Shown: positions 1-64,000 of the stretch, in pieces | Layout of the letters: every line of letters starts with the position of its first letter | Position numbering within the stretch: the first letter of the stretch is position 1 | DNA from: Herbiconiux sp. A18JL235 | GTDB lineage: Bacteria; Actinomycetota; Actinomycetes; Actinomycetales; Microbacteriaceae | Assembly: GCF_040939305.1 (NCBI RefSeq) | Contig: NZ_CP162511.1 | Coordinates: 124,001 to 188,000 of the forward strand | Direction: 5' to 3' | Length of the DNA: 64,000 bases | The notes under the pieces: generated by a model | Seen by the model: only the letters and a program-made list of their open reading frames with translations | Told to the model about the DNA's origin: nothing | Database searches by the model: none | Program-made: the position numbers and the translations under genes

Positions 1-489
1 CGCGCCCGAGGCGGTGGGGGCGTCGACGCTCTCGGAGGACACGAACACCACGCGGCCCGCCTGCGACGCGAGGAGCGCGGGGTAGAAGGCGCGCGTGGTG
101 TTGCGGAGGGTGCGGAACGAGCGCTCCATGGCCTCCCAGCCCTCGTCGCTCTGGCCGACGATGCCGCGGCCGCCGACCCAGCCGCCGACGAGGTGCACGA
201 GTCCGTCGACACCGCCGACACCGCCGTCGCCCTCGGCCGTGAGCCTGGCGGCGAGGGCGTCGACCGCCGCGCTGTCGGTGAGGTCGCACGCCTCGGTGGT
301 GATGCCCGGCACGCGCGCGGCCAGTTCGGCGAGCTTCGAGGGATTCGATCCGAGTGCGACGACGGATGCGCCGGCCCCGATGAGGGCGGTCGACACCGCG
401 GCACCCGATTCGCTGGTGGCACCGGCCACCACCACACGCCGGCCCGCCGCACCCGTCGCGCCTGCGCCCGCGATCGCCTCGTCACTCAT
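1..489 (-). CDS. SDR family NAD(P)-dependent oxidoreductase (3' end outside window)
   Basis: Translating the reverse strand from the ATG at 489 gives an open frame to the window edge with no stop, so the C-terminus is missing. The product begins with a nucleotide-binding motif of the short-chain dehydrogenase family (VVVAGATSESGAAVS, about residues 19-33), a DLTD segment after strand beta-3, and FVSSES at the window edge where the catalytic Ser normally sits. The catalytic YxxxK lies beyond the window. It starts 30 bases after the DUF6421 gene on the same strand, so the two probably form an operon. The substrate is unknown. Family call is firm, function is not. Confidence 0.85.
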   Translation of the reverse strand, partial: MSDEAIAGAGATGAAGRRVVVAGATSESGAAVSTALIGAGASVVALGSNPSKLAELAARVPGITTEACDLTDSAAVDALAARLTAEGDGGVGGVDGLVHLVGGWVGGRGIVGQSDEGWEAMERSFRTLRNTTRAFYPALLASQAGRVVFVSSESVDAPTASGA

Positions 490-519
490 GCGCTCATCCT
501 CCCACCGACGCCCGAGCGC

Positions 520-1959
520 TCAGGCCGCAGCCCCCGTGATGCCTGCCGTCGACTCGATCACCGCGCGCATCTTCTTGTCGAGCGCCTCGTAGAACATCGA
601 GAGCGGGAACTCGTCGTCGAGCACGGCGTCGGTGAGCCCGCGCGGCGGCCCGTCGAGCGGCAGCGCCTTCGGCCCCTCCGCCCACACGGAGGCGGGGTTC
701 GGCGTGAGCGTCGAGGTGATGAGCTCGTAGGCGGCGAGCCAGTGCGCCGTCTTCGGCCGGTCGATCGACCGCCAGTACAGCTCGTCGATGGCGTCGCCGA
801 GCGCCGTCACGGCGTCGGCCACCTCGGGCCAGTCGATGGTGAGCTTCGTGTCGGTCCAGTGCAGTACCCCGCGCTGGTGCAGCCAGGCGAACAGCAGCTG
901 CCCGCCGAGGCCGTCGTAGTTGCGCACCCGCGACCCCGTGATGGCGAAACGGAAGATGCGGTCGAACAGCACCGCGTACTGCACCAGCTTCGCGTGCTCG
1001 CGCAGCGACTCGTCGGCCATCGACAACTCACCGCCCTCGAGCTCGCCCGCCGCCAGCAGGCCGCGCTCGATGCGCACCGCCTCGCGGAAGGCCGTGAGGT
1101 CGCAGCGGAGCTCCTCGAGCGAGTAGAGGAAGTAGGGCATGCGCTGCTTGATCATGAACGGGTCGAACGGCAGGTCGCCGCGCATGTGGGTGCGGTCGTG
1201 GATGAGGTCCCACATCACGAAGGTGCGCTCGGCGAGCTGCTGGTCGTCGAGCAGACGCTGCGCGTCGGCGGGCAGCTCGAGCCGGGTGACGGCGGCGGCC
1301 TCGCGCACCACGCGGCGGAACCGGGCGGCCTCGCGATCGGCGAAGATCGCGCCCCAGGTGTAGGCGGGAATGGTCGAGGTGGCCACCGACTCGGGGAAGA
1401 GCACGGCCGAGTTCGTGTCGTAGCCCGAGGTGAAGTCGAGGAAACGGATGGGCACGAACAGCGCGTTCGAGTAGTCGCCGGCTTCGAGCTCGGCGATGAA
1501 CGACGGCCAGATGACCTCCACCAGCACCGCCTCGACGTGCCGGTTCGTGCTGCCGTTCTGCGTGTACATGGGGAACACCACGAGGTGACGCGCCCCGTCG
1601 ACGCGGTGCTTCTCGGGGTGGAACGCGACGAGCGAGCTGAGGAAGTCGGGCACCCCGAAGCCGCCCGCCGCCCACGCCGCGAAGTCGGCGCGCACGGCGT
1701 CGAGGTACTCGCGGTCGTGCGGGAAGGCGGGTGTGAGCGCGGCGACCTCGCGCACCACATCGTCGACCAGTGAGGCGGCGCGGTCGTGGTCGCCGGGCTC
1801 GGGCACCGAGCCGTCTTTCGCCTGCAGCGTCTGCAGCGACGAGACCGCTGCCTTGAGGCCGAGCCACGCGGGCGACTCCGCGACGAGGCGGGCGTCTTCG
1901 ACGACCTCGGGTTCTCCGATGATGGACTGCGTGCCGAGGGCGGCGGGTCGTGCGGACAT
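520..1959 (-). CDS. DUF6421 family protein
   Basis: A 479-residue soluble protein that I recognise as the actinobacterial DUF6421 family; its function is unknown. The start at 1959 is chosen because a good Shine-Dalgarno (GGAGG, reverse strand) sits just upstream; a longer frame reaching 2217 has no such signal. Conserved-looking segments are PMYTQNGSTNRHVE near residue 135 and HDRTHMRGDLPFDPF near residue 260; the His/Asp pattern could bind a metal, which is inference. No signal peptide or membrane segment is visible. It lies immediately upstream of the SDR gene, an association I recall for this family in other actinobacteria, suggesting a shared pathway. Confidence 0.8.
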   Translation of the reverse strand: MSARPAALGTQSIIGEPEVVEDARLVAESPAWLGLKAAVSSLQTLQAKDGSVPEPGDHDRAASLVDDVVREVAALTPAFPHDREYLDAVRADFAAWAAGGFGVPDFLSSLVAFHPEKHRVDGARHLVVFPMYTQNGSTNRHVEAVLVEVIWPSFIAELEAGDYSNALFVPIRFLDFTSGYDTNSAVLFPESVATSTIPAYTWGAIFADREAARFRRVVREAAAVTRLELPADAQRLLDDQQLAERTFVMWDLIHDRTHMRGDLPFDPFMIKQRMPYFLYSLEELRCDLTAFREAVRIERGLLAAGELEGGELSMADESLREHAKLVQYAVLFDRIFRFAITGSRVRNYDGLGGQLLFAWLHQRGVLHWTDTKLTIDWPEVADAVTALGDAIDELYWRSIDRPKTAHWLAAYELITSTLTPNPASVWAEGPKALPLDGPPRGLTDAVLDDEFPLSMFYEALDKKMRAVIESTAGITGAAA

Positions 1960-2118
1960 GGTGGAACCTCCAATCGGTCGTCTCCTCGAGCCTAGGCACA
2001 ACGCATCCGCTGTTCTTTGACGCCCGAGCCGCTTCGTTGCGTGAAGGGCCCGGATGCGCGCCGAATACCTGCACGACCGTCGCGCCGGGCGCTCCCAGGC
2101 GCGGGCGGAGGCCCCGGG

Positions 2119-2124
2119 TAGCAT
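2119..2124 (+). promoter_or_regulatory. Predicted leaderless promoter -10 box of the acyltransferase gene
   Basis: TAGCAT lies 7 bases before the ATG at 2132. That spacing puts the transcription start at or next to the start codon. No Shine-Dalgarno precedes this ATG. An in-frame ATG at 2123 overlaps the -10 box and is less likely to be used. Confidence 0.5.
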
Positions 2125-2131
2125 GGTGCCG

Positions 2132-4237
2132 ATGGAGAAGCAGCAGGGCGCGCGCGCCGCCGACAAGGGCGCGAGACCCGACCACTTCCTCCCGCACCTG
2201 CAGGGTCTGCGCGCCATCGCCGTGCTGCTCGTGGTGGTCTACCATTTCTGGCCCGGCCGTCTCACCGGCGGATACATCGGCGTCGACGTCTTCTTCGTGA
2301 TCTCGGGCTTCCTCATCACGCAGCAGCTCACCCGCCAACTCGAGCGCACCGAGCGCATCGCCCTGCCCTCCTTCTACGCCAAGCGCGCACGCCGCCTCCT
2401 TCCTGCTGCCATCACCGTGCTCGTGTTCGCGAGCCTCATGACGCTGTTCGTCATGCCGCTGTCGAGTCTCACCGAGAACGTCCGCGAGATCCTCGCCTCG
2501 ACGTTCTATGTGGAGAACTGGGTGCTCGCCCTCAACTCTGTGGACTACTTGGCCGCGGCCAACGAGGCGAGCCTGGTGCAGCACTACTGGTCGCTGTCGC
2601 TGGAGGAGCAGTTCTACCTGTTCTGGCCCGTGCTGCTGCTCGGCGCATCCGTCTTCGCGGTGAAGTTCCTCAAGGGGCGGCGCTGGCTCGCGCTCATCTC
2701 GGTGCTCGCCGTGGTCGGCGTCGTCTCGTTCGCGCTGTCGGTCTTCGTCACCGTCACCGACCCGGCCGCCGCCTACTTCGTCACCTACACCAGGGTGTGG
2801 GAGTTCGCGGTGGGCGGCGCGCTCGCCCTGCTGCCGCGACTGCGACCCGTCCGCGCCTGGCAGTCGAACCTGCTCGGCTACGGCGGCATCGTCGTGGTGC
2901 TCGCCTGCGGCTACCTGTTCGACAAGACGACGCCGTTCCCGGGGTACATGGCGGCCATCCCGGTGCTCGGCACCGCGGCCGTCATCGTGGCGCAGCACCG
3001 CGAGAAGCCGTGGGACGCCGGGCGCGTCTTGAGCTTCCGCCCCGTGAGCTTCATCGGCGACATCTCCTACTCGCTCTACCTCTGGCACTGGCCGCTCATC
3101 GTCATCGCCCCCTACATCCCGGGCTGGGGCCTCAGCATCTGGAACCGCATCGCACTGTTCCTGTTCTGCTTCGTCATCGCCTGGGCCACCAAGCGCTTCA
3201 TCGAAGACCCCGCCCGCACCTGGACCTTCTTCACCAAGCGCCGCCCGCGAACCACGATGCTCGCCGTCGTCGGCGCGATGGTCGTCTCGACGCTCTTCGC
3301 CGGCGCCGCCTGGGCCGTGCAGCAGCCGAAGTACGACGCCGAGGCCGCGCAGCTGGCCTCCACCCTCACCGATCCGCCCGAGTGCTTCGGTGCCGCGTCC
3401 GGCCCCACCGACGGCCTCGAGCCGCTCGTTCCGCGCTGCGACAACCCCGAACTCGCCGACGTCATCATCCCGAGCCCGGGCTTCGGCAACGCCGACCGGC
3501 CCCAGCATCCGGAGTGCTTGTCGACCCTCAACGACGCCACCGTGCGCGACTGCCAGTTCGGCAGCGAGGAGGCCGATGCGCCTCAGGTCGCGCTCATCGG
3601 CGACAGTCATGCCTACGCCCTGATGGATCCGTTCATCGAGATGGCCGAGCGCAACGGCTGGCACCTCACCACCTACCTCAAGGGCGGCTGCCCGTGGACC
3701 ACGACGCCGCTGTCCGCCCGCGACGCCTTCGCGGTCTCCTGCGACGACTGGCGGGCCGAGCTCACGGGGCAGCTCGCCGCCCACGAGCCCTTCGACGCGG
3801 TGTTCACCGCCGCCCTCACCGACCGCAACGTGCCGGGCACCTCCGACGACGAGCAGGTCGCAGCCGTGGGCTACGGCGCGGCCTGGGCCCCTGTGCTCGC
3901 CGCGGGAACCCCGATCGTGACCGTCGTCGACAACCCCGCCTGGCCCGACGACCCCAACAAGTGTCTGCGCACCGAAGACGCCGCCTCGTGCGCGATTCCG
4001 CGCGACGAGGGGCTCGCCGAGTTCGACCCCATCGCGATGGCGGCGGATGCTGCCCTCGCCCAGGGCGATGACGTGACACTGCTCGATTTCAGCGACACCT
4101 ACTGCACGAGCGAGGAATGCCCCGCGGTCGTGGGCGGTGCGAACGTCTACCGCGACGTCGACCACCTCACCCGTACCTTCGCGTTCACGCTGGAACCCTT
4201 CATCGAGCGGGCGATGCTCTCCCCCCTGAGCCGATGA
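2132..4237 (+). CDS. Membrane O-acyltransferase with C-terminal SGNH domain (OafA/YrhL type)
   Basis: A 701-residue protein with an acyltransferase-3 membrane domain in the first half, including HLQGLRAIAVLLVVVYHF and GGYIGVDVFFVISGFLI, followed by about ten hydrophobic helices to roughly residue 390. The second half is an extracytoplasmic SGNH hydrolase-like domain with the Ser motif GDSHAY (about residue 490) and a D-x-x-H pair (DVDHL) near the C-terminus. Proteins of this build O-acetylate cell-surface polysaccharides or peptidoglycan, moving the acyl group across the membrane; the target here is unknown. The start at 2132 follows a promoter of the leaderless type. It is divergent from DUF6421 and is followed after 25 bases by an AEC transporter. 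Confidence 0.9.
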   Translation: MEKQQGARAADKGARPDHFLPHLQGLRAIAVLLVVVYHFWPGRLTGGYIGVDVFFVISGFLITQQLTRQLERTERIALPSFYAKRARRLLPAAITVLVFASLMTLFVMPLSSLTENVREILASTFYVENWVLALNSVDYLAAANEASLVQHYWSLSLEEQFYLFWPVLLLGASVFAVKFLKGRRWLALISVLAVVGVVSFALSVFVTVTDPAAAYFVTYTRVWEFAVGGALALLPRLRPVRAWQSNLLGYGGIVVVLACGYLFDKTTPFPGYMAAIPVLGTAAVIVAQHREKPWDAGRVLSFRPVSFIGDISYSLYLWHWPLIVIAPYIPGWGLSIWNRIALFLFCFVIAWATKRFIEDPARTWTFFTKRRPRTTMLAVVGAMVVSTLFAGAAWAVQQPKYDAEAAQLASTLTDPPECFGAASGPTDGLEPLVPRCDNPELADVIIPSPGFGNADRPQHPECLSTLNDATVRDCQFGSEEADAPQVALIGDSHAYALMDPFIEMAERNGWHLTTYLKGGCPWTTTPLSARDAFAVSCDDWRAELTGQLAAHEPFDAVFTAALTDRNVPGTSDDEQVAAVGYGAAWAPVLAAGTPIVTVVDNPAWPDDPNKCLRTEDAASCAIPRDEGLAEFDPIAMAADAALAQGDDVTLLDFSDTYCTSEECPAVVGGANVYRDVDHLTRTFAFTLEPFIERAMLSPLSR

Positions 4238-4262
4238 GCGGCGGCTCCTCGCCTCGACCACC

Positions 4263-5225
4263 GTGCAGCGCCCGCGTCGCTCGATCGACCACCGCGAGCG
4301 CCGCGTGCTAGGGGTGCTGACCGGCTTCGGCATCATCGGCTTCGTCATCCTCGTCGGCTACCTGGTGCAGCGACTCGGCTTCCTCCCCGGCAACAGCATC
4401 CGGGTGATGAACCAGGTGGCGTTCTTCGTCGCGACACCAGCGCTGCTGTTCACGGTGCTGAGCCGATCCCACCCCGCGGAGGTGTTCTCCGCGCCGATGG
4501 CGGTGACCGCGTTGATCGTCGTCATCGGTGCCACCGTCTTCATCGCCGCCTCACGACTGTGGTTCAGGCGTCCGGTGGCCGAGACCACCATCGGCGCGGC
4601 CTCCTCGGTCTACGTGAACGCGAACAACATCGGTCTGCCGGTGGCCACCTACGTGCTGGGCAGTGCGCAATACGTGGCGCCGTTGTTATTGCTGCAGCTG
4701 GTCGTCATGGCTCCGCTCGTGCTCGGCACCCTCGACATCGCCACGAGCGGGCGCGCGTCGTTCGGACGCATCGTGACGCAGCCCCTCCGCAACCCGATGA
4801 TCATCGCGTCGGCGGCGGGCCTCGTGCTCGCCGTGACCGGCGTGCAGCTGCCCGATGCGGTGTTCGCGCCGTTCGAGCTCATCGGCGGAGCGGCCATCCC
4901 CCTGGTGCTGCTGTCGTTCGGCATGTCCCTCGTGGGCCAGCGCCCATTGCAGGCGGGCAACGGGCGGGCCGAGATCGTCGTCGCCGGCGCGATCAAGCTC
5001 GTCCTCATGCCGATATCGGCATATCTTCTCGGGAGGTTCGTGTTCGGATTGTCGGGGCACGAGTTGTTCGGGGTCGTCGCGCTCGCCGCCCTCCCGACCG
5101 CCCAGAACATCTACAACTTCGCGTCGCGCTATCAACGCGGCATCGTGATTGCCCGCGACACCGTGCTGCTCACCACCATCGGGTCGGTGCCCATGCTGGT
5201 GCTCGTCGCGGCGCTGCTCGCCTGA
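4263..5225 (+). CDS. AEC family transporter (auxin efflux carrier superfamily)
   Basis: About 320 residues, nearly all hydrophobic, with the ten-helix pattern of the AEC family: the first helix GFGIIGFVILVGYLVQRLG, and an interior segment VYVNANNIGLPVATYVLG, typical of the family's conserved Asn-Asn-x-Gly-Leu-Pro signature. These proteins are secondary carriers of organic anions such as malate or malonate, or of unknown solutes. The start is uncertain: the GTG at 4263 opens the frame, but GTGs at 4305 and 4314 sit right before the first helix and fit the usual length of the family better. It follows the acyltransferase gene on the same strand. Confidence 0.85.
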   Translation: MQRPRRSIDHRERRVLGVLTGFGIIGFVILVGYLVQRLGFLPGNSIRVMNQVAFFVATPALLFTVLSRSHPAEVFSAPMAVTALIVVIGATVFIAASRLWFRRPVAETTIGAASSVYVNANNIGLPVATYVLGSAQYVAPLLLLQLVVMAPLVLGTLDIATSGRASFGRIVTQPLRNPMIIASAAGLVLAVTGVQLPDAVFAPFELIGGAAIPLVLLSFGMSLVGQRPLQAGNGRAEIVVAGAIKLVLMPISAYLLGRFVFGLSGHELFGVVALAALPTAQNIYNFASRYQRGIVIARDTVLLTTIGSVPMLVLVAALLA

Positions 5226-5248
5226 GCGACCACCTGCGGCCCGACGCG

Positions 5249-6229
5249 TCAGTCGTCGGTTTCGCCCAGCGCATCGAGCCGTGTGCGGAATCGCGCGACC
5301 TCGCGATCGGCCGACGAGGCTGCGCGTTCCGCCGCGGCGCGGGCCTTCCGGAGGCGGGCCGCCTCGGTCGCGGTGGCGTCGAGGAGGTTGCGCGTCTCGG
5401 CGAGCCGTTGCTCGAGGTCGTCGATCTCGACGAGCAGGCCCTCCTGGTGAGCAGCCAGCTCGTCGATGCCGAGGTCGACGTCGGCGAGGGCAGCGGATGC
5501 GCGCTCCGCGTCGGCAGCGGCGGCCGCGTGGTCGCGCTCCAGGGCCTCGCGGGCTCGGGCGCGAGCCGAGGGGCGTGGCTCGCGTCGTGCTGCCGGGGCC
5601 GCCGACGACCTCGATGCACCACGCGACGCGGTGCCGCCGGCGCTCTCGCCGGTGCCGGGGCGGCTCCTCGCAGACGACGGCGTGCTGCGGCGGGGCGCTC
5701 CCCGCGCACCGTCGACGGCCAACGCCCCCTCGAGATCGGTGGGTTCGAGACCGTCGCCGGAGATGGTGCGCACGAGCATGCCGCTGCGCACCGCCTCGGC
5801 GGCGGCGGGATCGGCCAGCGCGGCCTGGAAGCTCTGCTGCACCTCGGTGACGGCGGACGGCGAGAGACCCACCTCGAACTCCTCGGCCAACGCGCGGGCT
5901 GATCGCGCCAGATCGGAGAGCAGGCGCTGTCGTTCCCGGCTCAGCTCGCGGATCGCATCGCGATCGACGCGCTCCGTGGCGACGCGCATCCGCTCGCCGA
6001 GATCGAGCGCGGCGTCGACCTCGTCGGGTCGCTCGGAGTCGAGGGCGTTCACCACCCAGGCCGCGGCGGTGGGCCGGGGGAAGCCGCGCACGAGTGCGGC
6101 GAGCTCGCGCTCGCCCCCGGCCTTGAGCGACGCTGCACGGGCGTTGCGGGCGGCGGTGAACTCGGCGGGCCGGAGGGCGCAGAGCTCGCGGGCGATCGTG
6201 ATGAGCCGTTCGTGCTGCTCCGCCGTCAT
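5249..6229 (-). CDS. Hypothetical protein with C-terminal coiled coil
   Basis: A 326-residue soluble protein without a family I can name. The N-terminal part (to about residue 180) is predicted helical and contains PAEFTAARNARAASLKAGG, a conserved-looking block shared by actinobacterial hypothetical proteins. A Ser/Arg/Pro-rich linker (about 180-220) follows, then a heptad-like Ala/Glu/Leu-rich segment to the end, a likely coiled coil. A Shine-Dalgarno-like GGAGG lies just upstream of the ATG at 6229. It ends 24 bases from the convergent AEC gene. No membrane segment or signal peptide is visible, so a cytoplasmic scaffold or nucleic-acid-associated role is possible but unsupported. Confidence 0.7.
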   Translation of the reverse strand: MTAEQHERLITIARELCALRPAEFTAARNARAASLKAGGERELAALVRGFPRPTAAAWVVNALDSERPDEVDAALDLGERMRVATERVDRDAIRELSRERQRLLSDLARSARALAEEFEVGLSPSAVTEVQQSFQAALADPAAAEAVRSGMLVRTISGDGLEPTDLEGALAVDGARGAPRRSTPSSARSRPGTGESAGGTASRGASRSSAAPAARREPRPSARARAREALERDHAAAAADAERASAALADVDLGIDELAAHQEGLLVEIDDLEQRLAETRNLLDATATEAARLRKARAAAERAASSADREVARFRTRLDALGETDD

Positions 6230-6298
6230 GCTCCGACCTCCTGGGTCTCGAGCGTACTCATCGCGGGCGCGATGCGAACCCGCTGCGACTCGAGCGGA

Positions 6299-6934
6299 TC
6301 ACTCCTCGGCGGTGGGGCGGGTGACCGCCCGCACGAGGCGCTCCCAGCCGTCGGCGAGGCGCGCGAGGTGCTCGTCGGTGAGTCGCGCCTCGGGGATCGT
6401 CAGCGCCCCCTCGAGTACCGACAGCAGCTGGAACGACAGCACCCCCGCATCCGTCTGGGCTGTCGCACCCGCCTCACGCAGCAGGGTCGCGATGTGCAGT
6501 TCGACGATGCGCCGGGCCGGCACTTCGTAGTGCTGTTCGGGAGGGAGTTCGGCGGCACGCATGATCGGCGCCTGGCGTGAGAGCACCTCGAGGCGGGCGC
6601 GCCCGAAGGCCACCAGGCGCTCGACGGCGGGGGCTCCGGGGCCGAGCGGCGGCGGTCCCCCCAAAAACCTTCCCTGGAACTCGCGTTCGACGTCGTCGAG
6701 GAGCGCCTGGAAGATGCCCGCGCGTGAGCCGAAGCGGCGGAACACCGTCCCTTTGCCCACCGCTGCCTCGGCGGCGAGGCGGTCGGTGGTGAGGGCGGCA
6801 ACGCCCTCGCGCTCGACGATGCGGCGCGCCGCCGCGACGAGCTTCGCTCGGTTGCGCGCGGCGTCGGCGCGCTCAGCCACCGGTGGCCCCACCAGCGGAA
6901 TACGAGGGAGGGCCAGCGGATCGAGCGGCTCCAT
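6299..6934 (-). CDS. TetR/AcrR family transcriptional regulator
   Basis: A 211-residue repressor-type protein. The N-terminal helix-turn-helix is clear: ALTTDRLAAEAAVGKGTVFRRFGSRAGIF at about residues 45-73, the part that contacts DNA in TetR proteins. The C-terminal ligand domain is helical and not recognisable further. It is transcribed away from an NADPH-dependent FMN reductase gene, and the 103-base gap contains a palindrome (6958-6981) that overlaps the reductase -10 box, so it most likely represses both genes. A TACAGT box lies 7 bases before the ATG at 6934, suggesting a leaderless message. The inducer is unknown; quinone or electrophile sensing would fit the neighbour. Confidence 0.9.
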   Translation of the reverse strand: MEPLDPLALPRIPLVGPPVAERADAARNRAKLVAAARRIVEREGVAALTTDRLAAEAAVGKGTVFRRFGSRAGIFQALLDDVEREFQGRFLGGPPPLGPGAPAVERLVAFGRARLEVLSRQAPIMRAAELPPEQHYEVPARRIVELHIATLLREAGATAQTDAGVLSFQLLSVLEGALTIPEARLTDEHLARLADGWERLVRAVTRPTAEE

Positions 6935-6941
6935 GACTCGG

Positions 6942-6947
6942 ACTGTA
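6942..6947 (-). promoter_or_regulatory. Predicted -10 box of the tetR-type gene (leaderless)
   Basis: On the reverse strand TACAGT lies 7 bases before the ATG at 6934. Its -35 region would fall within the palindrome at 6958-6981, so binding there should also block this promoter and give autoregulation. Confidence 0.5.
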
Positions 6948-6957
6948 GCACGCGGGA

Positions 6958-6981
6958 ATAACCGGACCAGAGTCCAGTTAT
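6958..6981. promoter_or_regulatory. Inverted-repeat operator between the tetR-type and reductase genes
   Basis: Arms ATAACCGGAC (6958-6967) and GTCCAGTTAT (6972-6981) match at 9 of 10 positions around a 4-base spacer. The right arm overlaps the -10 box TATAGT (6979-6984) of the reductase gene, and the left side covers the expected -35 region of the divergent regulator. Position and symmetry fit a TetR-dimer operator. Confidence 0.75.
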
Positions 6982-7037
6982 AGTTCATGCCGGACACCCG
7001 GCGCTCTGACCAACCTCACACCGACCGTGGAGAAGAC

Positions 7038-7610
7038 ATGACCGAGAAGAACGTGCTCGTGCTCGTCGGCAGCATGCGTGCCGCCTCGACCAACCGGCAG
7101 CTCGCCGAGACCGTCGTCGAACTCGCCCCCGAGGGCACCACCCTCAGCCTGTTCGAGGGCCACCACGCCCTGCCGCTCTACAACGAGGACGTCGACGTCG
7201 AGGGCCGGCTGCCCGAGGCGGTCGTGGCCTACCGCCGAGCGATCGCCGACGCCGACGCGGTTCTCGTCGTGACGCCCGAGCACAACGGCACCCTGCCCGC
7301 GAACCTCAAGAACGCCATCGACTGGTCGTCGCGTCCGTACGGCGCCAGCGCGATCGCCGAGAAGCCCGTGGCCGTGATCGGCACCGCCTTCGGCCAGTAC
7401 GGCGGGGTGTGGGCCCAGGACGAGGCCCGCAAGGCCTACGGCATCGCGGGAGCGACCGTGCTCGAGCCGAAGCCGGTCGCCGTGCCCCATTCGGTCGTGC
7501 GCTTCGCCGAGACCCACCCGCGTGACGACGACGAGACCGTGGAGCAGCTGAGGGGCTTCCTCGACGAGTTCGTCACCGCCCTCAGGGCACCCGCGGCGAA
7601 GGCCGCGTAA
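7038..7610 (+). CDS. NADPH-dependent FMN reductase family protein
   Basis: A 190-residue flavodoxin-like oxidoreductase. Visible motifs are the FMN phosphate loop VGSMRAASTNRQLAE (about residues 10-24) and PEHNGTLPANLKNAIDW (about 78-94), both typical of the NADPH-dependent FMN reductase family (azoreductase/quinone reductase relatives). It likely reduces FMN, quinones or azo compounds in the cytoplasm. The start at 7038 has a Shine-Dalgarno (GGAGAAG) 5 bases upstream; an upstream ATG at 6987 has none. A TATAGT -10 box at 6979-6984 overlaps the operator, so expression is probably controlled by the divergent TetR-type regulator. Confidence 0.9.
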   Translation: MTEKNVLVLVGSMRAASTNRQLAETVVELAPEGTTLSLFEGHHALPLYNEDVDVEGRLPEAVVAYRRAIADADAVLVVTPEHNGTLPANLKNAIDWSSRPYGASAIAEKPVAVIGTAFGQYGGVWAQDEARKAYGIAGATVLEPKPVAVPHSVVRFAETHPRDDDETVEQLRGFLDEFVTALRAPAAKAA

Positions 7611-7657
7611 CCAGCGCGGAGCCCACGTCACAGCCCCCCGGTAGCCGGACGGAACAC

Positions 7658-7708
7658 GCCGCGGCGCCCACCTCGCCCAGAAGAGGGAGGTGGGCGCCAC
7701 GGCGGCGG
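7658..7708. terminator. Hairpin between convergent genes (likely bidirectional terminator)
   Basis: A 12-bp perfect stem (7663-7674 with 7687-7698) encloses a 12-base loop; outer GC pairs extend it past a two-base bulge. It sits between the stop codons of the FMN reductase and thioredoxin genes. There is no clear T-tract on either side, which is common in high-GC actinobacteria. Confidence 0.6.
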
Positions 7709-7717
7709 TTCGCGCGA

Positions 7718-8128
7718 CTAGACCGCGTCGGGCGACGGGGCGCTCGCAGCGCCCGCCTGCGCTTCGCGCTCGGCGACCGCCTTGGCGTAGTCGCTCTTCA
7801 CGGCGTCCATGTCGAGGCCGCGCACCTGGGAGATGACGTCTTCGAGCACGGTGCCAGGCAGGGCCCCGGGCTGCGCGAAGATCGGGATGCCGTCGCGATA
7901 CCCCACGAGCGTCGGAATCGACGTGATGCCGTACGCCGCGGCCAGCTGCTGCTGGTCTTCGGTGTCGACCTTCGCGAAGGTGATGTCGGAGTGCTCGTCC
8001 GACGCCTTCTCGAAGACCGGGGCGAACTGCTTGCACGGGCCGCACCAGTCGGCCCAGAAGTCGATCAGCACGATTCCGTCTGCGACGGTCTCGTCGTGGT
8101 TGTCGATGGTCAGAGTCTTCGTGGACAT
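7718..8128 (-). CDS. trxA: Thioredoxin
   Basis: A 136-residue thioredoxin-fold protein with the active site WADWCGPCKQF (Cys pair near residue 32) and the cis-proline loop SIPTLVGY (about residue 75). It is about 25 residues longer than a minimal thioredoxin, the extra being an Ala-rich C-terminal tail. It should act as a cytoplasmic thiol-disulfide reductant. The start at 8128 is chosen for the Shine-Dalgarno GAAGG just upstream and the usual thioredoxin length; the frame continues upstream to 8254 without support. It shares its terminator region with the convergent FMN reductase gene. Confidence 0.93.
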   Translation of the reverse strand: MSTKTLTIDNHDETVADGIVLIDFWADWCGPCKQFAPVFEKASDEHSDITFAKVDTEDQQQLAAAYGITSIPTLVGYRDGIPIFAQPGALPGTVLEDVISQVRGLDMDAVKSDYAKAVAEREAQAGAASAPSPDAV

Positions 8129-8171
8129 GCCTTCATTAACGGCACACACGGCCGGGAATTCCCACCGAGGC

Positions 8172-10187
8172 TCAGCTGACGTGCACCTCGGGGCGGTGTC
8201 TCGGGTCTGACTCGGCCCGGCGCAGCACCTCGCGCGTGACAGGCGCGACCTCACCGGTGCCCGTCACCAGGTAGCGGAGCATGTTCGAGATGGGGCTGCC
8301 CTCGGTCCAGCTGAAGTAGACGTCGGGCACGACGCCCGTGAGCTCGCGCATCTCGAGCAGCACCGAGGCGATGGTGTTCGGGATGTTGCCGCTGCGCACG
8401 GTGAGCACGCGGTAGCCGAGCCTGGCCTCGCCGTGGACGACGAGGTCTTCTTCGAAGTCGGACGAGTCGGAGGGGATGACCTCGAGGAAGATGACCGGCG
8501 TACCGCGGGGGATGCCCGCGTCGCGGCGCTCCTCGTCGATCTTCTGCCGGTACTCCGCGGCGAGCTCGGCGTCGCTCGTGCCGGCAGGCGCATCCGGTTC
8601 ATGGGCGATGATGCGCAGAGAGTCGTACTCGTCGGCATCGCTCAGCAGGTAGTCGAGCGCCTCGGGGTCGAAGGTCACCGAGGTGGCGCGCAGCTGGAAC
8701 GACCGCTGCACCCTCGACACGACAGACACGACGACGATTCCGAGGATGAACAGGCCTGCGATGCGCACACCGTCGGGCCGCTCGATGATGTTCGCGATCG
8801 TGGTGTAGACGAACACGACGGTGACGATGCCGAACGCGACCATGGCCTTGCGCTGCTTCTTGCGCTTGGCCGAGAGCGTGACGGCGAGCGACGCCGAGGT
8901 GATGAGCACGAGCACTCCTGTGGCGTAGGCGCCCGCCTGTGCGTCGACGTTCGCGCGGAATACGAGCGTGATGATGACGGCGATGGCGGTGAACACGAGC
9001 ACCAGGGGGCGCACGAGTCCGGCCCACTGCGGGGCCATGCCGTACCTCGGCAGGTAGCGCGGCACCAGGTTGAGGAGCCCGGCCATCGCCGAGGCGCCGG
9101 CGAACCAGAGGATGGCGATGGTCGCGACGTCGTAGGCCGTGCCGAAGCCCTCGCCCAGGTACTCGTGGGCGAGGTAGGCGAGCGCGCGGCCGTTGGCGGG
9201 GCCGCCCGCCTCGAACGCCTTCTGCGGGATGAGCAGCGTCGTCGTGACGCTCGAGGTGATGAGGAAGGTGCTCATGATGACGGCCGCCGTGGTGAGCAGC
9301 CGCTTCGTGCCCCGGATGCGCCCCACCGGGTTCGCAGGCGTGTCGCCCTCGTCACCCTTGATCTGCGGCATCACGGCGACACCGGTCTCGAAGCCCGAGA
9401 GCCCGAGCGCGAGCTTGGGGAAGGCGATGAGGGCGATCGCGATCATCATCAGCGGGTCGCCGTGCTGGGTGGTGAGGGCCTTCCACCAGTCGTCGATGAC
9501 GACGGTGTTCGAGGCGACGTGACCGATGGCGACCGCGATCACCACGGCGTTCAGGAGCAGGAACACCGCGACCAGCACCACCGCGATGTTGATGGCCTCC
9601 TTGAAGCCGCGGAGGAAGACGACGGCGAGGGCGAGGATGAGCACGAGCGTGATCGCGATGTTCTGGCCCTGCAGCCAGTCGGGGGCGAACGGGTTCTCGA
9701 TGGCGTGCGCGCTCGCGTCGGCCGCCGAGAGGGTGATGGTGATCATGAAGTCGGTCGCTGCGAAGCCGAGCAGCACCAGCACCACGAGCTTGCCGCCCCA
9801 CCATGGCAGGAGACGCTCCAGCATGGCGATGGAACCCTCGCCGCGGTGACTCTCGCGGGCGACCCGGCGGTACACCGGCAGTGCCCCGAACAGCGTGACG
9901 AGCACGAGCACGACCGTGGCGATGGGGCTGAGCAGGCCGGCCGCCAGCGCGGCGATGGCCGGCTGGTAGCCGAGGGTGGAGAAGTAGTCGACGCCGGTGA
10001 GGCACATCACCCGCCACCACGACCGCGTCTTCTCGGGCTTGACCGCCCCCGGCCCGGGGTGTCGGCCCGCGCGCTCGGAGAGCCCGTCGGTCAGCCAGCG
10101 GCGCAGGCGAGACCCCTGCGGAGCGGGGGCCGGGTGCGGCTCCCCGGGCGTGATCGACGACCCCGCCCCGACGCTCGAAGAAGACAT
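8172..10187 (-). CDS. APC superfamily permease with cytosolic C-terminal domain
   Basis: A 671-residue membrane protein. After a Pro-rich cytosolic N-terminus of about 60 residues come roughly twelve hydrophobic helices; [20 protein letters not shown] near residue 65 matches the first helix of APC transporters, and [17 protein letters not shown] near residue 260 the helix-6 region. The last 170 residues are soluble and mixed alpha/beta, as in permeases with a regulatory cytoplasmic domain. Annotation of relatives is usually amino-acid permease; some long APC members move potassium instead, so the substrate stays open. TATAGA lies shortly before the start, together with GGAG. It follows trxA's promoter region on the same strand. 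Confidence 0.85.
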
Positions 10188-10245
10188 GGCTCCATCTATA
10201 CACGCCGCCGCCGACGCGCGCGTGACGGAACGGCGGGTCGGGAGC

Positions 10246-11088
10246 TCAGCCGAAGATCATCGGCCGGTCGTCGTCGTCGGTCTCCAGGTCGAGGTCGAGG
10301 TCGACGACGACCGGCACGTGGTCGGAGGGGGCGTCGCCCTTGCGCTCGTTGCGGTCGATGCGGGCGGAGGTGACGAGGTCGGCGAAGGGCTGCGAGCCGA
10401 GGATGAAGTCGATGCGCATGCCCTCGTTGCGCGGGAAGCGCAGCTGCTTGTAGTCCCAGTAGGTGTAGCCCTCGGGCACCAGTGGGCGCACCACGTCGCT
10501 CAGGCCGATCTGCTCGAACGCCGCGAATGCGGCACGCTCGGGCGCCGAGACGTGGGTCGAGCCGGCGAACGCGCCGATGTCCCACACGTCGGTGTCGAGC
10601 GGGGCGATGTTCCAGTCGCCCATGAGCGCGAGCGGCTGGTCGGGGTGCGCGGCGAGCCACGCCTTCGTCTGCTCCGCCAGCTCGGCGAGCCAGGCCAGCT
10701 TGTAGTCGTAGTGCGCGTTCTCGAGCTCGCGGCCGTTCGGCACGTACAGGCTCCACAGCCGCACGCCGTCGACGGTGACGCCGAGCGCGCGGGCCTCGAG
10801 CGGCAGCGAGCCGTCGTCGAGGGCCTTGCCGAAGCCGGGCATGCCGGTGAAGGTGTTCGCCGCATCCGTCATCGGCAGGCGGCTCGCGAACGCCACACCG
10901 TTCCACTGGTTGAGACCGTGCAGCACCACCTCGTACCCGGCCTCGTGGAAGGCGTCGAACGGGAACTGCGACTCCTTGCACTTGATCTCCTGCATCGCCA
11001 GCACGTCGACGTCTTCCCGCACCAGCCAGTCGACGACCCTCCCCACTCGGGCACGGATGGAGTTCACGTTCCAGGTCGCAACACGCAT
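10246..11088 (-). CDS. xth: Exodeoxyribonuclease III (AP endonuclease)
   Basis: A 280-residue member of the exonuclease III / AP endonuclease family, acting in base excision repair by cutting at abasic sites and trimming 3' blocks. It starts with [14 protein letters not shown], has the metal-binding Glu in [12 protein letters not shown] (about residue 34), the catalytic [12 protein letters not shown] (about residue 150), and the C-terminal [10 protein letters not shown]. The acidic tail of about 20 residues is longer than usual. A TAGCGT box lies exactly 6 bases before the ATG, so the message is probably leaderless. It is divergent from the YihY-family gene. Confidence 0.95.
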
Positions 11089-11094
11089 GCCTCA

Positions 11095-11100
11095 ACGCTA
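11095..11100 (-). promoter_or_regulatory. Predicted leaderless -10 box of xth
   Basis: On the reverse strand TAGCGT is followed by 6 bases and the ATG of xth. There is no Shine-Dalgarno. This matches the spacing seen before several other genes in the window. Confidence 0.55.
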
Positions 11101-11170
11101 CCGGCAGCATCCGTCATCGGATGCGCGGGGCGGGACGCACCACTGCCCCGCACCCGCAACGTCCGCTCAC

Positions 11171-11176
11171 TAGGCT
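11171..11176 (+). promoter_or_regulatory. Predicted leaderless -10 box of the YihY-family gene
   Basis: TAGGCT, then 6 bases, then the ATG at 11183. No Shine-Dalgarno is present between them. Confidence 0.55.
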
Positions 11177-11182
11177 GACGGC

Positions 11183-12409
11183 ATGGCGCGAGCGGCACGC
11201 GGAGGCCCCGGCGACGGCGGGCACGACGGCAGGCACGTCGACGACACCGACGCGGCCGCCGTCGACGCCACCCTCCGCGACCGCATCGAGCAGCACACCC
11301 AGCGCCTCCAGGAGCGCTTCGACCAGCCGCTCACCCGCATCACCGCCCTCACGAACGACACCCTCGCGCTCTTCCCCACGCGCGTCTGGCGCCGGTTCCT
11401 CGCCGGCAACGGCTTCCTCCTCTCGTCGGGAATGAGCTACCAGGCGCTGTTCGCCGTGTTCGCCGCGGTCTACGTGATCTTCGCCGTCGCGGGCATCTGG
11501 CTGGTGGGTTCGCCCGAGACGATGGGTGCGCTGATCGAGGTGATCAACACCTACATCCCCGGGCTGATCGGCCCCGAAGGGGTCATCCCCGAGAGCGACC
11601 TGCTCGCGATCGCGAGCTCGAGCACCTCGGTGCTCACCATCACGGGCGTCGCGGCATTCGTGGTGCTCATCTGGACCGCGATCGGCTGGATCACCTATTC
11701 CCGTGTCGCCGTGCGCGCCATCTTCGGTGTGCCACGAGACCCCCGCTCCTACGTGCTGCTCAAGGCGCGCGACTTCGTGGTGGCGCTCGTGCTCGGCGTC
11801 GCCCTGTTCGCCGCCGCCGTGCTCAGCGTCGCCAGCACGGCGGCCCTCGACTGGGTGTACTCGCTGTTCCCGAACGCTCTGCGCGACTGGTCGACGGGCC
11901 TCGTCACCGTGCTCGGGCTCGTCGTCGTCTACCTCATCGACACCATCGCGCTCATGGTGCTGTTCCGTTTCCTCGCCAACGCCCGGCTGACGGTGAAGCG
12001 GATGCTCGGCGGCGCCACCCTCGGAGGAGCCGCCCTGCTCGTGCTGCAGGTCGCCGGCAGCCAACTGCTCGGCGGTGCCTCGCGCAACCCGCTGCTGTCG
12101 ACCTTCGTGGTGTTCATCGCGATGCTGCTGTGGTTCCGGCTGACGAGCGTCGCGACCCTGGTCGCGGCGGCCTGGATCTCGGTTGCCGCCGACGACCGCG
12201 GCGAACTCCTCTACGAGCCGACCGCGAGCGAGCGTGCCGCCATGGAGCACGACGCGCTCGTGCTGGCGGCCGAGATCCGGATGCGCGAGGCCGCCGCAGA
12301 GCTCGCCGACGCCACCTGGTGGCGCCGCCCCGCAGCCCGCTGGCGCCTCGACGCCGCCCGCGAAGAACTCGCCGCGCTCGAAGAGCGCGGTCGCGCGGGC
12401 GCCTCCTGA
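11183..12409 (+). CDS. YihY/BrkB family inner membrane protein
   Basis: A 408-residue protein of the YihY (formerly virulence factor BrkB) family. After a cytosolic N-terminus it has about six transmembrane helices between residues 85 and 335; ARDFVVALVLGVALFAAAVL and LLWFRLTSVATLVAAAWISV are typical, and the family's short NGFLLSSGMSYQALFAVFAA block appears near residue 75. The C-terminal 70 residues are charged, helical and cytosolic. The molecular role of the family is unsettled; older claims of RNase BN activity were withdrawn, and a transport or envelope role is assumed. Leaderless-type promoter. Confidence 0.9.
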   Translation: MARAARGGPGDGGHDGRHVDDTDAAAVDATLRDRIEQHTQRLQERFDQPLTRITALTNDTLALFPTRVWRRFLAGNGFLLSSGMSYQALFAVFAAVYVIFAVAGIWLVGSPETMGALIEVINTYIPGLIGPEGVIPESDLLAIASSSTSVLTITGVAAFVVLIWTAIGWITYSRVAVRAIFGVPRDPRSYVLLKARDFVVALVLGVALFAAAVLSVASTAALDWVYSLFPNALRDWSTGLVTVLGLVVVYLIDTIALMVLFRFLANARLTVKRMLGGATLGGAALLVLQVAGSQLLGGASRNPLLSTFVVFIAMLLWFRLTSVATLVAAAWISVAADDRGELLYEPTASERAAMEHDALVLAAEIRMREAAAELADATWWRRPAARWRLDAAREELAALEERGRAGAS

Positions 12410-12467
12410 GTTCGCCCCGTCCATCGAGGATGCTCAGGTCAGCTTCGCGACAGGGCATAAAATGACG

Positions 12468-12473
12468 TATGCT
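12468..12473 (+). promoter_or_regulatory. Predicted leaderless -10 box of the cell-wall-binding protein gene
   Basis: TATGCT, 6 bases, then the ATG at 12480. The upstream ATGs at 12183 and 12462 lie in or before the promoter and lack a signal peptide directly behind them. Confidence 0.55.
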
Positions 12474-12479
12474 CGCCTT

Positions 12480-14753
12480 ATGAAGGCGACGAAACGATCG
12501 TTTTATGGTGTGATCGCCGTGCTGGCGCTCGGCTCGGCCGTGTTAGCGCAGGGCGCCGCTCACGCGACCGTTCCCGGCTTCGGGGATACCGTCGTCGTGA
12601 GCGCCACTCCTACGGGGGCAAGCGCAGATGGCGACTCCACCGAGTCATCCATATCGGCGGATGCGCGCTATGTGGTCTTCACATCTCACGCCAAGAACCT
12701 CTTGCCCGACAACAAGCCCATCAACGATCAGGTGTACCGGAAAGATCTCGTTACGGGTGAGGTGCGACTCGTCAGCGCCGTGACGGGCTCCGAGAACATT
12801 CCCGGCTCCGGTCCCTCTGCACACGGTTCGATCTCAGCGGACGGTCGCCTCGTCGCTTTCGCGTCATGGGCGGGTAATCTCCAAGCACTTCCGACAGGGT
12901 CGGGTCAGTGGAACGTCTACGTGAGAGACATGGGTAGCAACATCACGCGACTCATCAGCGTGGCATCGAGTGGGATGCGTGCCGGCAACGGGGAGTCCTC
13001 CGACCCCGCCATCTCCAGCGACGGTTCGACCGTCGCCTTCGTGTCCAAAGCCACCGATCTCATCTCCACGTCGACGGTTCCTTCCACTCGAAGCTTCGTT
13101 TACCGCGCGCCCGCGGAGGCTGACGCTACCTCAAGGGTTGAGCTCGTGAGTGTCGCCGATGGTTCGACCGCCGAACACCCGATTCTGCTCGATGCCCTCG
13201 CCGACGAACCATCTGTCTCCGCCGATGGCTCGGTCATCGCCTTCACGACGGCGGCGTCCAATGCGCGACCCAGGGGCAACCCGGCCGGTGCCACTCAGGT
13301 CTACGTTCGAATCGGCTCATCGACGCGATTGGTCTCGGAGTCCCGCAACGGGGGTGGTGTCGGTGGGAACGGAGGATCGTGGATGCCCTCGCTGTCGGGC
13401 GATGGATCGACGATCGCCTATCTGACTGCCGCGACCGACATCGTCGACACACCCGGCACGGGTCGAAACGAGCAGGTGATGGTGCGGAATCTGCGGGAGT
13501 CCTCTTCCACGCTTGTGAGCGTGAACCGTTCGGGAACGTCAGCCGCGAATGATCGGTCGGACTGGCCTGCACTCTCTGCGGACGGTTCGATAGTGACCTT
13601 CACGTCGTGGGCCACGGACCTCGTCGAGTCCGACACCAGGGGGATGGCTCAGGTCTACGCGCGATCCGCCAGAGGTGTCTCGCTGGTGAGTGTCGACCGC
13701 ACCACCGGTGCGGCGGGAAGCGCTTGGTCATGGGACAGCGCCATCTCGGCAGACGGACGTGTCGTGGTTCTGACATCGGATGCGGTGCTGTCAGCGTCTC
13801 CCGGAAGCATCTGGTCGACCATCTACGCGGTCGGGGCGGAGGTGCCGACCATCGAGCGGGTTGCGGGAGTCGACCGCTTCGAGACGTCGGCGAGCATCTC
13901 GGCCCGGGCATTCTCCGCCGGCGTCGATACGGTATATGTCGCGTCTGGGGCGGTCTATGCAGACGCGTTGGCGGTCTCGGCGACGGCCGGGCCGCAGTTC
14001 GCACCCGTATTGCTCACCCCGCGCGACTCGATACCCCCGGCTGCCGCGTCGGAGCTCGGTCGGTTGAGGCCGGGAAAGATCGTCGTCGTCGGAGGGGTGA
14101 ACTCGGTGAGTGATGCCGTATTGAAGGGCCTCGAGTCGTATGCGCCTTCCGTGAGTCGCATCGGGGGCGCTGACCGGTATGAGGTGGCGGTCAACATCTC
14201 GAAGTCCATCTTCGGCAGTGGAGGAATCGCAGTGACGTACATCGCGTCGGGCGAGAACTTCGCAGACGCGCTGTCGGGTTCGGCAGCGGCGGGCTCGCGC
14301 GGCGGACCCGTATTGCTCGTGACAAAGAACTCCGCTCCCGACAGCGTGCTCGCAGAGCTCCGTCGGACGCAGCCCGAGAAGATCGTCGTTCTCGGTGGCC
14401 CGAATACGATCGCCGACTCCGTCGTCGACGCGGTGAAGACCATCGCTCCCACGGAGCGCATCGCGGGCTCCGACCGGTTCGCCACGTCCGCGGCGATCGC
14501 GAGCAACGCCTTTCCGAGCAAGTCGAAGACGGTCTACGTGGCCTCAGGGAACACCTTCCCCGATGCCCTGTCTGGTGCTGCCGCCGCCATCACCCAGCAG
14601 GCGCCGGTTCTACTGGTGGGCCCCGACACCGTGCCGTCGACGGTCGCCCTCGAACTTCAACGCCTCGACCCGACGCGCATCATCGTGCTGGGCGGAACGT
14701 CCAGCATCTCCCGTGACGTCGAGGGAGCACTCCGACAATACGTGATCGGGTGA
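12480..14753 (+). CDS. Secreted surface protein: seven-bladed beta-propeller plus three cell-wall-binding (CWB2) repeats
   Basis: A 757-residue exported protein. A signal peptide (MKATKRSFYGVIAVLALGS, cleavage near AHA, about residue 30) is followed by seven TolB/PD40-like repeats of the form ISADGRLVAFASWAGNL between about residues 50 and 445, which would close a seven-bladed propeller. The C-terminal 300 residues hold three CWB2 repeats, each beginning with ERxAGxDRFETSA and containing VYVASGxxxxDALS and a KIVVLGG strand. CWB2 repeats anchor proteins to the wall through secondary polymers (known from Clostridium). Ligand of the propeller is unknown. Codons are less GC-extreme than in neighbours, which may indicate transfer. 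It has its own leaderless-type promoter. Confidence 0.88.
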   Translation: MKATKRSFYGVIAVLALGSAVLAQGAAHATVPGFGDTVVVSATPTGASADGDSTESSISADARYVVFTSHAKNLLPDNKPINDQVYRKDLVTGEVRLVSAVTGSENIPGSGPSAHGSISADGRLVAFASWAGNLQALPTGSGQWNVYVRDMGSNITRLISVASSGMRAGNGESSDPAISSDGSTVAFVSKATDLISTSTVPSTRSFVYRAPAEADATSRVELVSVADGSTAEHPILLDALADEPSVSADGSVIAFTTAASNARPRGNPAGATQVYVRIGSSTRLVSESRNGGGVGGNGGSWMPSLSGDGSTIAYLTAATDIVDTPGTGRNEQVMVRNLRESSSTLVSVNRSGTSAANDRSDWPALSADGSIVTFTSWATDLVESDTRGMAQVYARSARGVSLVSVDRTTGAAGSAWSWDSAISADGRVVVLTSDAVLSASPGSIWSTIYAVGAEVPTIERVAGVDRFETSASISARAFSAGVDTVYVASGAVYADALAVSATAGPQFAPVLLTPRDSIPPAAASELGRLRPGKIVVVGGVNSVSDAVLKGLESYAPSVSRIGGADRYEVAVNISKSIFGSGGIAVTYIASGENFADALSGSAAAGSRGGPVLLVTKNSAPDSVLAELRRTQPEKIVVLGGPNTIADSVVDAVKTIAPTERIAGSDRFATSAAIASNAFPSKSKTVYVASGNTFPDALSGAAAAITQQAPVLLVGPDTVPSTVALELQRLDPTRIIVLGGTSSISRDVEGALRQYVIG

Positions 14754-14766
14754 CGCGGCCGATGCT

Positions 14767-15252
14767 TCAGTCGTCCGTGAGGGCGGCGGCGTAGGCGCGC
14801 ACGGAGCGGTGGTAGCGCGGGAGGGTGGGTTCGATCGCCTCGAGGGCGACTCGCAGCGCCTCGGCGGAGCGACCCGCGCTGTGCAGGGCGAGGGCGAGGA
14901 ACACGGCGGGTGCGGCGCCGGTGGCGGGATGCTCGGGTGCGTTCCGCAGCATCGTCACGGCCTCCTCGACGCGGCCGAGGTTGCGCAGGGTCGAGGCGTG
15001 CTGGATGGCGAGTTGCGCGGCCCGGCCGGGGTCGACGTCGCGGAGACCGGCCGCGGTGGCGGCGGCGTAGTGCCGGTCGGCCTCCGCCTCACGGCCGCCC
15101 GAGTCGCACGCTCCGCCGAGTTCGAACTCGCCGAGGGCGGGGTGAGGTGCCTGCTCGGCCAGGGCGCGCATCCTGTCGATGCGCTCGTCGTCGTCGACGC
15201 CCTCGTCGGCCCAGAGGTCGGCGACCTCTTTCTCCCAGTCGTCTGCATCCAT
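14767..15252 (-). CDS. Tetratricopeptide repeat protein
   Basis: A 161-residue cytosolic protein predicted all-helical, with Ala-rich helix pairs of TPR type (for example HASTLRNLGRVEEAVTMLRN and LALALHSAGRSAEALRVALE, about residues 85-140). It matches a small actinobacterial TPR family with an acidic N-terminus. Such proteins mediate protein contacts; no partner is apparent from the neighbours. TAGGCT lies exactly 6 bases before the ATG at 15252, so the mRNA is probably leaderless. It is convergent with the surface protein gene, only 13 bases away. Confidence 0.8.
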   Translation of the reverse strand: MDADDWEKEVADLWADEGVDDDERIDRMRALAEQAPHPALGEFELGGACDSGGREAEADRHYAAATAAGLRDVDPGRAAQLAIQHASTLRNLGRVEEAVTMLRNAPEHPATGAAPAVFLALALHSAGRSAEALRVALEAIEPTLPRYHRSVRAYAAALTDD

Positions 15253-15258
15253 TCGGCA

Positions 15259-15264
15259 AGCCTA
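15259..15264 (-). promoter_or_regulatory. Predicted leaderless -10 box of the TPR gene
   Basis: Reverse-strand TAGGCT, 6 bases, ATG. Same geometry and same hexamer as before the YihY-family gene on the plus strand. Confidence 0.55.
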
Positions 15265-15326
15265 GAACGGTGCCCGGTGAGGTCGCGTCGGGTCGCGGAG
15301 GGGTGGCGAGGGGGCAGGATGGGGGC

Positions 15327-16214
15327 ATGGTGACGACGATCGCGGTGACCGGGGCGACGGGTGAGGTGGGCGGGCGCGCGGCGCGCCTGCTGGCAGCCGA
15401 CGGGACGGAGGGCGCGAGGCTGCGCCTGGTGGTGCGCGACTCTGCCCGGGGGGAGCGGGTCGCCGTCGAGCTGAGGGGCGCCGGGGCGGAGGTCGAGATC
15501 GCCGTCGCCGGGTACGGCGACCGCGGCGCCGCCGAGCGGGCCCTCGAAGGAGTCGATGTGCTGTTCATGGTGTCGGCGGCCGAGAGTGCCGACCGTCTGG
15601 AGCAGCATCGATCGTTCGTCGACGCGGCGAGAGCATCCGGAGTCGGGCACCTCGTCTACACCTCGTTCTTCGGGGCGGCGCCCGACGCCACCTTCACCCT
15701 GGCTCGCGACCACTACGCCACCGAGCAGTACATCAGGGAGTCTGGCATCGCCTTCACCTTCCTGCGCGACGACTTCTACGCCGACTTCCTGCCGCTGCTC
15801 GCGGGGGAGGACGGGGTGATCCGCGGCCCGGCGGGTGACGGGAGGGTGGCCGCGGTGGCCCGCGCCGACGTCGCCGACGCGGCGGTCGCCGTGCTGCGCG
15901 ACCCGGCGGCGCACGCGGGAGCCACCTACGAGCTCACCGGCCCGGAGGCGCTCACGCTCGCGGAGGTGGCCGAGCTGCTCACCGAGCTGTGGGGGCGGGG
16001 GCCCATCCGCTACCACGATGAGACGGTCGCGGAGGCTTATGCCTCGCGGGCCGTCTGGGAGGCGCCGCCCTGGCAGCTCGACGCGTGGGTGAGCACGTAC
16101 ACGGCGATCGCGAGCGGCGAGCTCGCCCGCCTCACCGACGACGTGCGGCGGCTCACCGGTCGCCCGCCGCGCTCTCTGCGCGAGCTGCTCACCGCATCCG
16201 GTCGTCAGCCGTAG
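15327..16214 (+). CDS. NmrA-type NAD(P)-binding protein (atypical SDR)
   Basis: A 295-residue Rossmann-fold protein of the NmrA/atypical SDR group. The nucleotide loop is AVTGATGEVGGRAARLL (residues 6-22); LVYTSFFGAAPDATF near residue 110 corresponds to the strand that carries the catalytic Ser in true SDRs, and there is no canonical YxxxK. Relatives include QorB-like quinone oxidoreductases and redox sensors. The C-terminal third is helical and could bind substrate. CAGGAT lies 6 bases before the ATG, but GGGGG could also act as a weak Shine-Dalgarno, so the mode of initiation is open. Confidence 0.85.
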   Translation: MVTTIAVTGATGEVGGRAARLLAADGTEGARLRLVVRDSARGERVAVELRGAGAEVEIAVAGYGDRGAAERALEGVDVLFMVSAAESADRLEQHRSFVDAARASGVGHLVYTSFFGAAPDATFTLARDHYATEQYIRESGIAFTFLRDDFYADFLPLLAGEDGVIRGPAGDGRVAAVARADVADAAVAVLRDPAAHAGATYELTGPEALTLAEVAELLTELWGRGPIRYHDETVAEAYASRAVWEAPPWQLDAWVSTYTAIASGELARLTDDVRRLTGRPPRSLRELLTASGRQP

Positions 16215-16269
16215 AGGAAGATGCGGCGCAGCCTTGTCAGCGGGGGCAGCGGCCGTCATCATCGTGAGC

Positions 16270-17055
16270 ATGAACGACATCTCGCGCCGCTCCGTCATGG
16301 CGGCGGCCTGGTCGGCGCCCGTTCTCGTGGCCGTCGCTGCGGCGCCCTCGGCGGCGGCCAGCGGGCAGCAGACCTCCTCCCTCACCTGGAACTCTCTGAA
16401 CGGTGACTTCCAGGCGCCGAACTCGCTCATCCTCACCATCCCGGCCGGCTCGGCTGCCGTCGGCTCCACGGGCGCGATCGAGCTGTACACCGTCGGCATG
16501 CCGTTCTCGCCGAGCTTCCAGACCCTGCCTGCGGGGTGGAGCTACGGCGCCGTCCCGCCCTCGGGCATCCTGAGCTCCTCCCAGGCGCTCGCCGCCGGCA
16601 GTTACGTCTTCACCACGAACCCGTGGATCGACTGGACGAGCGGCTATGACGTCATTGCGGAGTGGAGCAACAACGGCGAGACGTCGTCGACGCAGATCAA
16701 CGTCGGGCCGGCCGGCCGGCCGACGCTGGCGTGGGATGCGGCGGTCGGGTACTTCGGCGGAACGAACACCCTCACCGTCACGGCCGCGCCCGGCTCGTAC
16801 GCCGTCGGCGAGCTCGCCGCGATCTCGGGTTTCGACTCGGTTCCCACCGCCGTCGCCGCGCCGACGAACGGCTGGATCGACTTCAGGAACGGGGGCCAGC
16901 GCACCTTCCGGAACTTCCAGCTGCCCCCCGGCGCGTCATCGATCGCCTTCACCTGGCCGGAGGGCCAGGGAACCACCTTCGTGACGGCGAGCTTCAGCTC
17001 GTCGGTCAACGCGTTCACGGTGTCGGCGTCGATCCAGCTGCTCGCGGGCCCCTAG
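16270..17055 (+). CDS. Tat-exported hypothetical protein
   Basis: A 261-residue secreted protein of unknown function. The start at 16270 is chosen because it gives a clean twin-arginine signal (MNDISRRSVMAAAWSAPVLV, cleavage near SAAAS); an earlier ATG at 16234 would add residues before it. The mature part is Ser/Thr/Gly/Ala-rich, predicted beta, and contains two similar halves beginning with SLTWNSLNGDF and TLAWDAAVGYF, each followed by a Leu-Thr-(Ile/Val)-rich strand, so it may be a tandem Ig-like or adhesin-like pair. No anchor is seen at the C-terminus. It is convergent with a regulator gene 22 bases away. Confidence 0.75.
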   Translation: MNDISRRSVMAAAWSAPVLVAVAAAPSAAASGQQTSSLTWNSLNGDFQAPNSLILTIPAGSAAVGSTGAIELYTVGMPFSPSFQTLPAGWSYGAVPPSGILSSSQALAAGSYVFTTNPWIDWTSGYDVIAEWSNNGETSSTQINVGPAGRPTLAWDAAVGYFGGTNTLTVTAAPGSYAVGELAAISGFDSVPTAVAAPTNGWIDFRNGGQRTFRNFQLPPGASSIAFTWPEGQGTTFVTASFSSSVNAFTVSASIQLLAGP

Positions 17056-17077
17056 GAACACTGCGCGGGGCGCGTCG

Positions 17078-18022
17078 TCACTCCGACCGCCGGCCCTCCG
17101 CCGCCCACGCCACACCCAGGGCGAACAGCGTCGTGGCTCGGTAGTGCTCCATCGCGGCCGCGATGCGCCGCCGGCCGGTGCGCGGGTTGATGCCGAGCGA
17201 CCGGGAGGCCGATTCGAGCGTGATGCCCTGGCGCATGAGCGTCAGCAGCGGTGTCCATGGATGCTCGGCGGGCAGGATCGGCTCGGCCTGCCACCAGAGC
17301 CGCTCGAAGTAGTCGACGGCCATGCCGCCGAGAGCGGCGTTGCGCACGCCCAGCACGCTCGTGGGGGCGCCTTCGCCCCATTCGAAGGGGAGAGCGAGCT
17401 GGTCTCCGTCGACCCAGAACCAGCTGGGCGGCGAGTCGAGCGTGCGGTACTCGACACCGAAGCTGCTGTAGTGCTCGATCGAGCGCGCGGCGGCGGGCTC
17501 GTCGACCGCCGAGGTGGGGATGATGACGCGTACCGAGGTCTTGCCGGCGAGCGCGCGCCCGAAGCGCGCCGCGCGGTCGGGGTCTGGCTTGAGGAACCGG
17601 GTCACCTCAGGCAGCACCGCGAAGAGCGTGCCCGACTCGTGGGGAGCGTTGTCGAACCAGAGATCTTCCGAGGCGTGCGGGCCGTGCCGGGTGATGACAG
17701 GAACCGGGTCGGCGGTCGTCTCGCCGATCGAGAACTGGCGCAGCATGCGGGGCAGGTCGGCGATGACGCCTTCGATGTCGTCGAGGGCGCTCTGCGCGTC
17801 GCGTCTGAGCTGGGAGGAGCGGGCCGATACCCGCTCGCTCACCCAGGCCGCCGGGTCGGGGTAGGCGAGTTCATCGCCACTGCCGCCGAGCAGCCCGCGC
17901 TCGCGGAGCGCTTCGACGGCACCGCGGGCGGCCGCCTCGTCGAGGTGGGCCAGCTGGGCCGCCTCCGCGATGGTGGCGGGGCGTCCCCTGTGCAGGATGG
18001 CCAGCAGGGTGTCGTCGTGCAC
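17078..18022 (-). CDS. Transcriptional regulator with N-terminal winged helix and C-terminal LuxR-like HTH
   Basis: A 314-residue cytosolic protein. The N-terminus (about residues 1-60: ATIAEAAQLAHLDEAAARGAVEALRERG) looks like a winged-helix domain, a pattern of TrmB-like regulators. The centre (about 100-230) resembles a phospholipase-D-like or sensor fold with an arginine strand (SVRVIIPTSAVDE). The C-terminus (LESASRSLGINPRTGRRRIAAAM) is a LuxR-type helix-turn-helix. The GTG at 18022 is chosen because the frame further upstream reads through antisense of pyrE. Targets unknown; it faces the divergent pyrE promoter. Confidence 0.8.
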   Translation of the reverse strand: MHDDTLLAILHRGRPATIAEAAQLAHLDEAAARGAVEALRERGLLGGSGDELAYPDPAAWVSERVSARSSQLRRDAQSALDDIEGVIADLPRMLRQFSIGETTADPVPVITRHGPHASEDLWFDNAPHESGTLFAVLPEVTRFLKPDPDRAARFGRALAGKTSVRVIIPTSAVDEPAAARSIEHYSSFGVEYRTLDSPPSWFWVDGDQLALPFEWGEGAPTSVLGVRNAALGGMAVDYFERLWWQAEPILPAEHPWTPLLTLMRQGITLESASRSLGINPRTGRRRIAAAMEHYRATTLFALGVAWAAEGRRSE

Positions 18023-18184
18023 GCTCGCTCCTCGGCGCGGTCGCGGCTCCGCCTGCCGGGTGCCGGTGCGCTCATCGTGCCCGGGTGCGATCCCGACCGC
18101 AAGTCGCGCGGACAGCGCCTTCGAGAGCCCTCGACCGCATGCCGCGCGGCCACCGTCTGCCGAAGCCGGATGCGACCCGCCCCG

Positions 18185-18190
18185 TAGACT
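18185..18190 (+). promoter_or_regulatory. Predicted leaderless -10 box of pyrE
   Basis: TAGACT, 6 bases, then the GTG start at 18197. No Shine-Dalgarno. Leaderless initiation on GTG is known in actinobacteria. Confidence 0.55.
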
Positions 18191-18196
18191 GGGCCC

Positions 18197-18745
18197 GTGA
18201 GTGATGCGCGCAGCCAGTTGATCGAGTACATCAAGTCCGACGCCGTGTTCCATGGCGACTTCACGCTCACGAGCGGCAAGAAGGCCAGCTACTACGTCGA
18301 CCTGCGCAAGGTGTCGCTCGACCACCGGGTCGCGCCGCTCATCGGCCAGGTCATGCTCGACCTCATCGCCGGCATCCACGACGTGCACGCCGTGGGCGGA
18401 CTCACCATGGGCGCCGACCCCATCGCCTCCGCCGTGCTGCACCAGGGCGCCGCGCGCGGGCTCGCCTACGACGCCTTCGTGGTGCGCAAGGAGCCGAAAG
18501 ACCACGGCCGCGGCCGGCAGGTCGAGGGCCCGGATGTCGCGGGCAAGCGCGTCGTGGTGCTCGAAGACACCTCGACCACGGGTGGCTCGCCGCTCGCCGC
18601 CATCGCCGCCCTCGAGAAGGCCGGGGCGATCGTGGTGGGTGTGGCCGTGGTGGTCGACCGCGCGACCGGTGCCGGTGAACGCATCGAGGAGGCCGGCTAC
18701 CCCTACCACTACGCCATCGGCCTGGGAGACCTCGGGCTCGAGTAA
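18197..18745 (+). CDS. pyrE: Orotate phosphoribosyltransferase
   Basis: A 182-residue type I phosphoribosyltransferase that joins orotate and PRPP to make OMP in pyrimidine synthesis. The PRPP loop is VVVLEDTSTTGGSPL (about residues 117-131); the early FTLTSGKKASYYVDLRK is the family's orotate-side block. Start codon GTG follows a leaderless-type promoter. It is followed after 2 bases by a membrane protein gene, so the two are probably co-transcribed. No other pyrimidine gene is in the window, as is normal when pyrE stands apart from the main pyr operon. Confidence 0.95.
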   Translation: MSDARSQLIEYIKSDAVFHGDFTLTSGKKASYYVDLRKVSLDHRVAPLIGQVMLDLIAGIHDVHAVGGLTMGADPIASAVLHQGAARGLAYDAFVVRKEPKDHGRGRQVEGPDVAGKRVVVLEDTSTTGGSPLAAIAALEKAGAIVVGVAVVVDRATGAGERIEEAGYPYHYAIGLGDLGLE

Positions 18746-18747
18746 CG

Positions 18748-19551
18748 ATGTCGAGCCCCCGCGAAACGTCGTCGAGCCCCGGTGATCCGGGGCGTCGCGG
18801 AGCGCCGGGGGGCGCGCCCGCGCACGGCGACCCCGCCTCTGTGGGGCGGCACCGCTCGTCGAGGGGCCTCGATGGCCGGGCGGCGACCCGGGTGATCGTG
18901 GCGGGCTCCTTCGTGCTCGCCGCCGCGCTCGTGGTCGCCCTGTTCTTCGCGGGGCGTGCGGCCGGAACGAGCTGGGCGGGCGGCGGCGACGACGGCGGCG
19001 AAGCGGATGCGGTGGCCACCCCGGTGGAGACCGCAGCGACCCCGGGGCCGACGCCCGCGCAGTCGCCCCTCCCCACGCAGAACCCGACGGGCGACCCGGC
19101 CGCCGGCTCGTCAGGCGCCACGCTCGACCTCGCCGCACCCGCACCCTCCACCCAGGCCGCCGCGGGGGTTCAGCCGTGGCGCTCCCTCGCCGGTGGCGAG
19201 TGCCTCTCCTCCTTCAGCTCCCCGTGGGCGGAGGAGTTCACGGTCGTCGACTGCGGCGGTGAGCACACAGCGCAGCTGGTGGCCACCGGCTTGCTCGACG
19301 GCGACGCCGCGGCCACGTACCCGGGCGAGGTCGAGCTCGCCACACGGATGAACCTGCTCTGCACCGCCCCGTCGGTGCTCGATCCGGCTGCAGCCGCCGC
19401 CGTGCCCGATCTGCGCTGGCAAGCGGCGTTCCCGGCCGACGAGGCGCAGTGGGCGGCCGGCGACAGGCGCTGGTTCTGCTTCTTCAGCGCCGAGAGCGGG
19501 GCGCCGCTCGCCGGTTCGCTCGCCGTCGCCCCGGCGCCGCCGGCCACCTAG
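18748..19551 (+). CDS. Single-pass membrane protein with septum-formation-family domain
   Basis: A 267-residue protein with a Pro/Gly/Ser-rich cytosolic N-terminus (about 50 residues), one transmembrane helix (VIVAGSFVLAAALVVALFFAG, about 51-71), a Thr/Pro/Ala-rich linker to about 140, and a C-terminal extracytoplasmic domain with paired cysteines (GECLSS, VVDCGGEHTAQLV, LLCTAP, WFCFFSA). The Cys/His spacing matches the actinobacterial septum-formation (Septum_form) domain found in many secreted or membrane proteins; involvement in division is only an inherited name. It begins 2 bases after pyrE. Confidence 0.75.
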   Translation: MSSPRETSSSPGDPGRRGAPGGAPAHGDPASVGRHRSSRGLDGRAATRVIVAGSFVLAAALVVALFFAGRAAGTSWAGGGDDGGEADAVATPVETAATPGPTPAQSPLPTQNPTGDPAAGSSGATLDLAAPAPSTQAAAGVQPWRSLAGGECLSSFSSPWAEEFTVVDCGGEHTAQLVATGLLDGDAAATYPGEVELATRMNLLCTAPSVLDPAAAAAVPDLRWQAAFPADEAQWAAGDRRWFCFFSAESGAPLAGSLAVAPAPPAT

Positions 19552-19607
19552 CCGCGCCGCGCCCCGTGCCCGCCCGGTGCCCGCGTGCGCGCCCCATGCG
19601 AGCGCCA

Positions 19608-20732
19608 TCACCGCGCCAGCTCGAGCGCGCGCCGCACGCCCCAGAGGTAGTCGTCGGGCCGCTCCCAGGCGGCGAAGTGCCCGCCCTGCTCGAAGGTGCG
19701 CCAGTCGGCGATCGCGAAGAACCGCTCGGCGAAGCGACGCGGGGCGTTCACGAGATCGCGGGGGAAGACCGTGAACACCGTGGGCGCCTCGACCCGCGGC
19801 CAGCTCTGCGGGTCGTCGGCAGAGTACGGTGCGAACGAGGTGCCGATGCACCCGGAGAACCAGTAGGCGCTCACCCAGGTGAGGGCCTCGTCGAGGGTGA
19901 AGGCGTTCTCGAGCTCGCCGTCGGAGTCCGTCCAGCGCACGAGCTTCTCCACGATCCACGCCGCGAGCCCGGCGGGGGAGTCGCCGAGCCCGACGCCCAG
20001 GGTGAGGGGCCGGGTCGACTGCTCGTGCGAGTACGCCCCCTCCGCCGCCTGCCAGCGCATCCCGTAGTCGACGTAGGCCCGTTCCTCCTCGTCGAGGTCG
20101 CCGGGCACGCCGTTCAGGAAGTGCTGCTGCGACACGTCGGTCAGGTGGAGGGCCGCGACAGCATCCGGATGCCTCGCCGCGAGCGCCTCGCCCACGTTGC
20201 AGCCGACATCGCCCGCGGAGATCACATACCGTTCGAAGCCGAACTCGGCCATGGCCGCGGCGATGGCATCGGCCGCGCCGGTGGGCGGGAGCGCCTCGCC
20301 GTCGGTGGGCGCGGCGAACGGGTAGCCGGGTATCGCCGGAGCGACCACGGTGACGTCGGAGAGCTCGGGGAGGATGCGCTCGAACCGCAGCACGGAGTCG
20401 GGCCAGCCGTGCAGCAGCAGCACGACCGGGGCGCCGGGCACCTCGGCGACGATCGCCCGCACGGGTACGGCGGCCTCCGTCGTCGCGCGCCACGGCAGCG
20501 CGGCGAGGCGCTCCTCCTCGGCGCGCCAGTCGAAGCCGTCCCGCCAGCGTTCCACGAGTCTCGCGACCAGCTCCGGGCTCACCCCGAGGTCGGCGCCGTC
20601 GAACGCACTTCCGCGAACCGTCGGCACCTGCCGGAAGCGTTGCAGCCGCTGCCGCAGGTCGTCGATCGCCTCGTCGCTCACGCGGGGGAACGGAGCGATC
20701 GGCGAGGTGGTGGCGTCGTATGGCGTCGTCAT
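19608..20732 (-). CDS. Epoxide hydrolase family protein (alpha/beta hydrolase with EHN domain)
   Basis: A 374-residue cytosolic hydrolase. The N-terminal region (to about residue 100) matches the EHN domain of juvenile-hormone/microsomal-type epoxide hydrolases. Catalytic features are the oxyanion-hole motif HGWPDS (about residue 113), the nucleophile Asp in SAGDVGCNVG (about 174), and the base His in GGHFAAWERPD (about 353). This supports opening of an epoxide to a diol; the natural substrate is unknown. The start at 20732 is supported by a Shine-Dalgarno (GAGGAG). It stands alone, divergent from the DUF2207 gene. Confidence 0.9.
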   Translation of the reverse strand: MTTPYDATTSPIAPFPRVSDEAIDDLRQRLQRFRQVPTVRGSAFDGADLGVSPELVARLVERWRDGFDWRAEEERLAALPWRATTEAAVPVRAIVAEVPGAPVVLLLHGWPDSVLRFERILPELSDVTVVAPAIPGYPFAAPTDGEALPPTGAADAIAAAMAEFGFERYVISAGDVGCNVGEALAARHPDAVAALHLTDVSQQHFLNGVPGDLDEEERAYVDYGMRWQAAEGAYSHEQSTRPLTLGVGLGDSPAGLAAWIVEKLVRWTDSDGELENAFTLDEALTWVSAYWFSGCIGTSFAPYSADDPQSWPRVEAPTVFTVFPRDLVNAPRRFAERFFAIADWRTFEQGGHFAAWERPDDYLWGVRRALELAR

Positions 20733-20889
20733 GGAGACTCCTCTCAGGCGGGCGGCGCAGGCCGGCCTCGCGTCGGTGGACTCATCCCATCGTGCGCCCT
20801 GAGGTGGTCTGCGCACCTAGGTCATCCGACCTATCTTCGACGATTCCGCAGGAGGGTGAGCATTCCTCCGGAACGTCAGGGGTGGTGAC

Positions 20890-20895
20890 TAGAGT
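20890..20895 (+). promoter_or_regulatory. Predicted leaderless -10 box of the DUF2207 gene
   Basis: TAGAGT, 6 bases, then ATG at 20902. The GTG at 20896 is in frame but would lie directly on the -10 box, so 20902 is preferred. Confidence 0.55.
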
Positions 20896-20901
20896 GTGAG
20901 C

Positions 20902-22797
20902 ATGGTCGCTCACCTGCCCGTTCGTGCTTCAGCCCGTCGTCGCGCAGCGAGGAGCGTGGGGCGACGGATGCTGGCGGTGCTCGCCGCCGTCGGCCTCGCC
21001 GCGGGGGTGGCTGCGGCCGGGGCTCCGGCGGCTTCGGCGACCGCGCTCGCGCCGGCGGGTGCGCCGCTGCGCGGGGTGAACGACTTCTCGTTCTCGTCGT
21101 TCGACGGGCGGTACGAGCTCGGCATCGACGACGAGGGCCACTCCACGCTCCGCACCACCGAGACCTTCGTCGCCGAGTTCCCCGACATCGATCAGAACCA
21201 CGGCATCCAGCGGGCGATCCCGCTCGACTACCAGGGGCATCCGACCGATCTCACGCTGGTCTCGGTCACCGACGCCGACGGCACCCCGCGCGACTACGAG
21301 AGCGAGACCGAAGACGGCAATCTCGTCGTCACCATTGCCGCCGACGACTTCGTGCACGGCGAGCAGAGTTACGTGCTCACCTACACGCAGCGCGACGTCA
21401 CCGGGTACTTCGAGAACACCGACGACGACGAGTTCTACTGGGACACGAACGGCACACTCTGGCGGCAGCCGTTCGCCGAGCACCGCACCACGACGGTGGT
21501 GGCACCCGAGCTCGTTCCGGCCCTGACGGGAGACACCGGGTGCTTCGTCGGAGCCCAGGGAGACGGCACCGCGTGCACCATCGACCGCAAGGATGACGGC
21601 GGAGCGGCGGTGTTCACCACCGCTGTCAGCGAGCTCGGCCCCGGCGAGAACGTCACCGTGGGCATCGCCTTCACGGCGGGCACGTTCACACCGCGCGACA
21701 TGTCGTACCTCTCGAGCGGGTGGAGCTGGGCGCAGCTGGTCGCCCTCGTGCTGTCGCTTCTCCTCATCGTGCTCGCCGTCGTCTACCGGGTCACCCGTCT
21801 GCGAGACGCACCCGGCCGGCCCACGATCATCCCCGAGTACACCCCGCCGCCCGGGGTCGACATCTTCCTCGCCTCGTTGGTGATGAAGAAGACCGCCCGT
21901 GCGACGGCGGCGTCGTTCGTCGACCTCGCGGTGCGCCACAACATCCAGATCGTCGAGCAGGAGGGCGGCCTGGTGTTCAAGAAGCCCGTGTACTGGCTGC
22001 ACCTGCTCACGCCGCAGGGATTGAACGCGGCCGAGCTCGAGTTCGCCCGCATCGTCTTCGGTGACGACCTCGCTCCCGACGCGTGGAAGGAGCTGAAGAA
22101 GAACGACACGCCCCTGGCGAAGGCGCTCTACAAGCTCACCCAGGCGACGCGAAAGCGCGCGATCTCGGAGGGCTACTTCAAGAAGGGTGTGTCGGGGCGG
22201 TCGTCGCTGCTGCTGCTCGCGTCGCTCGCGCTCGCCGCGGTGGGGCTCGTCTGCGGCATCCAATCGGCCGACCTGGGCCTCGGCGGCGGGCTGCCCGTCC
22301 TGTTCGTGTTCGCGGCGGTCGTGTCGGTGCCCGTCGTGATCGCCATCTCGTTCCGGGCGCCGCTCACCGCCAAGGGGGCTGAGCTGCGCGACTACATCAA
22401 GGGCATCCGCATGTACATCGAATGGGCGGAGGAGGAGCGGTACCGCGTTCTGCAGAGCCCCGAGGGGGCGCTGCGCACCGGCGTGAACGCGCCCGACTGG
22501 GGGCAGGTGGTGAAGCTCTACGAGAAGCTGCTGCCCTGGGCGGTGCTGCTCGACCTCGAGACCGAGTGGGCCAAGGTGCTCGGCACCTACTATGAGAGCC
22601 TCGGCAGCCGGCCCGACTGGTACGGCGGAGGCGACGGGGCCTTCAACGCCTACCTGTTCGCTTCCAGCATCTCGGCGATGTCGGCGAGCACCGCGTCGTC
22701 GTACTCCGGTAGCTCGGTGAGCAGTTCGAGCGGCTTCTCCGGCGGCGGGGGCTTCTCGGGCGGCGGCGGCGGGGGTGGCGGAGGTGGCGGGGTCTGA
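20902..22797 (+). CDS. DUF2207 family membrane protein
   Basis: A 631-residue protein of the DUF2207 family. It has a signal peptide or anchor (about residues 15-45), an extracytoplasmic beta-rich domain to about 270, a transmembrane helix (about 275-297), a cytosolic domain, two further helices near 435-480, another cytosolic stretch, and a C-terminal tail made almost only of Ser and then Gly (GFSGGGGFSGGGG), the hallmark of this family. Function is unknown. The gene ends in a strong hairpin that includes its stop codon. It is divergent from the epoxide hydrolase gene, with a leaderless-type promoter. Confidence 0.88.
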   Translation: MVAHLPVRASARRRAARSVGRRMLAVLAAVGLAAGVAAAGAPAASATALAPAGAPLRGVNDFSFSSFDGRYELGIDDEGHSTLRTTETFVAEFPDIDQNHGIQRAIPLDYQGHPTDLTLVSVTDADGTPRDYESETEDGNLVVTIAADDFVHGEQSYVLTYTQRDVTGYFENTDDDEFYWDTNGTLWRQPFAEHRTTTVVAPELVPALTGDTGCFVGAQGDGTACTIDRKDDGGAAVFTTAVSELGPGENVTVGIAFTAGTFTPRDMSYLSSGWSWAQLVALVLSLLLIVLAVVYRVTRLRDAPGRPTIIPEYTPPPGVDIFLASLVMKKTARATAASFVDLAVRHNIQIVEQEGGLVFKKPVYWLHLLTPQGLNAAELEFARIVFGDDLAPDAWKELKKNDTPLAKALYKLTQATRKRAISEGYFKKGVSGRSSLLLLASLALAAVGLVCGIQSADLGLGGGLPVLFVFAAVVSVPVVIAISFRAPLTAKGAELRDYIKGIRMYIEWAEEERYRVLQSPEGALRTGVNAPDWGQVVKLYEKLLPWAVLLDLETEWAKVLGTYYESLGSRPDWYGGGDGAFNAYLFASSISAMSASTASSYSGSSVSSSSGFSGGGGFSGGGGGGGGGGGV

Positions 22798-22811
22798 TCG
22801 ACCCCGCCACC
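22783..22811 (+). terminator. Hairpin overlapping the DUF2207 stop codon
   Basis: GGTGGCGGGGTC (22783-22794) pairs perfectly with GACCCCGCCACC (22800-22811) around a 5-base loop that contains the TGA. It lies between convergent genes and probably ends transcription. No T-tract follows. Confidence 0.6.
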
Positions 22812-22881
22812 CGGGTGCTGCGCCGTCCGTCTCCCTCCGTGGGTTTCCGTGCGGGTCGCGATGCGGCTCGCGGGGCGGGTC

Positions 22882-23367
22882 TCAGTACGTCGAGACCGCG
22901 GCGCCGAAGATCGCGATGCCTGCGGCGGCGATCCAGAACAGGGCGACGGCGAGCCACCCGGCCAGGGTGACGTAGCCGAGGATGAGACCGGCGAGGGTGA
23001 TGCCGCGCCCGTCTTCGCCGTTGCGGGCGATCTGGCCGAGCGCGATGTGTCCGGTGATCACCGGCACGAGACCGAAGCCGAGAACACCGAGCACCAGCGT
23101 GATGATGCCGAGGGTGTTGGTCTTGGCCGGCGCCGGAGCGGAGTACTGAGGCGCCGCCGGGCCGGTAGGCAGGGGCGGGACGGTTCCGCCGGCGTACGCG
23201 CCGCCGCCGGTGATCGGGGTCGTGGCTCCGGTGGTGCCGCCGGCGTACGTGTCGCCGCCGGTGACCGTGTCGCCGCCGGCGATGGGGGTCGTGGCTCCGG
23301 TGTCACCGGGCCTGGCTTCGTCGGTGGGCTGGATGGCGGGGTCGAGGGTGTCGGTCTGGTTCGTCAT
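22882..23367 (-). CDS. DUF4190 family two-helix membrane protein
   Basis: A 161-residue protein. The first 85 residues are a Gly/Thr/Ala/Pro-rich cytosolic region with internal repetition (GATTPIAGGDTVTGGDTYAGG and GATTPITGGGAYAGGT are variants of one unit). The rest is the DUF4190 domain: helix LGIITLVLGVLGFGLVPVITG, the short cytosolic IALGQIARNGEDGRG, and helix LAGLILGYVTLAGWLAVAL. The GIALGxI-R signature is typical. Function unknown; members are common small envelope proteins of actinobacteria. The start at 23367 (MTNQTD) is preferred over the ATG at 23385. Confidence 0.85.
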   Translation of the reverse strand: MTNQTDTLDPAIQPTDEARPGDTGATTPIAGGDTVTGGDTYAGGTTGATTPITGGGAYAGGTVPPLPTGPAAPQYSAPAPAKTNTLGIITLVLGVLGFGLVPVITGHIALGQIARNGEDGRGITLAGLILGYVTLAGWLAVALFWIAAAGIAIFGAAVSTY

Positions 23368-23525
23368 GTCTTCGACGCTACGCATCCGCCTTGCGCCGCG
23401 GATCGCACCCAGGTCTCGTCGTCGTGGTACCCCGGCATGAACCCGGGTCGTCGATCACCGCTCGCCACCGTGCCTGGGGCCCATGCGGGGCTCCCGGGGT
23501 GCGGCGGCCGAGTGGTGGCAGCCGC

Positions 23526-24812
23526 TCAGTAAGAGAACGCGTTGGCGCAGGTCTGCTCCGCCGCGGTCTGACCCTTGAGGCCGTCGATCACCTCGGGAGA
23601 GGCCTCGACGGGAGCGTCGGTGGCCGTGGGATCGCCCGTGGCGGGGTCGGTTCCGGGGTCGGTGCCCGCCTCCGTGCCGGGATCGGCCGGTGCCGTCGTC
23701 CCGTCGTCGACCACTGTCGAACCGGTGCCCGTCGACCCCTCGGCGAGGGTGAACGGCTGGTCGGCCTGCAGCTTCGCGAACAGCACGTCGGCGAGGTCTT
23801 GCACCGGCACCACTTTGTTCGGGTCGTCGGCGTCGGCGCCCGTGGGGTACTGCACGAAGACGATGTTGTTGAGGTCGACGTCTTTCATCGTCAGAGCCAG
23901 CGACACCATCGAGTCGAGGCTCGTGAGCGAGGTCGACAGCTGGATGTTCTGGGCGGCCGCCGACGCGAGACCGTACAGCTTCGAGATGTCGGTGAGCGTG
24001 TTGGCGCTCTTCAGCGTGCGCACCATCGACGAGAGGTACTGCTGCTGCGAGGCGATGCGCGAGAGGTCGCTGCCGTCGCCCACGCCGTGCCGGTTGCGGA
24101 GGAACGCGAGGGCCATCTGCCCCTCGATGACGCTGGTGCCCGCCGGCAGGTCGAGACCGGAGTCCGAATCGAAGATCGGCTCGACGAGGCACACCGGCAC
24201 GCCCCCGATGGCGTTCGTCATCTCGATCACGCCGTTGAACGAGGTGGCCGCCGCATAGTTGATGTCGAGCCCCGTGAGGCTCTCGATGGTGGTGTTCACG
24301 CAGGCCAGCCCGCCGCGGCTGAAGGCCTCGTTGAGCGGCTGCGACGACATGGCGTCGAACACCTCGCCCGTGCTCGGGTCGGTGCACTCCGGATGCGCGA
24401 TCATGAGGTCACGCGGAAAGCTCACCACGACCGCGTTCTTGTGGTCGGCGGAGACGTGCAGAAGGATGTTCACGTCGTTCAGCGTCGCGTCGCGCTCACC
24501 GAAGGTGTCGCCCTGGTTGGGGTCGTTGTCGGTGCCGATAATGAGGAAGTTGAAGCCCCCCTCGAACGCGCCCAGCACGGGCGGGGGCGGGGGCTGGTCT
24601 CCGCCGCCCGAGATGTCGACGGCGTTCGCGTTCACCTGCTGGGCGATGCCGTTGATCGCGTAGGCGGCGACGCCGCCGATGCTCACGAGCGCGACGGCAA
24701 GGGCAACGGCCACGGCCTTCACGACCAGACCGACGGGAGACGGGGTGTGCAGTCGGCCGTGGCGGGTGGGCCCGGTCTTCTGACGTCCGTGGCGCCGGCT
24801 GGTGTCGCTCAA
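23526..24812 (-). CDS. LCP (LytR-CpsA-Psr) family cell-wall glycopolymer transferase
   Basis: A 428-residue membrane-anchored protein. After a basic cytosolic N-terminus there is one transmembrane helix (VVKAVAVALAVALVSIGGVAAY, about residues 30-50) and an extracytoplasmic LCP domain with FLIIGTDND, VVVSFPRDLMI and DLSRIASQQQYLSSM, the phosphate-binding Arg/Asp motifs of the family. LCP enzymes attach polyprenyl-linked glycopolymers to peptidoglycan. The C-terminal 90 residues are Thr/Asp/Pro-rich and end in TAAEQTCANAFSY. A TTG start at 24812 is chosen because AAGGA lies 8 bases upstream; an ATG at 24908 is possible but lacks such a signal. Confidence 0.9.
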   Translation of the reverse strand: MSDTSRRHGRQKTGPTRHGRLHTPSPVGLVVKAVAVALAVALVSIGGVAAYAINGIAQQVNANAVDISGGGDQPPPPPVLGAFEGGFNFLIIGTDNDPNQGDTFGERDATLNDVNILLHVSADHKNAVVVSFPRDLMIAHPECTDPSTGEVFDAMSSQPLNEAFSRGGLACVNTTIESLTGLDINYAAATSFNGVIEMTNAIGGVPVCLVEPIFDSDSGLDLPAGTSVIEGQMALAFLRNRHGVGDGSDLSRIASQQQYLSSMVRTLKSANTLTDISKLYGLASAAAQNIQLSTSLTSLDSMVSLALTMKDVDLNNIVFVQYPTGADADDPNKVVPVQDLADVLFAKLQADQPFTLAEGSTGTGSTVVDDGTTAPADPGTEAGTDPGTDPATGDPTATDAPVEASPEVIDGLKGQTAAEQTCANAFSY

Positions 24813-24958
24813 ATGCGTGTCCTTCGAGTGGATGCGGGGAGAAGACGGCGCGTGCGTTTCCGTCCGAGCGTCGATAGTAGCCGACGAGGCTCGCCGCCGG
24901 CCGGGCACTTTCTCAGGGTTGACCGGGCATTTGCCGTCGCGCGTGATTCAATTGCGGC

Positions 24959-25471
24959 ATGGAGCTCGAGGCAGTCGACGTGATCGATCGCAAGATCATC
25001 GACCAGCTGCGGCTCGACGGCCGCCGCTCCTTCGGCCAGATCGCGCGCTACGTCGGACTCTCCGAGGGGAGTGTGCGCCAGCGGTACCACCGCCTGCTCT
25101 CGCTGGGGGTGGTGCAGGTGGTCGGCATGCCGAACAGCCCCAAGATGGGCTACGTCGAGGCCCACCTCTCCATCCGCGTGCGCGGTGCCACGGTGGAGAC
25201 TGTGGCGCGGGCGCTCGCCGCGCTGCCCGAGGTGAAGTACGTGGCCGCGTGCATCGGCTCCTACGACCTCAGCGCCGATGTGCGGTGCGACGACCAGGCG
25301 CAGATGAACGCCTTCCTCACCGACACCGTGCGCTCCATCACCGGCGTCGACCACCTGGAGACCGCCGCGGTGCTGGAGGTCATCAAGGACGAGTACGTGT
25401 GGTCGGGCTTCCGCGAGCCGATCGGGCGGCCGACCCGCCCGCATCCGGCGACCGGCGCGCTGCCCCGTTGA
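24959..25471 (+). CDS. Lrp/AsnC family transcriptional regulator
   Basis: A 170-residue regulator with an N-terminal winged helix-turn-helix (RSFGQIARYVGLSEGSVRQRYHRL, about residues 22-45) and a C-terminal RAM ligand domain with the strand-loop YVAACIGSYDLSADVRCDD. It lacks further identifying features. It lies tail to tail with another Lrp-type gene 8 bases away, which ends the catabolic operon; it may sense an amino acid-like compound linked to that pathway. The sequence TTCAAT lies 6 bases before the ATG, a weak version of the leaderless layout seen elsewhere. Confidence 0.9.
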   Translation: MELEAVDVIDRKIIDQLRLDGRRSFGQIARYVGLSEGSVRQRYHRLLSLGVVQVVGMPNSPKMGYVEAHLSIRVRGATVETVARALAALPEVKYVAACIGSYDLSADVRCDDQAQMNAFLTDTVRSITGVDHLETAAVLEVIKDEYVWSGFREPIGRPTRPHPATGALPR

Positions 25472-25479
25472 GCCGCTGA

Positions 25480-25977
25480 CTATCCGGCGGGCGCGGCCCC
25501 GAGCGAGCCTCCCATGGCCCTCTCACCCGACTGGTCGCGCAATCCGTTCCACGAGTAGTCCTTGTAGAGCCGCGTGAGCACGAACTGGTCGATCGTCACC
25601 ACGCCCGGCGTGCGGCGGATGTCGTCGAGCAGGTCGGCGAGCTGCCCCAGGTCGCGCGGTGTCGCCTCGAGGTAGATGTCGTGAGCGCCCGAGGTGAGCG
25701 CGACGTGACCGATGGTCGGCAGGCCGGTGAGCGACTTGGCGACGTTGCGCGGGCTCAGCCCGTGCACGGTGAGCAGCAGCCGCACCGACTGATGCCCGAG
25801 GGTGAGCGGGTTGCAGAGGGCGACGATGCGCAGCGTGCCGTTCGAGGTGAGTCGCTGGATGCGCGCCCGCACGGTGGCCTCCGAGACACCGACGGTGGCG
25901 GCGATGTCGGTGAAGGCGCGCCGACCGTCCTCGCCGAGCAGCTCGACGAGGCGACGATCGAGGTCGTCTGCAGCCAT
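25480..25977 (-). CDS. Lrp/AsnC family transcriptional regulator (operon-encoded)
   Basis: A 165-residue Lrp-type regulator: helix-turn-helix RAFTDIAATVGVSEATVRARIQRL (about residues 19-42) and a RAM domain with HVALTSGAHDIYLEATPRD. It begins only 4 bases after the BKACE gene on the same strand and is therefore the last gene of the polyamine-type transporter/amidase/RraA/BKACE operon; it most likely controls that operon in response to its substrate or a pathway product. It differs clearly in sequence from the convergent Lrp gene at 24959-25471. Confidence 0.9.
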   Translation of the reverse strand: MAADDLDRRLVELLGEDGRRAFTDIAATVGVSEATVRARIQRLTSNGTLRIVALCNPLTLGHQSVRLLLTVHGLSPRNVAKSLTGLPTIGHVALTSGAHDIYLEATPRDLGQLADLLDDIRRTPGVVTIDQFVLTRLYKDYSWNGLRDQSGERAMGGSLGAAPAG

Positions 25978-25981
25978 TCCC

Positions 25982-26719
25982 CTATTCTCGCGCGGCGCTC
26001 GCCTCGATCGCGAGCGCCAGCTCGACCATCGCCACGGTGTCGGGGGCCACGGACCCGTCGTCGAGCACGAGCATGTCTTCGAAGCCCACGCGCACCTCGG
26101 CGCCGTCGGCGACCGCCGCTCGCACCACGGGCCAGGCAGTCGCGTCGTAGCCGTGGTACAGCAGGGGGGCGGTCACGCCGCCGGAACGCAGGGCAGCCGC
26201 GATGGCGCGTGCGTGAGCCACGGCGTCGTCGGGTTCCTCGTCTTCGGGTTCGATGAGCACGCGCACGTTCTGGTGCAGCGTCGGCGACGCGAGCAGGGCG
26301 GGCACCTCGTCGAGGTGCCACACCGCGCTCTCCAGCACCATGCCGCGCTCGATCACGAGCGAGGCGGCCTCGGCGGCTCCCTCCTCCGAGAAGGCGACGG
26401 AAGCGAAGTCGGGAAGCGCGTCGGCCGGCCAGGCGGCCAAGTGGCGCATCCGCTCCTCGTGGCCCGAGCAGGTCCAGAGCCCGGTCGTGGTGCCGATGAC
26501 CACCGAGGGGTCGACCGACTTGACGGCGCGCACCATCGCGGCCACCGCATCCGGGGCGATGGTCTGCCCGCCGTCTGCGGTGCGCACGTGCGCGTGCACG
26601 ACGTCGGCGCCGGCGGCGACCGCCGCTCGGGCGGCCTCGGCGATCTCCTCGTTCGTGAGGGGGACGGCCGGATGCTCGTCGCGGGTGCGGCCTCCGTTGA
26701 TCGCTGCCTTGACGAGCAT
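25982..26719 (-). CDS. BKACE-type beta-keto acid cleavage enzyme (3-keto-5-aminohexanoate cleavage family, DUF849)
   Basis: A 245-residue TIM-barrel enzyme of the BKACE family, zinc enzymes that condense a beta-keto acid with acetyl-CoA and split it into a CoA thioester and acetoacetate. The N-terminus LVKAAINGGRTRDEHPAVPLT and the zinc ligand motif VVHAHVR (HxH, about residues 41-43) are clear; GFEDMLVLDDG near the end carries the conserved Glu. It is shorter than characterised members (about 275-310 residues), a form common in actinobacteria. It overlaps the RraA-like gene by one base (TGATG). The keto acid is unknown; the polyamine-type importer suggests an amino-containing substrate. Confidence 0.88.
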   Translation of the reverse strand: MLVKAAINGGRTRDEHPAVPLTNEEIAEAARAAVAAGADVVHAHVRTADGGQTIAPDAVAAMVRAVKSVDPSVVIGTTTGLWTCSGHEERMRHLAAWPADALPDFASVAFSEEGAAEAASLVIERGMVLESAVWHLDEVPALLASPTLHQNVRVLIEPEDEEPDDAVAHARAIAAALRSGGVTAPLLYHGYDATAWPVVRAAVADGAEVRVGFEDMLVLDDGSVAPDTVAMVELALAIEASAARE

Positions 26720-27402
26720 CAGGCGGCTCCCCCTGCCGAAGCCCAGCCCGCGACTGCGGCGCTCGCACCGGTGAGGTCGCCGAGACGGGCGCCCTGGCGC
26801 AGCTCTTCGACCAGCTCGGGCTCTTCGGCATCGTCGGCGAGCGCGGTGTCGATGAGGGCGGAGACCACGTCGACCGGGCCGAAGAACACACCGTTGCGGT
26901 CGGCGAGCACGACGTCTCCCGGCTGCACGGCAACCCCGCCGCAGGTGACGGGGATGTTCACGCCGCCGGCATCCACCGATAGTAGTTTCGTGGTGAGCAC
27001 GCTCGACCCGCGGGCGTACACGGGGAGGCCGAACTGCTCCACCTCGTCGAGGTCGGTGACGACGCCGTCGACGATCACGCCGGCCGCCCCGCGCAGCGTC
27101 AGCGTCGCCGCGAGCACCTCTCCCACCGGGGCATGGCGGGTGTCGCCGCCGGTGTCGATGACGAACACGTCGCCGGGCTCGCACCAGCCGGCGGCGTGGT
27201 GCAGCACCGTCGAGTCCTGCGCCGTGAGACGCACCGTGATGGCCCTGCCGACGACGCGCTTCGTGCCGACCATGCGCCGGATGCCGTGGTCGGCGAAGCC
27301 CTCCTCGAGGTAGTGGCCGAGCGTGGGAAAGGAGACCCGCTCGAGCTTCTCGACGAGCTCGGCGGGGAGGGCGGCGGGCGTGGGGCCCTGGCTGAACGGC
27401 AT
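26719..27402 (-). CDS. RraA family protein
   Basis: A 227-residue member of the RraA/HMG-aldolase family. It has the family blocks EPGDVFVIDTGGDTRHAPVGEVLA (about residues 70-95) and GVIVDGVVTDLDEVEQ (about 105-120). In HMG/CHA aldolases the latter region reads with an Arg-Asp pair; here the Arg position is Thr (VVTD), while the Asp that holds the divalent metal is kept. That argues against the classical 4-hydroxy-4-methyl-2-oxoglutarate aldolase reaction. It is translationally coupled to the BKACE gene, so it may act on the same carbon chain. Preceded by the amidase gene with an 8-base gap. Confidence 0.85.
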   Translation of the reverse strand: MPFSQGPTPAALPAELVEKLERVSFPTLGHYLEEGFADHGIRRMVGTKRVVGRAITVRLTAQDSTVLHHAAGWCEPGDVFVIDTGGDTRHAPVGEVLAATLTLRGAAGVIVDGVVTDLDEVEQFGLPVYARGSSVLTTKLLSVDAGGVNIPVTCGGVAVQPGDVVLADRNGVFFGPVDVVSALIDTALADDAEEPELVEELRQGARLGDLTGASAAVAGWASAGGAA

Positions 27403-27410
27403 GGTGGTGC

Positions 27411-28223
27411 TTACTCCTGAACGGTGACGGTCGAGACGAGACGGCGGTTGGCGAGGGCGGGCAGAACCTCACGCACCTCGGCGGTGCGGTCGAGCGAGAG
27501 CTCCACGACGGCGATCGCCTCCTTCACGGTGCCGAGGCCCGCGCGCTCCACCCCCATGGGGTCGACGATGAGGCTGCTGCCGATGCACTCCGGCGACGAG
27601 GAGCCGGCGGCCAGCACCCAGCAGGTGCTCTCGATGGCACGGGCCTTCACGAGGGTCTCCCAGTGCTCTTCCTTGCGGGCCCCGGCGACCCAGGCCGCCG
27701 AGATCGAGAGCACGTCGGCGCCGCGTGCGACGAGGTCGCGGCTGAGTTCGGGGAAGCGGATGTCGTAGCAGTTCACGAGGCCGATCGCGACGCCCTCGAT
27801 CATCACCACGGGGGGCAGCTCGGTGCCGCCGGTGACGTAGTCGCTCTCCCGGTAGGAGAAGGCGTCGTAGAGGTGCAGCTTGCGGTACGACTCGACGACC
27901 TCGCCGCGCGGGTTCACCACGACGAGGGTGTTGAACGGGCGGTCGCTGCCGGTGGGCTCGTAGCCGCCCGCGATGATCCACAGCTCGTGCTGGGTGGCGA
28001 GCAACGAGAGCTGGGCGAGGAAGAGCGGCCACTCCTCCTCGACGACGAGTCCGAGCGGGCCGGTGACGTCGCCGGCCAGCAGCATCGCCTCTTCGGGGAA
28101 GACCACGAGCCGGGCGCCTGCTCGCGCGGCGTCGGCCGTGAGCGCGGCGATCGCCTCCCGGTTCGCCGCACCGTCGACGGTGGGGGCGAGCTGGGCGACA
28201 GCGGCGACGAGGGACGGGTTCAC
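27411..28223 (-). CDS. Carbon-nitrogen hydrolase (nitrilase superfamily amidase)
   Basis: A 270-residue nitrilase-superfamily enzyme with the catalytic triad Glu in VVFPEEAML (about residue 41), Lys in YRKLHLYDAF (about 110) and Cys in GLVNCYDIRFPEL (about 145). The short length and spacing fit an omega-amidase or deaminated-glutathione-amidase-like branch rather than a true nitrilase. It should release ammonia from an amide or N-carbamoyl intermediate. The GTG start at 28223 overlaps the stop of the ABC ATPase gene (GTGA), so translation is coupled to the importer, linking it to the imported compound. Confidence 0.88.
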   Translation of the reverse strand: MNPSLVAAVAQLAPTVDGAANREAIAALTADAARAGARLVVFPEEAMLLAGDVTGPLGLVVEEEWPLFLAQLSLLATQHELWIIAGGYEPTGSDRPFNTLVVVNPRGEVVESYRKLHLYDAFSYRESDYVTGGTELPPVVMIEGVAIGLVNCYDIRFPELSRDLVARGADVLSISAAWVAGARKEEHWETLVKARAIESTCWVLAAGSSSPECIGSSLIVDPMGVERAGLGTVKEAIAVVELSLDRTAEVREVLPALANRRLVSTVTVQE

Positions 28224-29434
28224 GCGGAGACCTCCGGGGTGGTGACGGATGCGGCGGGGTTGGAGGATGCGGCGGCGGGGGAGGCCGGGCTGGAGGACGG
28301 GAATGCTGCCGAGCCGTCGGCGGGGAGCACGCGCGCCGCATCGGCGGGCCACGACAGCACGACGGGCGACCCGTCGGCGACAGCCCCGAGAGCTGCCGAC
28401 TCCGCGCCGCTCGGCACGCTCACCGTCACGAGGCCGCGTGACTCGAGCAGCACGTGGAAGGTCCATTCGTCGCCGAGGAAGACGCGTTCGACGAGGGTTC
28501 CTGCGACGGAGTCGGCCGGAGCCGAACCCGCCGCCGTGCCCGCTGTGCCTGCGACCGCCGCGGTCATGGTGACCCGTTCCGGCCTGATGGCGAGGGTCAC
28601 ACCTGTGCCGGGCCGGGCGTCCGCCGGCACCGCCGCGGGAACGGAACCCACGCCGGGCACGGTGACCGAGCCGCCCTGCACGTCGACGACGCCGTCGAGC
28701 AGATTGCAGCTGCCGATGAAGGAGGCGACGAACCGGGAGGAGGGCGCGTCGTAGATCTCGATCGGGCTCGCGACCTGAAGCACCCGACCCTCACTCATCA
28801 CGGCGATGCGGTCGCTCATGGTGAGCGCCTCCTCCTGGTCGTGGGTGACGTAGATGAAGGTGATGCCCACCTCCCGCTGCATGCGCTTCAGCTCGAACTG
28901 CATCTCCTTGCGGAGCTTCTGGTCGAGGGCGCCGAGCGGCTCGTCGAGCAGCACCACCGCGGGGCGGCCGACGACGGCCCTGGCGAGGGCGACGCGCTGG
29001 CGCTGGCCGCCCGAGAGTTCGGCCGGCTTGCGGTCGCCGAAGGCTCCGAGCCGCACGAGCTCGAGGGCTTCCCGCACCCGCTGGTCGATCTCGCGCTTCG
29101 GCGTGCGGCGCACCCGCAGCTCGAAGGCGACGTTCTCGTACACCGTCAGGTGCGGGAACAGCGCGTAGCTCTGGAACAGCATGTTGAGGTCACGCGACTT
29201 GGTCGGAACGCCGTCGACGTTCTTGCCGTCGAGCTCCACCGAGCCGCCGGTGGGCTTCTCGAAGCCGGTGATCATGCGCATTAGCGTGGTCTTGCCGCAT
29301 CCGGAGGGGCCCAGGATGCTGAAGAACTCGTTGCGGCCGATCTCGAGGTCGAGCGGCTGCACGACCTGGTTGGCTCCGAAGCTCTTGGTGAGGCCGCGGA
29401 GCTTCACCGCCGGCGTCTCGGTGGTCTCGTTCAT
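28220..29434 (-). CDS. Polyamine-type ABC transporter ATP-binding protein (PotA-like)
   Basis: A 404-residue ATPase. Walker A GPSGCGKTTLMRM (about residue 38), signature LSGGQRQRVALARA (about 140), Walker B VVLLDEPLGALD (about 160) and the switch His in YVTHDQEEALTMS are all present; the C-terminal third is a TOBE domain used by PotA/FbpC-type ATPases. It powers the importer encoded upstream in the same operon. The last 40 residues are a Ser/Pro/Ala-rich tail not found in typical PotA. It overlaps the amidase gene by four bases. Confidence 0.93.
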   Translation of the reverse strand: MNETTETPAVKLRGLTKSFGANQVVQPLDLEIGRNEFFSILGPSGCGKTTLMRMITGFEKPTGGSVELDGKNVDGVPTKSRDLNMLFQSYALFPHLTVYENVAFELRVRRTPKREIDQRVREALELVRLGAFGDRKPAELSGGQRQRVALARAVVGRPAVVLLDEPLGALDQKLRKEMQFELKRMQREVGITFIYVTHDQEEALTMSDRIAVMSEGRVLQVASPIEIYDAPSSRFVASFIGSCNLLDGVVDVQGGSVTVPGVGSVPAAVPADARPGTGVTLAIRPERVTMTAAVAGTAGTAAGSAPADSVAGTLVERVFLGDEWTFHVLLESRGLVTVSVPSGAESAALGAVADGSPVVLSWPADAARVLPADGSAAFPSSSPASPAAASSNPAASVTTPEVSA

Positions 29435-29480
29435 GGTTGGCTGCGTTTCCGTGTGGGAGGGAAGGGCGGGCGGATGCGCG

Positions 29481-30551
29481 TCAGGAGGCGCGCACGCGGG
29501 TCCAGCCGTCCTGGAAGTACGCCAGGGCGTCTCCCGGGTCGACGATGAACTCGGAGTTGGTGAGCGAGTCGGCCGGGGCGTAGATGGCCGGGTTCTCCAC
29601 CTGCGACTGGTCGGCGACGAGCGGAAGGGCCGCCTCGTTGGCGGAGGCGAGCGACGCGTCGTCGGTGAGGAGCGCGGCCACCTCGGGGCGCAGCGTGTAG
29701 TTCAGCCACTGGTACGCGGCATCCTCGTTGGCCGTGCCCTTGACGATGGAGAAGTTATCCGTCCAGAGCGTGCCGCCCTCTTCGGGGATGATGTAGTGCA
29801 CGTCGGGGTTGGCCTCGACGGCCTTCGCCGACGTGGTGCCCGAGTAGGCCTCGGCGATGCAGGCGTCACCCGTGCCGACGAGGTCGGCGTAGTTCGTGCT
29901 GTTGTAGCCGCCGAGCAGCGGCTTCTGCTCGAGCAGCGAGTCGGTGGCCTTCTCGATGTCGGCCTGGTCGGTGGTGGTGGCGGAGAGCCCGTTCACCTGG
30001 AGGCCGGCGATGTAGGCCGAGAGCATGTTGTCGAGCATGTAGATCTTGCCGCTGTAGGCCGGGTTCCACATGTCGCTCCAGCCGGTGACGGGGGCGCCTG
30101 TGCAGGCCTCGTTGTAGAGGATGCCGGTGGTGCCCCAGGCCCACGGGAGCGAGTAGGTGTTGCCGGGGTCGAAGGAGGGGTCGACGAACTTCTCGGCGAG
30201 GTTGTCGAAGCCCTCGAGCTTCGAGTGGTCGATCTCGGAGACCAGGTCGCGCTGCACCATGAGCTGCACGGCGTACTGGCTGGGCTCGACGATGTCGTAG
30301 CCGGAGTTGCCGGCGGCGAGCTTCGAGATCATGGTCTCGTTGCTGTCGAAGGTGTCGACGGTGACCTGGATGCCGGTCTCCTTCTCGAAGCCCGCGACGA
30401 CCGAGTCGGGGATCTCGCCCGACCAGGCGTAGATGCTGAGCGAGCCGTCGCCGCCGGCGGAAGTCGACGAGGCGTCGCCCGCCGAGCATCCGGCGAGCAC
30501 GGTGGCGGAGGCCAGGGCGACGGCCCCGAGGGCCAGGAACTTCTTGTTCAT
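29481..30551 (-). CDS. Polyamine-type ABC transporter substrate-binding lipoprotein (PotD-like)
   Basis: A 356-residue lipoprotein with signal peptide and lipobox (TVLAGCSAG, Cys near residue 22). The mature part begins SLSIYAWSGEIPDSVVAGFEKETGIQVTVD, typical of PotD/PotF periplasmic-type binders of spermidine, putrescine and relatives, and contains the family-typical WGTTGILYNE segment. It is attached to the outer face of the membrane and hands substrate to the two permeases encoded upstream. The exact ligand cannot be told; the amidase and BKACE genes downstream suggest an amino compound that is catabolised, rather than a polyamine kept for growth. Confidence 0.9.
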   Translation of the reverse strand: MNKKFLALGAVALASATVLAGCSAGDASSTSAGGDGSLSIYAWSGEIPDSVVAGFEKETGIQVTVDTFDSNETMISKLAAGNSGYDIVEPSQYAVQLMVQRDLVSEIDHSKLEGFDNLAEKFVDPSFDPGNTYSLPWAWGTTGILYNEACTGAPVTGWSDMWNPAYSGKIYMLDNMLSAYIAGLQVNGLSATTTDQADIEKATDSLLEQKPLLGGYNSTNYADLVGTGDACIAEAYSGTTSAKAVEANPDVHYIIPEEGGTLWTDNFSIVKGTANEDAAYQWLNYTLRPEVAALLTDDASLASANEAALPLVADQSQVENPAIYAPADSLTNSEFIVDPGDALAYFQDGWTRVRAS

Positions 30552-30597
30552 GTTGGGGTCTTTTCTGTCGGGTTGCGATTGCAGGGAAGGGTGCGGG

Positions 30598-31383
30598 CTA
30601 CGGACGAGGCCCGGCGAGGATGCGGCGCATCTGCGAGACGCCCACGACGAGGATGATGCCGAGGGTCGCCACGACGAGCAGCGTGCCCAGCGCGTTGAGC
30701 TCGGGTGTGAGCCCCGTACGCAGGGTCGAGTAGATGCGCAGCGGCAGCGTGGTGGTGCCGACGCCGGCGGTGAAGGTGGAGATGACGATGTTCGAGAACG
30801 AGGTGGTGAAGCTCAGCAGGAAGGCGGCGAGGATGCTGGGGCGCAGCAGCGGGAACAGCACCCGCCGGAAGGTCACCCACGGGGAGGCGCCGAGGTCGGT
30901 CGCCGCCTCGGAGAGGCTCGGGTCGAGCGACGACATCGCGCCCATCATCACCAGGGTCGCGAGCGGGAGGGTGATGACGATGTGACCGAGCACCAGGGTG
31001 AGGAGGCCGGTCGGGATGCTCGCGGTGCTGAAGACGGTGAGCATCGCGACACCCAGCACGATCTCGGGCACGATGAGCGGGATGAGGATGGCGCCGATGA
31101 AGAACGCGCGACCCCTCACCCTGAAGCGCACCAGGGCGAACGAGGTGAGGAAGCCGATCACCGTCGCCGCGAGCGCCGCGATGAGGCCGACCAGGGCGCT
31201 CGTGCGCAGCGAGTCGAGCAGCAGCTGGTCGCGGAACAGCTCGGCGTACCAGCGGAAGGTGAAGCCGTCGAACCGGTAGCTCACCTCGGAGGAGTTGAAG
31301 GAGTAGACGATGAGCGCCGCGATGGGCAGGTAGAGGAAGACGAAGACGAGTCGGGCGATCCAGGAGGTCAGGCGGTCCATCAC
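30598..31383 (-). CDS. ABC transporter permease (PotC-like)
   Basis: A 261-residue permease with six predicted helices and the cytoplasmic EAA loop EAATDLGASPWVTFRRVLFPLLRP (about residues 155-178) that contacts the ATPase. It ends with a short basic tail. The ATG overlaps the stop of the PotB-like gene (ATGA at 31380-31383), so the permeases are made in equal amounts. Part of the polyamine-type importer. Confidence 0.92.
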   Translation of the reverse strand: MMDRLTSWIARLVFVFLYLPIAALIVYSFNSSEVSYRFDGFTFRWYAELFRDQLLLDSLRTSALVGLIAALAATVIGFLTSFALVRFRVRGRAFFIGAILIPLIVPEIVLGVAMLTVFSTASIPTGLLTLVLGHIVITLPLATLVMMGAMSSLDPSLSEAATDLGASPWVTFRRVLFPLLRPSILAAFLLSFTTSFSNIVISTFTAGVGTTTLPLRIYSTLRTGLTPELNALGTLLVVATLGIILVVGVSQMRRILAGPRP

Positions 31384-32276
31384 GCCTCCTTCCGGGTGCG
31401 GCGCGACGCGCGGCCCCTGGCGCGCAGCACCAGGCCGGCGCCCGCGACCGAGGCGAGCATGAGCACGAGTACGACCATCGAGAGTGCGGCGCCGAGCGGC
31501 TCGTTGCGGAACTCGGTGAACAGGGTCACGATCAGGTTCCCGACGAGCGGGTCCTTACCGCCGCCGAGAAGCACAGGGATGACGAACACGCCGAGGGTGG
31601 GGACGAAGGTGAGCATCACCGACGAAGCGAGTCCCGAGGCCGAGAGCGGGATGAACACTCTGGCGTGGGTCTGGAACCAGCCCGCGCCGAGGTCGGCCGC
31701 CGCTTCCTTCAGCGACGGGTCGATCGCCCGCATGGAGGCGTAGATGGGGAAGACGGCGACTGGGAGGAAGGCGTACAGGAGCGAGAGCGTGACGGCGAGC
31801 TGCGACGGCACGAGCGACTGGGCGTCGACGCCGAGCGCCCTGGCGAGCGAGATGAACGGGCCGCCCGAGCCGAGCAGGGTGATCCACGCGAAGGTGCGCA
31901 CCAGGAAGTCGGTGAGGAACGGGATGATGACGAGCACCAGCAGGATCGGCTGCCGCGAGGCCGGCCGGGTGGCGATGTAGTAGGCGACGATGTATCCGAC
32001 GACCGTGCACACCACGGCGTTGAGGGCCGCCATGCCGAGGCTGTAGCCGAGGGTCTTGGCGTAGACCGGGTCGATCAGCTTCGTGTAGTTGTCGAGGGTG
32101 AAGCCACCGAGGTTGCCGCCGAGGGGGTCGCTGATGGCGAAGCTGTCGCGGGCGATGATGAGCATCGGCACGATGACGAGCAGCACGATCACGGCGAGAG
32201 CCGGCAGCAGCATCAGGTAGCCGGCGGCCGACGGTGCGAAGCGGCGCCGCGCGGTCGTGGGGCTCGATGCGTTCAC
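31380..32276 (-). CDS. ABC transporter permease (PotB-like), first gene of the operon
   Basis: A 298-residue permease. The GTG at 32276 is chosen because it is preceded by a Shine-Dalgarno (GAGGAAC) and gives a normal length; an ATG at 32405 would add a basic low-complexity leader. Six helices are predicted, with the EAA loop EAAADLGAGWFQTHARVFIPL near residue 195. As the first gene it lies behind a 216-base control region (32277-32492). The order permease-permease-binding protein-ATPase is typical for this transporter class, with catabolic genes added after the ATPase. Confidence 0.9.
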   Translation of the reverse strand: MNASSPTTARRRFAPSAAGYLMLLPALAVIVLLVIVPMLIIARDSFAISDPLGGNLGGFTLDNYTKLIDPVYAKTLGYSLGMAALNAVVCTVVGYIVAYYIATRPASRQPILLVLVIIPFLTDFLVRTFAWITLLGSGGPFISLARALGVDAQSLVPSQLAVTLSLLYAFLPVAVFPIYASMRAIDPSLKEAAADLGAGWFQTHARVFIPLSASGLASSVMLTFVPTLGVFVIPVLLGGGKDPLVGNLIVTLFTEFRNEPLGAALSMVVLVLMLASVAGAGLVLRARGRASRRTRKEA

Positions 32277-32334
32277 GGGATGTTCCTCGGAGGTTTCGGG
32301 TATCGGGTGGTGGTGCGGTGTGTCGTCAATACTG

Positions 32335-32348
32335 CGCGACCGGTCGCG
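32335..32348. promoter_or_regulatory. Perfect 14-bp palindrome upstream of the importer operon
   Basis: CGCGACCGGTCGCG is self-complementary and lies about 60 bases upstream of the PotB-like start, inside the 216-base intergenic region 32277-32492. It could be an operator, for example for the operon's Lrp-type regulator, or chance in high-GC DNA. The rest of the region has no clear promoter consensus I can defend. Confidence 0.35.
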
Positions 32349-32492
32349 GCGCGTGTGGGCGGGTCGCCTCGAAATCCGTCGCCTGCGTGTTTCGTGCTTG
32401 CGCATTTCGCAGGGCGCGACGGATGCGGTGCACGGCGGTGGGCGGAACCGCGCGCCCGAGCGGGCGGCGCAGTTCGCAGCGACCCGGCGATG

Positions 32493-32948
32493 CTAGTCGA
32501 TGCGCGCGGCGAGCCGCTCCCCAGGAGCGGGATCGGGGTGCGCGTCGCGGCGCAGGAACCACAGGTAGCCGGCGCTCACCAGCGCCCCTCCGACGGCGAC
32601 CAGGAGCGCCGTGACGAGAGCGGGCGCCGGGGTGCCGCCGGTCGCCAGCTCCTCGGCGCCGCCCGCGACCGCCGCTGCGAGAGCGATGCCGAGCGAGCCC
32701 GCCGAGTTGAGCAGCAGCCCCACCCAGACCCAGCGTCGCGCCGATCGGGACGAGACGCCCTTGGCCGCCGAGACGACGGCTACGACGGCAAGGACCCACG
32801 CGGTGAAGGCGACGAGCGCGCAGACCGCGACACCGCGGGCCGGGTCTCCGGCTCGGGCGAGCTGGAAGCCGGTCGCGGTGACGGCGGTGACGCCGGCGAG
32901 GTCGGCGACGAGCACGACCGAGGCGCCCGCCAGTGAGGAGGTGCTCAC
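32493..32948 (-). CDS. Four-helix membrane protein, hypothetical
   Basis: A 151-residue protein predicted to have four transmembrane helices (around residues 5-26, 36-58, 72-96 and 108-130) and a short charged C-terminus with LRRDAHPDPAPGERLAARID. I do not recognise a family. The GTG at 32948 is chosen because it directly precedes the first helix and follows a Shine-Dalgarno-like GAG; the frame itself extends much further upstream without support. It is divergent from the damaged holin/DUF3618 unit and lies upstream of the polyamine-type operon on the same strand. Confidence 0.6.
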   Translation of the reverse strand: MSTSSLAGASVVLVADLAGVTAVTATGFQLARAGDPARGVAVCALVAFTAWVLAVVAVVSAAKGVSSRSARRWVWVGLLLNSAGSLGIALAAAVAGGAEELATGGTPAPALVTALLVAVGGALVSAGYLWFLRRDAHPDPAPGERLAARID

Positions 32949-33060
32949 TCGGGGGCGGTGTCTGCGCGGGCTGTGGCGCGCATCCGTCTCGCTGCTCTTC
33001 GGCACCGTTCCAGTCTGCGCCGACCCGGCGCGAGCGGGCACAAGCACATTCGCGGCCGTT

Positions 33061-33219
33061 TGGCTACCCGCCCGCGTGGCCGTCATCTGGGCGGTCGTGG
33101 CCCTCATCCTGTTCGCGGTCGGCCGCACGCAGCTGAAGAAGGTCGACGGCGCTCCGAAGACCGTCGACTCGCCGAAGAAGATCCCGGAGACGTTGAAGAG
33201 GAATGAGGAGAACCGATGA
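33061..33219 (+). pseudogene. C-terminal remnant of a phage-holin-family (DUF1469) protein
   Basis: The frame ending at 33219 encodes a hydrophobic helix (VAVIWAVVALILFAVGR) and the tail LKKVDGAPKTVDSPKKIPETLKR, which is how holin-family proteins encoded just before DUF3618 normally end. The first 80-90 residues of such a protein, with their Glu/Lys-rich helix and first membrane helices, are missing: upstream of about 33058 the frame gives unrelated sequence and then antisense of another gene. The stop still overlaps the DUF3618 start (ATGA). A GTG at 33076 could make a 47-residue single-helix peptide, so it may be a remnant that is still translated. Confidence 0.6.
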
Positions 33220-33791
33220 GCGACACACCAGAAGAGATCCGCGCTGAGATCGAGCGCACCCGTCGCGAGCTCGGCGGCGACGTCGACGCTCTCGCCGACA
33301 AGGTCACCCCGTCGAAGATCGTGCACCGCCAGACCGACAAGGTGAAGGAGGCCGTCGGCGGGGTGAAAGACCGCGTCTTCGGTGTCGCCGACTCCGCCGT
33401 CGACTCCGGTGCCTCGGCCGTGGGCTCCGCGGCGGGCGCCGTCGCGGGCGCCACGGGCCGGGTCGCGTCGAAGGCCGAGGGCAACCCGCTCGCCGTGGGT
33501 CTCATCGCCTTCGGCGTCGGCCTGCTCGCCGCGTCGCTTATCCCCTCCTCCGAGAAGGAGAAGGAGGTGGCGTCGACCCTCAAGGAACAGGCGCAGCCGC
33601 TCGTCGACAAGGCGACGGACGCGGCCAAGGAGATGGGCGAGCACCTCAAGGAGCCTGCCCAGCAGGCCGCAGCCGCGGTGAAGGACGCCGCGAGCGGCGC
33701 TGTGGAGAACATCAAGGCCGAGGCCACGACCGCCAAGGACGAGGTGACCGACCAGGTGCAGCACTCGCGCGAGAACCTCGCCGGGAGCTGA
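33216..33791 (+). CDS. DUF3618 family protein
   Basis: A 191-residue protein. It starts with the DUF3618 signature TPEEIRAEIERTRRELGGDVDALADKVTPSKIV (residues 4-36), has one hydrophobic segment (LAVGLIAFGVGLLAASLI, about residues 91-108) and otherwise is Ala/Lys/Glu-rich, probably a long helix or coiled coil at the inner face of the membrane. Function is unknown; it usually follows a holin-like gene and both are thought to be stress or envelope proteins. Here it overlaps the remnant of that gene by four bases, so its translation may depend on the remaining upstream frame. Confidence 0.9.
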   Translation: MSDTPEEIRAEIERTRRELGGDVDALADKVTPSKIVHRQTDKVKEAVGGVKDRVFGVADSAVDSGASAVGSAAGAVAGATGRVASKAEGNPLAVGLIAFGVGLLAASLIPSSEKEKEVASTLKEQAQPLVDKATDAAKEMGEHLKEPAQQAAAAVKDAASGAVENIKAEATTAKDEVTDQVQHSRENLAGS

Positions 33792-33816
33792 TCCTGGCCA
33801 CCTGAGCCCGCTCCAT

Positions 33817-33844
33817 TTTTGTGAGTACACTCGTACTAACAAAA
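33817..33844. promoter_or_regulatory. TetR-type operator over the promoter of the membrane protein/tetR unit
   Basis: Arms TTTTGTGAGTAC (33817-33828) and GTACTAACAAAA (33833-33844) match at 11 of 12 positions around a 4-base spacer. The hexamer TACACT (33826-33831) inside it is a good -10 box. A Shine-Dalgarno (GAGGGG) follows at 33845. The regulator encoded second in this unit is the likely binder. Confidence 0.75.
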
Positions 33845-33857
33845 GAGGGGCGGGCTC

Positions 33858-34406
33858 ATGGTGCTCATCGTGATCGTGTCGTGCGAGATCGCCTTCTGGG
33901 TGGCGATCCTCGGCGGACTGGCTGCACGGTACCTGCTGCGCAAGCCCCGCCTCGGCGCGGGACTGCTGCTCGCGGCACCGGTGATCGATGCGGTTCTGCT
34001 GGTGTTCGTCGCCGTCGACCTGCTCGGCGGGGCGACCGCGTCGTGGCAGCACGGCATAGCCGCCATCTACATCGGGGTGTCAGTGGCCTACGGCTCGCGC
34101 ATGGTCGCGTGGGCCGACGTGCGCTTCCAGCACCGCTTCGCCGGAGGGCCGCCGCCCGAGAAGCTCACCGGCTCCCGCTACACCGCCAAGTGCTGGCGCG
34201 ACGTGTTGCGCACCCTGCTCGCGGTGGGGATCGCCGCCGGAATCCTCGGTGCCGTCATCGTGGCGGTCGGCGACCCCGATCGAACTGCCGCCCTGTCCGG
34301 GTACTTCGGCATCCTCGCCCTCGTCTTCGGCATCGACGTGGTCTGGGCCGTGAGCTACACGATCTGGCCGAAGAAGCCCGAGGCGGGTCTCCGACCCGCA
34401 GAATAG
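33858..34406 (+). CDS. Membrane protein of TetR-linked family, hypothetical
   Basis: A 182-residue protein with five predicted transmembrane helices (about residues 2-24, 35-56, 64-82, 112-135 and 145-168). WADVRFQHRFAGGPPPEKL (about residues 85-103) is a cytosolic block I recognise from a common actinobacterial family without known function that is regularly next to a TetR gene. It is preceded by a strong Shine-Dalgarno and by the palindromic operator, and followed after 5 bases by the TetR gene, so the pair is probably autoregulated. Confidence 0.8.
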   Translation: MVLIVIVSCEIAFWVAILGGLAARYLLRKPRLGAGLLLAAPVIDAVLLVFVAVDLLGGATASWQHGIAAIYIGVSVAYGSRMVAWADVRFQHRFAGGPPPEKLTGSRYTAKCWRDVLRTLLAVGIAAGILGAVIVAVGDPDRTAALSGYFGILALVFGIDVVWAVSYTIWPKKPEAGLRPAE

Positions 34407-34411
34407 GACAC

Positions 34412-34999
34412 GTGCCGAAGAGGATCGACGCCGAGGCTCGTACCGAGCAGATCGCCGCTGCCGCCCTCCGGGTGCTGGAGCGCGACGGCCTCGCCGCGCT
34501 GTCGGTGCGCGGGGTGGCGGCCGAAGCCGGGATCGCTGCGGCTTCGCTCAGGCGGGTGTTCCCCACGCAGCAGGCCCTGCGCGTGTACTGCTTCGAACTC
34601 ATCGAGGCCAGGGCCACGACGCGCATCCGATCTCTCGACCTGACGGGGCGGGCGCTGGTCGACGCGATGCTCGGCGAGCTGCTGCCGCTCGATGCCGAGC
34701 GCCGCTCCGAGCTCGTTGCGCAGGTGCAGCTCGGCGTGCTGGCGCTCACCGACGACGCGCTGCGACCGGCCGCGCGATCGCTGAGCGACGGGGTCGACCG
34801 GGTCTGCCGGCTCGCGCTCGACATCCTGACGGCGGAAGGGATGTTCGCGGGCAGCCGCGACGTCGACCACGAGACCCGGCGACTGCGAGCCGTGCTCGAC
34901 GGCATCGCTCTGCACGCCCTGTGGACGGGTGACGCCGCCCCCAGCTCGCAGATGCTCGACACCCTCGCGCTCCACCTCGACGAGCTCGCCGGCCCCTAA
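34412..34999 (+). CDS. TetR/AcrR family transcriptional regulator
   Basis: A 195-residue repressor. The helix-turn-helix is LSVRGVAAEAGIAAASLRRVFPTQQAL (about residues 30-56). The GTG at 34412 is chosen: it lies 5 bases after the membrane protein gene and gives a standard N-terminus (VPKRIDAEARTEQIAAAALRVLERDG). It most likely binds the palindrome at 33817-33844 and represses its own two-gene unit; the effector is unknown. Its end overlaps the end of the convergent BCCT gene by four bases. Confidence 0.88.
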   Translation: MPKRIDAEARTEQIAAAALRVLERDGLAALSVRGVAAEAGIAAASLRRVFPTQQALRVYCFELIEARATTRIRSLDLTGRALVDAMLGELLPLDAERRSELVAQVQLGVLALTDDALRPAARSLSDGVDRVCRLALDILTAEGMFAGSRDVDHETRRLRAVLDGIALHALWTGDAAPSSQMLDTLALHLDELAGP

Positions 35000-36690
35000 C
35001 GCTGCGAGCTCTGCGGCTCGTGCTCGGGCGCCTCGCGGCGCCGCCGACTCCACGGCCGTAGGCGCAGGCCGCTCTCGTTCGGCGACTCCACCTCCAGCCC
35101 GTACCGCTCGCCGACCTTCTCGAGCAGCTGCGCGTGCTGGGCGCGCTCGTAGAGCCGCCGCTCACGCTGGAAGGCGATCACCGTCGACCAGCACATCAGG
35201 AGCATCACGATGCTGAACGGGAAGGCGATGATCGTCGCCGCGGTCTGCAGCGCCGACAGGCCGCCCGCGATGAGCAGGGCGATGGCGAGGCCCGCGGTGG
35301 CGAGGGTGAAGAACACTCGCACCCACCGGGCGGGTTCGGGGGCGCCGCCGGTGGCGATCATCCCCATCACGAGCGCCCCGGAATCGGCGGAGGTGATGAA
35401 GAAGATCGCGATCAGCACGATCGCACCCACGGTGAGCACCGGCGTGGCGGGGAGGGTCTCGAAGAGCTGGAACAGCGCCCCCTCCTTGTCGACCTCGCCG
35501 GCCGCGTCGAGCATCGATCCGGGGTTCTGCAGCTCACGGAACAGCGCCGAGCCCCCGAGTACGGCGAACCAGAGGATGCCGACCAGCGTCGGCACGACGA
35601 GCACACCCGTCACGAACTGCCGCACCGTGCGGCCACGGCTGACCCGGGCGATGAAGATCCCGACGAAGGGCGCCCACGACATCCACCACCCCCAGTAGAA
35701 GGAGGTCCAATCCGCCTGCCACGCCTCCCCCGCGCTGCCCTGGAACGCCGAGACGGTGAAGCTGAGCCCCACGAAGTTCTGGATGTACGCCCCGATCGAC
35801 TGCACCCACTCCCGGAGCAGGTACTCGCTCTGCCCCACCACCAGCACGAACACCAGCAGCGCGGCGGCGAGGATGAGATTCCCGCTCGACAGCCACTTCA
35901 TGCCCTTGTTCACACCCGAGAGCACGGAGATCAGGACGAAGACGACGATCACACCGATGATGAGCAGGTTCACCAGCGTTCCCGGTTCGGGCAGGCCGGC
36001 GGCCTGCAACCCCGCGCCGATCTGCAGCACGCCGAGCCCCAAGGAGGTCGCCACACCGAAGATCGTGCCTGCCAGAGCCACCGTGTCGATCGCATTGCCC
36101 CACCCTCCGTGCACCCGCTTGCCGAGGAGCGGCTCGAGCGCCCAGCGGATGGAGATCGGCCGCTTGCGGCGGTGGATGGCGTAGGCGAGGCCGAGTCCCA
36201 CGACGACGTAGATCGCCCAGGCATGAACGCCCCAGTGCAGGTAGGTCTGGGTGAGCGCCGACTGCGCCAGCTGCGCGGGCGTGCCGGTCACACCGGGGCG
36301 CGGGTCGACGTAGTGGCTGAGCGGCTCGCTCACCCCGTAGAACACGAGGCCGATGCCCATCCCCGCGGCGAACAGCAGCGAGAACCAGGCGCCGAGCGAG
36401 AACTCGGGCTCGTCGTCGTCTTTGCCGAGCTTGATGTCGCCGAAGCGGCTGAAGCCGACGAAGAGGGCGAAGGCCACGAAGAACGCGGCGATGAGCACGT
36501 AGTACCAGTTGAAGGTGTTGACGATGGTGGTCTGGATGGTGCCGAAGAAGACACCCGCCGCGTCGGGGAAGAATGCGGCGAAGGCGCTGAACGCGACGAC
36601 CAGGACGGCCGCGGGCCAGAACACCCACGGCGCGACGCGGCGGCCGTCGCGGAGAGCGGGGGAGGGAGCTGGTCGGGTCTCGGAGGGCAT
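34996..36690 (-). CDS. BCCT family transporter (betaine/carnitine/choline)
   Basis: A 564-residue secondary transporter with twelve predicted helices. The family signature WGWWMSWAPFVGIFIARVSRGRT (about residues 325-347) and the helix-4 region GLGLAYAIHRRKRPISIRWALEPLLG are clear. BCCT members take up glycine betaine, choline, carnitine or ectoine with sodium or protons, often for osmoprotection. The C-terminal 80 residues are cytosolic and basic (LRLRPWSRRRR), as in osmosensing members such as BetP, but the substrate cannot be fixed from sequence alone. It is next to, and oriented like, the sigma/Gls24 stress operon. Confidence 0.93.
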   Translation of the reverse strand: MPSETRPAPSPALRDGRRVAPWVFWPAAVLVVAFSAFAAFFPDAAGVFFGTIQTTIVNTFNWYYVLIAAFFVAFALFVGFSRFGDIKLGKDDDEPEFSLGAWFSLLFAAGMGIGLVFYGVSEPLSHYVDPRPGVTGTPAQLAQSALTQTYLHWGVHAWAIYVVVGLGLAYAIHRRKRPISIRWALEPLLGKRVHGGWGNAIDTVALAGTIFGVATSLGLGVLQIGAGLQAAGLPEPGTLVNLLIIGVIVVFVLISVLSGVNKGMKWLSSGNLILAAALLVFVLVVGQSEYLLREWVQSIGAYIQNFVGLSFTVSAFQGSAGEAWQADWTSFYWGWWMSWAPFVGIFIARVSRGRTVRQFVTGVLVVPTLVGILWFAVLGGSALFRELQNPGSMLDAAGEVDKEGALFQLFETLPATPVLTVGAIVLIAIFFITSADSGALVMGMIATGGAPEPARWVRVFFTLATAGLAIALLIAGGLSALQTAATIIAFPFSIVMLLMCWSTVIAFQRERRLYERAQHAQLLEKVGERYGLEVESPNESGLRLRPWSRRRREAPEHEPQSSQR

Positions 36691-36727
36691 CAGAACACCC
36701 TACGGCGCTCCTCCCGGCCCCGGAGAA

Positions 36728-37072
36728 TCAGGGTGCGACGGTGCGTTCGATGCGACTGACCTTCACAGAGATCTGCGCTTCCGGATGCTGCAGCAGCAGA
36801 GCGTCGGCGACCGAGCGTGCCGTGGCGGCCGCCCCCGCATCCTGCCGGGTGCCGATACGGGCGGTGAGAACGGGCCCGTCGGTGCCGGCGGAGACGGACA
36901 CCTCGGCGCGCGGCTGCTCCCGCACGGGCGTGTTGCCGATGAGCGATCCCAGGGCGGCCAGGGTGCCGAGCGGCGTGGGTGCCGGGTAGACGGCGACGAC
37001 CCCGTCGACGGCGAGCACCGTGGCGGTGGGCGACCCGGTGCCGGGCGAGACGGGGGTGCTGAGGTCGTTCAT
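36728..37072 (-). CDS. Small Gls24-linked hypothetical protein
   Basis: A 114-residue protein of mixed alpha/beta pattern with no signal peptide. VLAVDGVVAVYPAPTPLGTLAALG (residues 18-41) followed by AEVSVSA and VLTARIGTR, and a final ISVKVSRIE strand, resembles a short version of the Asp23/Gls24 fold, so it may be a paralogue or partner of the Gls24 protein encoded just before it. Its ATG overlaps the upstream stop (ATGA), so the two are co-translated. Start at 37072 is fixed by this overlap. Confidence 0.7.
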   Translation of the reverse strand: MNDLSTPVSPGTGSPTATVLAVDGVVAVYPAPTPLGTLAALGSLIGNTPVREQPRAEVSVSAGTDGPVLTARIGTRQDAGAAATARSVADALLLQHPEAQISVKVSRIERTVAP

Positions 37073-37659
37073 GACGGGTCCTTTCCGGTGGGGTCGGCGT
37101 AGAGCTCGTCGACGGTGACGTCGATCGCGGTGACGGTGAGGTCGGTGTGACGCACCAGGGCGTCGAAGACCTCGGTGCGCACCGCCTCCGCCAGTTCCTG
37201 CAGGGGCCGGCCCCATTCCGCGGCGATGGCGATCGACACGGTCACCGGCGCCCCCGGCGTCTCGACGTCGCCGTCGATGCGCGTGCGGGTGACGTGCACC
37301 CCCGAGACCTCGTCGCCGACTGCCCTGAGCAGGGCGCGCACCGCACCCTCGCTCACCGTGATGTGCACGCGCGGGTCGGGGTGCTGGATGGGGATGTCGC
37401 GGCCCGCGCGCAGTTCGTCGTGCACGGCTGTCATGAGGCGGTCGATCCACCGGTCGGAGGCGGGCGCGAGGCTGTCGCTGTCATGCCGCAGCAGCTCCCG
37501 GGACAGACCACCGAGGCGGGCGAGGTTCTCGAGCGCGTTGAGGCAGTCGGGGCAGGTCTCGATCTCGGTGTCGGGCGGGGTGCGGCCCTCGGCGAGGTAG
37601 AGGCTCAGCTCCTCGACGGTCTTGCCGCAGTCGAGGGCGGCGCGGGCGGGGTCGGTCAT
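37069..37659 (-). CDS. Asp23/Gls24 family protein with N-terminal zinc-finger-like anti-sigma motif
   Basis: A 196-residue protein. The first 60 residues look like the zinc-binding domain of anti-sigma factors: an early Cys (residue 11), a helix ending YLAEGRTPP and then ETCPDCLNALENLARL with a CxxC pair. From about residue 95 the Asp23/Gls24 envelope-stress domain follows (VHITVSEGAVRALLRAVGDEVSGVHV, and VSIAIAAEWGRPLQELAEAVRTEVFDAL). The gene overlaps the ECF sigma gene upstream and the small gene downstream by ATGA junctions. Placement and motif suggest it restrains the sigma factor directly; that is inference. Confidence 0.8.
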   Translation of the reverse strand: MTDPARAALDCGKTVEELSLYLAEGRTPPDTEIETCPDCLNALENLARLGGLSRELLRHDSDSLAPASDRWIDRLMTAVHDELRAGRDIPIQHPDPRVHITVSEGAVRALLRAVGDEVSGVHVTRTRIDGDVETPGAPVTVSIAIAAEWGRPLQELAEAVRTEVFDALVRHTDLTVTAIDVTVDELYADPTGKDPS

Positions 37660-38222
37660 CGCCACGCCTCCATCTGCACCAGGATGCTCGCCCTGGCCCG
37701 GGCGATCATGCCGCGAACAGTGCTGACGGGCACGCACAGCTCCTCCGCGATCTCGGCGTAGCCGAGGCCCGCCATCTCGCGCAGCAGCCAGCTCTGCCGT
37801 TGGGCCTCGGGCAGCCGGTCGAGCGCAGTGGCGAGGGCCTTCAGCTGCAGGTCGTGAACCACGCACGACTCAGGCTGAAGGGTGGGGGAGGGTCTTTCCA
37901 CGACGTGATCGAGCGGCATGTCGGCGGCCCGGTGTCTCAGGTGGCTGAACGCCTCGCGGCTCGCGATGCGCATCAGCCAGGATTTCACGGCCTCGGGGTC
38001 GCGCAGCTCCGGCAGCCGCCGCCACGCGATGAGGAAGGCCTCCTGCACCACGTCGTCGGCCTCGGCCGTCGACCTCACGATGCGGATGACGTAGGCGCGC
38101 AGAAGCGAGGAGTGCCGGACGATGAGCTGCCGAAAGGCCTCCGGGTCGCCGTCGGCGGCCCGGGATGCGAGAGCGCCGTCGGTGAGCTGGTGCACACCGC
38201 GGATTCGAGTCTGGTCGGCCAC
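37656..38222 (-). CDS. ECF-type RNA polymerase sigma factor
   Basis: A 188-residue sigma-70 family factor. Region 2 includes ADDVVQEAFLIAWRRLPELRDPEAVKSWLMRIA (about residues 55-88), and region 4 GLGYAEIAEELCVPVSTVRGMIARARA (about 152-178) holds the -35-reading helix-turn-helix. The start is GTG at 38222. Overlap with the Gls24/zinc-motif gene is four bases, the usual arrangement of a sigma factor and its antagonist. The 227-base region upstream (38223-38449) should hold its promoter; I see no clear consensus there. Confidence 0.92.
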   Translation of the reverse strand: MADQTRIRGVHQLTDGALASRAADGDPEAFRQLIVRHSSLLRAYVIRIVRSTAEADDVVQEAFLIAWRRLPELRDPEAVKSWLMRIASREAFSHLRHRAADMPLDHVVERPSPTLQPESCVVHDLQLKALATALDRLPEAQRQSWLLREMAGLGYAEIAEELCVPVSTVRGMIARARASILVQMEAWR

Positions 38223-38449
38223 CTGGATTGCCCTTCGCGCGGTCGCGGATTCTTCCGTGACGCTTTCGGGCCTACCACCCCCGATTCGGCGGGCAACTCA
38301 TTCCCGGTCTGCATCGAGCGCGACGACGGCGACTATCCGCAGAACGCACACCCGGAGCATTCGTCGCACCCCGAGAGCCGAGCGCTCAGCGGCGCGGCGT
38401 GTCTCGCGGGGACTCCCCGAAGCGGGCGCGGCGGGGTCTGCTCGATCCG

Positions 38450-39226
38450 CTACGGCTGCAGGTAGACGGGGTCGGCGACGATGTTCGGGGTGACGCGCAG
38501 GAGCGGCTGGGAGTCCTCGGGCACGAGGAAGGCGACCGAGAGCATCCGGGTGTCACCGGGCGGCAGCAGGCTGGTGTCGTCGAGCACGTAGCGGGGGAGG
38601 TCGACGTTGAGGTCGTCGTCGTCGGTCGAGACGGGGGTGGTCACCACCTCGGCGGGGTAGGCGGGTGCGTCGCCGTCGTTCGTGATCGAGTAGCTCATCA
38701 CGATGTACTTCTGCCCGGCCGCGAGCGGCACGAAGTAGTTGCCCGACGCGGTCATCTGCGCCTCGACCGTCGAGGCGTCGGCGTCGGCGTCGACGTCGTC
38801 GATCGTGTACGTCCAGCCCTCGAGCTCGAGAGGGGTGCCGAGCGGAAGCGGGTCGTCGATGCTGCCGGACGGATCGTCGCCGGTGCTCGCAGCGGGGCTC
38901 TCCTCGCGCGACGTCGTCGCCGACGGGAAGGGCGACGGGAAGGTCTGGGCCGACCCGATCAGTGACACCACGATCACCACGCCCGCCACGACGATCCCGA
39001 GCGCCGACACCGCGAGCCCGGCGATGGCGAGCCCCCGGCTCCGCCCGCGCAGCGACATCGCCACGATGCCGAGCACGAGCCCCACCGCGATGAGCGCCCA
39101 GCCCACAGGAGCCACGGCGGGCACCAGGGCGAAGCCGATTCCGGCGAGGGCGACGATCAGCGAGACGAGTCCGACGACGTTCAGGCGCGGCTTGCCGACG
39201 GGGTCTGCCGGGGGCGGAGTGGTCAT
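38450..39226 (-). CDS. Membrane-anchored protein with extracytoplasmic DUF4352-like domain
   Basis: A 258-residue protein. The N-terminal third has three hydrophobic segments (about residues 16-40, 42-58 and 65-90) with RGRSRGLAIAGLAVSALGIVVAG, as in DUF4190-type membrane regions. A Ser/Pro/Asp linker (about 95-130) leads to a beta-rich outer domain with YFVPLAAGQKYIVMSYSITNDGDAPAY, the pattern of DUF4352/immunoglobulin-like lipoprotein domains. Function unknown. CAGGAT stands 6 bases before the ATG, but GGAGG there also fits a ribosome site. Confidence 0.75.
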   Translation of the reverse strand: MTTPPPADPVGKPRLNVVGLVSLIVALAGIGFALVPAVAPVGWALIAVGLVLGIVAMSLRGRSRGLAIAGLAVSALGIVVAGVVIVVSLIGSAQTFPSPFPSATTSREESPAASTGDDPSGSIDDPLPLGTPLELEGWTYTIDDVDADADASTVEAQMTASGNYFVPLAAGQKYIVMSYSITNDGDAPAYPAEVVTTPVSTDDDDLNVDLPRYVLDDTSLLPPGDTRMLSVAFLVPEDSQPLLRVTPNIVADPVYLQP

Positions 39227-39286
39227 GCCTCCATCCTGCCCGGATGCTCCCCGCTCGGCTCTAGCCGCGAAGCTCGGAAGATGCCG

Positions 39287-40084
39287 TCAGAGTTCGGTCT
39301 CGATGAGCTCGTTCGAGAGCAGGTCGGCGACCGAGTCGATGATCTCGTCGGGCCGGAACGGGTACTTGGCGATCTCGGCCTGGTCGCTGATGCCGGTGAG
39401 CACGAGGATGGTGTGCAGCCCCGCCTCGATGCCGGCCACCACGTCGGTGTCCATGCGATCGCCGATCATGCCGGTGTTCTCCGAGTGCGCCCCGATGCGG
39501 TTCATCGCCGAGCGGAACATCATCGGGTTCGGCTTGCCGACGACGTACGGTTCCTTGCCCGTGGCCTTCGTGATGAGGGCGGCGATCGCCCCCGTCGCCG
39601 GAAGCGGGCCTTCAGCGCTCGGCCCCGTCGCATCCGGATTCGTGACGATGAACCGCGAGCCCTGCCCGATGAGACGGATGGCCTTCGTGATCGCCTCGAA
39701 GGAGTAGTTGCGGGTCTCGCCGATCACGACGTAGTCGGGTGCCGTCTCGGTCATGATGAAGCCGGCCTCGTGCAGAGCCGTCGTGATGCCGGCCTCGCCG
39801 ATGACGAAGGCACTGCCGCCCGGCATCTGGTCTTTGAGAAAGGCGGCGGTGGCGAGCGCGCTGGTCCAGATGAACTCCTCCGGCACCTCGAGGCCGGATG
39901 CGCGTAGCCGCGCACTCAGATCGCGCGGCGTGAAGATGGAATTGTTCGTGAGCACCAGGTACGGCTTGTTCTCGTCGCGCCACTGCTGAAGCAGCTCGGC
40001 CGCCCCGGGGATGGGGTGGTTCTCGTGCACCAGCACACCGTCCATATCGGTGAGCCAGCATTCGATCTCGTCGCGGCGTGACAT
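39287..40084 (-). CDS. HAD-IIA family phosphatase (NagD-like)
   Basis: A 265-residue HAD hydrolase of subclass IIA. Motif I is WLTDMDGVLVHE (nucleophile Asp near residue 12), motif II VLTNNS (about 43), then VVIGETRNYSFEAITKAI, motif III Lys in GKPNPMMFRSA (about 185) and motif IV MIGDRMDTDVVAGIEAG (about 207). NagD-like enzymes dephosphorylate sugar phosphates, nucleotides or p-nitrophenyl phosphate; the substrate here is unknown. GAGGGAG upstream supports the start at 40084. Divergent from the LacI gene. Confidence 0.9.
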   Translation of the reverse strand: MSRRDEIECWLTDMDGVLVHENHPIPGAAELLQQWRDENKPYLVLTNNSIFTPRDLSARLRASGLEVPEEFIWTSALATAAFLKDQMPGGSAFVIGEAGITTALHEAGFIMTETAPDYVVIGETRNYSFEAITKAIRLIGQGSRFIVTNPDATGPSAEGPLPATGAIAALITKATGKEPYVVGKPNPMMFRSAMNRIGAHSENTGMIGDRMDTDVVAGIEAGLHTILVLTGISDQAEIAKYPFRPDEIIDSVADLLSNELIETEL

Positions 40085-40211
40085 CGGCACTCCCTCTCGT
40101 CGCATCCGCCCCCAGGCTACCGGGCGAGCCTGGGCGCGTGCCCCGGCGGAAGACTTCCCTGCACGCGGCCTTCGCACGGAGATCTGGAGCGGTGTGCGCG
40201 AAGATAGGCGA

Positions 40212-41240
40212 ATGGCCGACTCGACGCAATCTCCGACGGGGCGCAACGGTGTGGTGAAGATTCGGGACGTCGCCGCTCGCGCGGGCGTCTCGGTAGGCAC
40301 CGTCTCCAACGTTCTGAACCGACCTGACTATGTGTCGGACGAGAATCGCGTCAAAGTCCAGCGTGCTATGTCAGAGCTGGGCTTCATTCGCAATGACCTG
40401 GCGCGCCAATTGCGTCAGAAGCAGAGCCGCACGTACGGCTTGATCACGTTGTCGTTGACGAACCCCTTTTTCGGAGAGGTAGCCCACGCTGCTCAGGCGC
40501 AGGCCGAGCGTGACGGTTTCACCGTGCTGGTGGGTAGCAGCGACTTCAGCCCCGAGCGTGAAGACCGGTACATCGAGCTGTTCGAGCTGCAGCAGGTGCG
40601 CGGACTCATGATCGCCCCGAACAGCGGGGTCTCCGAGCGTCTCCAGGCGATGAGACGCCGGGGCGTACCGATTGTGTTGTTCGACAGCGTAGGACGGCAC
40701 GAGGGGTTCTCGGCCGTCTTCTTGGACGGAGTCGAAGGTGGCCGGCTCGCGGGTGAGCATCTCATTCGTTCTGGCCGCCGACGGCTGCTGTTCACCGGTG
40801 GCCCCCTGGCGCAGGTGTCAGACCGCCTCGCCGGCGTCAGTGATGCGGTGACCAAGGCTGAAGGGGTCAGCCTTCAGGTGATCGAGACTTCTGACATGAC
40901 CGTCTCAGACGGGTTGTCGGTCGGATTGCAGATCGTGGGACTTCCGGAAGCGCTCCGGCCCGACGGGGTGTTCGCGGCAAACGACCAGATGGCCTTCGGC
41001 ATCATTCAAGCGCTGACCCAGGCCGGCCTCGAGGTTCCTGCGGCGATAGGAGTGATCGGCTACGACGACATCCCCTTCGCCGCCACCGGAACCGTTCCTC
41101 TGACGACGGTGCGCCAGCCTGTCGAGGAGATCGCGACCGCTGCGGTGACCTTGCTCCATGAACAGGCCGAGCTCGGCTCTGCATTCAGCCCGCAGACGGT
41201 GCGATTGCAGCCTGAGCTCATCCTCCGACGCAGTGCCTGA
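40212..41240 (+). CDS. LacI family transcriptional regulator of the rhamnoside locus
   Basis: A 342-residue regulator with the N-terminal LacI helix-turn-helix (VKIRDVAARAGVSVGTVSNVLNRPDYVS, about residues 15-42), the hinge LRQKQSRTYGLI and a periplasmic-binding-protein-like sensor domain (GLMIAPN, VFAANDQMAFG, GVIGYDDIPFAATGTVPLTTVRQP). It probably represses the rhamnosidase/importer genes that follow in the same direction by binding the TGAATCGATTCA-type sites found at 41241-41256 and 41319-41332, and is released by an imported sugar. Codon use is a little less GC-rich than in genes before 40 kb. Confidence 0.92.
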   Translation: MADSTQSPTGRNGVVKIRDVAARAGVSVGTVSNVLNRPDYVSDENRVKVQRAMSELGFIRNDLARQLRQKQSRTYGLITLSLTNPFFGEVAHAAQAQAERDGFTVLVGSSDFSPEREDRYIELFELQQVRGLMIAPNSGVSERLQAMRRRGVPIVLFDSVGRHEGFSAVFLDGVEGGRLAGEHLIRSGRRRLLFTGGPLAQVSDRLAGVSDAVTKAEGVSLQVIETSDMTVSDGLSVGLQIVGLPEALRPDGVFAANDQMAFGIIQALTQAGLEVPAAIGVIGYDDIPFAATGTVPLTTVRQPVEEIATAAVTLLHEQAELGSAFSPQTVRLQPELILRRSA

Positions 41241-41256
41241 TATGAACCGATACATA
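41241..41256. promoter_or_regulatory. Imperfect LacI-type operator, upstream of the promoter
   Basis: TATGAACCGATACATA resembles the centre-CG palindrome at 41319-41332 but has mismatches in the arms. It begins directly after the lacI stop codon and lies about 20 bases before the -35 box, so a repressor tetramer or dimer pair could bridge the promoter. Confidence 0.55.
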
Positions 41257-41274
41257 TTTTCCTGATACGGCCTG

Positions 41275-41303
41275 TTTACTTCCCTGGCGCTCTTGTGTAG
41301 GTT
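41275..41303 (+). promoter_or_regulatory. Promoter of the rhamnoside utilisation operon
   Basis: TTTACT (41275-41280) and TAGGTT (41298-41303) are separated by 17 bases; a TGTG precedes the -10 box. The start of transcription would be near 41310, just ahead of the perfect operator at 41319-41332. Confidence 0.6.
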
Positions 41304-41318
41304 GGTCTCACGCTATTG

Positions 41319-41332
41319 ATGAATCGATTCAT
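41319..41332. promoter_or_regulatory. Perfect LacI-family operator
   Basis: ATGAATCGATTCAT is a perfect 14-bp palindrome with the central CG typical of LacI-family sites. It lies just after the predicted transcription start and about 36 bases before the rhamnosidase start, where a bound repressor blocks transcription. Confidence 0.8.
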
Positions 41333-41367
41333 GGAGCATGCACTCGAGAAAGATCGGAGACGACCAC

Positions 41368-44067
41368 ATGACCGATGGCCAGGTCGCCTTCTCGCTGCTC
41401 TGCGATCAGCTCGTGGAGCCCACCGGTGTGGCTGGCGCTGTCTGGCTATCGTGGTCGTTGAGCAACGCCGCCGACTCGGCTCCCGAAGCCGTACGAGTGC
41501 GGGTGTGGCGAGATGGCACGCGGTCTGCGGTCGACGCCTGGGAGAGTGAGTGGATGACTCCCCTCACCGCCGGGATCCGGCACGGGGAGGATTCGCTCAT
41601 CTCGAATACGCGTTATGCGTGGAGCGTCGAGGTGCGCAGTTCCGACGGGTCCTCCACCAGGACGTCGTCGGTGTTCCTGACCGGGTTGGTCGGGGCAGGC
41701 CGATGGCAAGCACAGTGGATCGCCAGCGGGCCTCAGTCCGTGGTGCGCGCCGACCCACCCTCCGACGACGGGTTGTCGTACGCAGTACGGTATCTGCCCC
41801 CGACGCCGTATTTCCGGCACGAATTCACGGTGCGGCGTGACCTGGAACGAGCCGTGGTGCATGTGACGGCTCGAGGCGTCTACGAGCTGTTCGCAAACGG
41901 CGAGCGAGTCGGCGACCGGGAGCTGGAGCCTGGCTGGACCGACTATTCCGATCGCGTCGAGTACCAGACCTACGACATCACGGACGCGCTCCGCGTCGGC
42001 CCGAACGCCTTCGGTGCAACTGTCGCCGCAGGTTGGTGGCACGGGTATGTCGGCTTCGATCGCCGTAGACAGGCGGAGCACTACGGTGCCGAGCCGGAGC
42101 TGCTCGTACAAGCCCACCTCTGTTACTCCGATGGGTCGGAGGATGTCGTGGCAAGCGGCGAAGGGTGGGCCAGCTCCGAGGGGCCCATCCGCTTCGCGGA
42201 CCTCCTCATGGGTCAGTACGTCGACGACCGGGTGGACCTGGGGGACTGGACCCTTCCGGGCGGTGCCGACTCATCGTGGGTGCCGGTGCGCGCCCGAGAC
42301 ATCGGATCCAGCATTCCTACGTCCACGCCACGCCCACCCATCCGGGCCATCGAACACAGGGCCGGCAGGATCGTGCACTCCGAGCCTGATCGCATCCTCG
42401 TCGACTTCGGACAGAACCTCGTGGGCAGGCTGAACGTCACCGTGTCGTCACTCGAACGCGGAGGTTCGATAACCATCAGGCATGGCGAGACGATCACACC
42501 GGAAGGTGACCTCTACGTCGACAACCTCCGCACCGCTGAGGCCACGGATCGGTTCGTCTCCAGCGGCCGCTCGGCGACGTTCGCGCCGACGTTCACCAGT
42601 CACGGATTCCGCTTCGCGGAACTGATCGGGGATGTGGCCGCACTCACCGATCGGGATATAGAAGCAGTCTCCGTCAGAAGCGACAATCGCGAGGTCGGCA
42701 CCCTCACCCTGAATGACGAGGGTCTGGATCAGCTTCACTCCAACATCGTCTGGGGGCTTCGAAGCAACATGGTGAGCATCCCGACCGACTGCCCGCAACG
42801 CGACGAGCGCCTCGGCTGGCTTGCCGATGCCCAGGTCTTTCTGCCCAGCGCCGCCTACAACGCCAATGTCTCCGCTTTCCTCACCAGCTGGTTGCGCGAC
42901 GTGCGGTACACGCAGGACGACGACGGGGCTTTCGCCGACGTCGCCCCACGTCTGCGTCTACCCCAGCAAGCAGCCCCTGGCTGGGGCGACGCGGGTGTCA
43001 TCGTGCCGTGGACTCTCTACCGCCTGTACGGTGACATTCGAGTTCTGCAGGACTCATTCGAGTCGATGCTCGCGTGGATCGGCCACATCGACCGTCACAA
43101 CCCCGACCACCTCTGGCGTCACGCGGCCGGCCTCAACTACGGGGACTGGCTCGGCGTCGAGGAGGAAACCGATCGCGAGTTACTCGCTACTGCGTATTTC
43201 GCCCGTAGCCTGGAACTGACGGCAGCTGCAGCTGATGTGTTGCACGCGACGAGTGAGGCCGCGCGGCTTCGCGCCCTCCGGCTCGAAGTCGTCGACGCCT
43301 TCAGGCGGGAGTTCCTCGACAGCTCGACAGGCGTACTGCGGAGCGATACGCAAACGGCTTATTGTCTCGCGCTCGCCTTCGACCTCATCAACCCCGGGGA
43401 GCTCCCCTTGGTGGCCTCGCGGCTCGTCGATGCCGTCGAAAGGCGCGGCCCCGCGCTGACGACCGGCTTCATCGGGGTGGCGCTGCTGTTGCCGACGCTG
43501 TCCCTCATCGGCCGGTCAGATCTCGCGTGGGCGCTGGCACGCAGACGGGAGTACCCCTCGTGGTTGTACTCGGTCGATCACGGAGCGACGACGATCTGGG
43601 AACGGTGGGACGGCTGGACGACGACCGACGGATTCCAGTCGGCCCAGATGAATTCGTTCAATCATTACTCGCTCGGATCCATCGACGAATGGTTCTACGC
43701 CTACGCCGCCGGTATCCGACAGTCCCGGAACTCTCTCGCTTTCGCTGATCTCGAGATGGAACCGGCAGTCGACGCCGCCGTGGGTCACGTCGCCGCCTCG
43801 TTCGAGTCACCTCGAGGCCTGATCCGCAGCGAATGGTCGTATGACGGCAGCACCCTCGAGTGGGATATCGAGCTGCCGCCCTCCTGCTCCGCAACGATCG
43901 TTCTCGCGGTGTCGCCGCGAGAACGGGTGCTGCTGAACGGCGTCGAACTCACCCTCACCGCAGTCGAGACGGAGCCGCCGTTGGCCGCGCCGCTGGCTGG
44001 CGCGTCACCCCGCTATCGCTGGCGTGTGGATCCCGGGCGACACCGCGTCACCCGCCTCGTCACCTGA
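41368..44067 (+). CDS. Alpha-L-rhamnosidase, GH78
   Basis: An 899-residue glycoside hydrolase that should release terminal L-rhamnose. Family features are the N-terminal beta domains, RHGETITPEGDLYVDNLRTAEATD (about residues 370-393), the catalytic block DCPQRDERLGWLADAQ (about 473-488), and GDWLGVEEETDRELLATAYFARS (about 592-614) of the (alpha/alpha)6 barrel; WEKWDGW-like WERWDGWTTTDGF lies near 748. There is no signal peptide, so it acts in the cytosol on imported oligosaccharides. The ATG at 41368 is preferred over 41338 because GGAGA lies 7 bases upstream. First gene behind the LacI-controlled promoter. Confidence 0.93.
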   Translation: MTDGQVAFSLLCDQLVEPTGVAGAVWLSWSLSNAADSAPEAVRVRVWRDGTRSAVDAWESEWMTPLTAGIRHGEDSLISNTRYAWSVEVRSSDGSSTRTSSVFLTGLVGAGRWQAQWIASGPQSVVRADPPSDDGLSYAVRYLPPTPYFRHEFTVRRDLERAVVHVTARGVYELFANGERVGDRELEPGWTDYSDRVEYQTYDITDALRVGPNAFGATVAAGWWHGYVGFDRRRQAEHYGAEPELLVQAHLCYSDGSEDVVASGEGWASSEGPIRFADLLMGQYVDDRVDLGDWTLPGGADSSWVPVRARDIGSSIPTSTPRPPIRAIEHRAGRIVHSEPDRILVDFGQNLVGRLNVTVSSLERGGSITIRHGETITPEGDLYVDNLRTAEATDRFVSSGRSATFAPTFTSHGFRFAELIGDVAALTDRDIEAVSVRSDNREVGTLTLNDEGLDQLHSNIVWGLRSNMVSIPTDCPQRDERLGWLADAQVFLPSAAYNANVSAFLTSWLRDVRYTQDDDGAFADVAPRLRLPQQAAPGWGDAGVIVPWTLYRLYGDIRVLQDSFESMLAWIGHIDRHNPDHLWRHAAGLNYGDWLGVEEETDRELLATAYFARSLELTAAAADVLHATSEAARLRALRLEVVDAFRREFLDSSTGVLRSDTQTAYCLALAFDLINPGELPLVASRLVDAVERRGPALTTGFIGVALLLPTLSLIGRSDLAWALARRREYPSWLYSVDHGATTIWERWDGWTTTDGFQSAQMNSFNHYSLGSIDEWFYAYAAGIRQSRNSLAFADLEMEPAVDAAVGHVAASFESPRGLIRSEWSYDGSTLEWDIELPPSCSATIVLAVSPRERVLLNGVELTLTAVETEPPLAAPLAGASPRYRWRVDPGRHRVTRLVT

Positions 44068-44111
44068 CTCACTCCCGACACCCCCACTTCCCCACTGCAA
44101 AGGAGCAACTC

Positions 44112-45428
44112 ATGCGATCGACCCGACCTTGGACGGCTGTAGCGGCCGTAGCCGCCGCAGCCGGACTCATCCTCACCGGATGTGCGGCGAGCGGCGACAC
44201 CTCGGCGTCAGACGGCCCTGTCACCATCTCATGGTGGGGATGGAACGCTTCCGAGAGTCAGCCCACTATCGACGCCTTCGAAGCCGACAACCCCGGCATC
44301 ACCGTCGAGTTCACGTCTTACTCCAACAGCGACTATCTCAACAACCTGCGCACTGCGCTCACCTCCGACAACGGACCCGACGTGCTCCAGCTCGCCCCAG
44401 GGGCGACGGTCAGCAACTACGGTGCCCTCGTCGAGGATCTTGCGCCCTTGGCCAGCGCTTCGTGGGGCGACACGTGGGCCGACGACTACAACCCCCTCGG
44501 ACTCACCCAACTCCAAAGCGAGGGCAAGCAAGTCGCGCTTCCTTCCTACATGAGCGCCGCGGGATTCATCTACTACAACTCCGACATCCTCGCCGACACC
44601 GGAACCACAGTCCCGGAGAACGTCGACGAGTGGAAAGCGACCTGCGCCACCATCCGCGCCGCAGGCTACGACTGCCTGGCCCAGGGAGCCAAAGACGCCT
44701 GGGCGAACCTCGACGTCTACCTTTCCCTCGCGAACAGCATCGCTCCGGGCGCGATCTACGACGCCATCGACGGCGCGATCGACTGGACAGACCCGGATCT
44801 CATCCAGGCGATGGATGTCTGGGCCTCCCTCTTCAGCGACGGAATCATCGCCCCGGGAGCCACAGCGGTGGGCGAGTACCCCGACGCATTCTCTGCCTTC
44901 CTGGAGAAGAAGGCCGCCTTCATCGCACTGGGAACCTGGAACACCCCCGGTACCATGACGAAGACCGGCGTCGAGGTCTCGCAGCAGACGGTGTCCACTC
45001 CGATCGATAGCGTCTATCTCTCCGCACCGTTCCCCGCCGCGACTGCGTCGAGCGAGCCGACCCAGGCCTTCGGTGGTCCGGACAACGGATGGGCGATCTC
45101 GAGCAACAGCGACAACAAGGACGCGGCCTGGAAATTCTTGTCTTTCCTCACCGGAGAGAAGGGGCAGGAGATCCAGGCCTCGGTGGCGAACTTTCCCGCC
45201 CTGCTTGACGTGTCCGTCTCCACCGACGATGTCGTCGCACCCGACCAGGTAGCGAACATCGACGAGCAGCAGGACAGTCTGGGGGACCTCATCGGTTACC
45301 GCCAGATTCCGTACCCGGAGCTCGAGACGGCCCTCGGCCAGGCACTGTCCGCCGTGGCTGCCGGTACGTCCGGCTCGGCCGACGCGCTCAAGTCCGTCCA
45401 GGACGTCTCCGCCACGCTTTCCCGGTGA
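44112..45428 (+). CDS. Sugar ABC transporter substrate-binding lipoprotein
   Basis: A 438-residue lipoprotein with signal peptide and lipobox (LILTGCAASG, Cys near residue 24). The mature protein starts with VTISWWGWNASESQPTIDAFEADNP and carries the GPDVLQLAP block of family-1 carbohydrate binders. It should capture an oligosaccharide containing rhamnose at the cell surface for the two permeases that follow. A strong Shine-Dalgarno (AAAGGAG) lies before the ATG. A stable hairpin follows the stop codon and may raise its level over that of the permeases. Confidence 0.92.
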   Translation: MRSTRPWTAVAAVAAAAGLILTGCAASGDTSASDGPVTISWWGWNASESQPTIDAFEADNPGITVEFTSYSNSDYLNNLRTALTSDNGPDVLQLAPGATVSNYGALVEDLAPLASASWGDTWADDYNPLGLTQLQSEGKQVALPSYMSAAGFIYYNSDILADTGTTVPENVDEWKATCATIRAAGYDCLAQGAKDAWANLDVYLSLANSIAPGAIYDAIDGAIDWTDPDLIQAMDVWASLFSDGIIAPGATAVGEYPDAFSAFLEKKAAFIALGTWNTPGTMTKTGVEVSQQTVSTPIDSVYLSAPFPAATASSEPTQAFGGPDNGWAISSNSDNKDAAWKFLSFLTGEKGQEIQASVANFPALLDVSVSTDDVVAPDQVANIDEQQDSLGDLIGYRQIPYPELETALGQALSAVAAGTSGSADALKSVQDVSATLSR

Positions 45429-45432
45429 CCCC

Positions 45433-45464
45433 GACGGGAGCAGGCCCTACAGCCTGCTCCCGTC
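45433..45464 (+). promoter_or_regulatory. Intercistronic stem-loop after the binding-protein gene
   Basis: A perfect 13-bp stem (GACGGGAGCAGGC, 45433-45445, with 45452-45464) closes a 6-base loop just behind the stop codon and before the first permease. No T-tract follows. Such hairpins between a binding-protein gene and permease genes (malE-malF type) protect the upstream mRNA or act as partial terminators. Confidence 0.7.
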
Positions 45465-45481
45465 CCTGACGGAGATACGAC

Positions 45482-46423
45482 ATGACCATGCAGCTGACAA
45501 AGACTGACCCCGGCCGGGCGCAACGACCGCACTGGGCCCCGGTGAAGCGCACCCGACCGGCCCGCGCCGATCTTCGAGCCTGCCTGTTCGCCCTGCCGGC
45601 ATTGATCTTCATCGTGGGCGTGGTGCACTACAGTCTCGTGGCCAACGGCGTCTACTCGACGTGGAACTGGTCTGGAGTCACCCCCTCACACACTCCGGTC
45701 GGCGGGTCCAACTACATCAAGCTGGTTGAGGACCCTGTCTTCTGGAGGTCGTTGGGCAACACGCTCGTCTTCGCGACCCTTACCGTGGCGAACCAGATGG
45801 TCCTCGGGTTCATGCTCGCTGTTCTCGTTCGCACGAGAACCAGGGGCAGAGGGATCCTGCGCACCTTGCTCTTCATCCCAGTCGTGATCTCGCCGGCCAT
45901 CGTCGCCACTTCGTTCAGACTGCTGCTCACTCCCGACGGCGAATTCAACGGCTTCCTTCGCGCCCTAGGTCTCGACGGGTTCGCGCAGCCTTGGCTGGCG
46001 GATCCACGCACCGCTCTTCTCACGCTCGTTGTCATCAACGTCTGGCAATACACCGGGTACAGTTTCGTGATCTACGACGCCGCGATGGCTCAGATCGATC
46101 CCAGCGTCATCGAAGCGGCTCACCTCGACGGCGCCTCGACGTTCGGGATGCTCCGCAGCGTGATCGCACCGCTCCTGTCCGGGTCGCACCTCGTCCTCAT
46201 CGTGCTCGGAGTGATCAGCGCTCTGAAGACGTTCGACCTCGTCTTCCTGACCACCGCCGGTGGCCCGGGAGTCGAGACCGAGTTCCTTTCCACCTACATC
46301 TACCGTCAGGTGATCACCCAGTTCAGCGCCGGCTATGGTGCCGCTCTGTCCGTCGCCTTGGTGGTCATCGCCCTCGTCTTCGCCGTGCTCCAGGTTCGCC
46401 TCGCCCAGAAGGACGCGCACTGA
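45482..46423 (+). CDS. Sugar ABC transporter permease (MalF-like)
   Basis: A 313-residue permease with six helices and the EAA loop EAAHLDGASTFGMLRSVIAPLL (about residues 214-235). The N-terminal 35 residues are basic and cytosolic. The ATG at 45482 follows GGAGAT; a second ATG two codons later is equally possible. The stop overlaps the next start (TGATG). No ATP-binding gene is in this operon, so the transporter probably borrows a shared MsiK-like ATPase. Confidence 0.93.
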   Translation: MTMQLTKTDPGRAQRPHWAPVKRTRPARADLRACLFALPALIFIVGVVHYSLVANGVYSTWNWSGVTPSHTPVGGSNYIKLVEDPVFWRSLGNTLVFATLTVANQMVLGFMLAVLVRTRTRGRGILRTLLFIPVVISPAIVATSFRLLLTPDGEFNGFLRALGLDGFAQPWLADPRTALLTLVVINVWQYTGYSFVIYDAAMAQIDPSVIEAAHLDGASTFGMLRSVIAPLLSGSHLVLIVLGVISALKTFDLVFLTTAGGPGVETEFLSTYIYRQVITQFSAGYGAALSVALVVIALVFAVLQVRLAQKDAH

Positions 46424-47211
46424 TGTTCCTTCACCAAACCCTCGTCTCCCGCATCGTCAGCCAGGCGCTCATCATCCTTGCGGTGATCGTCGTCGCCGTC
46501 CCACTGGTGATGATCGTCAAGGTCTCCATCCAGGGTCAGGGTCTTCCTAACTACGTTGTGATCCTGCAAGACACCCCGTTCCTGAGATTCCTCATCAACA
46601 GTGCAGTCATCTCAGCGGTGACCCTCGCGCTGGTGCTGGCCTTCTCCATTGCAGCGGCGTATTGCACGGTCATCCTGCGGCCGCGAGGCAGCACCGTCAT
46701 CACCGTGCTGGTGCTGGCGGGCCTCACCATGCCCGCCATCGCACTGGTCGTCCCCGTCTACAGCCTCGTGCAGAGCCTTGGATTGTTCGACACCTACTGG
46801 GCGGTCATCATTCCGCTGACCGCGCTCGCAGTACCGTTCGGCTTCCTGGTGGGCGGCAATTACATACGGGCCATACCCGTCGAAGTCTTCGAAGCCGCCA
46901 CACTCGACGGTGCCGGCACCTGGCGCACCTTCATCAGCGTGTTGCTCCCGCTGTGTCGCCCCATCCTCGCCGTCGTCGCGGTCTTCACCTTCCTCGCGGC
47001 CTGGAACGAGTACCTGCTTCCGCTCTTGTTCCTCCAAGACGTCGACATCAAGGTCGTCACCCAGGTACCCACCTACTTCCAGAGTCAAAGGCTCGTCGAC
47101 ACTCCGAAGGTGTTCGCGGCCAACGTCCTCATCAGCCTCCCCATCATCGTCTTCTACCTCGCCCTGCAAGGAACATTCCGCAGAGGCCTCTCCAATGGAG
47201 CAATCAAATGA
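46423..47211 (+). CDS. Sugar ABC transporter permease (MalG-like)
   Basis: A 262-residue permease. Six helices; the EAA loop is EAATLDGAGTWRTFISVLLPLCRP (about residues 147-170), followed by AAWNEYLLPLLFLQD, typical of MalG-type members. It is coupled to the MalF-like gene (TGATG) and to the GH99-like gene (ATGA), so the importer and the cytosolic enzyme are made together. Confidence 0.93.
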   Translation: MFLHQTLVSRIVSQALIILAVIVVAVPLVMIVKVSIQGQGLPNYVVILQDTPFLRFLINSAVISAVTLALVLAFSIAAAYCTVILRPRGSTVITVLVLAGLTMPAIALVVPVYSLVQSLGLFDTYWAVIIPLTALAVPFGFLVGGNYIRAIPVEVFEAATLDGAGTWRTFISVLLPLCRPILAVVAVFTFLAAWNEYLLPLLFLQDVDIKVVTQVPTYFQSQRLVDTPKVFAANVLISLPIIVFYLALQGTFRRGLSNGAIK

Positions 47212-48398
47212 GTGCATCTCCCCGCCCGAAGGTTCTCGCCTACTACTTTCCGGACTATCACGCGGACAGCCGCAACGAGCGTTGGTTCGGACCAGGGTGG
47301 GACGAGTGGGAAGTGGTACGGGCCGGCCTCCCCCGCTTCGACGGACACCGCCAGCCGCGAGTGCCCGCAGGAGGGTACACGGACGAGGCAGACCCAGCGG
47401 TATTCGCCGACCAGATCGCCCTCGCCGACCGACACGGCGTCGATGGCTTCATCTTCGATTACTACTGGTACGACGACGGGCCCTACCTGCAACGTGCCCT
47501 CGACGAGGGATACCTTCCCGCCCACAACCCGGGCGCTGTCGAATTCTCGCTGATGTGGGCGAATCACGATCTCCTCGACATCTTCCCGCGAAAGGATCTC
47601 GTGACCCCGCCGGAGCGTCTCAAGAGCGGGACGATCGGACGAGATGCCTTCGAGCGGATGGCGCGCCACGTCATCGACAGCTACTTCACCGACCCGCGCT
47701 ACACCCTCATCGATGGACGACCCCGGTTCTCCATCTATGAGGTGGGTGCCTTCGTGCGGGGCATGGGAGGCGTGCAGGAAGCAGCCGACGCGCTGCGCTG
47801 GTTCGATGCCGAGACCCGGAAGACTGGCCTGCCCGGAGTGCATCTCGACGCCGTCGTCTGGGGTTTCGCGGTGCTGCCGGCAGAGATCCCGCTCGAGAAC
47901 CCGGCTGGTCTCGTGGCGGAGCTCGGTTTCCGGTCCGCCAGTTCCTACGTCTGGATCCACCACATCGACACCAGCCTCCACCCCTTTCCAGCGGGCGGCC
48001 CCTGGGAGGCTGTCGGCGACGAGGTGTTCGCGCAATACGAGGCCTACCAAGACGAGCTCGGCGTCCCTTTTCACCCGAATGTCACGGTGGGATGGGATGC
48101 GTCACCGAGAGTGGCCGCAGATGCTGCCTTCACACGCACCGCACTGCCGTACCCACCCATCTGGGACCCCACGCCGGACGATTTCGCGAATGCGCTTCGC
48201 AGAGCTCGACGCTTCTGTGATCGTGCTGGCAACCCGTACAGCGAGGTGACCATCAACGCGTGGAACGAATGGACCGAGGGCTCCTACCTCCTGCCTGACA
48301 CCGACAACGCGACCGCGATGCTGAAACGCGTCGCCGAGGTCTTCGGACCGCGAGAACTCGCACAGCCGTCAGACGACTCGGCGAGCGCGCTCGTCTGA
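47208..48398 (+). CDS. GH99-like (WbsX-type) glycan-active protein, cytosolic
   Basis: A 396-residue protein of the WbsX / GH99-like TIM-barrel group. It opens with VLAYYFPDYHADSRNERWFGPGWDEW (residues 9-34), has DRHGVDGFIFDYYWYDDG (about 74-91) and the family's late block EVTINAWNEWTEGSYLLPD (about 346-364). There is no signal peptide, so it acts inside the cell, coupled to the importer. GH99 enzymes cleave alpha-mannosidic chains; WbsX relatives occur in polysaccharide loci with unproven activity. Together with the rhamnosidase it may take apart an imported rhamnose-containing oligosaccharide. Confidence 0.85.
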   Translation: MSASPRPKVLAYYFPDYHADSRNERWFGPGWDEWEVVRAGLPRFDGHRQPRVPAGGYTDEADPAVFADQIALADRHGVDGFIFDYYWYDDGPYLQRALDEGYLPAHNPGAVEFSLMWANHDLLDIFPRKDLVTPPERLKSGTIGRDAFERMARHVIDSYFTDPRYTLIDGRPRFSIYEVGAFVRGMGGVQEAADALRWFDAETRKTGLPGVHLDAVVWGFAVLPAEIPLENPAGLVAELGFRSASSYVWIHHIDTSLHPFPAGGPWEAVGDEVFAQYEAYQDELGVPFHPNVTVGWDASPRVAADAAFTRTALPYPPIWDPTPDDFANALRRARRFCDRAGNPYSEVTINAWNEWTEGSYLLPDTDNATAMLKRVAEVFGPRELAQPSDDSASALV

Positions 48399-48442
48399 CC
48401 CACGGCTCGTCAGACACCCACCGCACCTTCGAAGGAGAAATC

Positions 48443-51400
48443 GTGCTGCGCAACCTCGCCGGTCTCACTGCCGCTGTCCTCACGCTCACCCTGGGGGTCG
48501 CGTCCGGTAGCGCCCATGCCTCCCTACCGGCGGATGCCGTCGTGGCAGGTGCGACGTCTGGGAGCGAGCTGACCACTTGGAGCGCTCTCACCGGCGCCGA
48601 CGCCCTCGGGCGTGTGCTTCCGAGCTCTGCCCAAGTCGGGGCCGAGCGCACTGACCGGCTGGTCGGGGTGCGTTACATGCCCTGGCATGGACAGAACGAC
48701 GCCACCGACTACAAGAACATCTTCAACCTGCAGTCCATCGTCGACGCCGAACCGTCCGCTCCTCAGGACCACGACAGCTCGGTCTTTCCCGACGCCAAAC
48801 ACTTCGCCTACTGGAACCAACCGCTTTTCGGTTACTACCGGAGTGACGATGCGTGGGTGATCCGCCGCCACCTGCAGATGCTCGCCGATGCCGGCGTGGA
48901 CTTCATTCAGGTCGACATCACGAACAACCGTGAGTTCCGCCCCCAGATCAACCTCATCATGACGGTCATCGAACAGATGCAACGTGAAGGCCGGGACGCC
49001 CCCCTCGTCACCCTGCACACGCACAACAGGAATGGCGCTGGACAGCCTGACAGCTCGACCGTCTTCATGAACGACGTCTACTCGACGTTCTATGCTCCCA
49101 CCGCCCCCTACCGTCACCCCACGACGTGGCTGCAGCTCAAAGGCAAGCCACTGATCGTCGGTTCCAACCCGTCGGCGACAGTGTCGAGCTTCTTCACGGT
49201 CAGGTACCCGCAATGGCCGAACGAGCAGCCCCAGGCCTCCAACGGCTGGGACTGGATCAGCTTCCAGACACCGCAACATGTCAACTACAACAGCGCCGGT
49301 GAGAAGGAGCAGATCACAGTCGCCGTGGCTGCCAATTCCAATTCCACGGCGAAGTTCGCCGACACGGCCTGGTATGGGCTGGCCGGTGCTCATGGGCGCG
49401 GGTGGCACAACGGAGCCGAAGACACGTCACCTCAGGCCCTCCAGTCGGGCGCGTATTTCCAGGAACAGTGGGACTTCGCCATTCAACAAGACCCACAGAT
49501 CGTCCTCGTCGAGGGCTGGAACGAGTGGAGCGCAGGCAACTGGCAGCAGATGAACAACGATCGCAGCGACCCGCTGGCCTTCTACGACGCCGCATCCGAC
49601 CGATACAGCCGTGACGTGGAACCCACCGCGGGGGCGCTGGGTGATAACTACTACATGCAGCTGATCGAGAACATTCGCCGATTCAAAGGCACGACGCCGG
49701 CGTTGACCCCGGGCTCACCGCGCACCATCGACCTCGCGGGCAGCTTCGACCAGTGGTCCACCGTCTCGCCGAAGTTCATGTCCTCGACCAGCGCGTTCAC
49801 CGACCGCAACCACGCCGGCACCGGGTCCACCCATTACACGACCCAGAGCACCCGCAACGTCTTCGCATTCTCCAAGGTCGCGCGAGATACCAGCAACTTC
49901 TACTTCATGACCCAGACTGCCGACGCCGTCTCCGCACCGGGCGACAGGTGGATGACCCTGTTCCTGGACACCGACGCCAACCCGGTCAACGGGTGGTCGG
50001 GATACGACTTCATCGTCCGCAAGACCAGTCCCTCCGCCTCGACCTACGTTCTCCAGGCCAATGTCGGCGGTTACAACTGGACCACGGTCTCGCCCGTCAG
50101 TTACCGCGTCGAGAACGACAAGATCATGCTCTCCGTTCCCCGATCAGCGCTAGGACTGACCACCGATCCCGCCACGGTCTCCTTCAAGTGGGCCGACAAC
50201 TGGAGCCAGGACGGAGCCGTCACCGACTTCTACACCAACGGGACGTCTGCTCCCTACGGCCGACTCAACTTCTTCTACTCCACTGGCGGAACGTCGCAGT
50301 CTTCAGACCCTGTTCCCGCTCAGCCGGCCGCGGCGCCCGCCCTGACGCAAGGGGTGACACGCAGAGAGAGTTCGGACCTGCTCACCGAGTACACCGACTA
50401 CTCGGGCACCGGACAACAATGGAACCGAACGGTCTCCGACAGCGCGGCATCCGGCGGCAGCTACGCCGGGCTTGTTGCCGGCTCCGGCGATACGGACGCC
50501 TACTACCTCAATACGATCTCGACCCTCTTCGAGGGCGACGCAGTGCGTTGGATCACCCGCACTGCGCCTGACGGAGTTGAACAGGCCGAGGTCTTCATCG
50601 ACGGCGTCTCCTACGGGAAGATCAGCATGCGCAGCACCACCGTGCACAACCAGAAAACCGTCTTCTCCGCTACCGGGCTCGGCGGCGGGCCCCACGAGAT
50701 CTTCATCAAGTGTGACAACAGATTCGGCACGATCTGCTACCACGACGCCTTCGAAATCATCAGAGGAGCGAGCAACCTGCCGGCAGCGGCTGCGGGCCAG
50801 AACATCGCGGCCGCGGCCGCAGTGACCGCCTCGAGCAACTCGGCCGCCCGCTGGTACGCGGTCGGTGCCCCACAGACTCGCGACGACTCCCTCACCACGT
50901 GGTGGCGGCCCGCCGCCACCACAGTTCAGTGGTTACGGTACGACTTCACCCGTAACCAACAGGTCGACAGGGTCGAAATCACCCCGAGTACGGCCACGGC
51001 GAATGCCGGAACGCAGTACGCCGTACAGGGGCTCGTGAACGGCCAGCTGACGACCCTGGCCACGGGATCCATCGGCTCGTCACGAGTGCTCGCGCAATTC
51101 GCTGCCGTCTCGACGCCGTGGATCCGGGTCGAATTCAATCCCTCCACGGACCTCAGTATTGCTGAGGTCCGCATCGCGAACGGTGCTCTGGGTGCAGGGC
51201 CGGCCGTGCCTACCGACCTGGCTGCGGGCAAGCCCGCCACCGCGTCCAGTGACAACGGCTCGACCTACAATGCGTCCAAGGCGGTCGATGGAAACGCCAC
51301 CACGTATTGGTGTGCCAGCGGCCCCGCCAAGCCACAGTGGCTGCAGGTCGACCTCCAAGCGAAGAAGGACATCGACAGCGTCATCACCACCTTCTACTCC

Positions 51401-51595
51401 CAGGACACCTGGGAGTACTGGGTCCAGGGCTCCGATGACCAGCAGAGCTGGACCACCCTCTCGAACCACTCGAACGTCGCTGCGAGCAAGTACACAGACG
51501 GCGTCTTCGGCTCGTACCGATACATCCGAGTACGAGTCCTCGATGCTCCCGACAACTGGGCGGCTATCCGATCGATCCAGGTCCTCGGCCACTGA
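48443..51595 (+). CDS. Large secreted glycan-active protein with GH99-like barrel and two discoidin (F5/8C) domains
   Basis: A 1050-residue exported protein. A signal peptide (LRNLAGLTAAVLTLTLGVASG, cleavage near AHA, about residue 27) precedes a TIM-barrel-like domain (about 75-410) with YYRSDDAWVIRRHLQMLADAG, VDFIQVDITNN and VEGWNEWSAGNW, the last echoing the WNEW motif of the cytosolic neighbour. A CBM9/DOMON-like beta domain (about 430-610), a second beta domain (about 620-775) and two F5/8 type C carbohydrate-binding domains (about 790-910 and 920-1050) follow. It probably cuts or binds the polymer outside the cell. GTG start with AAGGAG upstream. Confidence 0.82.
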   Translation: MLRNLAGLTAAVLTLTLGVASGSAHASLPADAVVAGATSGSELTTWSALTGADALGRVLPSSAQVGAERTDRLVGVRYMPWHGQNDATDYKNIFNLQSIVDAEPSAPQDHDSSVFPDAKHFAYWNQPLFGYYRSDDAWVIRRHLQMLADAGVDFIQVDITNNREFRPQINLIMTVIEQMQREGRDAPLVTLHTHNRNGAGQPDSSTVFMNDVYSTFYAPTAPYRHPTTWLQLKGKPLIVGSNPSATVSSFFTVRYPQWPNEQPQASNGWDWISFQTPQHVNYNSAGEKEQITVAVAANSNSTAKFADTAWYGLAGAHGRGWHNGAEDTSPQALQSGAYFQEQWDFAIQQDPQIVLVEGWNEWSAGNWQQMNNDRSDPLAFYDAASDRYSRDVEPTAGALGDNYYMQLIENIRRFKGTTPALTPGSPRTIDLAGSFDQWSTVSPKFMSSTSAFTDRNHAGTGSTHYTTQSTRNVFAFSKVARDTSNFYFMTQTADAVSAPGDRWMTLFLDTDANPVNGWSGYDFIVRKTSPSASTYVLQANVGGYNWTTVSPVSYRVENDKIMLSVPRSALGLTTDPATVSFKWADNWSQDGAVTDFYTNGTSAPYGRLNFFYSTGGTSQSSDPVPAQPAAAPALTQGVTRRESSDLLTEYTDYSGTGQQWNRTVSDSAASGGSYAGLVAGSGDTDAYYLNTISTLFEGDAVRWITRTAPDGVEQAEVFIDGVSYGKISMRSTTVHNQKTVFSATGLGGGPHEIFIKCDNRFGTICYHDAFEIIRGASNLPAAAAGQNIAAAAAVTASSNSAARWYAVGAPQTRDDSLTTWWRPAATTVQWLRYDFTRNQQVDRVEITPSTATANAGTQYAVQGLVNGQLTTLATGSIGSSRVLAQFAAVSTPWIRVEFNPSTDLSIAEVRIANGALGAGPAVPTDLAAGKPATASSDNGSTYNASKAVDGNATTYWCASGPAKPQWLQVDLQAKKDIDSVITTFYSQDTWEYWVQGSDDQQSWTTLSNHSNVAASKYTDGVFGSYRYIRVRVLDAPDNWAAIRSIQVLGH

Positions 51596-51686
51596 TGCCC
51601 CGTGCGCGAGCACGCGATCGGGCGTAGCGTGGCGATCCGCCGCACCCGGCGACCACCGAAGTTCTCTGAAGGCAGCTGGGACCGTC

Positions 51687-52514
51687 ATGTCGAAAACCCG
51701 CACGGGCAGTGCACACGTCAAGCGCATCCCCAAGGCCGCCTACGAGGCGGAGCTGAAGCGCCTGCAGATCGAGCTGGTCGCGATGCAGCGGTGGGTGATC
51801 GAGACCGGCGCGCGGGTGGTGGTGATCTTCGAGGGCCGTGACGCCGCGGGCAAGGGCGGGGCGATCAAACGGGTCGTGCAGTATCTCAACCCGCGATCGG
51901 CGCGGGTCGTCGCGCTTCCGACGCCGAGCGAGAAGGAGAAGGGGCAGTGGTACTTCCAGCGCTACATCGAGCACCTGCCGACCACCGGCGAGATCGTGCT
52001 GATGGACCGATCCTGGTACAACCGCGCGGGTGTCGAAAGGGTGATGGGGTACTGCACGCCCGAGCAGTACCGCCGCTTCCTCCGGCAGGTGCCGGTGTTC
52101 GAACGGATGCTCGTCGAAGACGGCATCACCGTGATCAAGTACTGGTATTCGGTGTCGGACGACGTGCAGGAGGACCGTTTCCGCTCCCGACTGCACGACC
52201 CCATGCGACGGTGGAAGCTCTCGGACACCGACCTGCAGTCGATCACCCGCTGGGAGGACTACTCCCGGGCAAAGGACGAGATGTTCGAGGCCACCGACCA
52301 CGCCGACGCGCCGTGGTGGACGATCGAGAGCGATGACAAGCGCTCCGCGCGCCTCAACACGATCAAGCACCTGCTCTCGCAGATCCCGTACGAGCAGCGC
52401 GACCCCGAGCCGATCACGATTCCGGATCGCCCCGCGGCAGACTCCTACGAGCGGCCCGCACGCGACCGTTTCCGCTCCGTCCCCGACCACGCCCACACGC
52501 TCACGAAGGCCTGA
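51687..52514 (+). CDS. ppk2: Polyphosphate kinase 2
   Basis: A 275-residue PPK2 family enzyme, which transfers phosphate between polyphosphate and nucleotides. Walker A is FEGRDAAGKGGAIKR (about residues 49-63), Walker B LMDRSWYNRAGVERVMGYC (about 106-124), and the lid region KYWYSVSDDVQEDRFRSRLHDP (about 150-171) is present. The single-domain length fits class I or III; class cannot be fixed by eye. The start at 51687 gives a normal N-terminus (MSKTRTGSAHVKRIPK); the frame upstream is antisense or C-terminal sequence of the previous gene. It stands alone after the glycan locus. Confidence 0.92.
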   Translation: MSKTRTGSAHVKRIPKAAYEAELKRLQIELVAMQRWVIETGARVVVIFEGRDAAGKGGAIKRVVQYLNPRSARVVALPTPSEKEKGQWYFQRYIEHLPTTGEIVLMDRSWYNRAGVERVMGYCTPEQYRRFLRQVPVFERMLVEDGITVIKYWYSVSDDVQEDRFRSRLHDPMRRWKLSDTDLQSITRWEDYSRAKDEMFEATDHADAPWWTIESDDKRSARLNTIKHLLSQIPYEQRDPEPITIPDRPAADSYERPARDRFRSVPDHAHTLTKA

Positions 52515-52588
52515 CCGCTCGCAGGCGCGTTCGCCAGATCCCTAGAATGGCGACGGCGGCACGGAGGGGTGCCGGGTCGGGGGGAAAC

Positions 52589-53380
52589 GTGAATGGTCTG
52601 AACTCGAGGTCGAGCGCTGTGCTCGTCGCGGTGGTCGCCGCGGTGATGGTGCTGAGCGGATGCGCGGGGACGGTCGGCTCGGACGGGGCCGGTGCGGTCG
52701 CCTCGGTCGCCCCGACCCCGATGCCGATCGAGCAGGTCGTCGAGCTCGACCCGGAGGCCGAGCCGCTCGTCGCCGATGCGCAGGCGCTCGTCGCGACGAG
52801 TGACGGCTGGGCGGCGCCCGAGGTGCGGACGGCGCTCGCCGCCGCTGCGGAGCAGCTGGCAGCCGACATCGCCGTGGTGCAGCTGTCGATGGCGGGTGGC
52901 CCGGCGGCCAGCCAGGCCGTGCCGCCCGTCGACGAGGAGCGACTCGCCACCGACCTCGACGCCGTGCTCGACTCGATCGGGCAGGTGCGGCAGGGGGTGG
53001 TGACCACGGCCATACAGGTGCTCAACGAAGGCGCGCCGAACGCCGATCAGTCGCTGCGCGACGCGGCTTACGTGGCCATCGTGGAGCAGCAGGCACAGCT
53101 CGACTCACCCGCGACGACGGCGACCCCGGCGCAGCTGCAGGCCCTGCTCACGGCGACCCGCGCCACCCAGGATTCCCAGCTCGCCTACAACGAAGAACAG
53201 GCCCGCCGCGCAGCGGAAGAGGCAGCCTCAGGAGGCGGGGGCGGCTCTCCGACGGAGCTCATACCGGTTCCTTCCTGGCGGGAGGCCGCGGAGGAGAGGT
53301 GGCGCGAGGAATACGACCGCTGGCGCGAGGCCAACCCCCTCACGTGCGGGCCGCCCGGCGCGACGTACATCTGCTCGTAG
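52589..53380 (+). CDS. Lipoprotein, hypothetical
   Basis: A 263-residue lipoprotein: signal peptide VLVAVVAAVMVLSGCAG with lipobox Cys near residue 25, then a mostly helical Ala/Gln/Glu-rich body with several QLxA pairs, a Gly/Ser linker, and a C-terminal EERWREEYDRWREANPLTCGPPGATYICS with two Cys residues that could form a disulfide. The GTG at 52589 is chosen for the signal peptide and the GGGGG ribosome site; TAGAAT (52541-52546) is a likely -10 box about 40 bases upstream. I recognise no family. Confidence 0.75.
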   Translation: MNGLNSRSSAVLVAVVAAVMVLSGCAGTVGSDGAGAVASVAPTPMPIEQVVELDPEAEPLVADAQALVATSDGWAAPEVRTALAAAAEQLAADIAVVQLSMAGGPAASQAVPPVDEERLATDLDAVLDSIGQVRQGVVTTAIQVLNEGAPNADQSLRDAAYVAIVEQQAQLDSPATTATPAQLQALLTATRATQDSQLAYNEEQARRAAEEAASGGGGGSPTELIPVPSWREAAEERWREEYDRWREANPLTCGPPGATYICS

Positions 53381-53435
53381 CCGCTGCGGGCCGATCGTTC
53401 GTGTGTGGAGTCGCGAACGTCTACGTGGGAGTTGT

Positions 53436-53480
53436 TTGTGTCGGTGCGACTCTAAGGGTTATAGTCAGGGCAACCTTTAG
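53436..53480 (+). promoter_or_regulatory. Promoter and predicted NrtR operator of the NAD operon
   Basis: TTGTGT (53436-53441) and TATAGT (53460-53465) form a promoter with an 18-base spacer. An inverted repeat CTAAGGGTT (53452-53460) / AACCTTTAG (53472-53480), 8 of 9 matching, brackets the -10 box, so a dimeric regulator bound there would block transcription. NrtR, the first gene behind it, is the natural candidate. An AGGAGG-like site follows at about 53487. Confidence 0.65.
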
Positions 53481-53516
53481 TCCGGCAGGAGGCCGGACGG
53501 TGAACGGACGACGACG

Positions 53517-54311
53517 ATGACCGAGCCAGCCGCACACGCACCCGCACACGCGGAGCAGTCGCGGCTGCTGCTCGCGGTCTCGACGGTCATCTTCGCGCTG
53601 CGCCCCGAGATGCAGGCCGCCACCTCGTCGCCGGGCTTGTGGCTGCCGCTCGTGAGGCGCATCCGGCCGCCTTACGAGGGGCAGTGGGCGCTGCCTGGCG
53701 GCCCGCTCGGGCTCGACGAAGACCTCGAGGCGGCTGCGGCCCGCACCCTCGCGGCCACCACAGCTCTCGCGCCCAACTACCTCGAGCAGCTCTACGCGTT
53801 CGGCACCCTCGACCGGGCGCCCGAGGCGACGCCGGGCGCAGCGCGGGCCGCGGCCCCCGGTGCAGCGCAGCCCCCCGACCGCGTCGTCTCCATCGTCTAC
53901 TGGGCCCTGGTGAACGCCGACGAGGTCACCCAGTCGAGCGAGCACAGCGCAGGCGACGAGAACGTCGCCTGGTTCTCGGTCGACGACCTGCCCGACCTCG
54001 CCTTCGACCACGACGTCATCGTCGAGTACGCCCTCTGGCGCCTGCGCAACAAGGTGGAGTACTCCCGCATCGCCCACGCCTTCCTCGGCGACACCTTCAC
54101 CCTGGCCGAGCTGCGCGAGGTGCATGAGGCGGTGCTCGGGCGCTCGCTCGATCCGGCGAACTTCCGGCGGCAGATCGAGTCGTCGAACGCCATCGTGCCC
54201 ACCGGCAAGCGCGTCACCGGCACCAGCTACCGCCCGCCCAAGCTCTACCGCTACAACCAGGCCGTCGATCCCGTCGATCGCGGCCCCCTCTCGAGAAAGC
54301 CGAAGTCATGA
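53517..54311 (+). CDS. nrtR: NrtR: Nudix-related transcriptional regulator of NAD synthesis
   Basis: A 264-residue regulator with an N-terminal Nudix-like domain and a C-terminal winged helix (GDTFTLAELREVHEAVLGRSLDPANFRRQI, about residues 180-209, ending in the family's YRPPKLYRY). The Nudix box GGPLGLDEDLEAAAARTLAATTAL keeps the Arg but has lost the Glu residues of the REUxEE catalytic core (here RTLAAT), so it should sense ADP-ribose or a similar NAD product without hydrolysing it. It also has an Ala-rich insertion around residue 105. The stop overlaps nadA (ATGA). Confidence 0.9.
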   Translation: MTEPAAHAPAHAEQSRLLLAVSTVIFALRPEMQAATSSPGLWLPLVRRIRPPYEGQWALPGGPLGLDEDLEAAAARTLAATTALAPNYLEQLYAFGTLDRAPEATPGAARAAAPGAAQPPDRVVSIVYWALVNADEVTQSSEHSAGDENVAWFSVDDLPDLAFDHDVIVEYALWRLRNKVEYSRIAHAFLGDTFTLAELREVHEAVLGRSLDPANFRRQIESSNAIVPTGKRVTGTSYRPPKLYRYNQAVDPVDRGPLSRKPKS

Positions 54312-55606
54312 CCCCGTCAGCCCTGTCGGTCGACAGCACCATCCAGCTCATCGAGGCGGGAACCGCCACCCCGCCCGGCGCCACCGCCTCGACCTGCACG
54401 CCAGGCCTCGCCGACGGGCCGTGGGTGTTCGACCTGCAGGCACCCTCCTACGGCCCAGGTGCATCCGTCGCCGACCCCATCCCCCACGACGCCCCCCGGC
54501 AGGGTGTGCTGCCCGAGGTCTACAAGACGGCGTCGAAAGACGAACTGGATGCGCGCATCCGGGCCGCGAAAGACACCCTCGGCGACCGGGTGGTCGTGCT
54601 CGGCCACTTCTACCAGCGCGACGAGGTGGTGCAGTACGCCGACTTCGTGGGCGATTCGTTCCAGCTCGCCAACGCGGCGCTCACGGTGCCGCAGGCCGAG
54701 GCGATCGTGTTCTGCGGCGTGCACTTCATGGCCGAGACCGCCGACGTGCTGGCGCGGCCGGAGCAGAGCGTCATCCTGCCGAACCTCGCCGCGGGGTGCT
54801 CGATGGCCGACATGGCCGACATCGACTCGGTCGAAGACGCCTGGGCGCAGCTCACCGAGCTCTACGGCAGCGAACCGGATGCGTCGGGGCGCGTGCCGAT
54901 CATCCCCGTCACCTACATGAACTCCTCGGCCGACCTGAAGGGCTTCTGCGGCCGCAACGGCGGCATCGTGTGCACCTCGTCGAACGCGGCGACCGTGCTG
55001 GAGTGGGCGTTCGAGCGCGGGCAGCGGGTACTGTTCTTCCCCGACCAGCACCTCGGCCGCAACACCGCCAAGGCGATGGGGGTGCCGCTCGAGCGCATGC
55101 CGATGTGGAACCCGCGCAAGGCGCTCGGCGGCTCCACGCCCGAGGAGCTGCTCGATGCTCAGGTCGTGCTCTGGCACGGGTTCTGCTCGGTGCACAAGCG
55201 GTTCACGGTGGCGCAGATCGAGCGCGCGCGGGCCGAGCACCCCGACGTGCAGGTCATCGTGCACCCCGAGTGCCCGATGCCGGTCGTCGACGCCGCCGAC
55301 GCGGCCGGGTCGACCGACTTCATCGCCAAGGCCATCGCGGCGGCACCGGCCGGGTCGACCTTCGCCGTCGGCACCGAGATCAACCTCGTGCAGCGGCTCG
55401 CGAACGAGTACCCGCAGCACACCATCTTCTGCCTCGACGACGTCATCTGCCCGTGCTCGACGATGTACCGCATCCACCCCGGCTACCTCGCCTGGGTGCT
55501 CGAGGAGCTCGTGGCGGGTCGCGTCGTCAACCAGATCACCGTTCCCGACGACGTGGCCGTTCCGGCCCGTGTTGCCCTCGAGCGCATGCTCGCCGCCCGG
55601 CCATGA
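54308..55606 (+). CDS. nadA: Quinolinate synthase
   Basis: A 432-residue NadA that condenses iminoaspartate with dihydroxyacetone phosphate to give quinolinate, using a 4Fe-4S cluster. The three cluster cysteines are plausible in GCSMADMAD (about residue 165), GFCGRNGG or GIVCTSSNA (about 215-225), and DDVICPCSTMYRIHPGY (about 380). VILPNLAAGC, NSSADLKGFCG and VHPECPMPV are family blocks. It carries an N-terminal extension of about 50 residues. Coupled to nrtR upstream and nadB downstream by ATGA overlaps. Confidence 0.95.
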   Translation: MTPSALSVDSTIQLIEAGTATPPGATASTCTPGLADGPWVFDLQAPSYGPGASVADPIPHDAPRQGVLPEVYKTASKDELDARIRAAKDTLGDRVVVLGHFYQRDEVVQYADFVGDSFQLANAALTVPQAEAIVFCGVHFMAETADVLARPEQSVILPNLAAGCSMADMADIDSVEDAWAQLTELYGSEPDASGRVPIIPVTYMNSSADLKGFCGRNGGIVCTSSNAATVLEWAFERGQRVLFFPDQHLGRNTAKAMGVPLERMPMWNPRKALGGSTPEELLDAQVVLWHGFCSVHKRFTVAQIERARAEHPDVQVIVHPECPMPVVDAADAAGSTDFIAKAIAAAPAGSTFAVGTEINLVQRLANEYPQHTIFCLDDVICPCSTMYRIHPGYLAWVLEELVAGRVVNQITVPDDVAVPARVALERMLAARP

Positions 55607-57687
55607 GCGACTCCTCCACTTTCTCGCGGACAAAGTCCGTCCAAACGTCCATTCAGACGGACTTTGTCCGCGAGAACGAGGCGGCGGGGCCGACGGATGC
55701 GCCTCAGCGGCCCCCGAGGGTGATCGTCGTCGGCAGCGGGGTCGCGGGGCTCGTGACGGCACTCACGCTGAAGGCGCGGTGCCGGGAGGCGGGGCTGCCG
55801 ATCGAGCTCGCCGTGGTGACGAAGTCGACGATCGACGAGAGCAACTCGCGGTACGCGCAGGGCGGCATCGCGGCGGCCGTGATGCCGGGCGACACCGTGG
55901 AGTCGCACATCGCCGACACGCTGGCCGCCGGCGCGGGGCTGTCCGACCCCGATGCGGTCGCGGCGCTGTGCGTCGACGGGCCGGCGCGCATCCGGGACCT
56001 CATCGGCTGGGGGGTCGGGTTCGACACCGAGGGAGCCGTGCCCGGTGCGCCGTTCGAGGCCGGGCTCGAGGGTGCGCATTCGGCGCACCGCATCCTCCAC
56101 GCCGGCGGCGACGCCACGGGCCTGTCGATGGAGAGCGCCCTCGTGCGTGCCGTGCGGGGTGCCGGCATCGCGGTGCTGTCGTCGACGTTCCTCGCCGACC
56201 TCGTGCTCGACGGGCCGGTTCTTACGGACAAAGTCCGTTCGAACGTGATTTCCGACGGACTTTCTCCGCGAGAAAGTGGGGCGGCGGTGCCGACGGCGCC
56301 GGCCGTCGTGGGGGTCGAGGTGATCCGTGGCGGGGTGCGCGAGGTGCTGACGGCGGATGCGGTGGTGCTCGCCACCGGCGGCCTCGGCCAGCTGTACCCC
56401 CACACCACGAACCCCGTGGTCGCGACCGGCGACGGTGCGGCCGCGGCGTGGCGCGCCGGGGCCGTGATCGCGGATGCGGAGTTCGTGCAGTTCCACCCGA
56501 CGGCGCTCGCCGCACCGGGCTCGTTCCTCATCTCGGAGGCGGTGCGCGGCGACGGAGCCGTGCTGCGGAATGCGGAGGGGGCGCGGTTCATGGATGCCGT
56601 GCATCCGCTCGCCGACCTCGCGCCGCGGGATGTCGTCGCCCGCGCGATCGCCGCCGAGATGGCGCGCACCGGTGCACCCGTGATGCTCGATGCGACCTCG
56701 GTCGGGGCCGCGGAGCTCGCCCGCAGGTTCCCTACGATCTCGGAGCAGATGCGCCGCCGCGGCCTCGACTGGGCGCACGTGCCGGTGCCCGTGGCGCCGG
56801 CGGCCCACTACTGGATGGGCGGCGTCGCCACCGACCTCGACGGCCGCACCTCGGTGCCCGGGCTGTGGGCGGTCGGCGAGGTGTCGTGCACGGGTGTGCA
56901 CGGGGCCAACCGGCTCGCCTCGAACTCGCTGCTCGAGTCGCTCGTGTTCGCGCACCGTGCGGCGGTGGCGCTCGCCGCAGAGCTCGGGTCGGGGCGGTTC
57001 TCCCGCACAAAGTCCGGGATGACTGCGGTTTTCACGGACTTTTCGGGGGAGAACGTCGAGGGCTCGGCCCGGGAGCCCTCCCGCGCCGAGGTGCAGGAGC
57101 TGCTCTGGGCCGGCGCGGGTGTGGCGCGGGATGCGGCGGGCCTGCGGGCCGCACGCGACCGGCTGAGCGGATGGGCGGTGCAGGTCGAGCGCGACGACGC
57201 ATCACCCGAGGCGGTCGCGCGCCTCGAGACCGCGAACCTGCTGCAGCTCGGGCGCCTCGTGGTGGAGTCGGCGCTGGCGCGCGAGGAGTCACGGGGCGGG
57301 CACTTCCGCACCGACGTCCCCGAGACGCTCCCCGCCTTCGTGGGTCACCTGCTGCAGTCACGCACCCACCCGCAGCCCCGCCTGCACCGCACCTCGGTCG
57401 CCGCGGCGCTCGGCCCGCATCCCACGGCCGACGACGCACCCGCGCCCGCCGTGCCCTCCGCGCCCTCCGCGCCAGAGCCTGGCACCGCATCCGGGACGCC
57501 CGTGGTGGCGGCGGCCACCGCATCCGGGACGTCCGTGGTGGAGCCGGCCTCCGCATCCGGGACGTCCGTGGTGGCGGCGGCCACCGCATCCGGCACCGAC
57601 CCCACCACCGCACCCGCTCCCACCGCACCCGCCACCACCGCACCCGCACCCGCGGGAGCGGGCCATCGAGAGAGAGTCACCGCCTGA
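55603..57687 (+). CDS. nadB: L-aspartate oxidase carrying three in-frame palindromic inserts and a repeat-encoded tail
   Basis: A 694-residue NadB; typical members have about 540. It oxidises aspartate to iminoaspartate with FAD for NadA. The FAD motif VIVVGSGVAGLV (about residues 39-50), NSRYAQGGIAAA, HPTALAAPGSFLISEAVRGDG and the late GEVSCTGVHGANRLASNSLLESLVF are intact, so the enzyme may work. The extra length comes from three 56-bp palindromes read as residues 7-25, 206-224 and 466-484, and from a Pro/Ala/Thr tail after about residue 600 encoded partly by 33-bp repeats. The inserts lie before the FAD loop, in a mid-protein loop and near the start of the C-terminal helical domain, likely surface positions. 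Start fixed by the ATGA overlap with nadA. Confidence 0.93.
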   Translation: MSDSSTFSRTKSVQTSIQTDFVRENEAAGPTDAPQRPPRVIVVGSGVAGLVTALTLKARCREAGLPIELAVVTKSTIDESNSRYAQGGIAAAVMPGDTVESHIADTLAAGAGLSDPDAVAALCVDGPARIRDLIGWGVGFDTEGAVPGAPFEAGLEGAHSAHRILHAGGDATGLSMESALVRAVRGAGIAVLSSTFLADLVLDGPVLTDKVRSNVISDGLSPRESGAAVPTAPAVVGVEVIRGGVREVLTADAVVLATGGLGQLYPHTTNPVVATGDGAAAAWRAGAVIADAEFVQFHPTALAAPGSFLISEAVRGDGAVLRNAEGARFMDAVHPLADLAPRDVVARAIAAEMARTGAPVMLDATSVGAAELARRFPTISEQMRRRGLDWAHVPVPVAPAAHYWMGGVATDLDGRTSVPGLWAVGEVSCTGVHGANRLASNSLLESLVFAHRAAVALAAELGSGRFSRTKSGMTAVFTDFSGENVEGSAREPSRAEVQELLWAGAGVARDAAGLRAARDRLSGWAVQVERDDASPEAVARLETANLLQLGRLVVESALAREESRGGHFRTDVPETLPAFVGHLLQSRTHPQPRLHRTSVAAALGPHPTADDAPAPAVPSAPSAPEPGTASGTPVVAAATASGTSVVEPASASGTSVVAAATASGTDPTTAPAPTAPATTAPAPAGAGHRERVTA
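55621..55676. repeat. Palindromic element, copy 1, inside nadB
   Basis: Arm TTCTCGCGGACAAAGTCCGT (55621-55640) pairs perfectly with 55657-55676; one more pair closes a 21-bp stem with a 14-base loop. Total 56 bp. The first base is codon position 1; it encodes FSRTKSVQTSIQTDFVREN in NadB, six residues after the start. Confidence 0.9.
56219..56274. repeat. Palindromic element, copy 2, inside nadB (other reading frame)
   Basis: Arm TTCTTACGGACAAAGTCCGT (56219-56238) matches the reverse complement of 56255-56274 at 17 of 20 positions. Total 56 bp, same outer ends as copy 1. Here the first base is codon position 2, so the element is read one base out of phase relative to copies 1 and 3 and gives LTDKVRSNVISDGLSPRE. 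Confidence 0.88.
56998..57053. repeat. Palindromic element, copy 3, inside nadB
   Basis: Arm TTCTCCCGCACAAAGTCCGG (56998-57017) matches the reverse complement of 57034-57053 at 16 of 20 positions. Total 56 bp. First base is codon position 1; it encodes FSRTKSGMTAVFTDFSGE. This is the most diverged copy, and substitutions in both arms suggest it is the oldest. Confidence 0.85.
57484..57600 (+). repeat. 33-bp tandem repeat in the 3' part of nadB
   Basis: Units beginning ACCGCATCCGGGAC start at 57484, 57517, 57550 and 57583 (the last partial), each encoding 11 residues of the type ASGTSVVAAAT. They lie in a low-complexity Ala/Pro/Thr tail behind the folded NadB domain. Confidence 0.85.
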
Positions 57688-58544
57688 TGCTCACACCGCA
57701 GATCGTCGACGACGTCGTCGCCCGGGCGCTCGCCGAGGATGCGCCGTGGGGCGACATCACGTCGGAACTCCTCATCCCCGTCGAGGCCCGCATCGATGCG
57801 GTGCTGAGCGCCCGAGAGCCGGGCGTGCTGAGCGGCGGCCCCGTGATCGTGGCGGCGATGCGGGCGGTCGACCCGCGCATCCGGGTCGAGCTCACCCGTG
57901 ACGACGGCGCCCGCTTCGTCGCCGGCGACACCCTCGCCACCATCGAGGGCCCCGCCCGGGGTGTGCTGCGGGCCGAGCGCGTCGCCCTCAACCTCGCCCA
58001 GCGCATGAGCGGCATCGCGACGCTCACCGCCCGCTATGTCGACGCGGTCGCCGGCACCGCTGCGCGCATCGTCGACACCCGCAAGACCACGCCCGGGCTC
58101 CGCGCTATCGAGCGCGCGGCCGTGCGCGCGGGAGGCGGCTTCAACCACCGCTTCTCGCTCTCCGACGCGGTGCTCGCCAAAGACAACCACCTGGCCGTGC
58201 TCGCCGCGCAGCACGACGGTGACCTCACTGCCGCCATCCGCTCGGTGCGTTCGCGCATGTCGCACACCACGCACCTCGAGGTGGAGGTCGACCGCGTCGA
58301 CCAGATCGAGCCGGTCGTCGCGGCCGGGGTCGACACGATCCTGCTGGACAACTTCTCGCTCGACGAGCTGCGCGAGGGCGTCGCCATCGTCGCCGGGCGC
58401 GCCCTCGTCGACGCGAGCGGCGGGGTCGACCTCAGCACCGTCGCCGACATCGCCGCCACCGGGGTCGACCTCATCTCGGTCGGTGCCCTCACTCACAGCG
58501 TGCGCGCCCTCGACCTGGGTCTCGACGCCGTTCTGCGGCCGTGA
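57687..58544 (+). CDS. nadC: Nicotinate-nucleotide diphosphorylase (carboxylating), quinolinate phosphoribosyltransferase
   Basis: A 285-residue NadC that converts quinolinate and PRPP to nicotinate mononucleotide. Family blocks are EDAPWGDITSE (residues 17-27), LNLAQRMSGIATLTARYVD (about 97-115), DTRKTTPGLRAIERAAVRAGGGFNHR (about 127-152) and LEVEVDRVDQIEP and LLDNFSLDELREGV. The start is fixed by the TGATG overlap with the nadB stop. The GTGA overlap at its end couples it to the cysteine desulfurase. Normal length; no palindromic element is present in it. Confidence 0.95.
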   Translation: MLTPQIVDDVVARALAEDAPWGDITSELLIPVEARIDAVLSAREPGVLSGGPVIVAAMRAVDPRIRVELTRDDGARFVAGDTLATIEGPARGVLRAERVALNLAQRMSGIATLTARYVDAVAGTAARIVDTRKTTPGLRAIERAAVRAGGGFNHRFSLSDAVLAKDNHLAVLAAQHDGDLTAAIRSVRSRMSHTTHLEVEVDRVDQIEPVVAAGVDTILLDNFSLDELREGVAIVAGRALVDASGGVDLSTVADIAATGVDLISVGALTHSVRALDLGLDAVLRP

Positions 58545-59758
58545 TCTACCTAGACGCGGCTGCCACCTCGCCGGTTCGGCGCGAGGTGCTCGAGGCGATG
58601 TGGCCCTATCTGGCGGGCGAGTTCGGCAACCCGTCGAGTCATCACGCGGTCGGTCAGTCGGCAGCGCGGGCGCTCGCCGAGGCACGCCGCACGGTGGCGG
58701 AGCTGCTCGGCTGCCGCCCCGCCGAGATCGTGTTCACCTCGGGCGGCACCGAGGCCGACAACCTCGCCGTGAAGGGCATCGCCCTCGGCCGGATGCTCGA
58801 GGCGGTCGCCGAGACCGGCCGGGCCGGCCGCGGGCCGGGCGCAGACGGGTCGCGCCATCTCGTGGTGTCGGCGATCGAGCATCCGGCAGTCGTCGAGGCC
58901 GTCGACCACCTCGCACGTGTGCACGGCTTCGAGGTCACCGTGGTGCCGGTCGGGCCCGCCGGCCTGGTCGACCCCGAGGAGTTCGCCGCCGCCCTCCGCC
59001 CCGCCACCGCGCTCGCCTCCGTCATGCTCGCCAACAACGAGATCGGCACGGTGCAGCCCGTCGCCGAACTCGCCGCCCGGGCCGCCTCCGCGGGTGTTCC
59101 GCTCCACACCGACGCCGTTCAGGCGGGCGGCTGGCTCGACACGCGCCTCGACGTGCTGGGTGTCGACGCGCTCACCCTGGCGGGCCACAAACTGGGGGCG
59201 CCGAAGGGGGTGGGGGTTCTCGCCGCGCGGCAGCGGCTGCGCCTCGAGCCGCTCGTGCACGGCGGTGGGCAGGAGCGCGGGCGCCGCTCTGGCACGGAGA
59301 ACGTCGCCTTCGCCGTCGGCTTCGCCACGGCGTTCCGGCTCGCGGAGGCGGCTCGGGCTGAGGCGGCGGCGCGCGTGGCGGCGCTCCGCGACGCGTTCAT
59401 CACCGAGGTGCTGCATCGCGTGCCGGGCGCTCTGCTCACGGGGCCCGCCGTGGGCGATCGACTCGCCGACGGCACGGATGCTCGACTCCCCTCCGTCGCA
59501 TCCTTCTGCTTCCCGGGCACGAGCGGGGAGGCCGTGCTGCTGCAGCTTGAAGAACGCGGCGTGATCGTCTCGAGCGGGTCGGCCTGCGCGGCCGGCGAGG
59601 ACGACCCGTCACCCACCCTCCTCGCTCTCGGCCTCGCCCCCGAGGTCGCCCAGACCGCGGTGCGCTTCACCTTCGGCCCGACCGTCACTCGCGACGACCT
59701 CATGGCCGCTGCCGCCGCCCTCGACGCCGCCGTCACGGAACTCGCCCGCCTGCGCTGA
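58541..59758 (+). CDS. Cysteine desulfurase (NifS/IscS-like) of the NAD operon
   Basis: A 405-residue PLP enzyme. The PLP lysine lies in LAGHKLGAPKGVG (about residue 215), substrate-binding GGTEADNLAVKG near 68, and the active-site Cys in VSSGSACAAGEDDPS (about 348). It releases sulfur from cysteine, and in this position most likely builds the 4Fe-4S cluster of NadA, as in other nad operons. The GTG start overlaps the nadC stop by four bases. A 28-residue low-complexity patch (AETGRAGRGPGADG, about residues 86-99) interrupts the usual sequence before HLVVSAIEHPAV. Confidence 0.92.
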   Translation: MIYLDAAATSPVRREVLEAMWPYLAGEFGNPSSHHAVGQSAARALAEARRTVAELLGCRPAEIVFTSGGTEADNLAVKGIALGRMLEAVAETGRAGRGPGADGSRHLVVSAIEHPAVVEAVDHLARVHGFEVTVVPVGPAGLVDPEEFAAALRPATALASVMLANNEIGTVQPVAELAARAASAGVPLHTDAVQAGGWLDTRLDVLGVDALTLAGHKLGAPKGVGVLAARQRLRLEPLVHGGGQERGRRSGTENVAFAVGFATAFRLAEAARAEAAARVAALRDAFITEVLHRVPGALLTGPAVGDRLADGTDARLPSVASFCFPGTSGEAVLLQLEERGVIVSSGSACAAGEDDPSPTLLALGLAPEVAQTAVRFTFGPTVTRDDLMAAAAALDAAVTELARLR

Positions 59759-59874
59759 TGCGCGCCCGCGCCCGCCTGCGCTGACCTCCGCGGGTGCCCC
59801 CGGGCGGGGCGCCCCCGCGCGGGCCCACCCCGCCCGCGCGTTCTCACGATCCCGCGCCGCCCCCACCTCACGTC

Positions 59875-59924
59875 GGTCGCGCAAACTGCTCCCTCGCGCC
59901 GGATCAGGAGCACTTTGAGCGACC
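59875..59924. repeat. 50-bp intergenic palindrome after the NAD operon
   Basis: GGTCGCGCAAACTGCTCC (59875-59892) matches the reverse complement of 59907-59924 at 16 of 18 positions around a 14-base loop. It sits in the 190-base gap between the convergent desulfurase and MntR-like genes. It resembles a REP-type element; it could also serve as a terminator. Arm and loop lengths are close to those of the nadB elements, and both have an inner CAAA followed by an AGTCC or CTGCTCC block. Confidence 0.8.
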
Positions 59925-59948
59925 AAATGGGGTCTGACGGGGGAGCTC

Positions 59949-60707
59949 CTAGGCGGTGAGCCAGACGGCGTCGGCGTCGACCACCACGGGCTGCGCCGCG
60001 CTCGCCGCCTCGCCCGCACCCGCACCACCCGCACCACCCGCACCCGCACCGCCCGCCCGGCCCGCGCTTCCGGCAGGCGCACCCGACCCCGTGCCCCCCA
60101 CCACGCTCAGCGCCCCGCCCGCCTCCACGCGCACGGCGACGCCGGGGGTGATGCCGCGGGCGGCGAGGGTCTTAAGCAGCGACGGGTCGCGATCGCTGAT
60201 GCGGAGCACCACTCCGTGGTGCCCCTCGGCCGCCTGCGACAGCACGACCGCCGAGTACGAGGCAACGGTTCCCGCGGCAGACGGGATCGGATCCCCGTGC
60301 GGGTCTTGCGTCGGCCGCCCCAACCGCTCGTCGATCGCGTCGAGCAGGCGCTCGCTGAGCGCGTGCTCAAGCACCTCGGCCTCGTCGTGCACCTCGTGCC
60401 ACTCGTACCCCATCTCCCGCACCAGCCACGTCTCGGTGAGGCGGTGGCGGCGTACTACGCCCATGGCGCGCATCCGCCCCTCTGGGGTGAGGGTGAGTGG
60501 TCCGTAGGGCACGTGCGTGATGAGCCCGGCGGCGGCGAGCTTCTTCACCATCTCGGTGACGGAGGAGGGTGCGACGCCGAGCCGGGCGGCCAACGCCGAC
60601 GGGGTGATCGGGTCGGGCTGCCACTCGGTGTGGGCGTAGATGGTCTTGAGATAGTTCTCGGCGGCGGTGTCCTGGCCTGCGGATCGGGGAGCGGCCGGAG
60701 GAGTCAT
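59949..60707 (-). CDS. DtxR/MntR family metal-dependent transcriptional regulator
   Basis: A 252-residue regulator. The N-terminal winged helix (ENYLKTIYAHTEW, then SALAARLGVAPSSVTEMVKKLAAAGLI, about residues 17-63) and the metal-binding dimerisation region (GYEWHEVHDEAEVLEHALSERLLDAIDERLG, about 100-130) are typical of the manganese/iron-sensing DtxR family. A C-terminal SH3/FeoA-like domain follows but is split by a stretch of about 30 Gly/Ala residues (about 205-235) before PVVVDADAVWL. No transporter target lies next to it in this window. Iron or manganese cannot be chosen from sequence alone. Confidence 0.9.
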   Translation of the reverse strand: MTPPAAPRSAGQDTAAENYLKTIYAHTEWQPDPITPSALAARLGVAPSSVTEMVKKLAAAGLITHVPYGPLTLTPEGRMRAMGVVRRHRLTETWLVREMGYEWHEVHDEAEVLEHALSERLLDAIDERLGRPTQDPHGDPIPSAAGTVASYSAVVLSQAAEGHHGVVLRISDRDPSLLKTLAARGITPGVAVRVEAGGALSVVGGTGSGAPAGSAGRAGGAGAGGAGGAGAGEAASAAQPVVVDADAVWLTA

Positions 60708-60770
60708 GGTGCCACCAGCCTAGGGCCGCGCACGCGGTCGCGGCGGCGTGTCAGGAGGCGGCGCCGTCGC

Positions 60771-60980
60771 TCACACGCTTCCGCCGCCCGCACCCCAACC
60801 GGTGCGGTCGGCATATCGTGCGGCCGCGGTCGTGCGGTCGTACGTGGTGTCGATCGGCTGGTCGCGTTCGTGCTGCAATGGCCCACGGTCGCCGCTGCGC
60901 CGCCGGAGCAGAGCGATGGCCACGGCGAGCACCACGATGATCGCGGCGACGGCGAGCACGATGATCCAGAGAGTGTCCAT
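60771..60980 (-). CDS. Small single-pass membrane protein
   Basis: A 69-residue protein: one N-terminal helix (LWIIVLAVAAIIVVLAVAIALL, residues 4-25), then RRRSGDRGPLQHERDQPIDTTYDRTTAAARYADR, a charged cytosolic tail ending in a Gly-rich tip. The start at 60980 places the helix right after the Met. The frame continues upstream to 61139 but without a plausible start. No family recognised. It follows the MntR-like gene region on the same strand, 63 bases upstream of it. Confidence 0.6.
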   Translation of the reverse strand: MDTLWIIVLAVAAIIVVLAVAIALLRRRSGDRGPLQHERDQPIDTTYDRTTAAARYADRTGWGAGGGSV

Positions 60981-61128
60981 ACTCCATCCTGCACAGCTGT
61001 CGATCGGCCCGAGACAGATGCACACGAGCCACTCAGGCGCAGGCAGCCTGCAGCCGAGCCTCCTTGCACCCTCACGGGCGGATGGCAAGCCCGTTGCCGC
61101 ATCCGCTCCACCTTTCGAGGGTTGAGGT

Positions 61129-61488
61129 ATGGAACGCATTCACTACGCGGGCGACGCGGTGACCACGGGAACGGCGATCGCCCATGCCCTGCTCGACTAC
61201 GCGCGCGCCCTCGCCCTGGTCGAGGCCTCCGACACGGTGGAGATCCCGGTGGTGCGCGACGACGGCAGTGTCGCTCGGGCCACCTTTCTCATCGGGCCGG
61301 CCAGCCAGCTCATCGCCGAGTCCGTCGAGCCGGTCGAGTCGGCCGACGGCGCCCGCGAGGAGTTGGAGAGCCAGGAGCTCGTCGACGACCTGGCACGCCG
61401 GGCGGCGCGGCTCGGTCACGCGAGGCCCGTGTTCGACGACGTGTTCGACGACGACCAGGGGTCGACCCTCGGTACGGACGTGATCTGA
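61129..61488 (+). CDS. Hypothetical protein, first gene of a four-gene small-protein cassette
   Basis: A 119-residue acidic soluble protein. It starts MERIHYAGDAVTTGTAIAHALLDYARALA and ends in an Asp-rich tail (VFDDVFDDDQGS). Residues 35-70 (DTVEIPVVRDDGSVARATFLIGPASQLI) form likely beta strands. The spacing suggests a ligand-free adaptor fold rather than an enzyme, but no family is recognised; I have seen similar small proteins encoded next to DUF7882 in Microbacteriaceae. GAGGTTGAGG lies before the ATG. The stop overlaps the next start (TGATG). Confidence 0.7.
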   Translation: MERIHYAGDAVTTGTAIAHALLDYARALALVEASDTVEIPVVRDDGSVARATFLIGPASQLIAESVEPVESADGAREELESQELVDDLARRAARLGHARPVFDDVFDDDQGSTLGTDVI

Positions 61489-61814
61489 TGGGCAAACTCA
61501 CCTACGACTCCAGCCTCGTCGTCGATTTCGAAGACCGCATCCTCGCCCACCTGCAGCTCGTCATCGGAGCCAAACTGCGACGCGGGGAATCCTTCTACTT
61601 CTCCTGGAAAGACGACCCCAAGACCGGTGACGGGCGCACCTCGATCTGGCTCTATCCGAACGCGCCGTTGGTGTTCAAGTACTACGGTGGGCGCCCGCCC
61701 GCTCTCAACCGCGCCTGGGTCGACCAGCTGATGCTCACGGCCAACTCCAGTGCCGGACTCCACCTGGTGCCCGAGCCGCCCGAGGTGGGCGGAGACCGGG
61801 GGATCGAACCGTGA
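61488..61814 (+). CDS. DUF7882 family protein
   Basis: A 108-residue protein beginning MGKLTYDSSLVVDFEDRILAHLQLVIGAKLRRGESFYFSW and containing DGRTSIWLYPNAPLVFKYYGGRPPALNRAW. This matches a small Microbacteriaceae family (DUF7882) long mislabelled as ATP-dependent DNA ligase; it has no ligase KxDG motif and is far too short. Alternating hydrophobic residues suggest a small beta-barrel-like or ligand-binding fold. It is coupled to the genes before (TGATG) and after (GTGA). Confidence 0.7.
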   Translation: MGKLTYDSSLVVDFEDRILAHLQLVIGAKLRRGESFYFSWKDDPKTGDGRTSIWLYPNAPLVFKYYGGRPPALNRAWVDQLMLTANSSAGLHLVPEPPEVGGDRGIEP

Positions 61815-62062
61815 AGCGCATCGACATCATCTACGACGGCACCCTCTACTCGGTGAGCGGCGAGGAGTACGAGGTGCTGAAGACGCGCATCGCCGCGGCG
61901 CACGACGAGGGCAGAGCAACCTGGCTTCGCGTCGACCACGGAGAGGGGCGGGCGCGGTCGGCCGAGATCCTCATCGCTCCGGGAATCCCCGTCTCACTGG
62001 TGGCGATCAACACCGATGGTGACGCCGACGAGGGTGAGGACGAGGGTGACCCTGCCGATTGA
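61811..62062 (+). CDS. Hypothetical 83-residue protein
   Basis: A small soluble protein (MKRIDIIYDGTLYSVSGEEYEVLKTRIAAAHDEGRATWLRVD...) with a beta-alpha-beta look and a Glu/Asp-rich C-terminus (GDADEGEDEGDPAD). GTG start, fixed by the GTGA overlap with the DUF7882 stop. No recognised family. Short acidic partners of this kind are always near DUF7882 in my recollection of these genomes, but no role is known. Confidence 0.7.
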   Translation: MKRIDIIYDGTLYSVSGEEYEVLKTRIAAAHDEGRATWLRVDHGEGRARSAEILIAPGIPVSLVAINTDGDADEGEDEGDPAD

Positions 62063-62426
62063 CCCGGCCCTCGCCACATCCGATGCCGATCGAACCGCCG
62101 AGCGCCGAAGGGCCGAACTGGAGCGTCACGCCTCGAGCCTGTTCGCCGCGGCGGCACTCACCACCGCGGTCGTCTGCGGAGCGACGATCGTGTCGGGCTG
62201 GTTCGCCGGGGTGCTCGTCGACTCGTGGGAGCGTCTGTTCTGGGCCGGGTTCGTGCTCGCCGTCGTCATGGTCGCCGTCTTCGCCGCTGCGGCCCTCCCC
62301 GGCGGCACGGATGCTCGCCGGGCATGCACCCGCATCACCTGGTTGTTGCGCTTCGGCCTGGTGCTGTTCGTCGCCTCACCGGTGTGCTGCATCCTCGCCC
62401 TCGTGGGCGACTTCTACCGCCTCTGA
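62046..62426 (+). CDS. Small membrane protein, last gene of the cassette
   Basis: A 126-residue protein with three predicted helices (about residues 29-51, 60-82 and 98-122); ADRTAERRRAELERHASSLFAAAALTT precedes the first one. The GTG at 62046 is chosen, overlapping the preceding gene by 17 bases; an ATG at 62016 would extend it into that gene. It ends ILALVGDFYRL. No family recognised. As the final coupled gene it may anchor the three soluble partners to the membrane; that is speculation. Confidence 0.6.
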   Translation: MTLPIDPALATSDADRTAERRRAELERHASSLFAAAALTTAVVCGATIVSGWFAGVLVDSWERLFWAGFVLAVVMVAVFAAAALPGGTDARRACTRITWLLRFGLVLFVASPVCCILALVGDFYRL

Positions 62427-62516
62427 GTCCGGCGGCGACCCGGCACGGGACTGTCGGGTGGACGTGAGGTAGCCGGCCCCGCCATGATGGTTGCGCCGAC
62501 GGAGGGGGATGGGCGG

Positions 62517-64000
62517 ATGGGTGGAACGCGAGTGGGCGTGGCGGTGGTCGCCCTCCTCGGGGGGCTGCTGACGGCTGGTGCTGGGGGCGCGGCCGCGGCG
62601 GAGCCGTGCGGCCCGGCGGGCGACACCGCGCGCCGCCTCCTGGGTGCCGACACCGCGGAGTCGGTGTTCGGGGTCGACGGCACGGGTGTGAAGGTGGGCA
62701 TCATCTCGAACTCCTTCGCCGCGCGTGGGCAGGCCGACGTCGACGCCGACGTCGCCGCCGGCTGGCTGCCCGGTCCGGGCAATCCCTGCGGTTACGAGAC
62801 TCCCGTGACGGTCCTCAGCGAGGGGGCCGACGGCGAAGACGACGAGGGCCGCGCCATGGCGCAGGTGGTGCACCAGGTCGCGCCCGGCGCCGAGATCCTC
62901 TTCGCGGGGTCGAACAGCCTCGACAGCTACGAGAGCGGCATCGCCGACCTGATCGCCCACGGCGCATCCGTCATCGTCGACGACGAGTCGGTGGGCGGAG
63001 ACCGGCCCTACCACATCGACGCCGGCGGACGTGCCGCACGAGCCGCCGTGGAGGCGGGTGTGCTCTACATCGCCGCCGCCGGCAACTTCGGTGTCGCGGG
63101 AGCTCCCGGCCGCCCCAGTGCGGGCTTTCCGATCGGGGCGTGGTCGACGGTCGCCTACCGGCCGACCGTCTGCCCCGGCGAGGTCGCCGCACTCTACCCG
63201 GGAGAGCTCATCGACTGCCTCGACTTCGATCCCGGAGAGGCGGAGGACGCCTCCCTGACCGTCACGATGCCCGCGAAATCGCTGATGACCGGGTCGCTCG
63301 ACTGGGCCGAAGACGACGGTGACGTGAGCACGTCCTTCGACTACGTGCTCACCGTCGACGGGCGCACGACGAAGTCGACGCCCTCGAACCCGCAGGTGGC
63401 GTCGGCGTTCGCTGAGATCGGCAACCTGAGTTCGAGCGATCCGATCGAGAACACGGTGAGCGTGGTGCGGCACGTCACCCCGACGGCGGGCACTCCGCCG
63501 ATCTCGGTGACCTGGGCACAGGCCGAGGGGTACGACGTGCTCATCGACCAGGAGTACTACCGCAGCACCGACACCGACGTCGTCGGAACGACCCTCTACG
63601 GCCATCGGGCGGTTCCCGCGGTGTTCTCCGTCGCGGCGATGAACGCCGCCGACTCCACCCTCGAGACCTACTCGTCTCTCGGCCCTGCCGCGCTGTACTT
63701 CGGGGTGCCCGAACCCGTCGTCGTTCCGGGGCCCACGGCGGTGGGCGTCGACAACCTGCCGACCTCAAACTCGGTGCTCGGCGGCAGCGGGTGGTTCAGG
63801 GGCACGTCGGCCGCGTCGCCCACGGTCGCGGCCGCGGCGGCCCTCGTGCTGCAGCACACCCCCGGTCTCTCGCCGGTGCGACTGCGTGAGGTGCTGACCG
63901 AGAACGCCGGAACCGGGAGACTCCTCCAGCCGTGGGATGCGTCGGTGGCGCCGGAGCGGTCGGTGGGAGCGGGCCTGATCGACGTCGCCGCGACGCTCTC
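62517..64000 (+). CDS. Subtilase-like (S8) secreted protein, 3' end outside window
   Basis: An open frame from the ATG at 62517 (GGAGGGGG Shine-Dalgarno) to the window edge, at least 494 residues. A signal peptide (VGVAVVALLGGLLTAGAGGAAAA, cleavage near residue 28) is followed by an S8-type domain: GVKVGIISNSF (about 60-70), DEGRAMAQVVHQVAPGAEILFAG (about 118-140), VLYIAAAGNFG (about 181) and the Ser motif GTSAASPTVAAAAALVLQ (about 430). This follows a subtilase branch in which the usual His motif is replaced by DEGRAM. In that branch the Asp lies in a VLSDSF-like motif; here Asn stands in its place (ISNSF). Confidence 0.8.
   Translation, partial: MGGTRVGVAVVALLGGLLTAGAGGAAAAEPCGPAGDTARRLLGADTAESVFGVDGTGVKVGIISNSFAARGQADVDADVAAGWLPGPGNPCGYETPVTVLSEGADGEDDEGRAMAQVVHQVAPGAEILFAGSNSLDSYESGIADLIAHGASVIVDDESVGGDRPYHIDAGGRAARAAVEAGVLYIAAAGNFGVAGAPGRPSAGFPIGAWSTVAYRPTVCPGEVAALYPGELIDCLDFDPGEAEDASLTVTMPAKSLMTGSLDWAEDDGDVSTSFDYVLTVDGRTTKSTPSNPQVASAFAEIGNLSSSDPIENTVSVVRHVTPTAGTPPISVTWAQAEGYDVLIDQEYYRSTDTDVVGTTLYGHRAVPAVFSVAAMNAADSTLETYSSLGPAALYFGVPEPVVVPGPTAVGVDNLPTSNSVLGGSGWFRGTSAASPTVAAAAALVLQHTPGLSPVRLREVLTENAGTGRLLQPWDASVAPERSVGAGLIDVAATL

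Follow-up and report, generated by a model that had tools for sequence, protein, structure and literature searches.

How did three palindromes of identical length come to lie in frame within a single gene, and are they part of a mobile family? The question is raised by nadB in the window, that is, the whole 64-kb stretch of Herbiconiux DNA analysed here, for which the following features are relevant.

54308..55606, + strand: upstream gene overlapping the nadB start, presumably nadA, judging by its sequence
55603..57687, + strand: nadB, L-aspartate oxidase, 694 residues from this ATG, with three palindromes in frame
55621..55676, no strand assigned: palindrome copy 1, 56 bp, arms matching at 20/20, in the N-terminal part of the nadB reading frame
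56219..56274, no strand assigned: palindrome copy 2, 56 bp, arms 17/20, in the nadB hinge linker, read in another codon phase
56998..57053, no strand assigned: palindrome copy 3, 56 bp, arms 16/20, in the linker before the nadB C-terminal domain
57687..58544, + strand: downstream gene overlapping the nadB stop, its start read from the sequence, ending the open reading frame 55155-58544; we take it to be nadC from its sequence

The nadB gene and its three inserts

The nadB product carries the Pfam domains FAD_binding_2 and Succ_DH_flav_C, its relatives are named L-aspartate oxidase, and its best structure matches are solved L-aspartate oxidases; the closest named proteins are from Herbiconiux. 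All three palindromes start with TTCT, end with AGAA and have 20-base arms around 16-base centres, and on rescanning, the coordinates, lengths, ends and arm counts given by the first-pass annotation proved exact to the base, as did the codon phases, one for copies 1 and 3 and another for copy 2. Copy 1 follows the ATG at 55603, which overlaps the upstream stop codon, and precedes the first conserved NadB motif. As entered in the database, the protein (655 residues) begins downstream of copy 1, which could therefore be leader rather than coding sequence, and a codon-usage model likewise placed the nadB start after copy 1, both in the genome of the window (G000) and in that of a sister species (G012; the other genomes of the genus are numbered likewise). 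In an alignment with 29 relatives, the three insert places, i.e. the N-terminus, the hinge loop and the linker before the C-terminal domain, were all variable in length. The AlphaFold model of NadB, of moderate confidence (mean pLDDT 68.5), shows the inserts mostly as low-confidence or loop regions, with a short helix predicted in copy 2; since scores are no better in conserved stretches (87-168), the model adds little on them. We propose that the inserts occupy flexible linkers where, assuming that they are translated, each would contribute about 19 extra residues that the enzyme may tolerate.

What sets these copies apart is their shared sequence, not palindromy as such. That is, scanning the window for arms with at least 15 matches gave 11 places, nadB copies included, and the best of the other eight, at 33803 (17 matches) and 59872 (16), score such that copies 2 and 3 are not outstanding as palindromes on their own. 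The core CGGACTTT, by comparison, occurs six times in the 64 kb, every time inside a nadB copy, against 0.74 expected and at most four in 100 shuffles. RNA folding was better than for shuffled sequence on both strands for all three copies (z-scores of -8.6 and -10.2 for copy 1, -3.3 and -4.0 for copy 2, -5.2 and -5.2 for copy 3), least so for copy 2, for which one of 200 shuffles was as good on one strand. No Rfam family matched the window at gathering scores.

Searching the 16 genomes of the genus yielded a nadB gene above the curated cut-off in 15, all of which entered the comparison, one of them (G015) without the N-terminus owing to a contig end. In the sister species each of the three palindromes recurs at its place, in frame and free of stop codons, and no copy of this sequence family (hereafter family 1) was seen in the nadB of the other 13 genomes. 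The three copies are thus orthologous between the two species and are old residents rather than recent insertions. No clean empty site was present in nadB among close relatives, so the exact net insertion length is not measurable.

Between the two species, 4.8 synonymous changes over 42.3 sites were counted in the inserts versus 157 over 533.3 in the rest of nadB, a low level of change relative both to the rest of the gene (p 0.013) and to its core (p 0.040; rounded counts in both cases). The inserts gave a dS of 0.124 and a dN of 0.083 (ratio 0.67), the core 0.339 and 0.049 (ratio 0.15), and the flanking 15 codons on each side 0.318 and 0.155 (ratio 0.49), with a dS of 0.374 for all nadB outside the inserts. 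The ratio of the inserts is close to that of the adjoining linkers, and their nonsynonymous excess over the core was not significant (p 0.14, rounded counts). In copy 1, a C-G pair has changed to T-A between the two species, which alters Ser/Leu and Glu/Lys while the palindrome is kept. The low synonymous change and this paired change indicate that conservation of the inserts concerns the DNA more than the peptide, as the first-pass annotation had claimed.

A dispersed hairpin family in two sister species

A pattern search of the window's genome returned 28 forward and 25 reverse matches, and none with the reversed pattern as a control. A covariance model built from 22 copies then gave 94 strand matches, corresponding to at least 47 distinct places, a lower bound because 150 of 1511 candidates were scored. 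The sister genome holds at least 51 distinct copies in 33 stretches, with 52 places implied by the genome-wide model search. Among the other 14 genomes of the genus (also 150 candidates each), 13 gave no match and one (G011) a single weak look-alike hairpin; further afield, single weak matches were obtained under stricter filters in 3 of the 398 Microbacteriaceae genomes. These four weak matches are hairpins of different sequence, although the one in G018 carries the AAAGTCCG/CGGACTTT core, and a wide distribution of family 1 is rejected. The exact core pattern was also found in nine stretches from other phyla in a collection of species genomes from which the window's own and near genomes were possibly excluded, and these are taken as chance or terminators. 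The suspected dispersed family therefore exists, and searching the genome and its Microbacteriaceae relatives, as had been suggested, did yield further copies. At least 16 of 20 arm positions match in 42 of the 47 copies of the window's genome and in 49 of the 51 of its sister, and a single, fixed distance between the arms accounts for all 98 copies (anchor scores between 14 and 20 out of 20), whose centres differ. The largest chromosomal gap between copies is 556 kb.

Gene calls outside nadB come from a codon-usage model of our own, for which the retrieved DNA served as training data, and not from an annotation. By these calls, the 47 copies of the window's genome comprise 27 between convergent genes, 16 in tandem, two in divergent and two in intragenic position, and the 51 of the sister species 29, 18, two and two, respectively; one tandem copy per genome is nadB copy 1, since the model start lies after it. 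Leaving nadB aside, the 44 remaining copies of the window's genome are 27 convergent, 15 tandem and two divergent, an excess of convergent sites (Fisher p 2e-6) over the gene pairs of the window (9 convergent, 40 tandem, 10 divergent). Many copies begin 10-30 bases past a stop codon, and one copy outside nadB extends 6 bases into the end of a predicted gene. Altogether, 44 of 47 copies and, in the sister species, 48 of 51 lie outside nadB, which is the only gene in which family 1 was seen in either genome, so that invasion of genes in frame, the parallel drawn in the first-pass annotation, is not the habit of this family. What stands of the mobile family envisaged there is that it is dispersed and coding-compatible; entry into a gene is exceptional, and recent movement is unsupported, the nadB copies being shared with the sister species. 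In the three phases, 42, 17 and 34 of the 47 copies are free of stop codons, compared with about 42% of shuffles.

Nearly all copies outside nadB in the window's genome (42 of 44) lie in regions that align with copy-bearing stretches of the sister genome, the matching pieces being mostly 80-94% identical, and recent movement is thus not demonstrated. In 25 rank-matched intergenic pairs, arm cores were 94% alike and the adjacent 30-base flanks 41-46% (ungapped). Random copies also had 94% alike arm cores, which means that constraint and homogenisation are not separable by this value alone. The centres of the matched pairs were more similar than those of shuffled pairs (0.635 versus 0.469), with several pairs no better than random, and independent insertion at every orthologous intergenic site is rejected as a general rule. 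A centre identity of at least 0.75 with the partner was reached by only 17 of the 42 syntenic copies, and these, together with the three in nadB, make up a set of 20 safely orthologous pairs. In this set, 17 base pairs had changed on both sides, against 4.6 expected, and 12 of the 17 stayed complementary, four of them in one copy and one in nadB copy 1; another 51 base pairs had changed on one side, with pairing lost or gained, so that pairing is far from strictly kept. The arms themselves differ by species: the variant CGCGG makes up 21 of 94 arms in the window's genome and 0 of 102 in its sister, and TACGG 5 of 94 and 30 of 102. Such species-specific variants are compatible with copies that, within each genome, either exchange sequence or are selected towards one shared arm.

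One copy is present in the window's genome only (623386) and two in the sister genome only (634418 and 4389503). The alignments show these as differences in presence or absence within intergenic stretches that have themselves diverged, and no duplication is readable. In the fetched stretches, no counterpart was found for copy 335049 of the window's genome or for copy 915075 of the sister genome. The RAYT-type transposase that the first-pass annotation had suggested looking for did not turn up: neither species has a match to Y1_Tnp (PF01797), and a RAYT as the driver in these two genomes is rejected. The domain matched in one of the 16 genomes of the genus (G004) and in 5 of 14 control genomes. 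Nor was a solitary arm seen that might represent a transposon end; in the sister genome all 85 arm matches with up to two mismatches fall within called copies, and in the window's genome there was none among the 65 listed of 80 such matches. The gene between the neighbouring copies 1105970 and 1107034 did not look transposase-like by eye.

Further palindrome families in the genus

Two other families of palindromes were recognised, family 2 being sought in six genomes and family 3 in 16, with exact patterns that make both counts lower bounds. Family 2, with arms GTGGGC..C (GTGGGCACGATTCGTCGC), came to light as a 56-bp palindrome in the third nadB linker of G006. Its members among the pattern matches number at least 13 of 16 in G001, 4 of 6 in G006 and 1 of 2 in G005; the window's genome gave two matches, both non-members, and G012 and G014 none (pattern controls in G001, G006, G005, G000, G012 and G014: 4, 3, 1, 3, 1 and 0). 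Family 3 (GARTCGCCA...TGGCGAYTC, mostly 56 bp) has at least 17 copies in G001 (18 matches, one of them unrelated) and at least 16 in G005, with 0-1 in controls, and variants of it occur in G009, G010 and G011.

Host genes of both families were called with the codon-usage model, and the names hrpA-, pabB- and luxR-like are assigned tentatively from Pfam domains. None of the 13 family 2 copies of G001 lies inside a predicted gene. In G006, two of the four exact-pattern copies do, and a family 2 copy sits in frame in the pabB-like gene, between the N-terminal and chorismate-binding domains. Family 3 has 5 of its 17 copies inside predicted genes in G001, i.e. in nadB, the luxR-like gene, the hrpA-like gene, a histidine kinase (in the tail past the last domain) and a gene for a 338-residue protein without a Pfam match, and in G005 two copies lie in nadB and one in the luxR-like gene. 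The family 3 copies of nadB and of the hrpA-like and luxR-like genes are read in frame. The inserts of the hrpA-like and luxR-like genes have 16 of 20 residues in common, the host proteins being unrelated. Across families, intragenic copies occur in all three phases. In nadB, families 2 and 3 occupy in frame, in three other species (G001, G005 and G006), two of the same three places as family 1, and in total 5 of the 15 genomes compared have one of the three families in nadB linkers, none of the three being recognised in the other ten. Coding-compatible palindromes, as postulated from nadB alone, are therefore found as several families and in several genes of the genus. In the hrpA-like gene, the 56-bp palindromes of G001 and G005 agree at 15 of 15 positions in the centre, but at only 6 of 18 and 10 of 23 in the arms. 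Furthermore, two places in G005 that are orthologous to family 1 sites of the window's genome carry other long palindromes.

Affinities and origin of the elements

Repetitive extragenic palindromes (REPs), whose super-families include GTAG and CGTC, have been described as lying mostly in convergent or unidirectional intergenic space, with some within genes, and those of the CGTC type as lacking a dedicated transposase (excerpts of PMC3733652); REPINs are described in PMC3116915. Family 1 resembles both, going by these excerpts, in being made of short palindromes with two inverted arms that form a hairpin, in its convergent or tandem sites near stop codons, and in the existence of lineage-specific families. 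It differs in having no constant GTAG or CGTC tag at the unit end (CGTC directly follows the left dyad in 13 of the 47 copies of the window's genome, and GTAG occurs anywhere in 2 of 47 and, in the sister species, 3 of 51), in the missing RAYT gene, and in numbering about 50 copies, a lower bound, instead of the usual >100. The Rickettsia palindromic elements (RPEs), of 105-146 or about 150 bp and frequently inserted in unrelated genes of one genome, share with it stop-free palindromic peptides in frame within conserved proteins, and their mode of spread is not established either (excerpts of PMC2229807 and PMC10969869); family 1, at 56 bp and with one host gene in the window's genome, is set apart from the RPEs as described there. 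Like MITEs, the copies are small, numerous inverted-repeat elements with no coding capacity of their own, but among the arm matches no insertion sequence was seen that shares their ends and might be their parent, and no target duplication is readable. No word beginning with 'actinobact' occurs in PMC3733652 or PMC3116915, and no report of such elements in Herbiconiux or another actinobacterium was found among titles and abstract openings. The claim of a new family consequently holds for the sequence, which is apparently new, and not for the kind of element, as intragenic REPs and RPEs have already been described in other phyla (excerpts of PMC3733652).

The reading that we consider probable is that the palindromes of nadB are resident members of a dispersed hairpin family, lineage-specific and REP/REPIN-like, whose copies can persist in flexible linkers. 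This confidence is tempered by two points: orthology is safe for only 17 of the 42 intergenic copies, and the structure model is weak. A neighbouring explanation, to which we give a lesser though substantial chance, sees the copies as nothing more than bidirectional transcription terminators, whose usefulness between convergent genes led to their multiplication, those in nadB being stray by-products. The inner stem is flanked by ACAAA/TTTGT, with its T-rich side as in a bidirectional intrinsic terminator, and closed by the outer stem; in the consensus only TTTGT follows the inner stem, and no T-run follows the outer one. Convergent genes flank 27 of the 44 copies outside nadB, and the distance from a stop codon is often 10-30 bases. 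The four weakly matching hairpins elsewhere likewise show an outer stem, an A-run, an inner stem and a T-run (the AAAGTCCG/CGGACTTT core being shared by that of G018), the family 3 variants of G010 and G011 are built in this way too, and G005 has its other long palindromes at two orthologous places. However, the extended outer stem and the copies inside a coding gene set the elements apart from such terminators, termination does not require near-identical arms in about 50 copies, family 2 (arms GTGGGCACGATTCGTCGC) is similarly located without any T-run, and a terminator inside nadB would presumably be harmful unless masked by translation. Selfish, RPE-like elements with a preference for entering genes in frame appear unlikely. 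They gain weight from how often families 2 and 3 are intragenic (2 of 4 exact-pattern copies in G006 and 5 of 17 in G001), from the presence of three families in nadB and of copies in pabB-, hrpA- and luxR-like genes, and from the use of all three phases; they lose it through the 44 of 47 and 48 of 51 family 1 copies outside nadB, with no other gene entered, the 0 of 13 intragenic family 2 copies in G001, and the absence of exact insertion boundaries.

A comparably small probability attaches to binding sites of a fast-evolving DNA-binding protein with which the arms would co-evolve in each lineage. Each arm does contain a 13-bp dyad (CGGAC-AAA-GTCCG), the two dyads being 31 bp, or about three helical turns, apart, the fixed spacing is common to 98 copies with differing centres, and arm variants are species-specific, yet the copies lie at gene ends and not at promoters (2 of 44 divergent), and no dyads were seen outside called copies among the matches listed. 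As for a peptide repeat or duplication within NadB selected as protein, the similar 19-residue stretches encoded by copies 1 and 3 might point that way, but this idea is refuted by the other phase of copy 2, by a dN/dS of 0.67 in the inserts versus 0.15 in the core, and by the 44 copies outside genes, and we regard it as almost certainly wrong. The identical centres and different arms of the hrpA-like palindromes in G001 and G005 suggest a more tentative extension, which we find rather doubtful: hairpin sites of the genus would be old and fixed, and their arms continually overwritten by one sequence per lineage, even in coding genes, as a form of concerted evolution without a REP transposase, NadB linkers holding three arm families.

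Under the REP/REPIN-like explanation, a copying process would have multiplied the element in the common ancestor of the two sister species, giving the approximately 50 copies that each now carries, mostly just past stop codons; once transcribed, the hairpin there probably plays a part at mRNA 3′ ends, in termination or stabilisation. Three copies would have come to sit in flexible NadB linkers, the element being usually free of stops in two of the three phases and the enzyme presumably accommodating the added residues. After the species split, many copies have stayed palindromic, as the paired changes and the low synonymous change in nadB show, and the arm variants have turned species-specific, orthologous sites included; sequence exchange between copies, the coding nadB copy included, would explain the latter.

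The finding holds, reaches further than the first-pass annotation had it, and represents a variant of the REP/RPE kind, not a new category. If the explanation is right, the range of in-frame palindromic elements widens to include an actinobacterium. The presence of unrelated families in the same NadB linkers of different species makes tolerance of such inserts testable, and species-specific arms at orthologous sites in genomes that have no RAYT gene prompt one to ask which agent copies or converts them, a question that two close species with about 50 copies each make directly testable.

Additional features of nadB

Beyond its three palindromes, the window nadB carries near its 3′ end (57479-57597) a 20-bp stretch present in four copies at a spacing of 33 bp, which encodes an Ala/Ser/Thr-rich tail; the nadB tail of the sister species (G012) appears unlike it. 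In the protein alignment, the distant NadB relatives P0007 and P0025 have in common the peptide RPPHRRHP at the hinge, the linker that holds the second palindrome in the window NadB, and this peptide is absent from the remaining aligned sequences. Judged at the protein sequence level, it is perhaps another in-frame element.

Palindromes at other sites

The window also contains a palindrome unrelated to the nadB family:
33803-33858, 56 bases, imperfect 26-base arms and a 4-base loop

A gene that is orthologous between genomes (fetched stretches L054 and L191) bears at its 3′ end a family 1 copy in both the window genome (G000) and G012, and a family 3 copy in G001, another genome of the genus. 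A stretch of about 1.2 kb specific to G012 (L146:2944-4177), with a single palindrome copy and what look like small genes, is missing from the corresponding place in G000.

Centres, arms and halves

Two palindromes lie in a gene termed hrpA-like on the basis of its Pfam domains:
L204:2038-2093, 56 bp, G001
L244:10033-10088, 56 bp, G005 (also of the genus)

They have a 15-base centre in common but unlike arms, and the arm type of the G005 copy occurs once in the approximately 224 kb of G005 DNA fetched. An additional family may be represented by three further palindromes of G005, which resemble one another in their centres and have arms of two types:
L245:16394
L249:17672
L250:447

Among the family 3 copies of G001 and G005, several types each of left and right halves are found in mixed combinations, as if halves had been exchanged.
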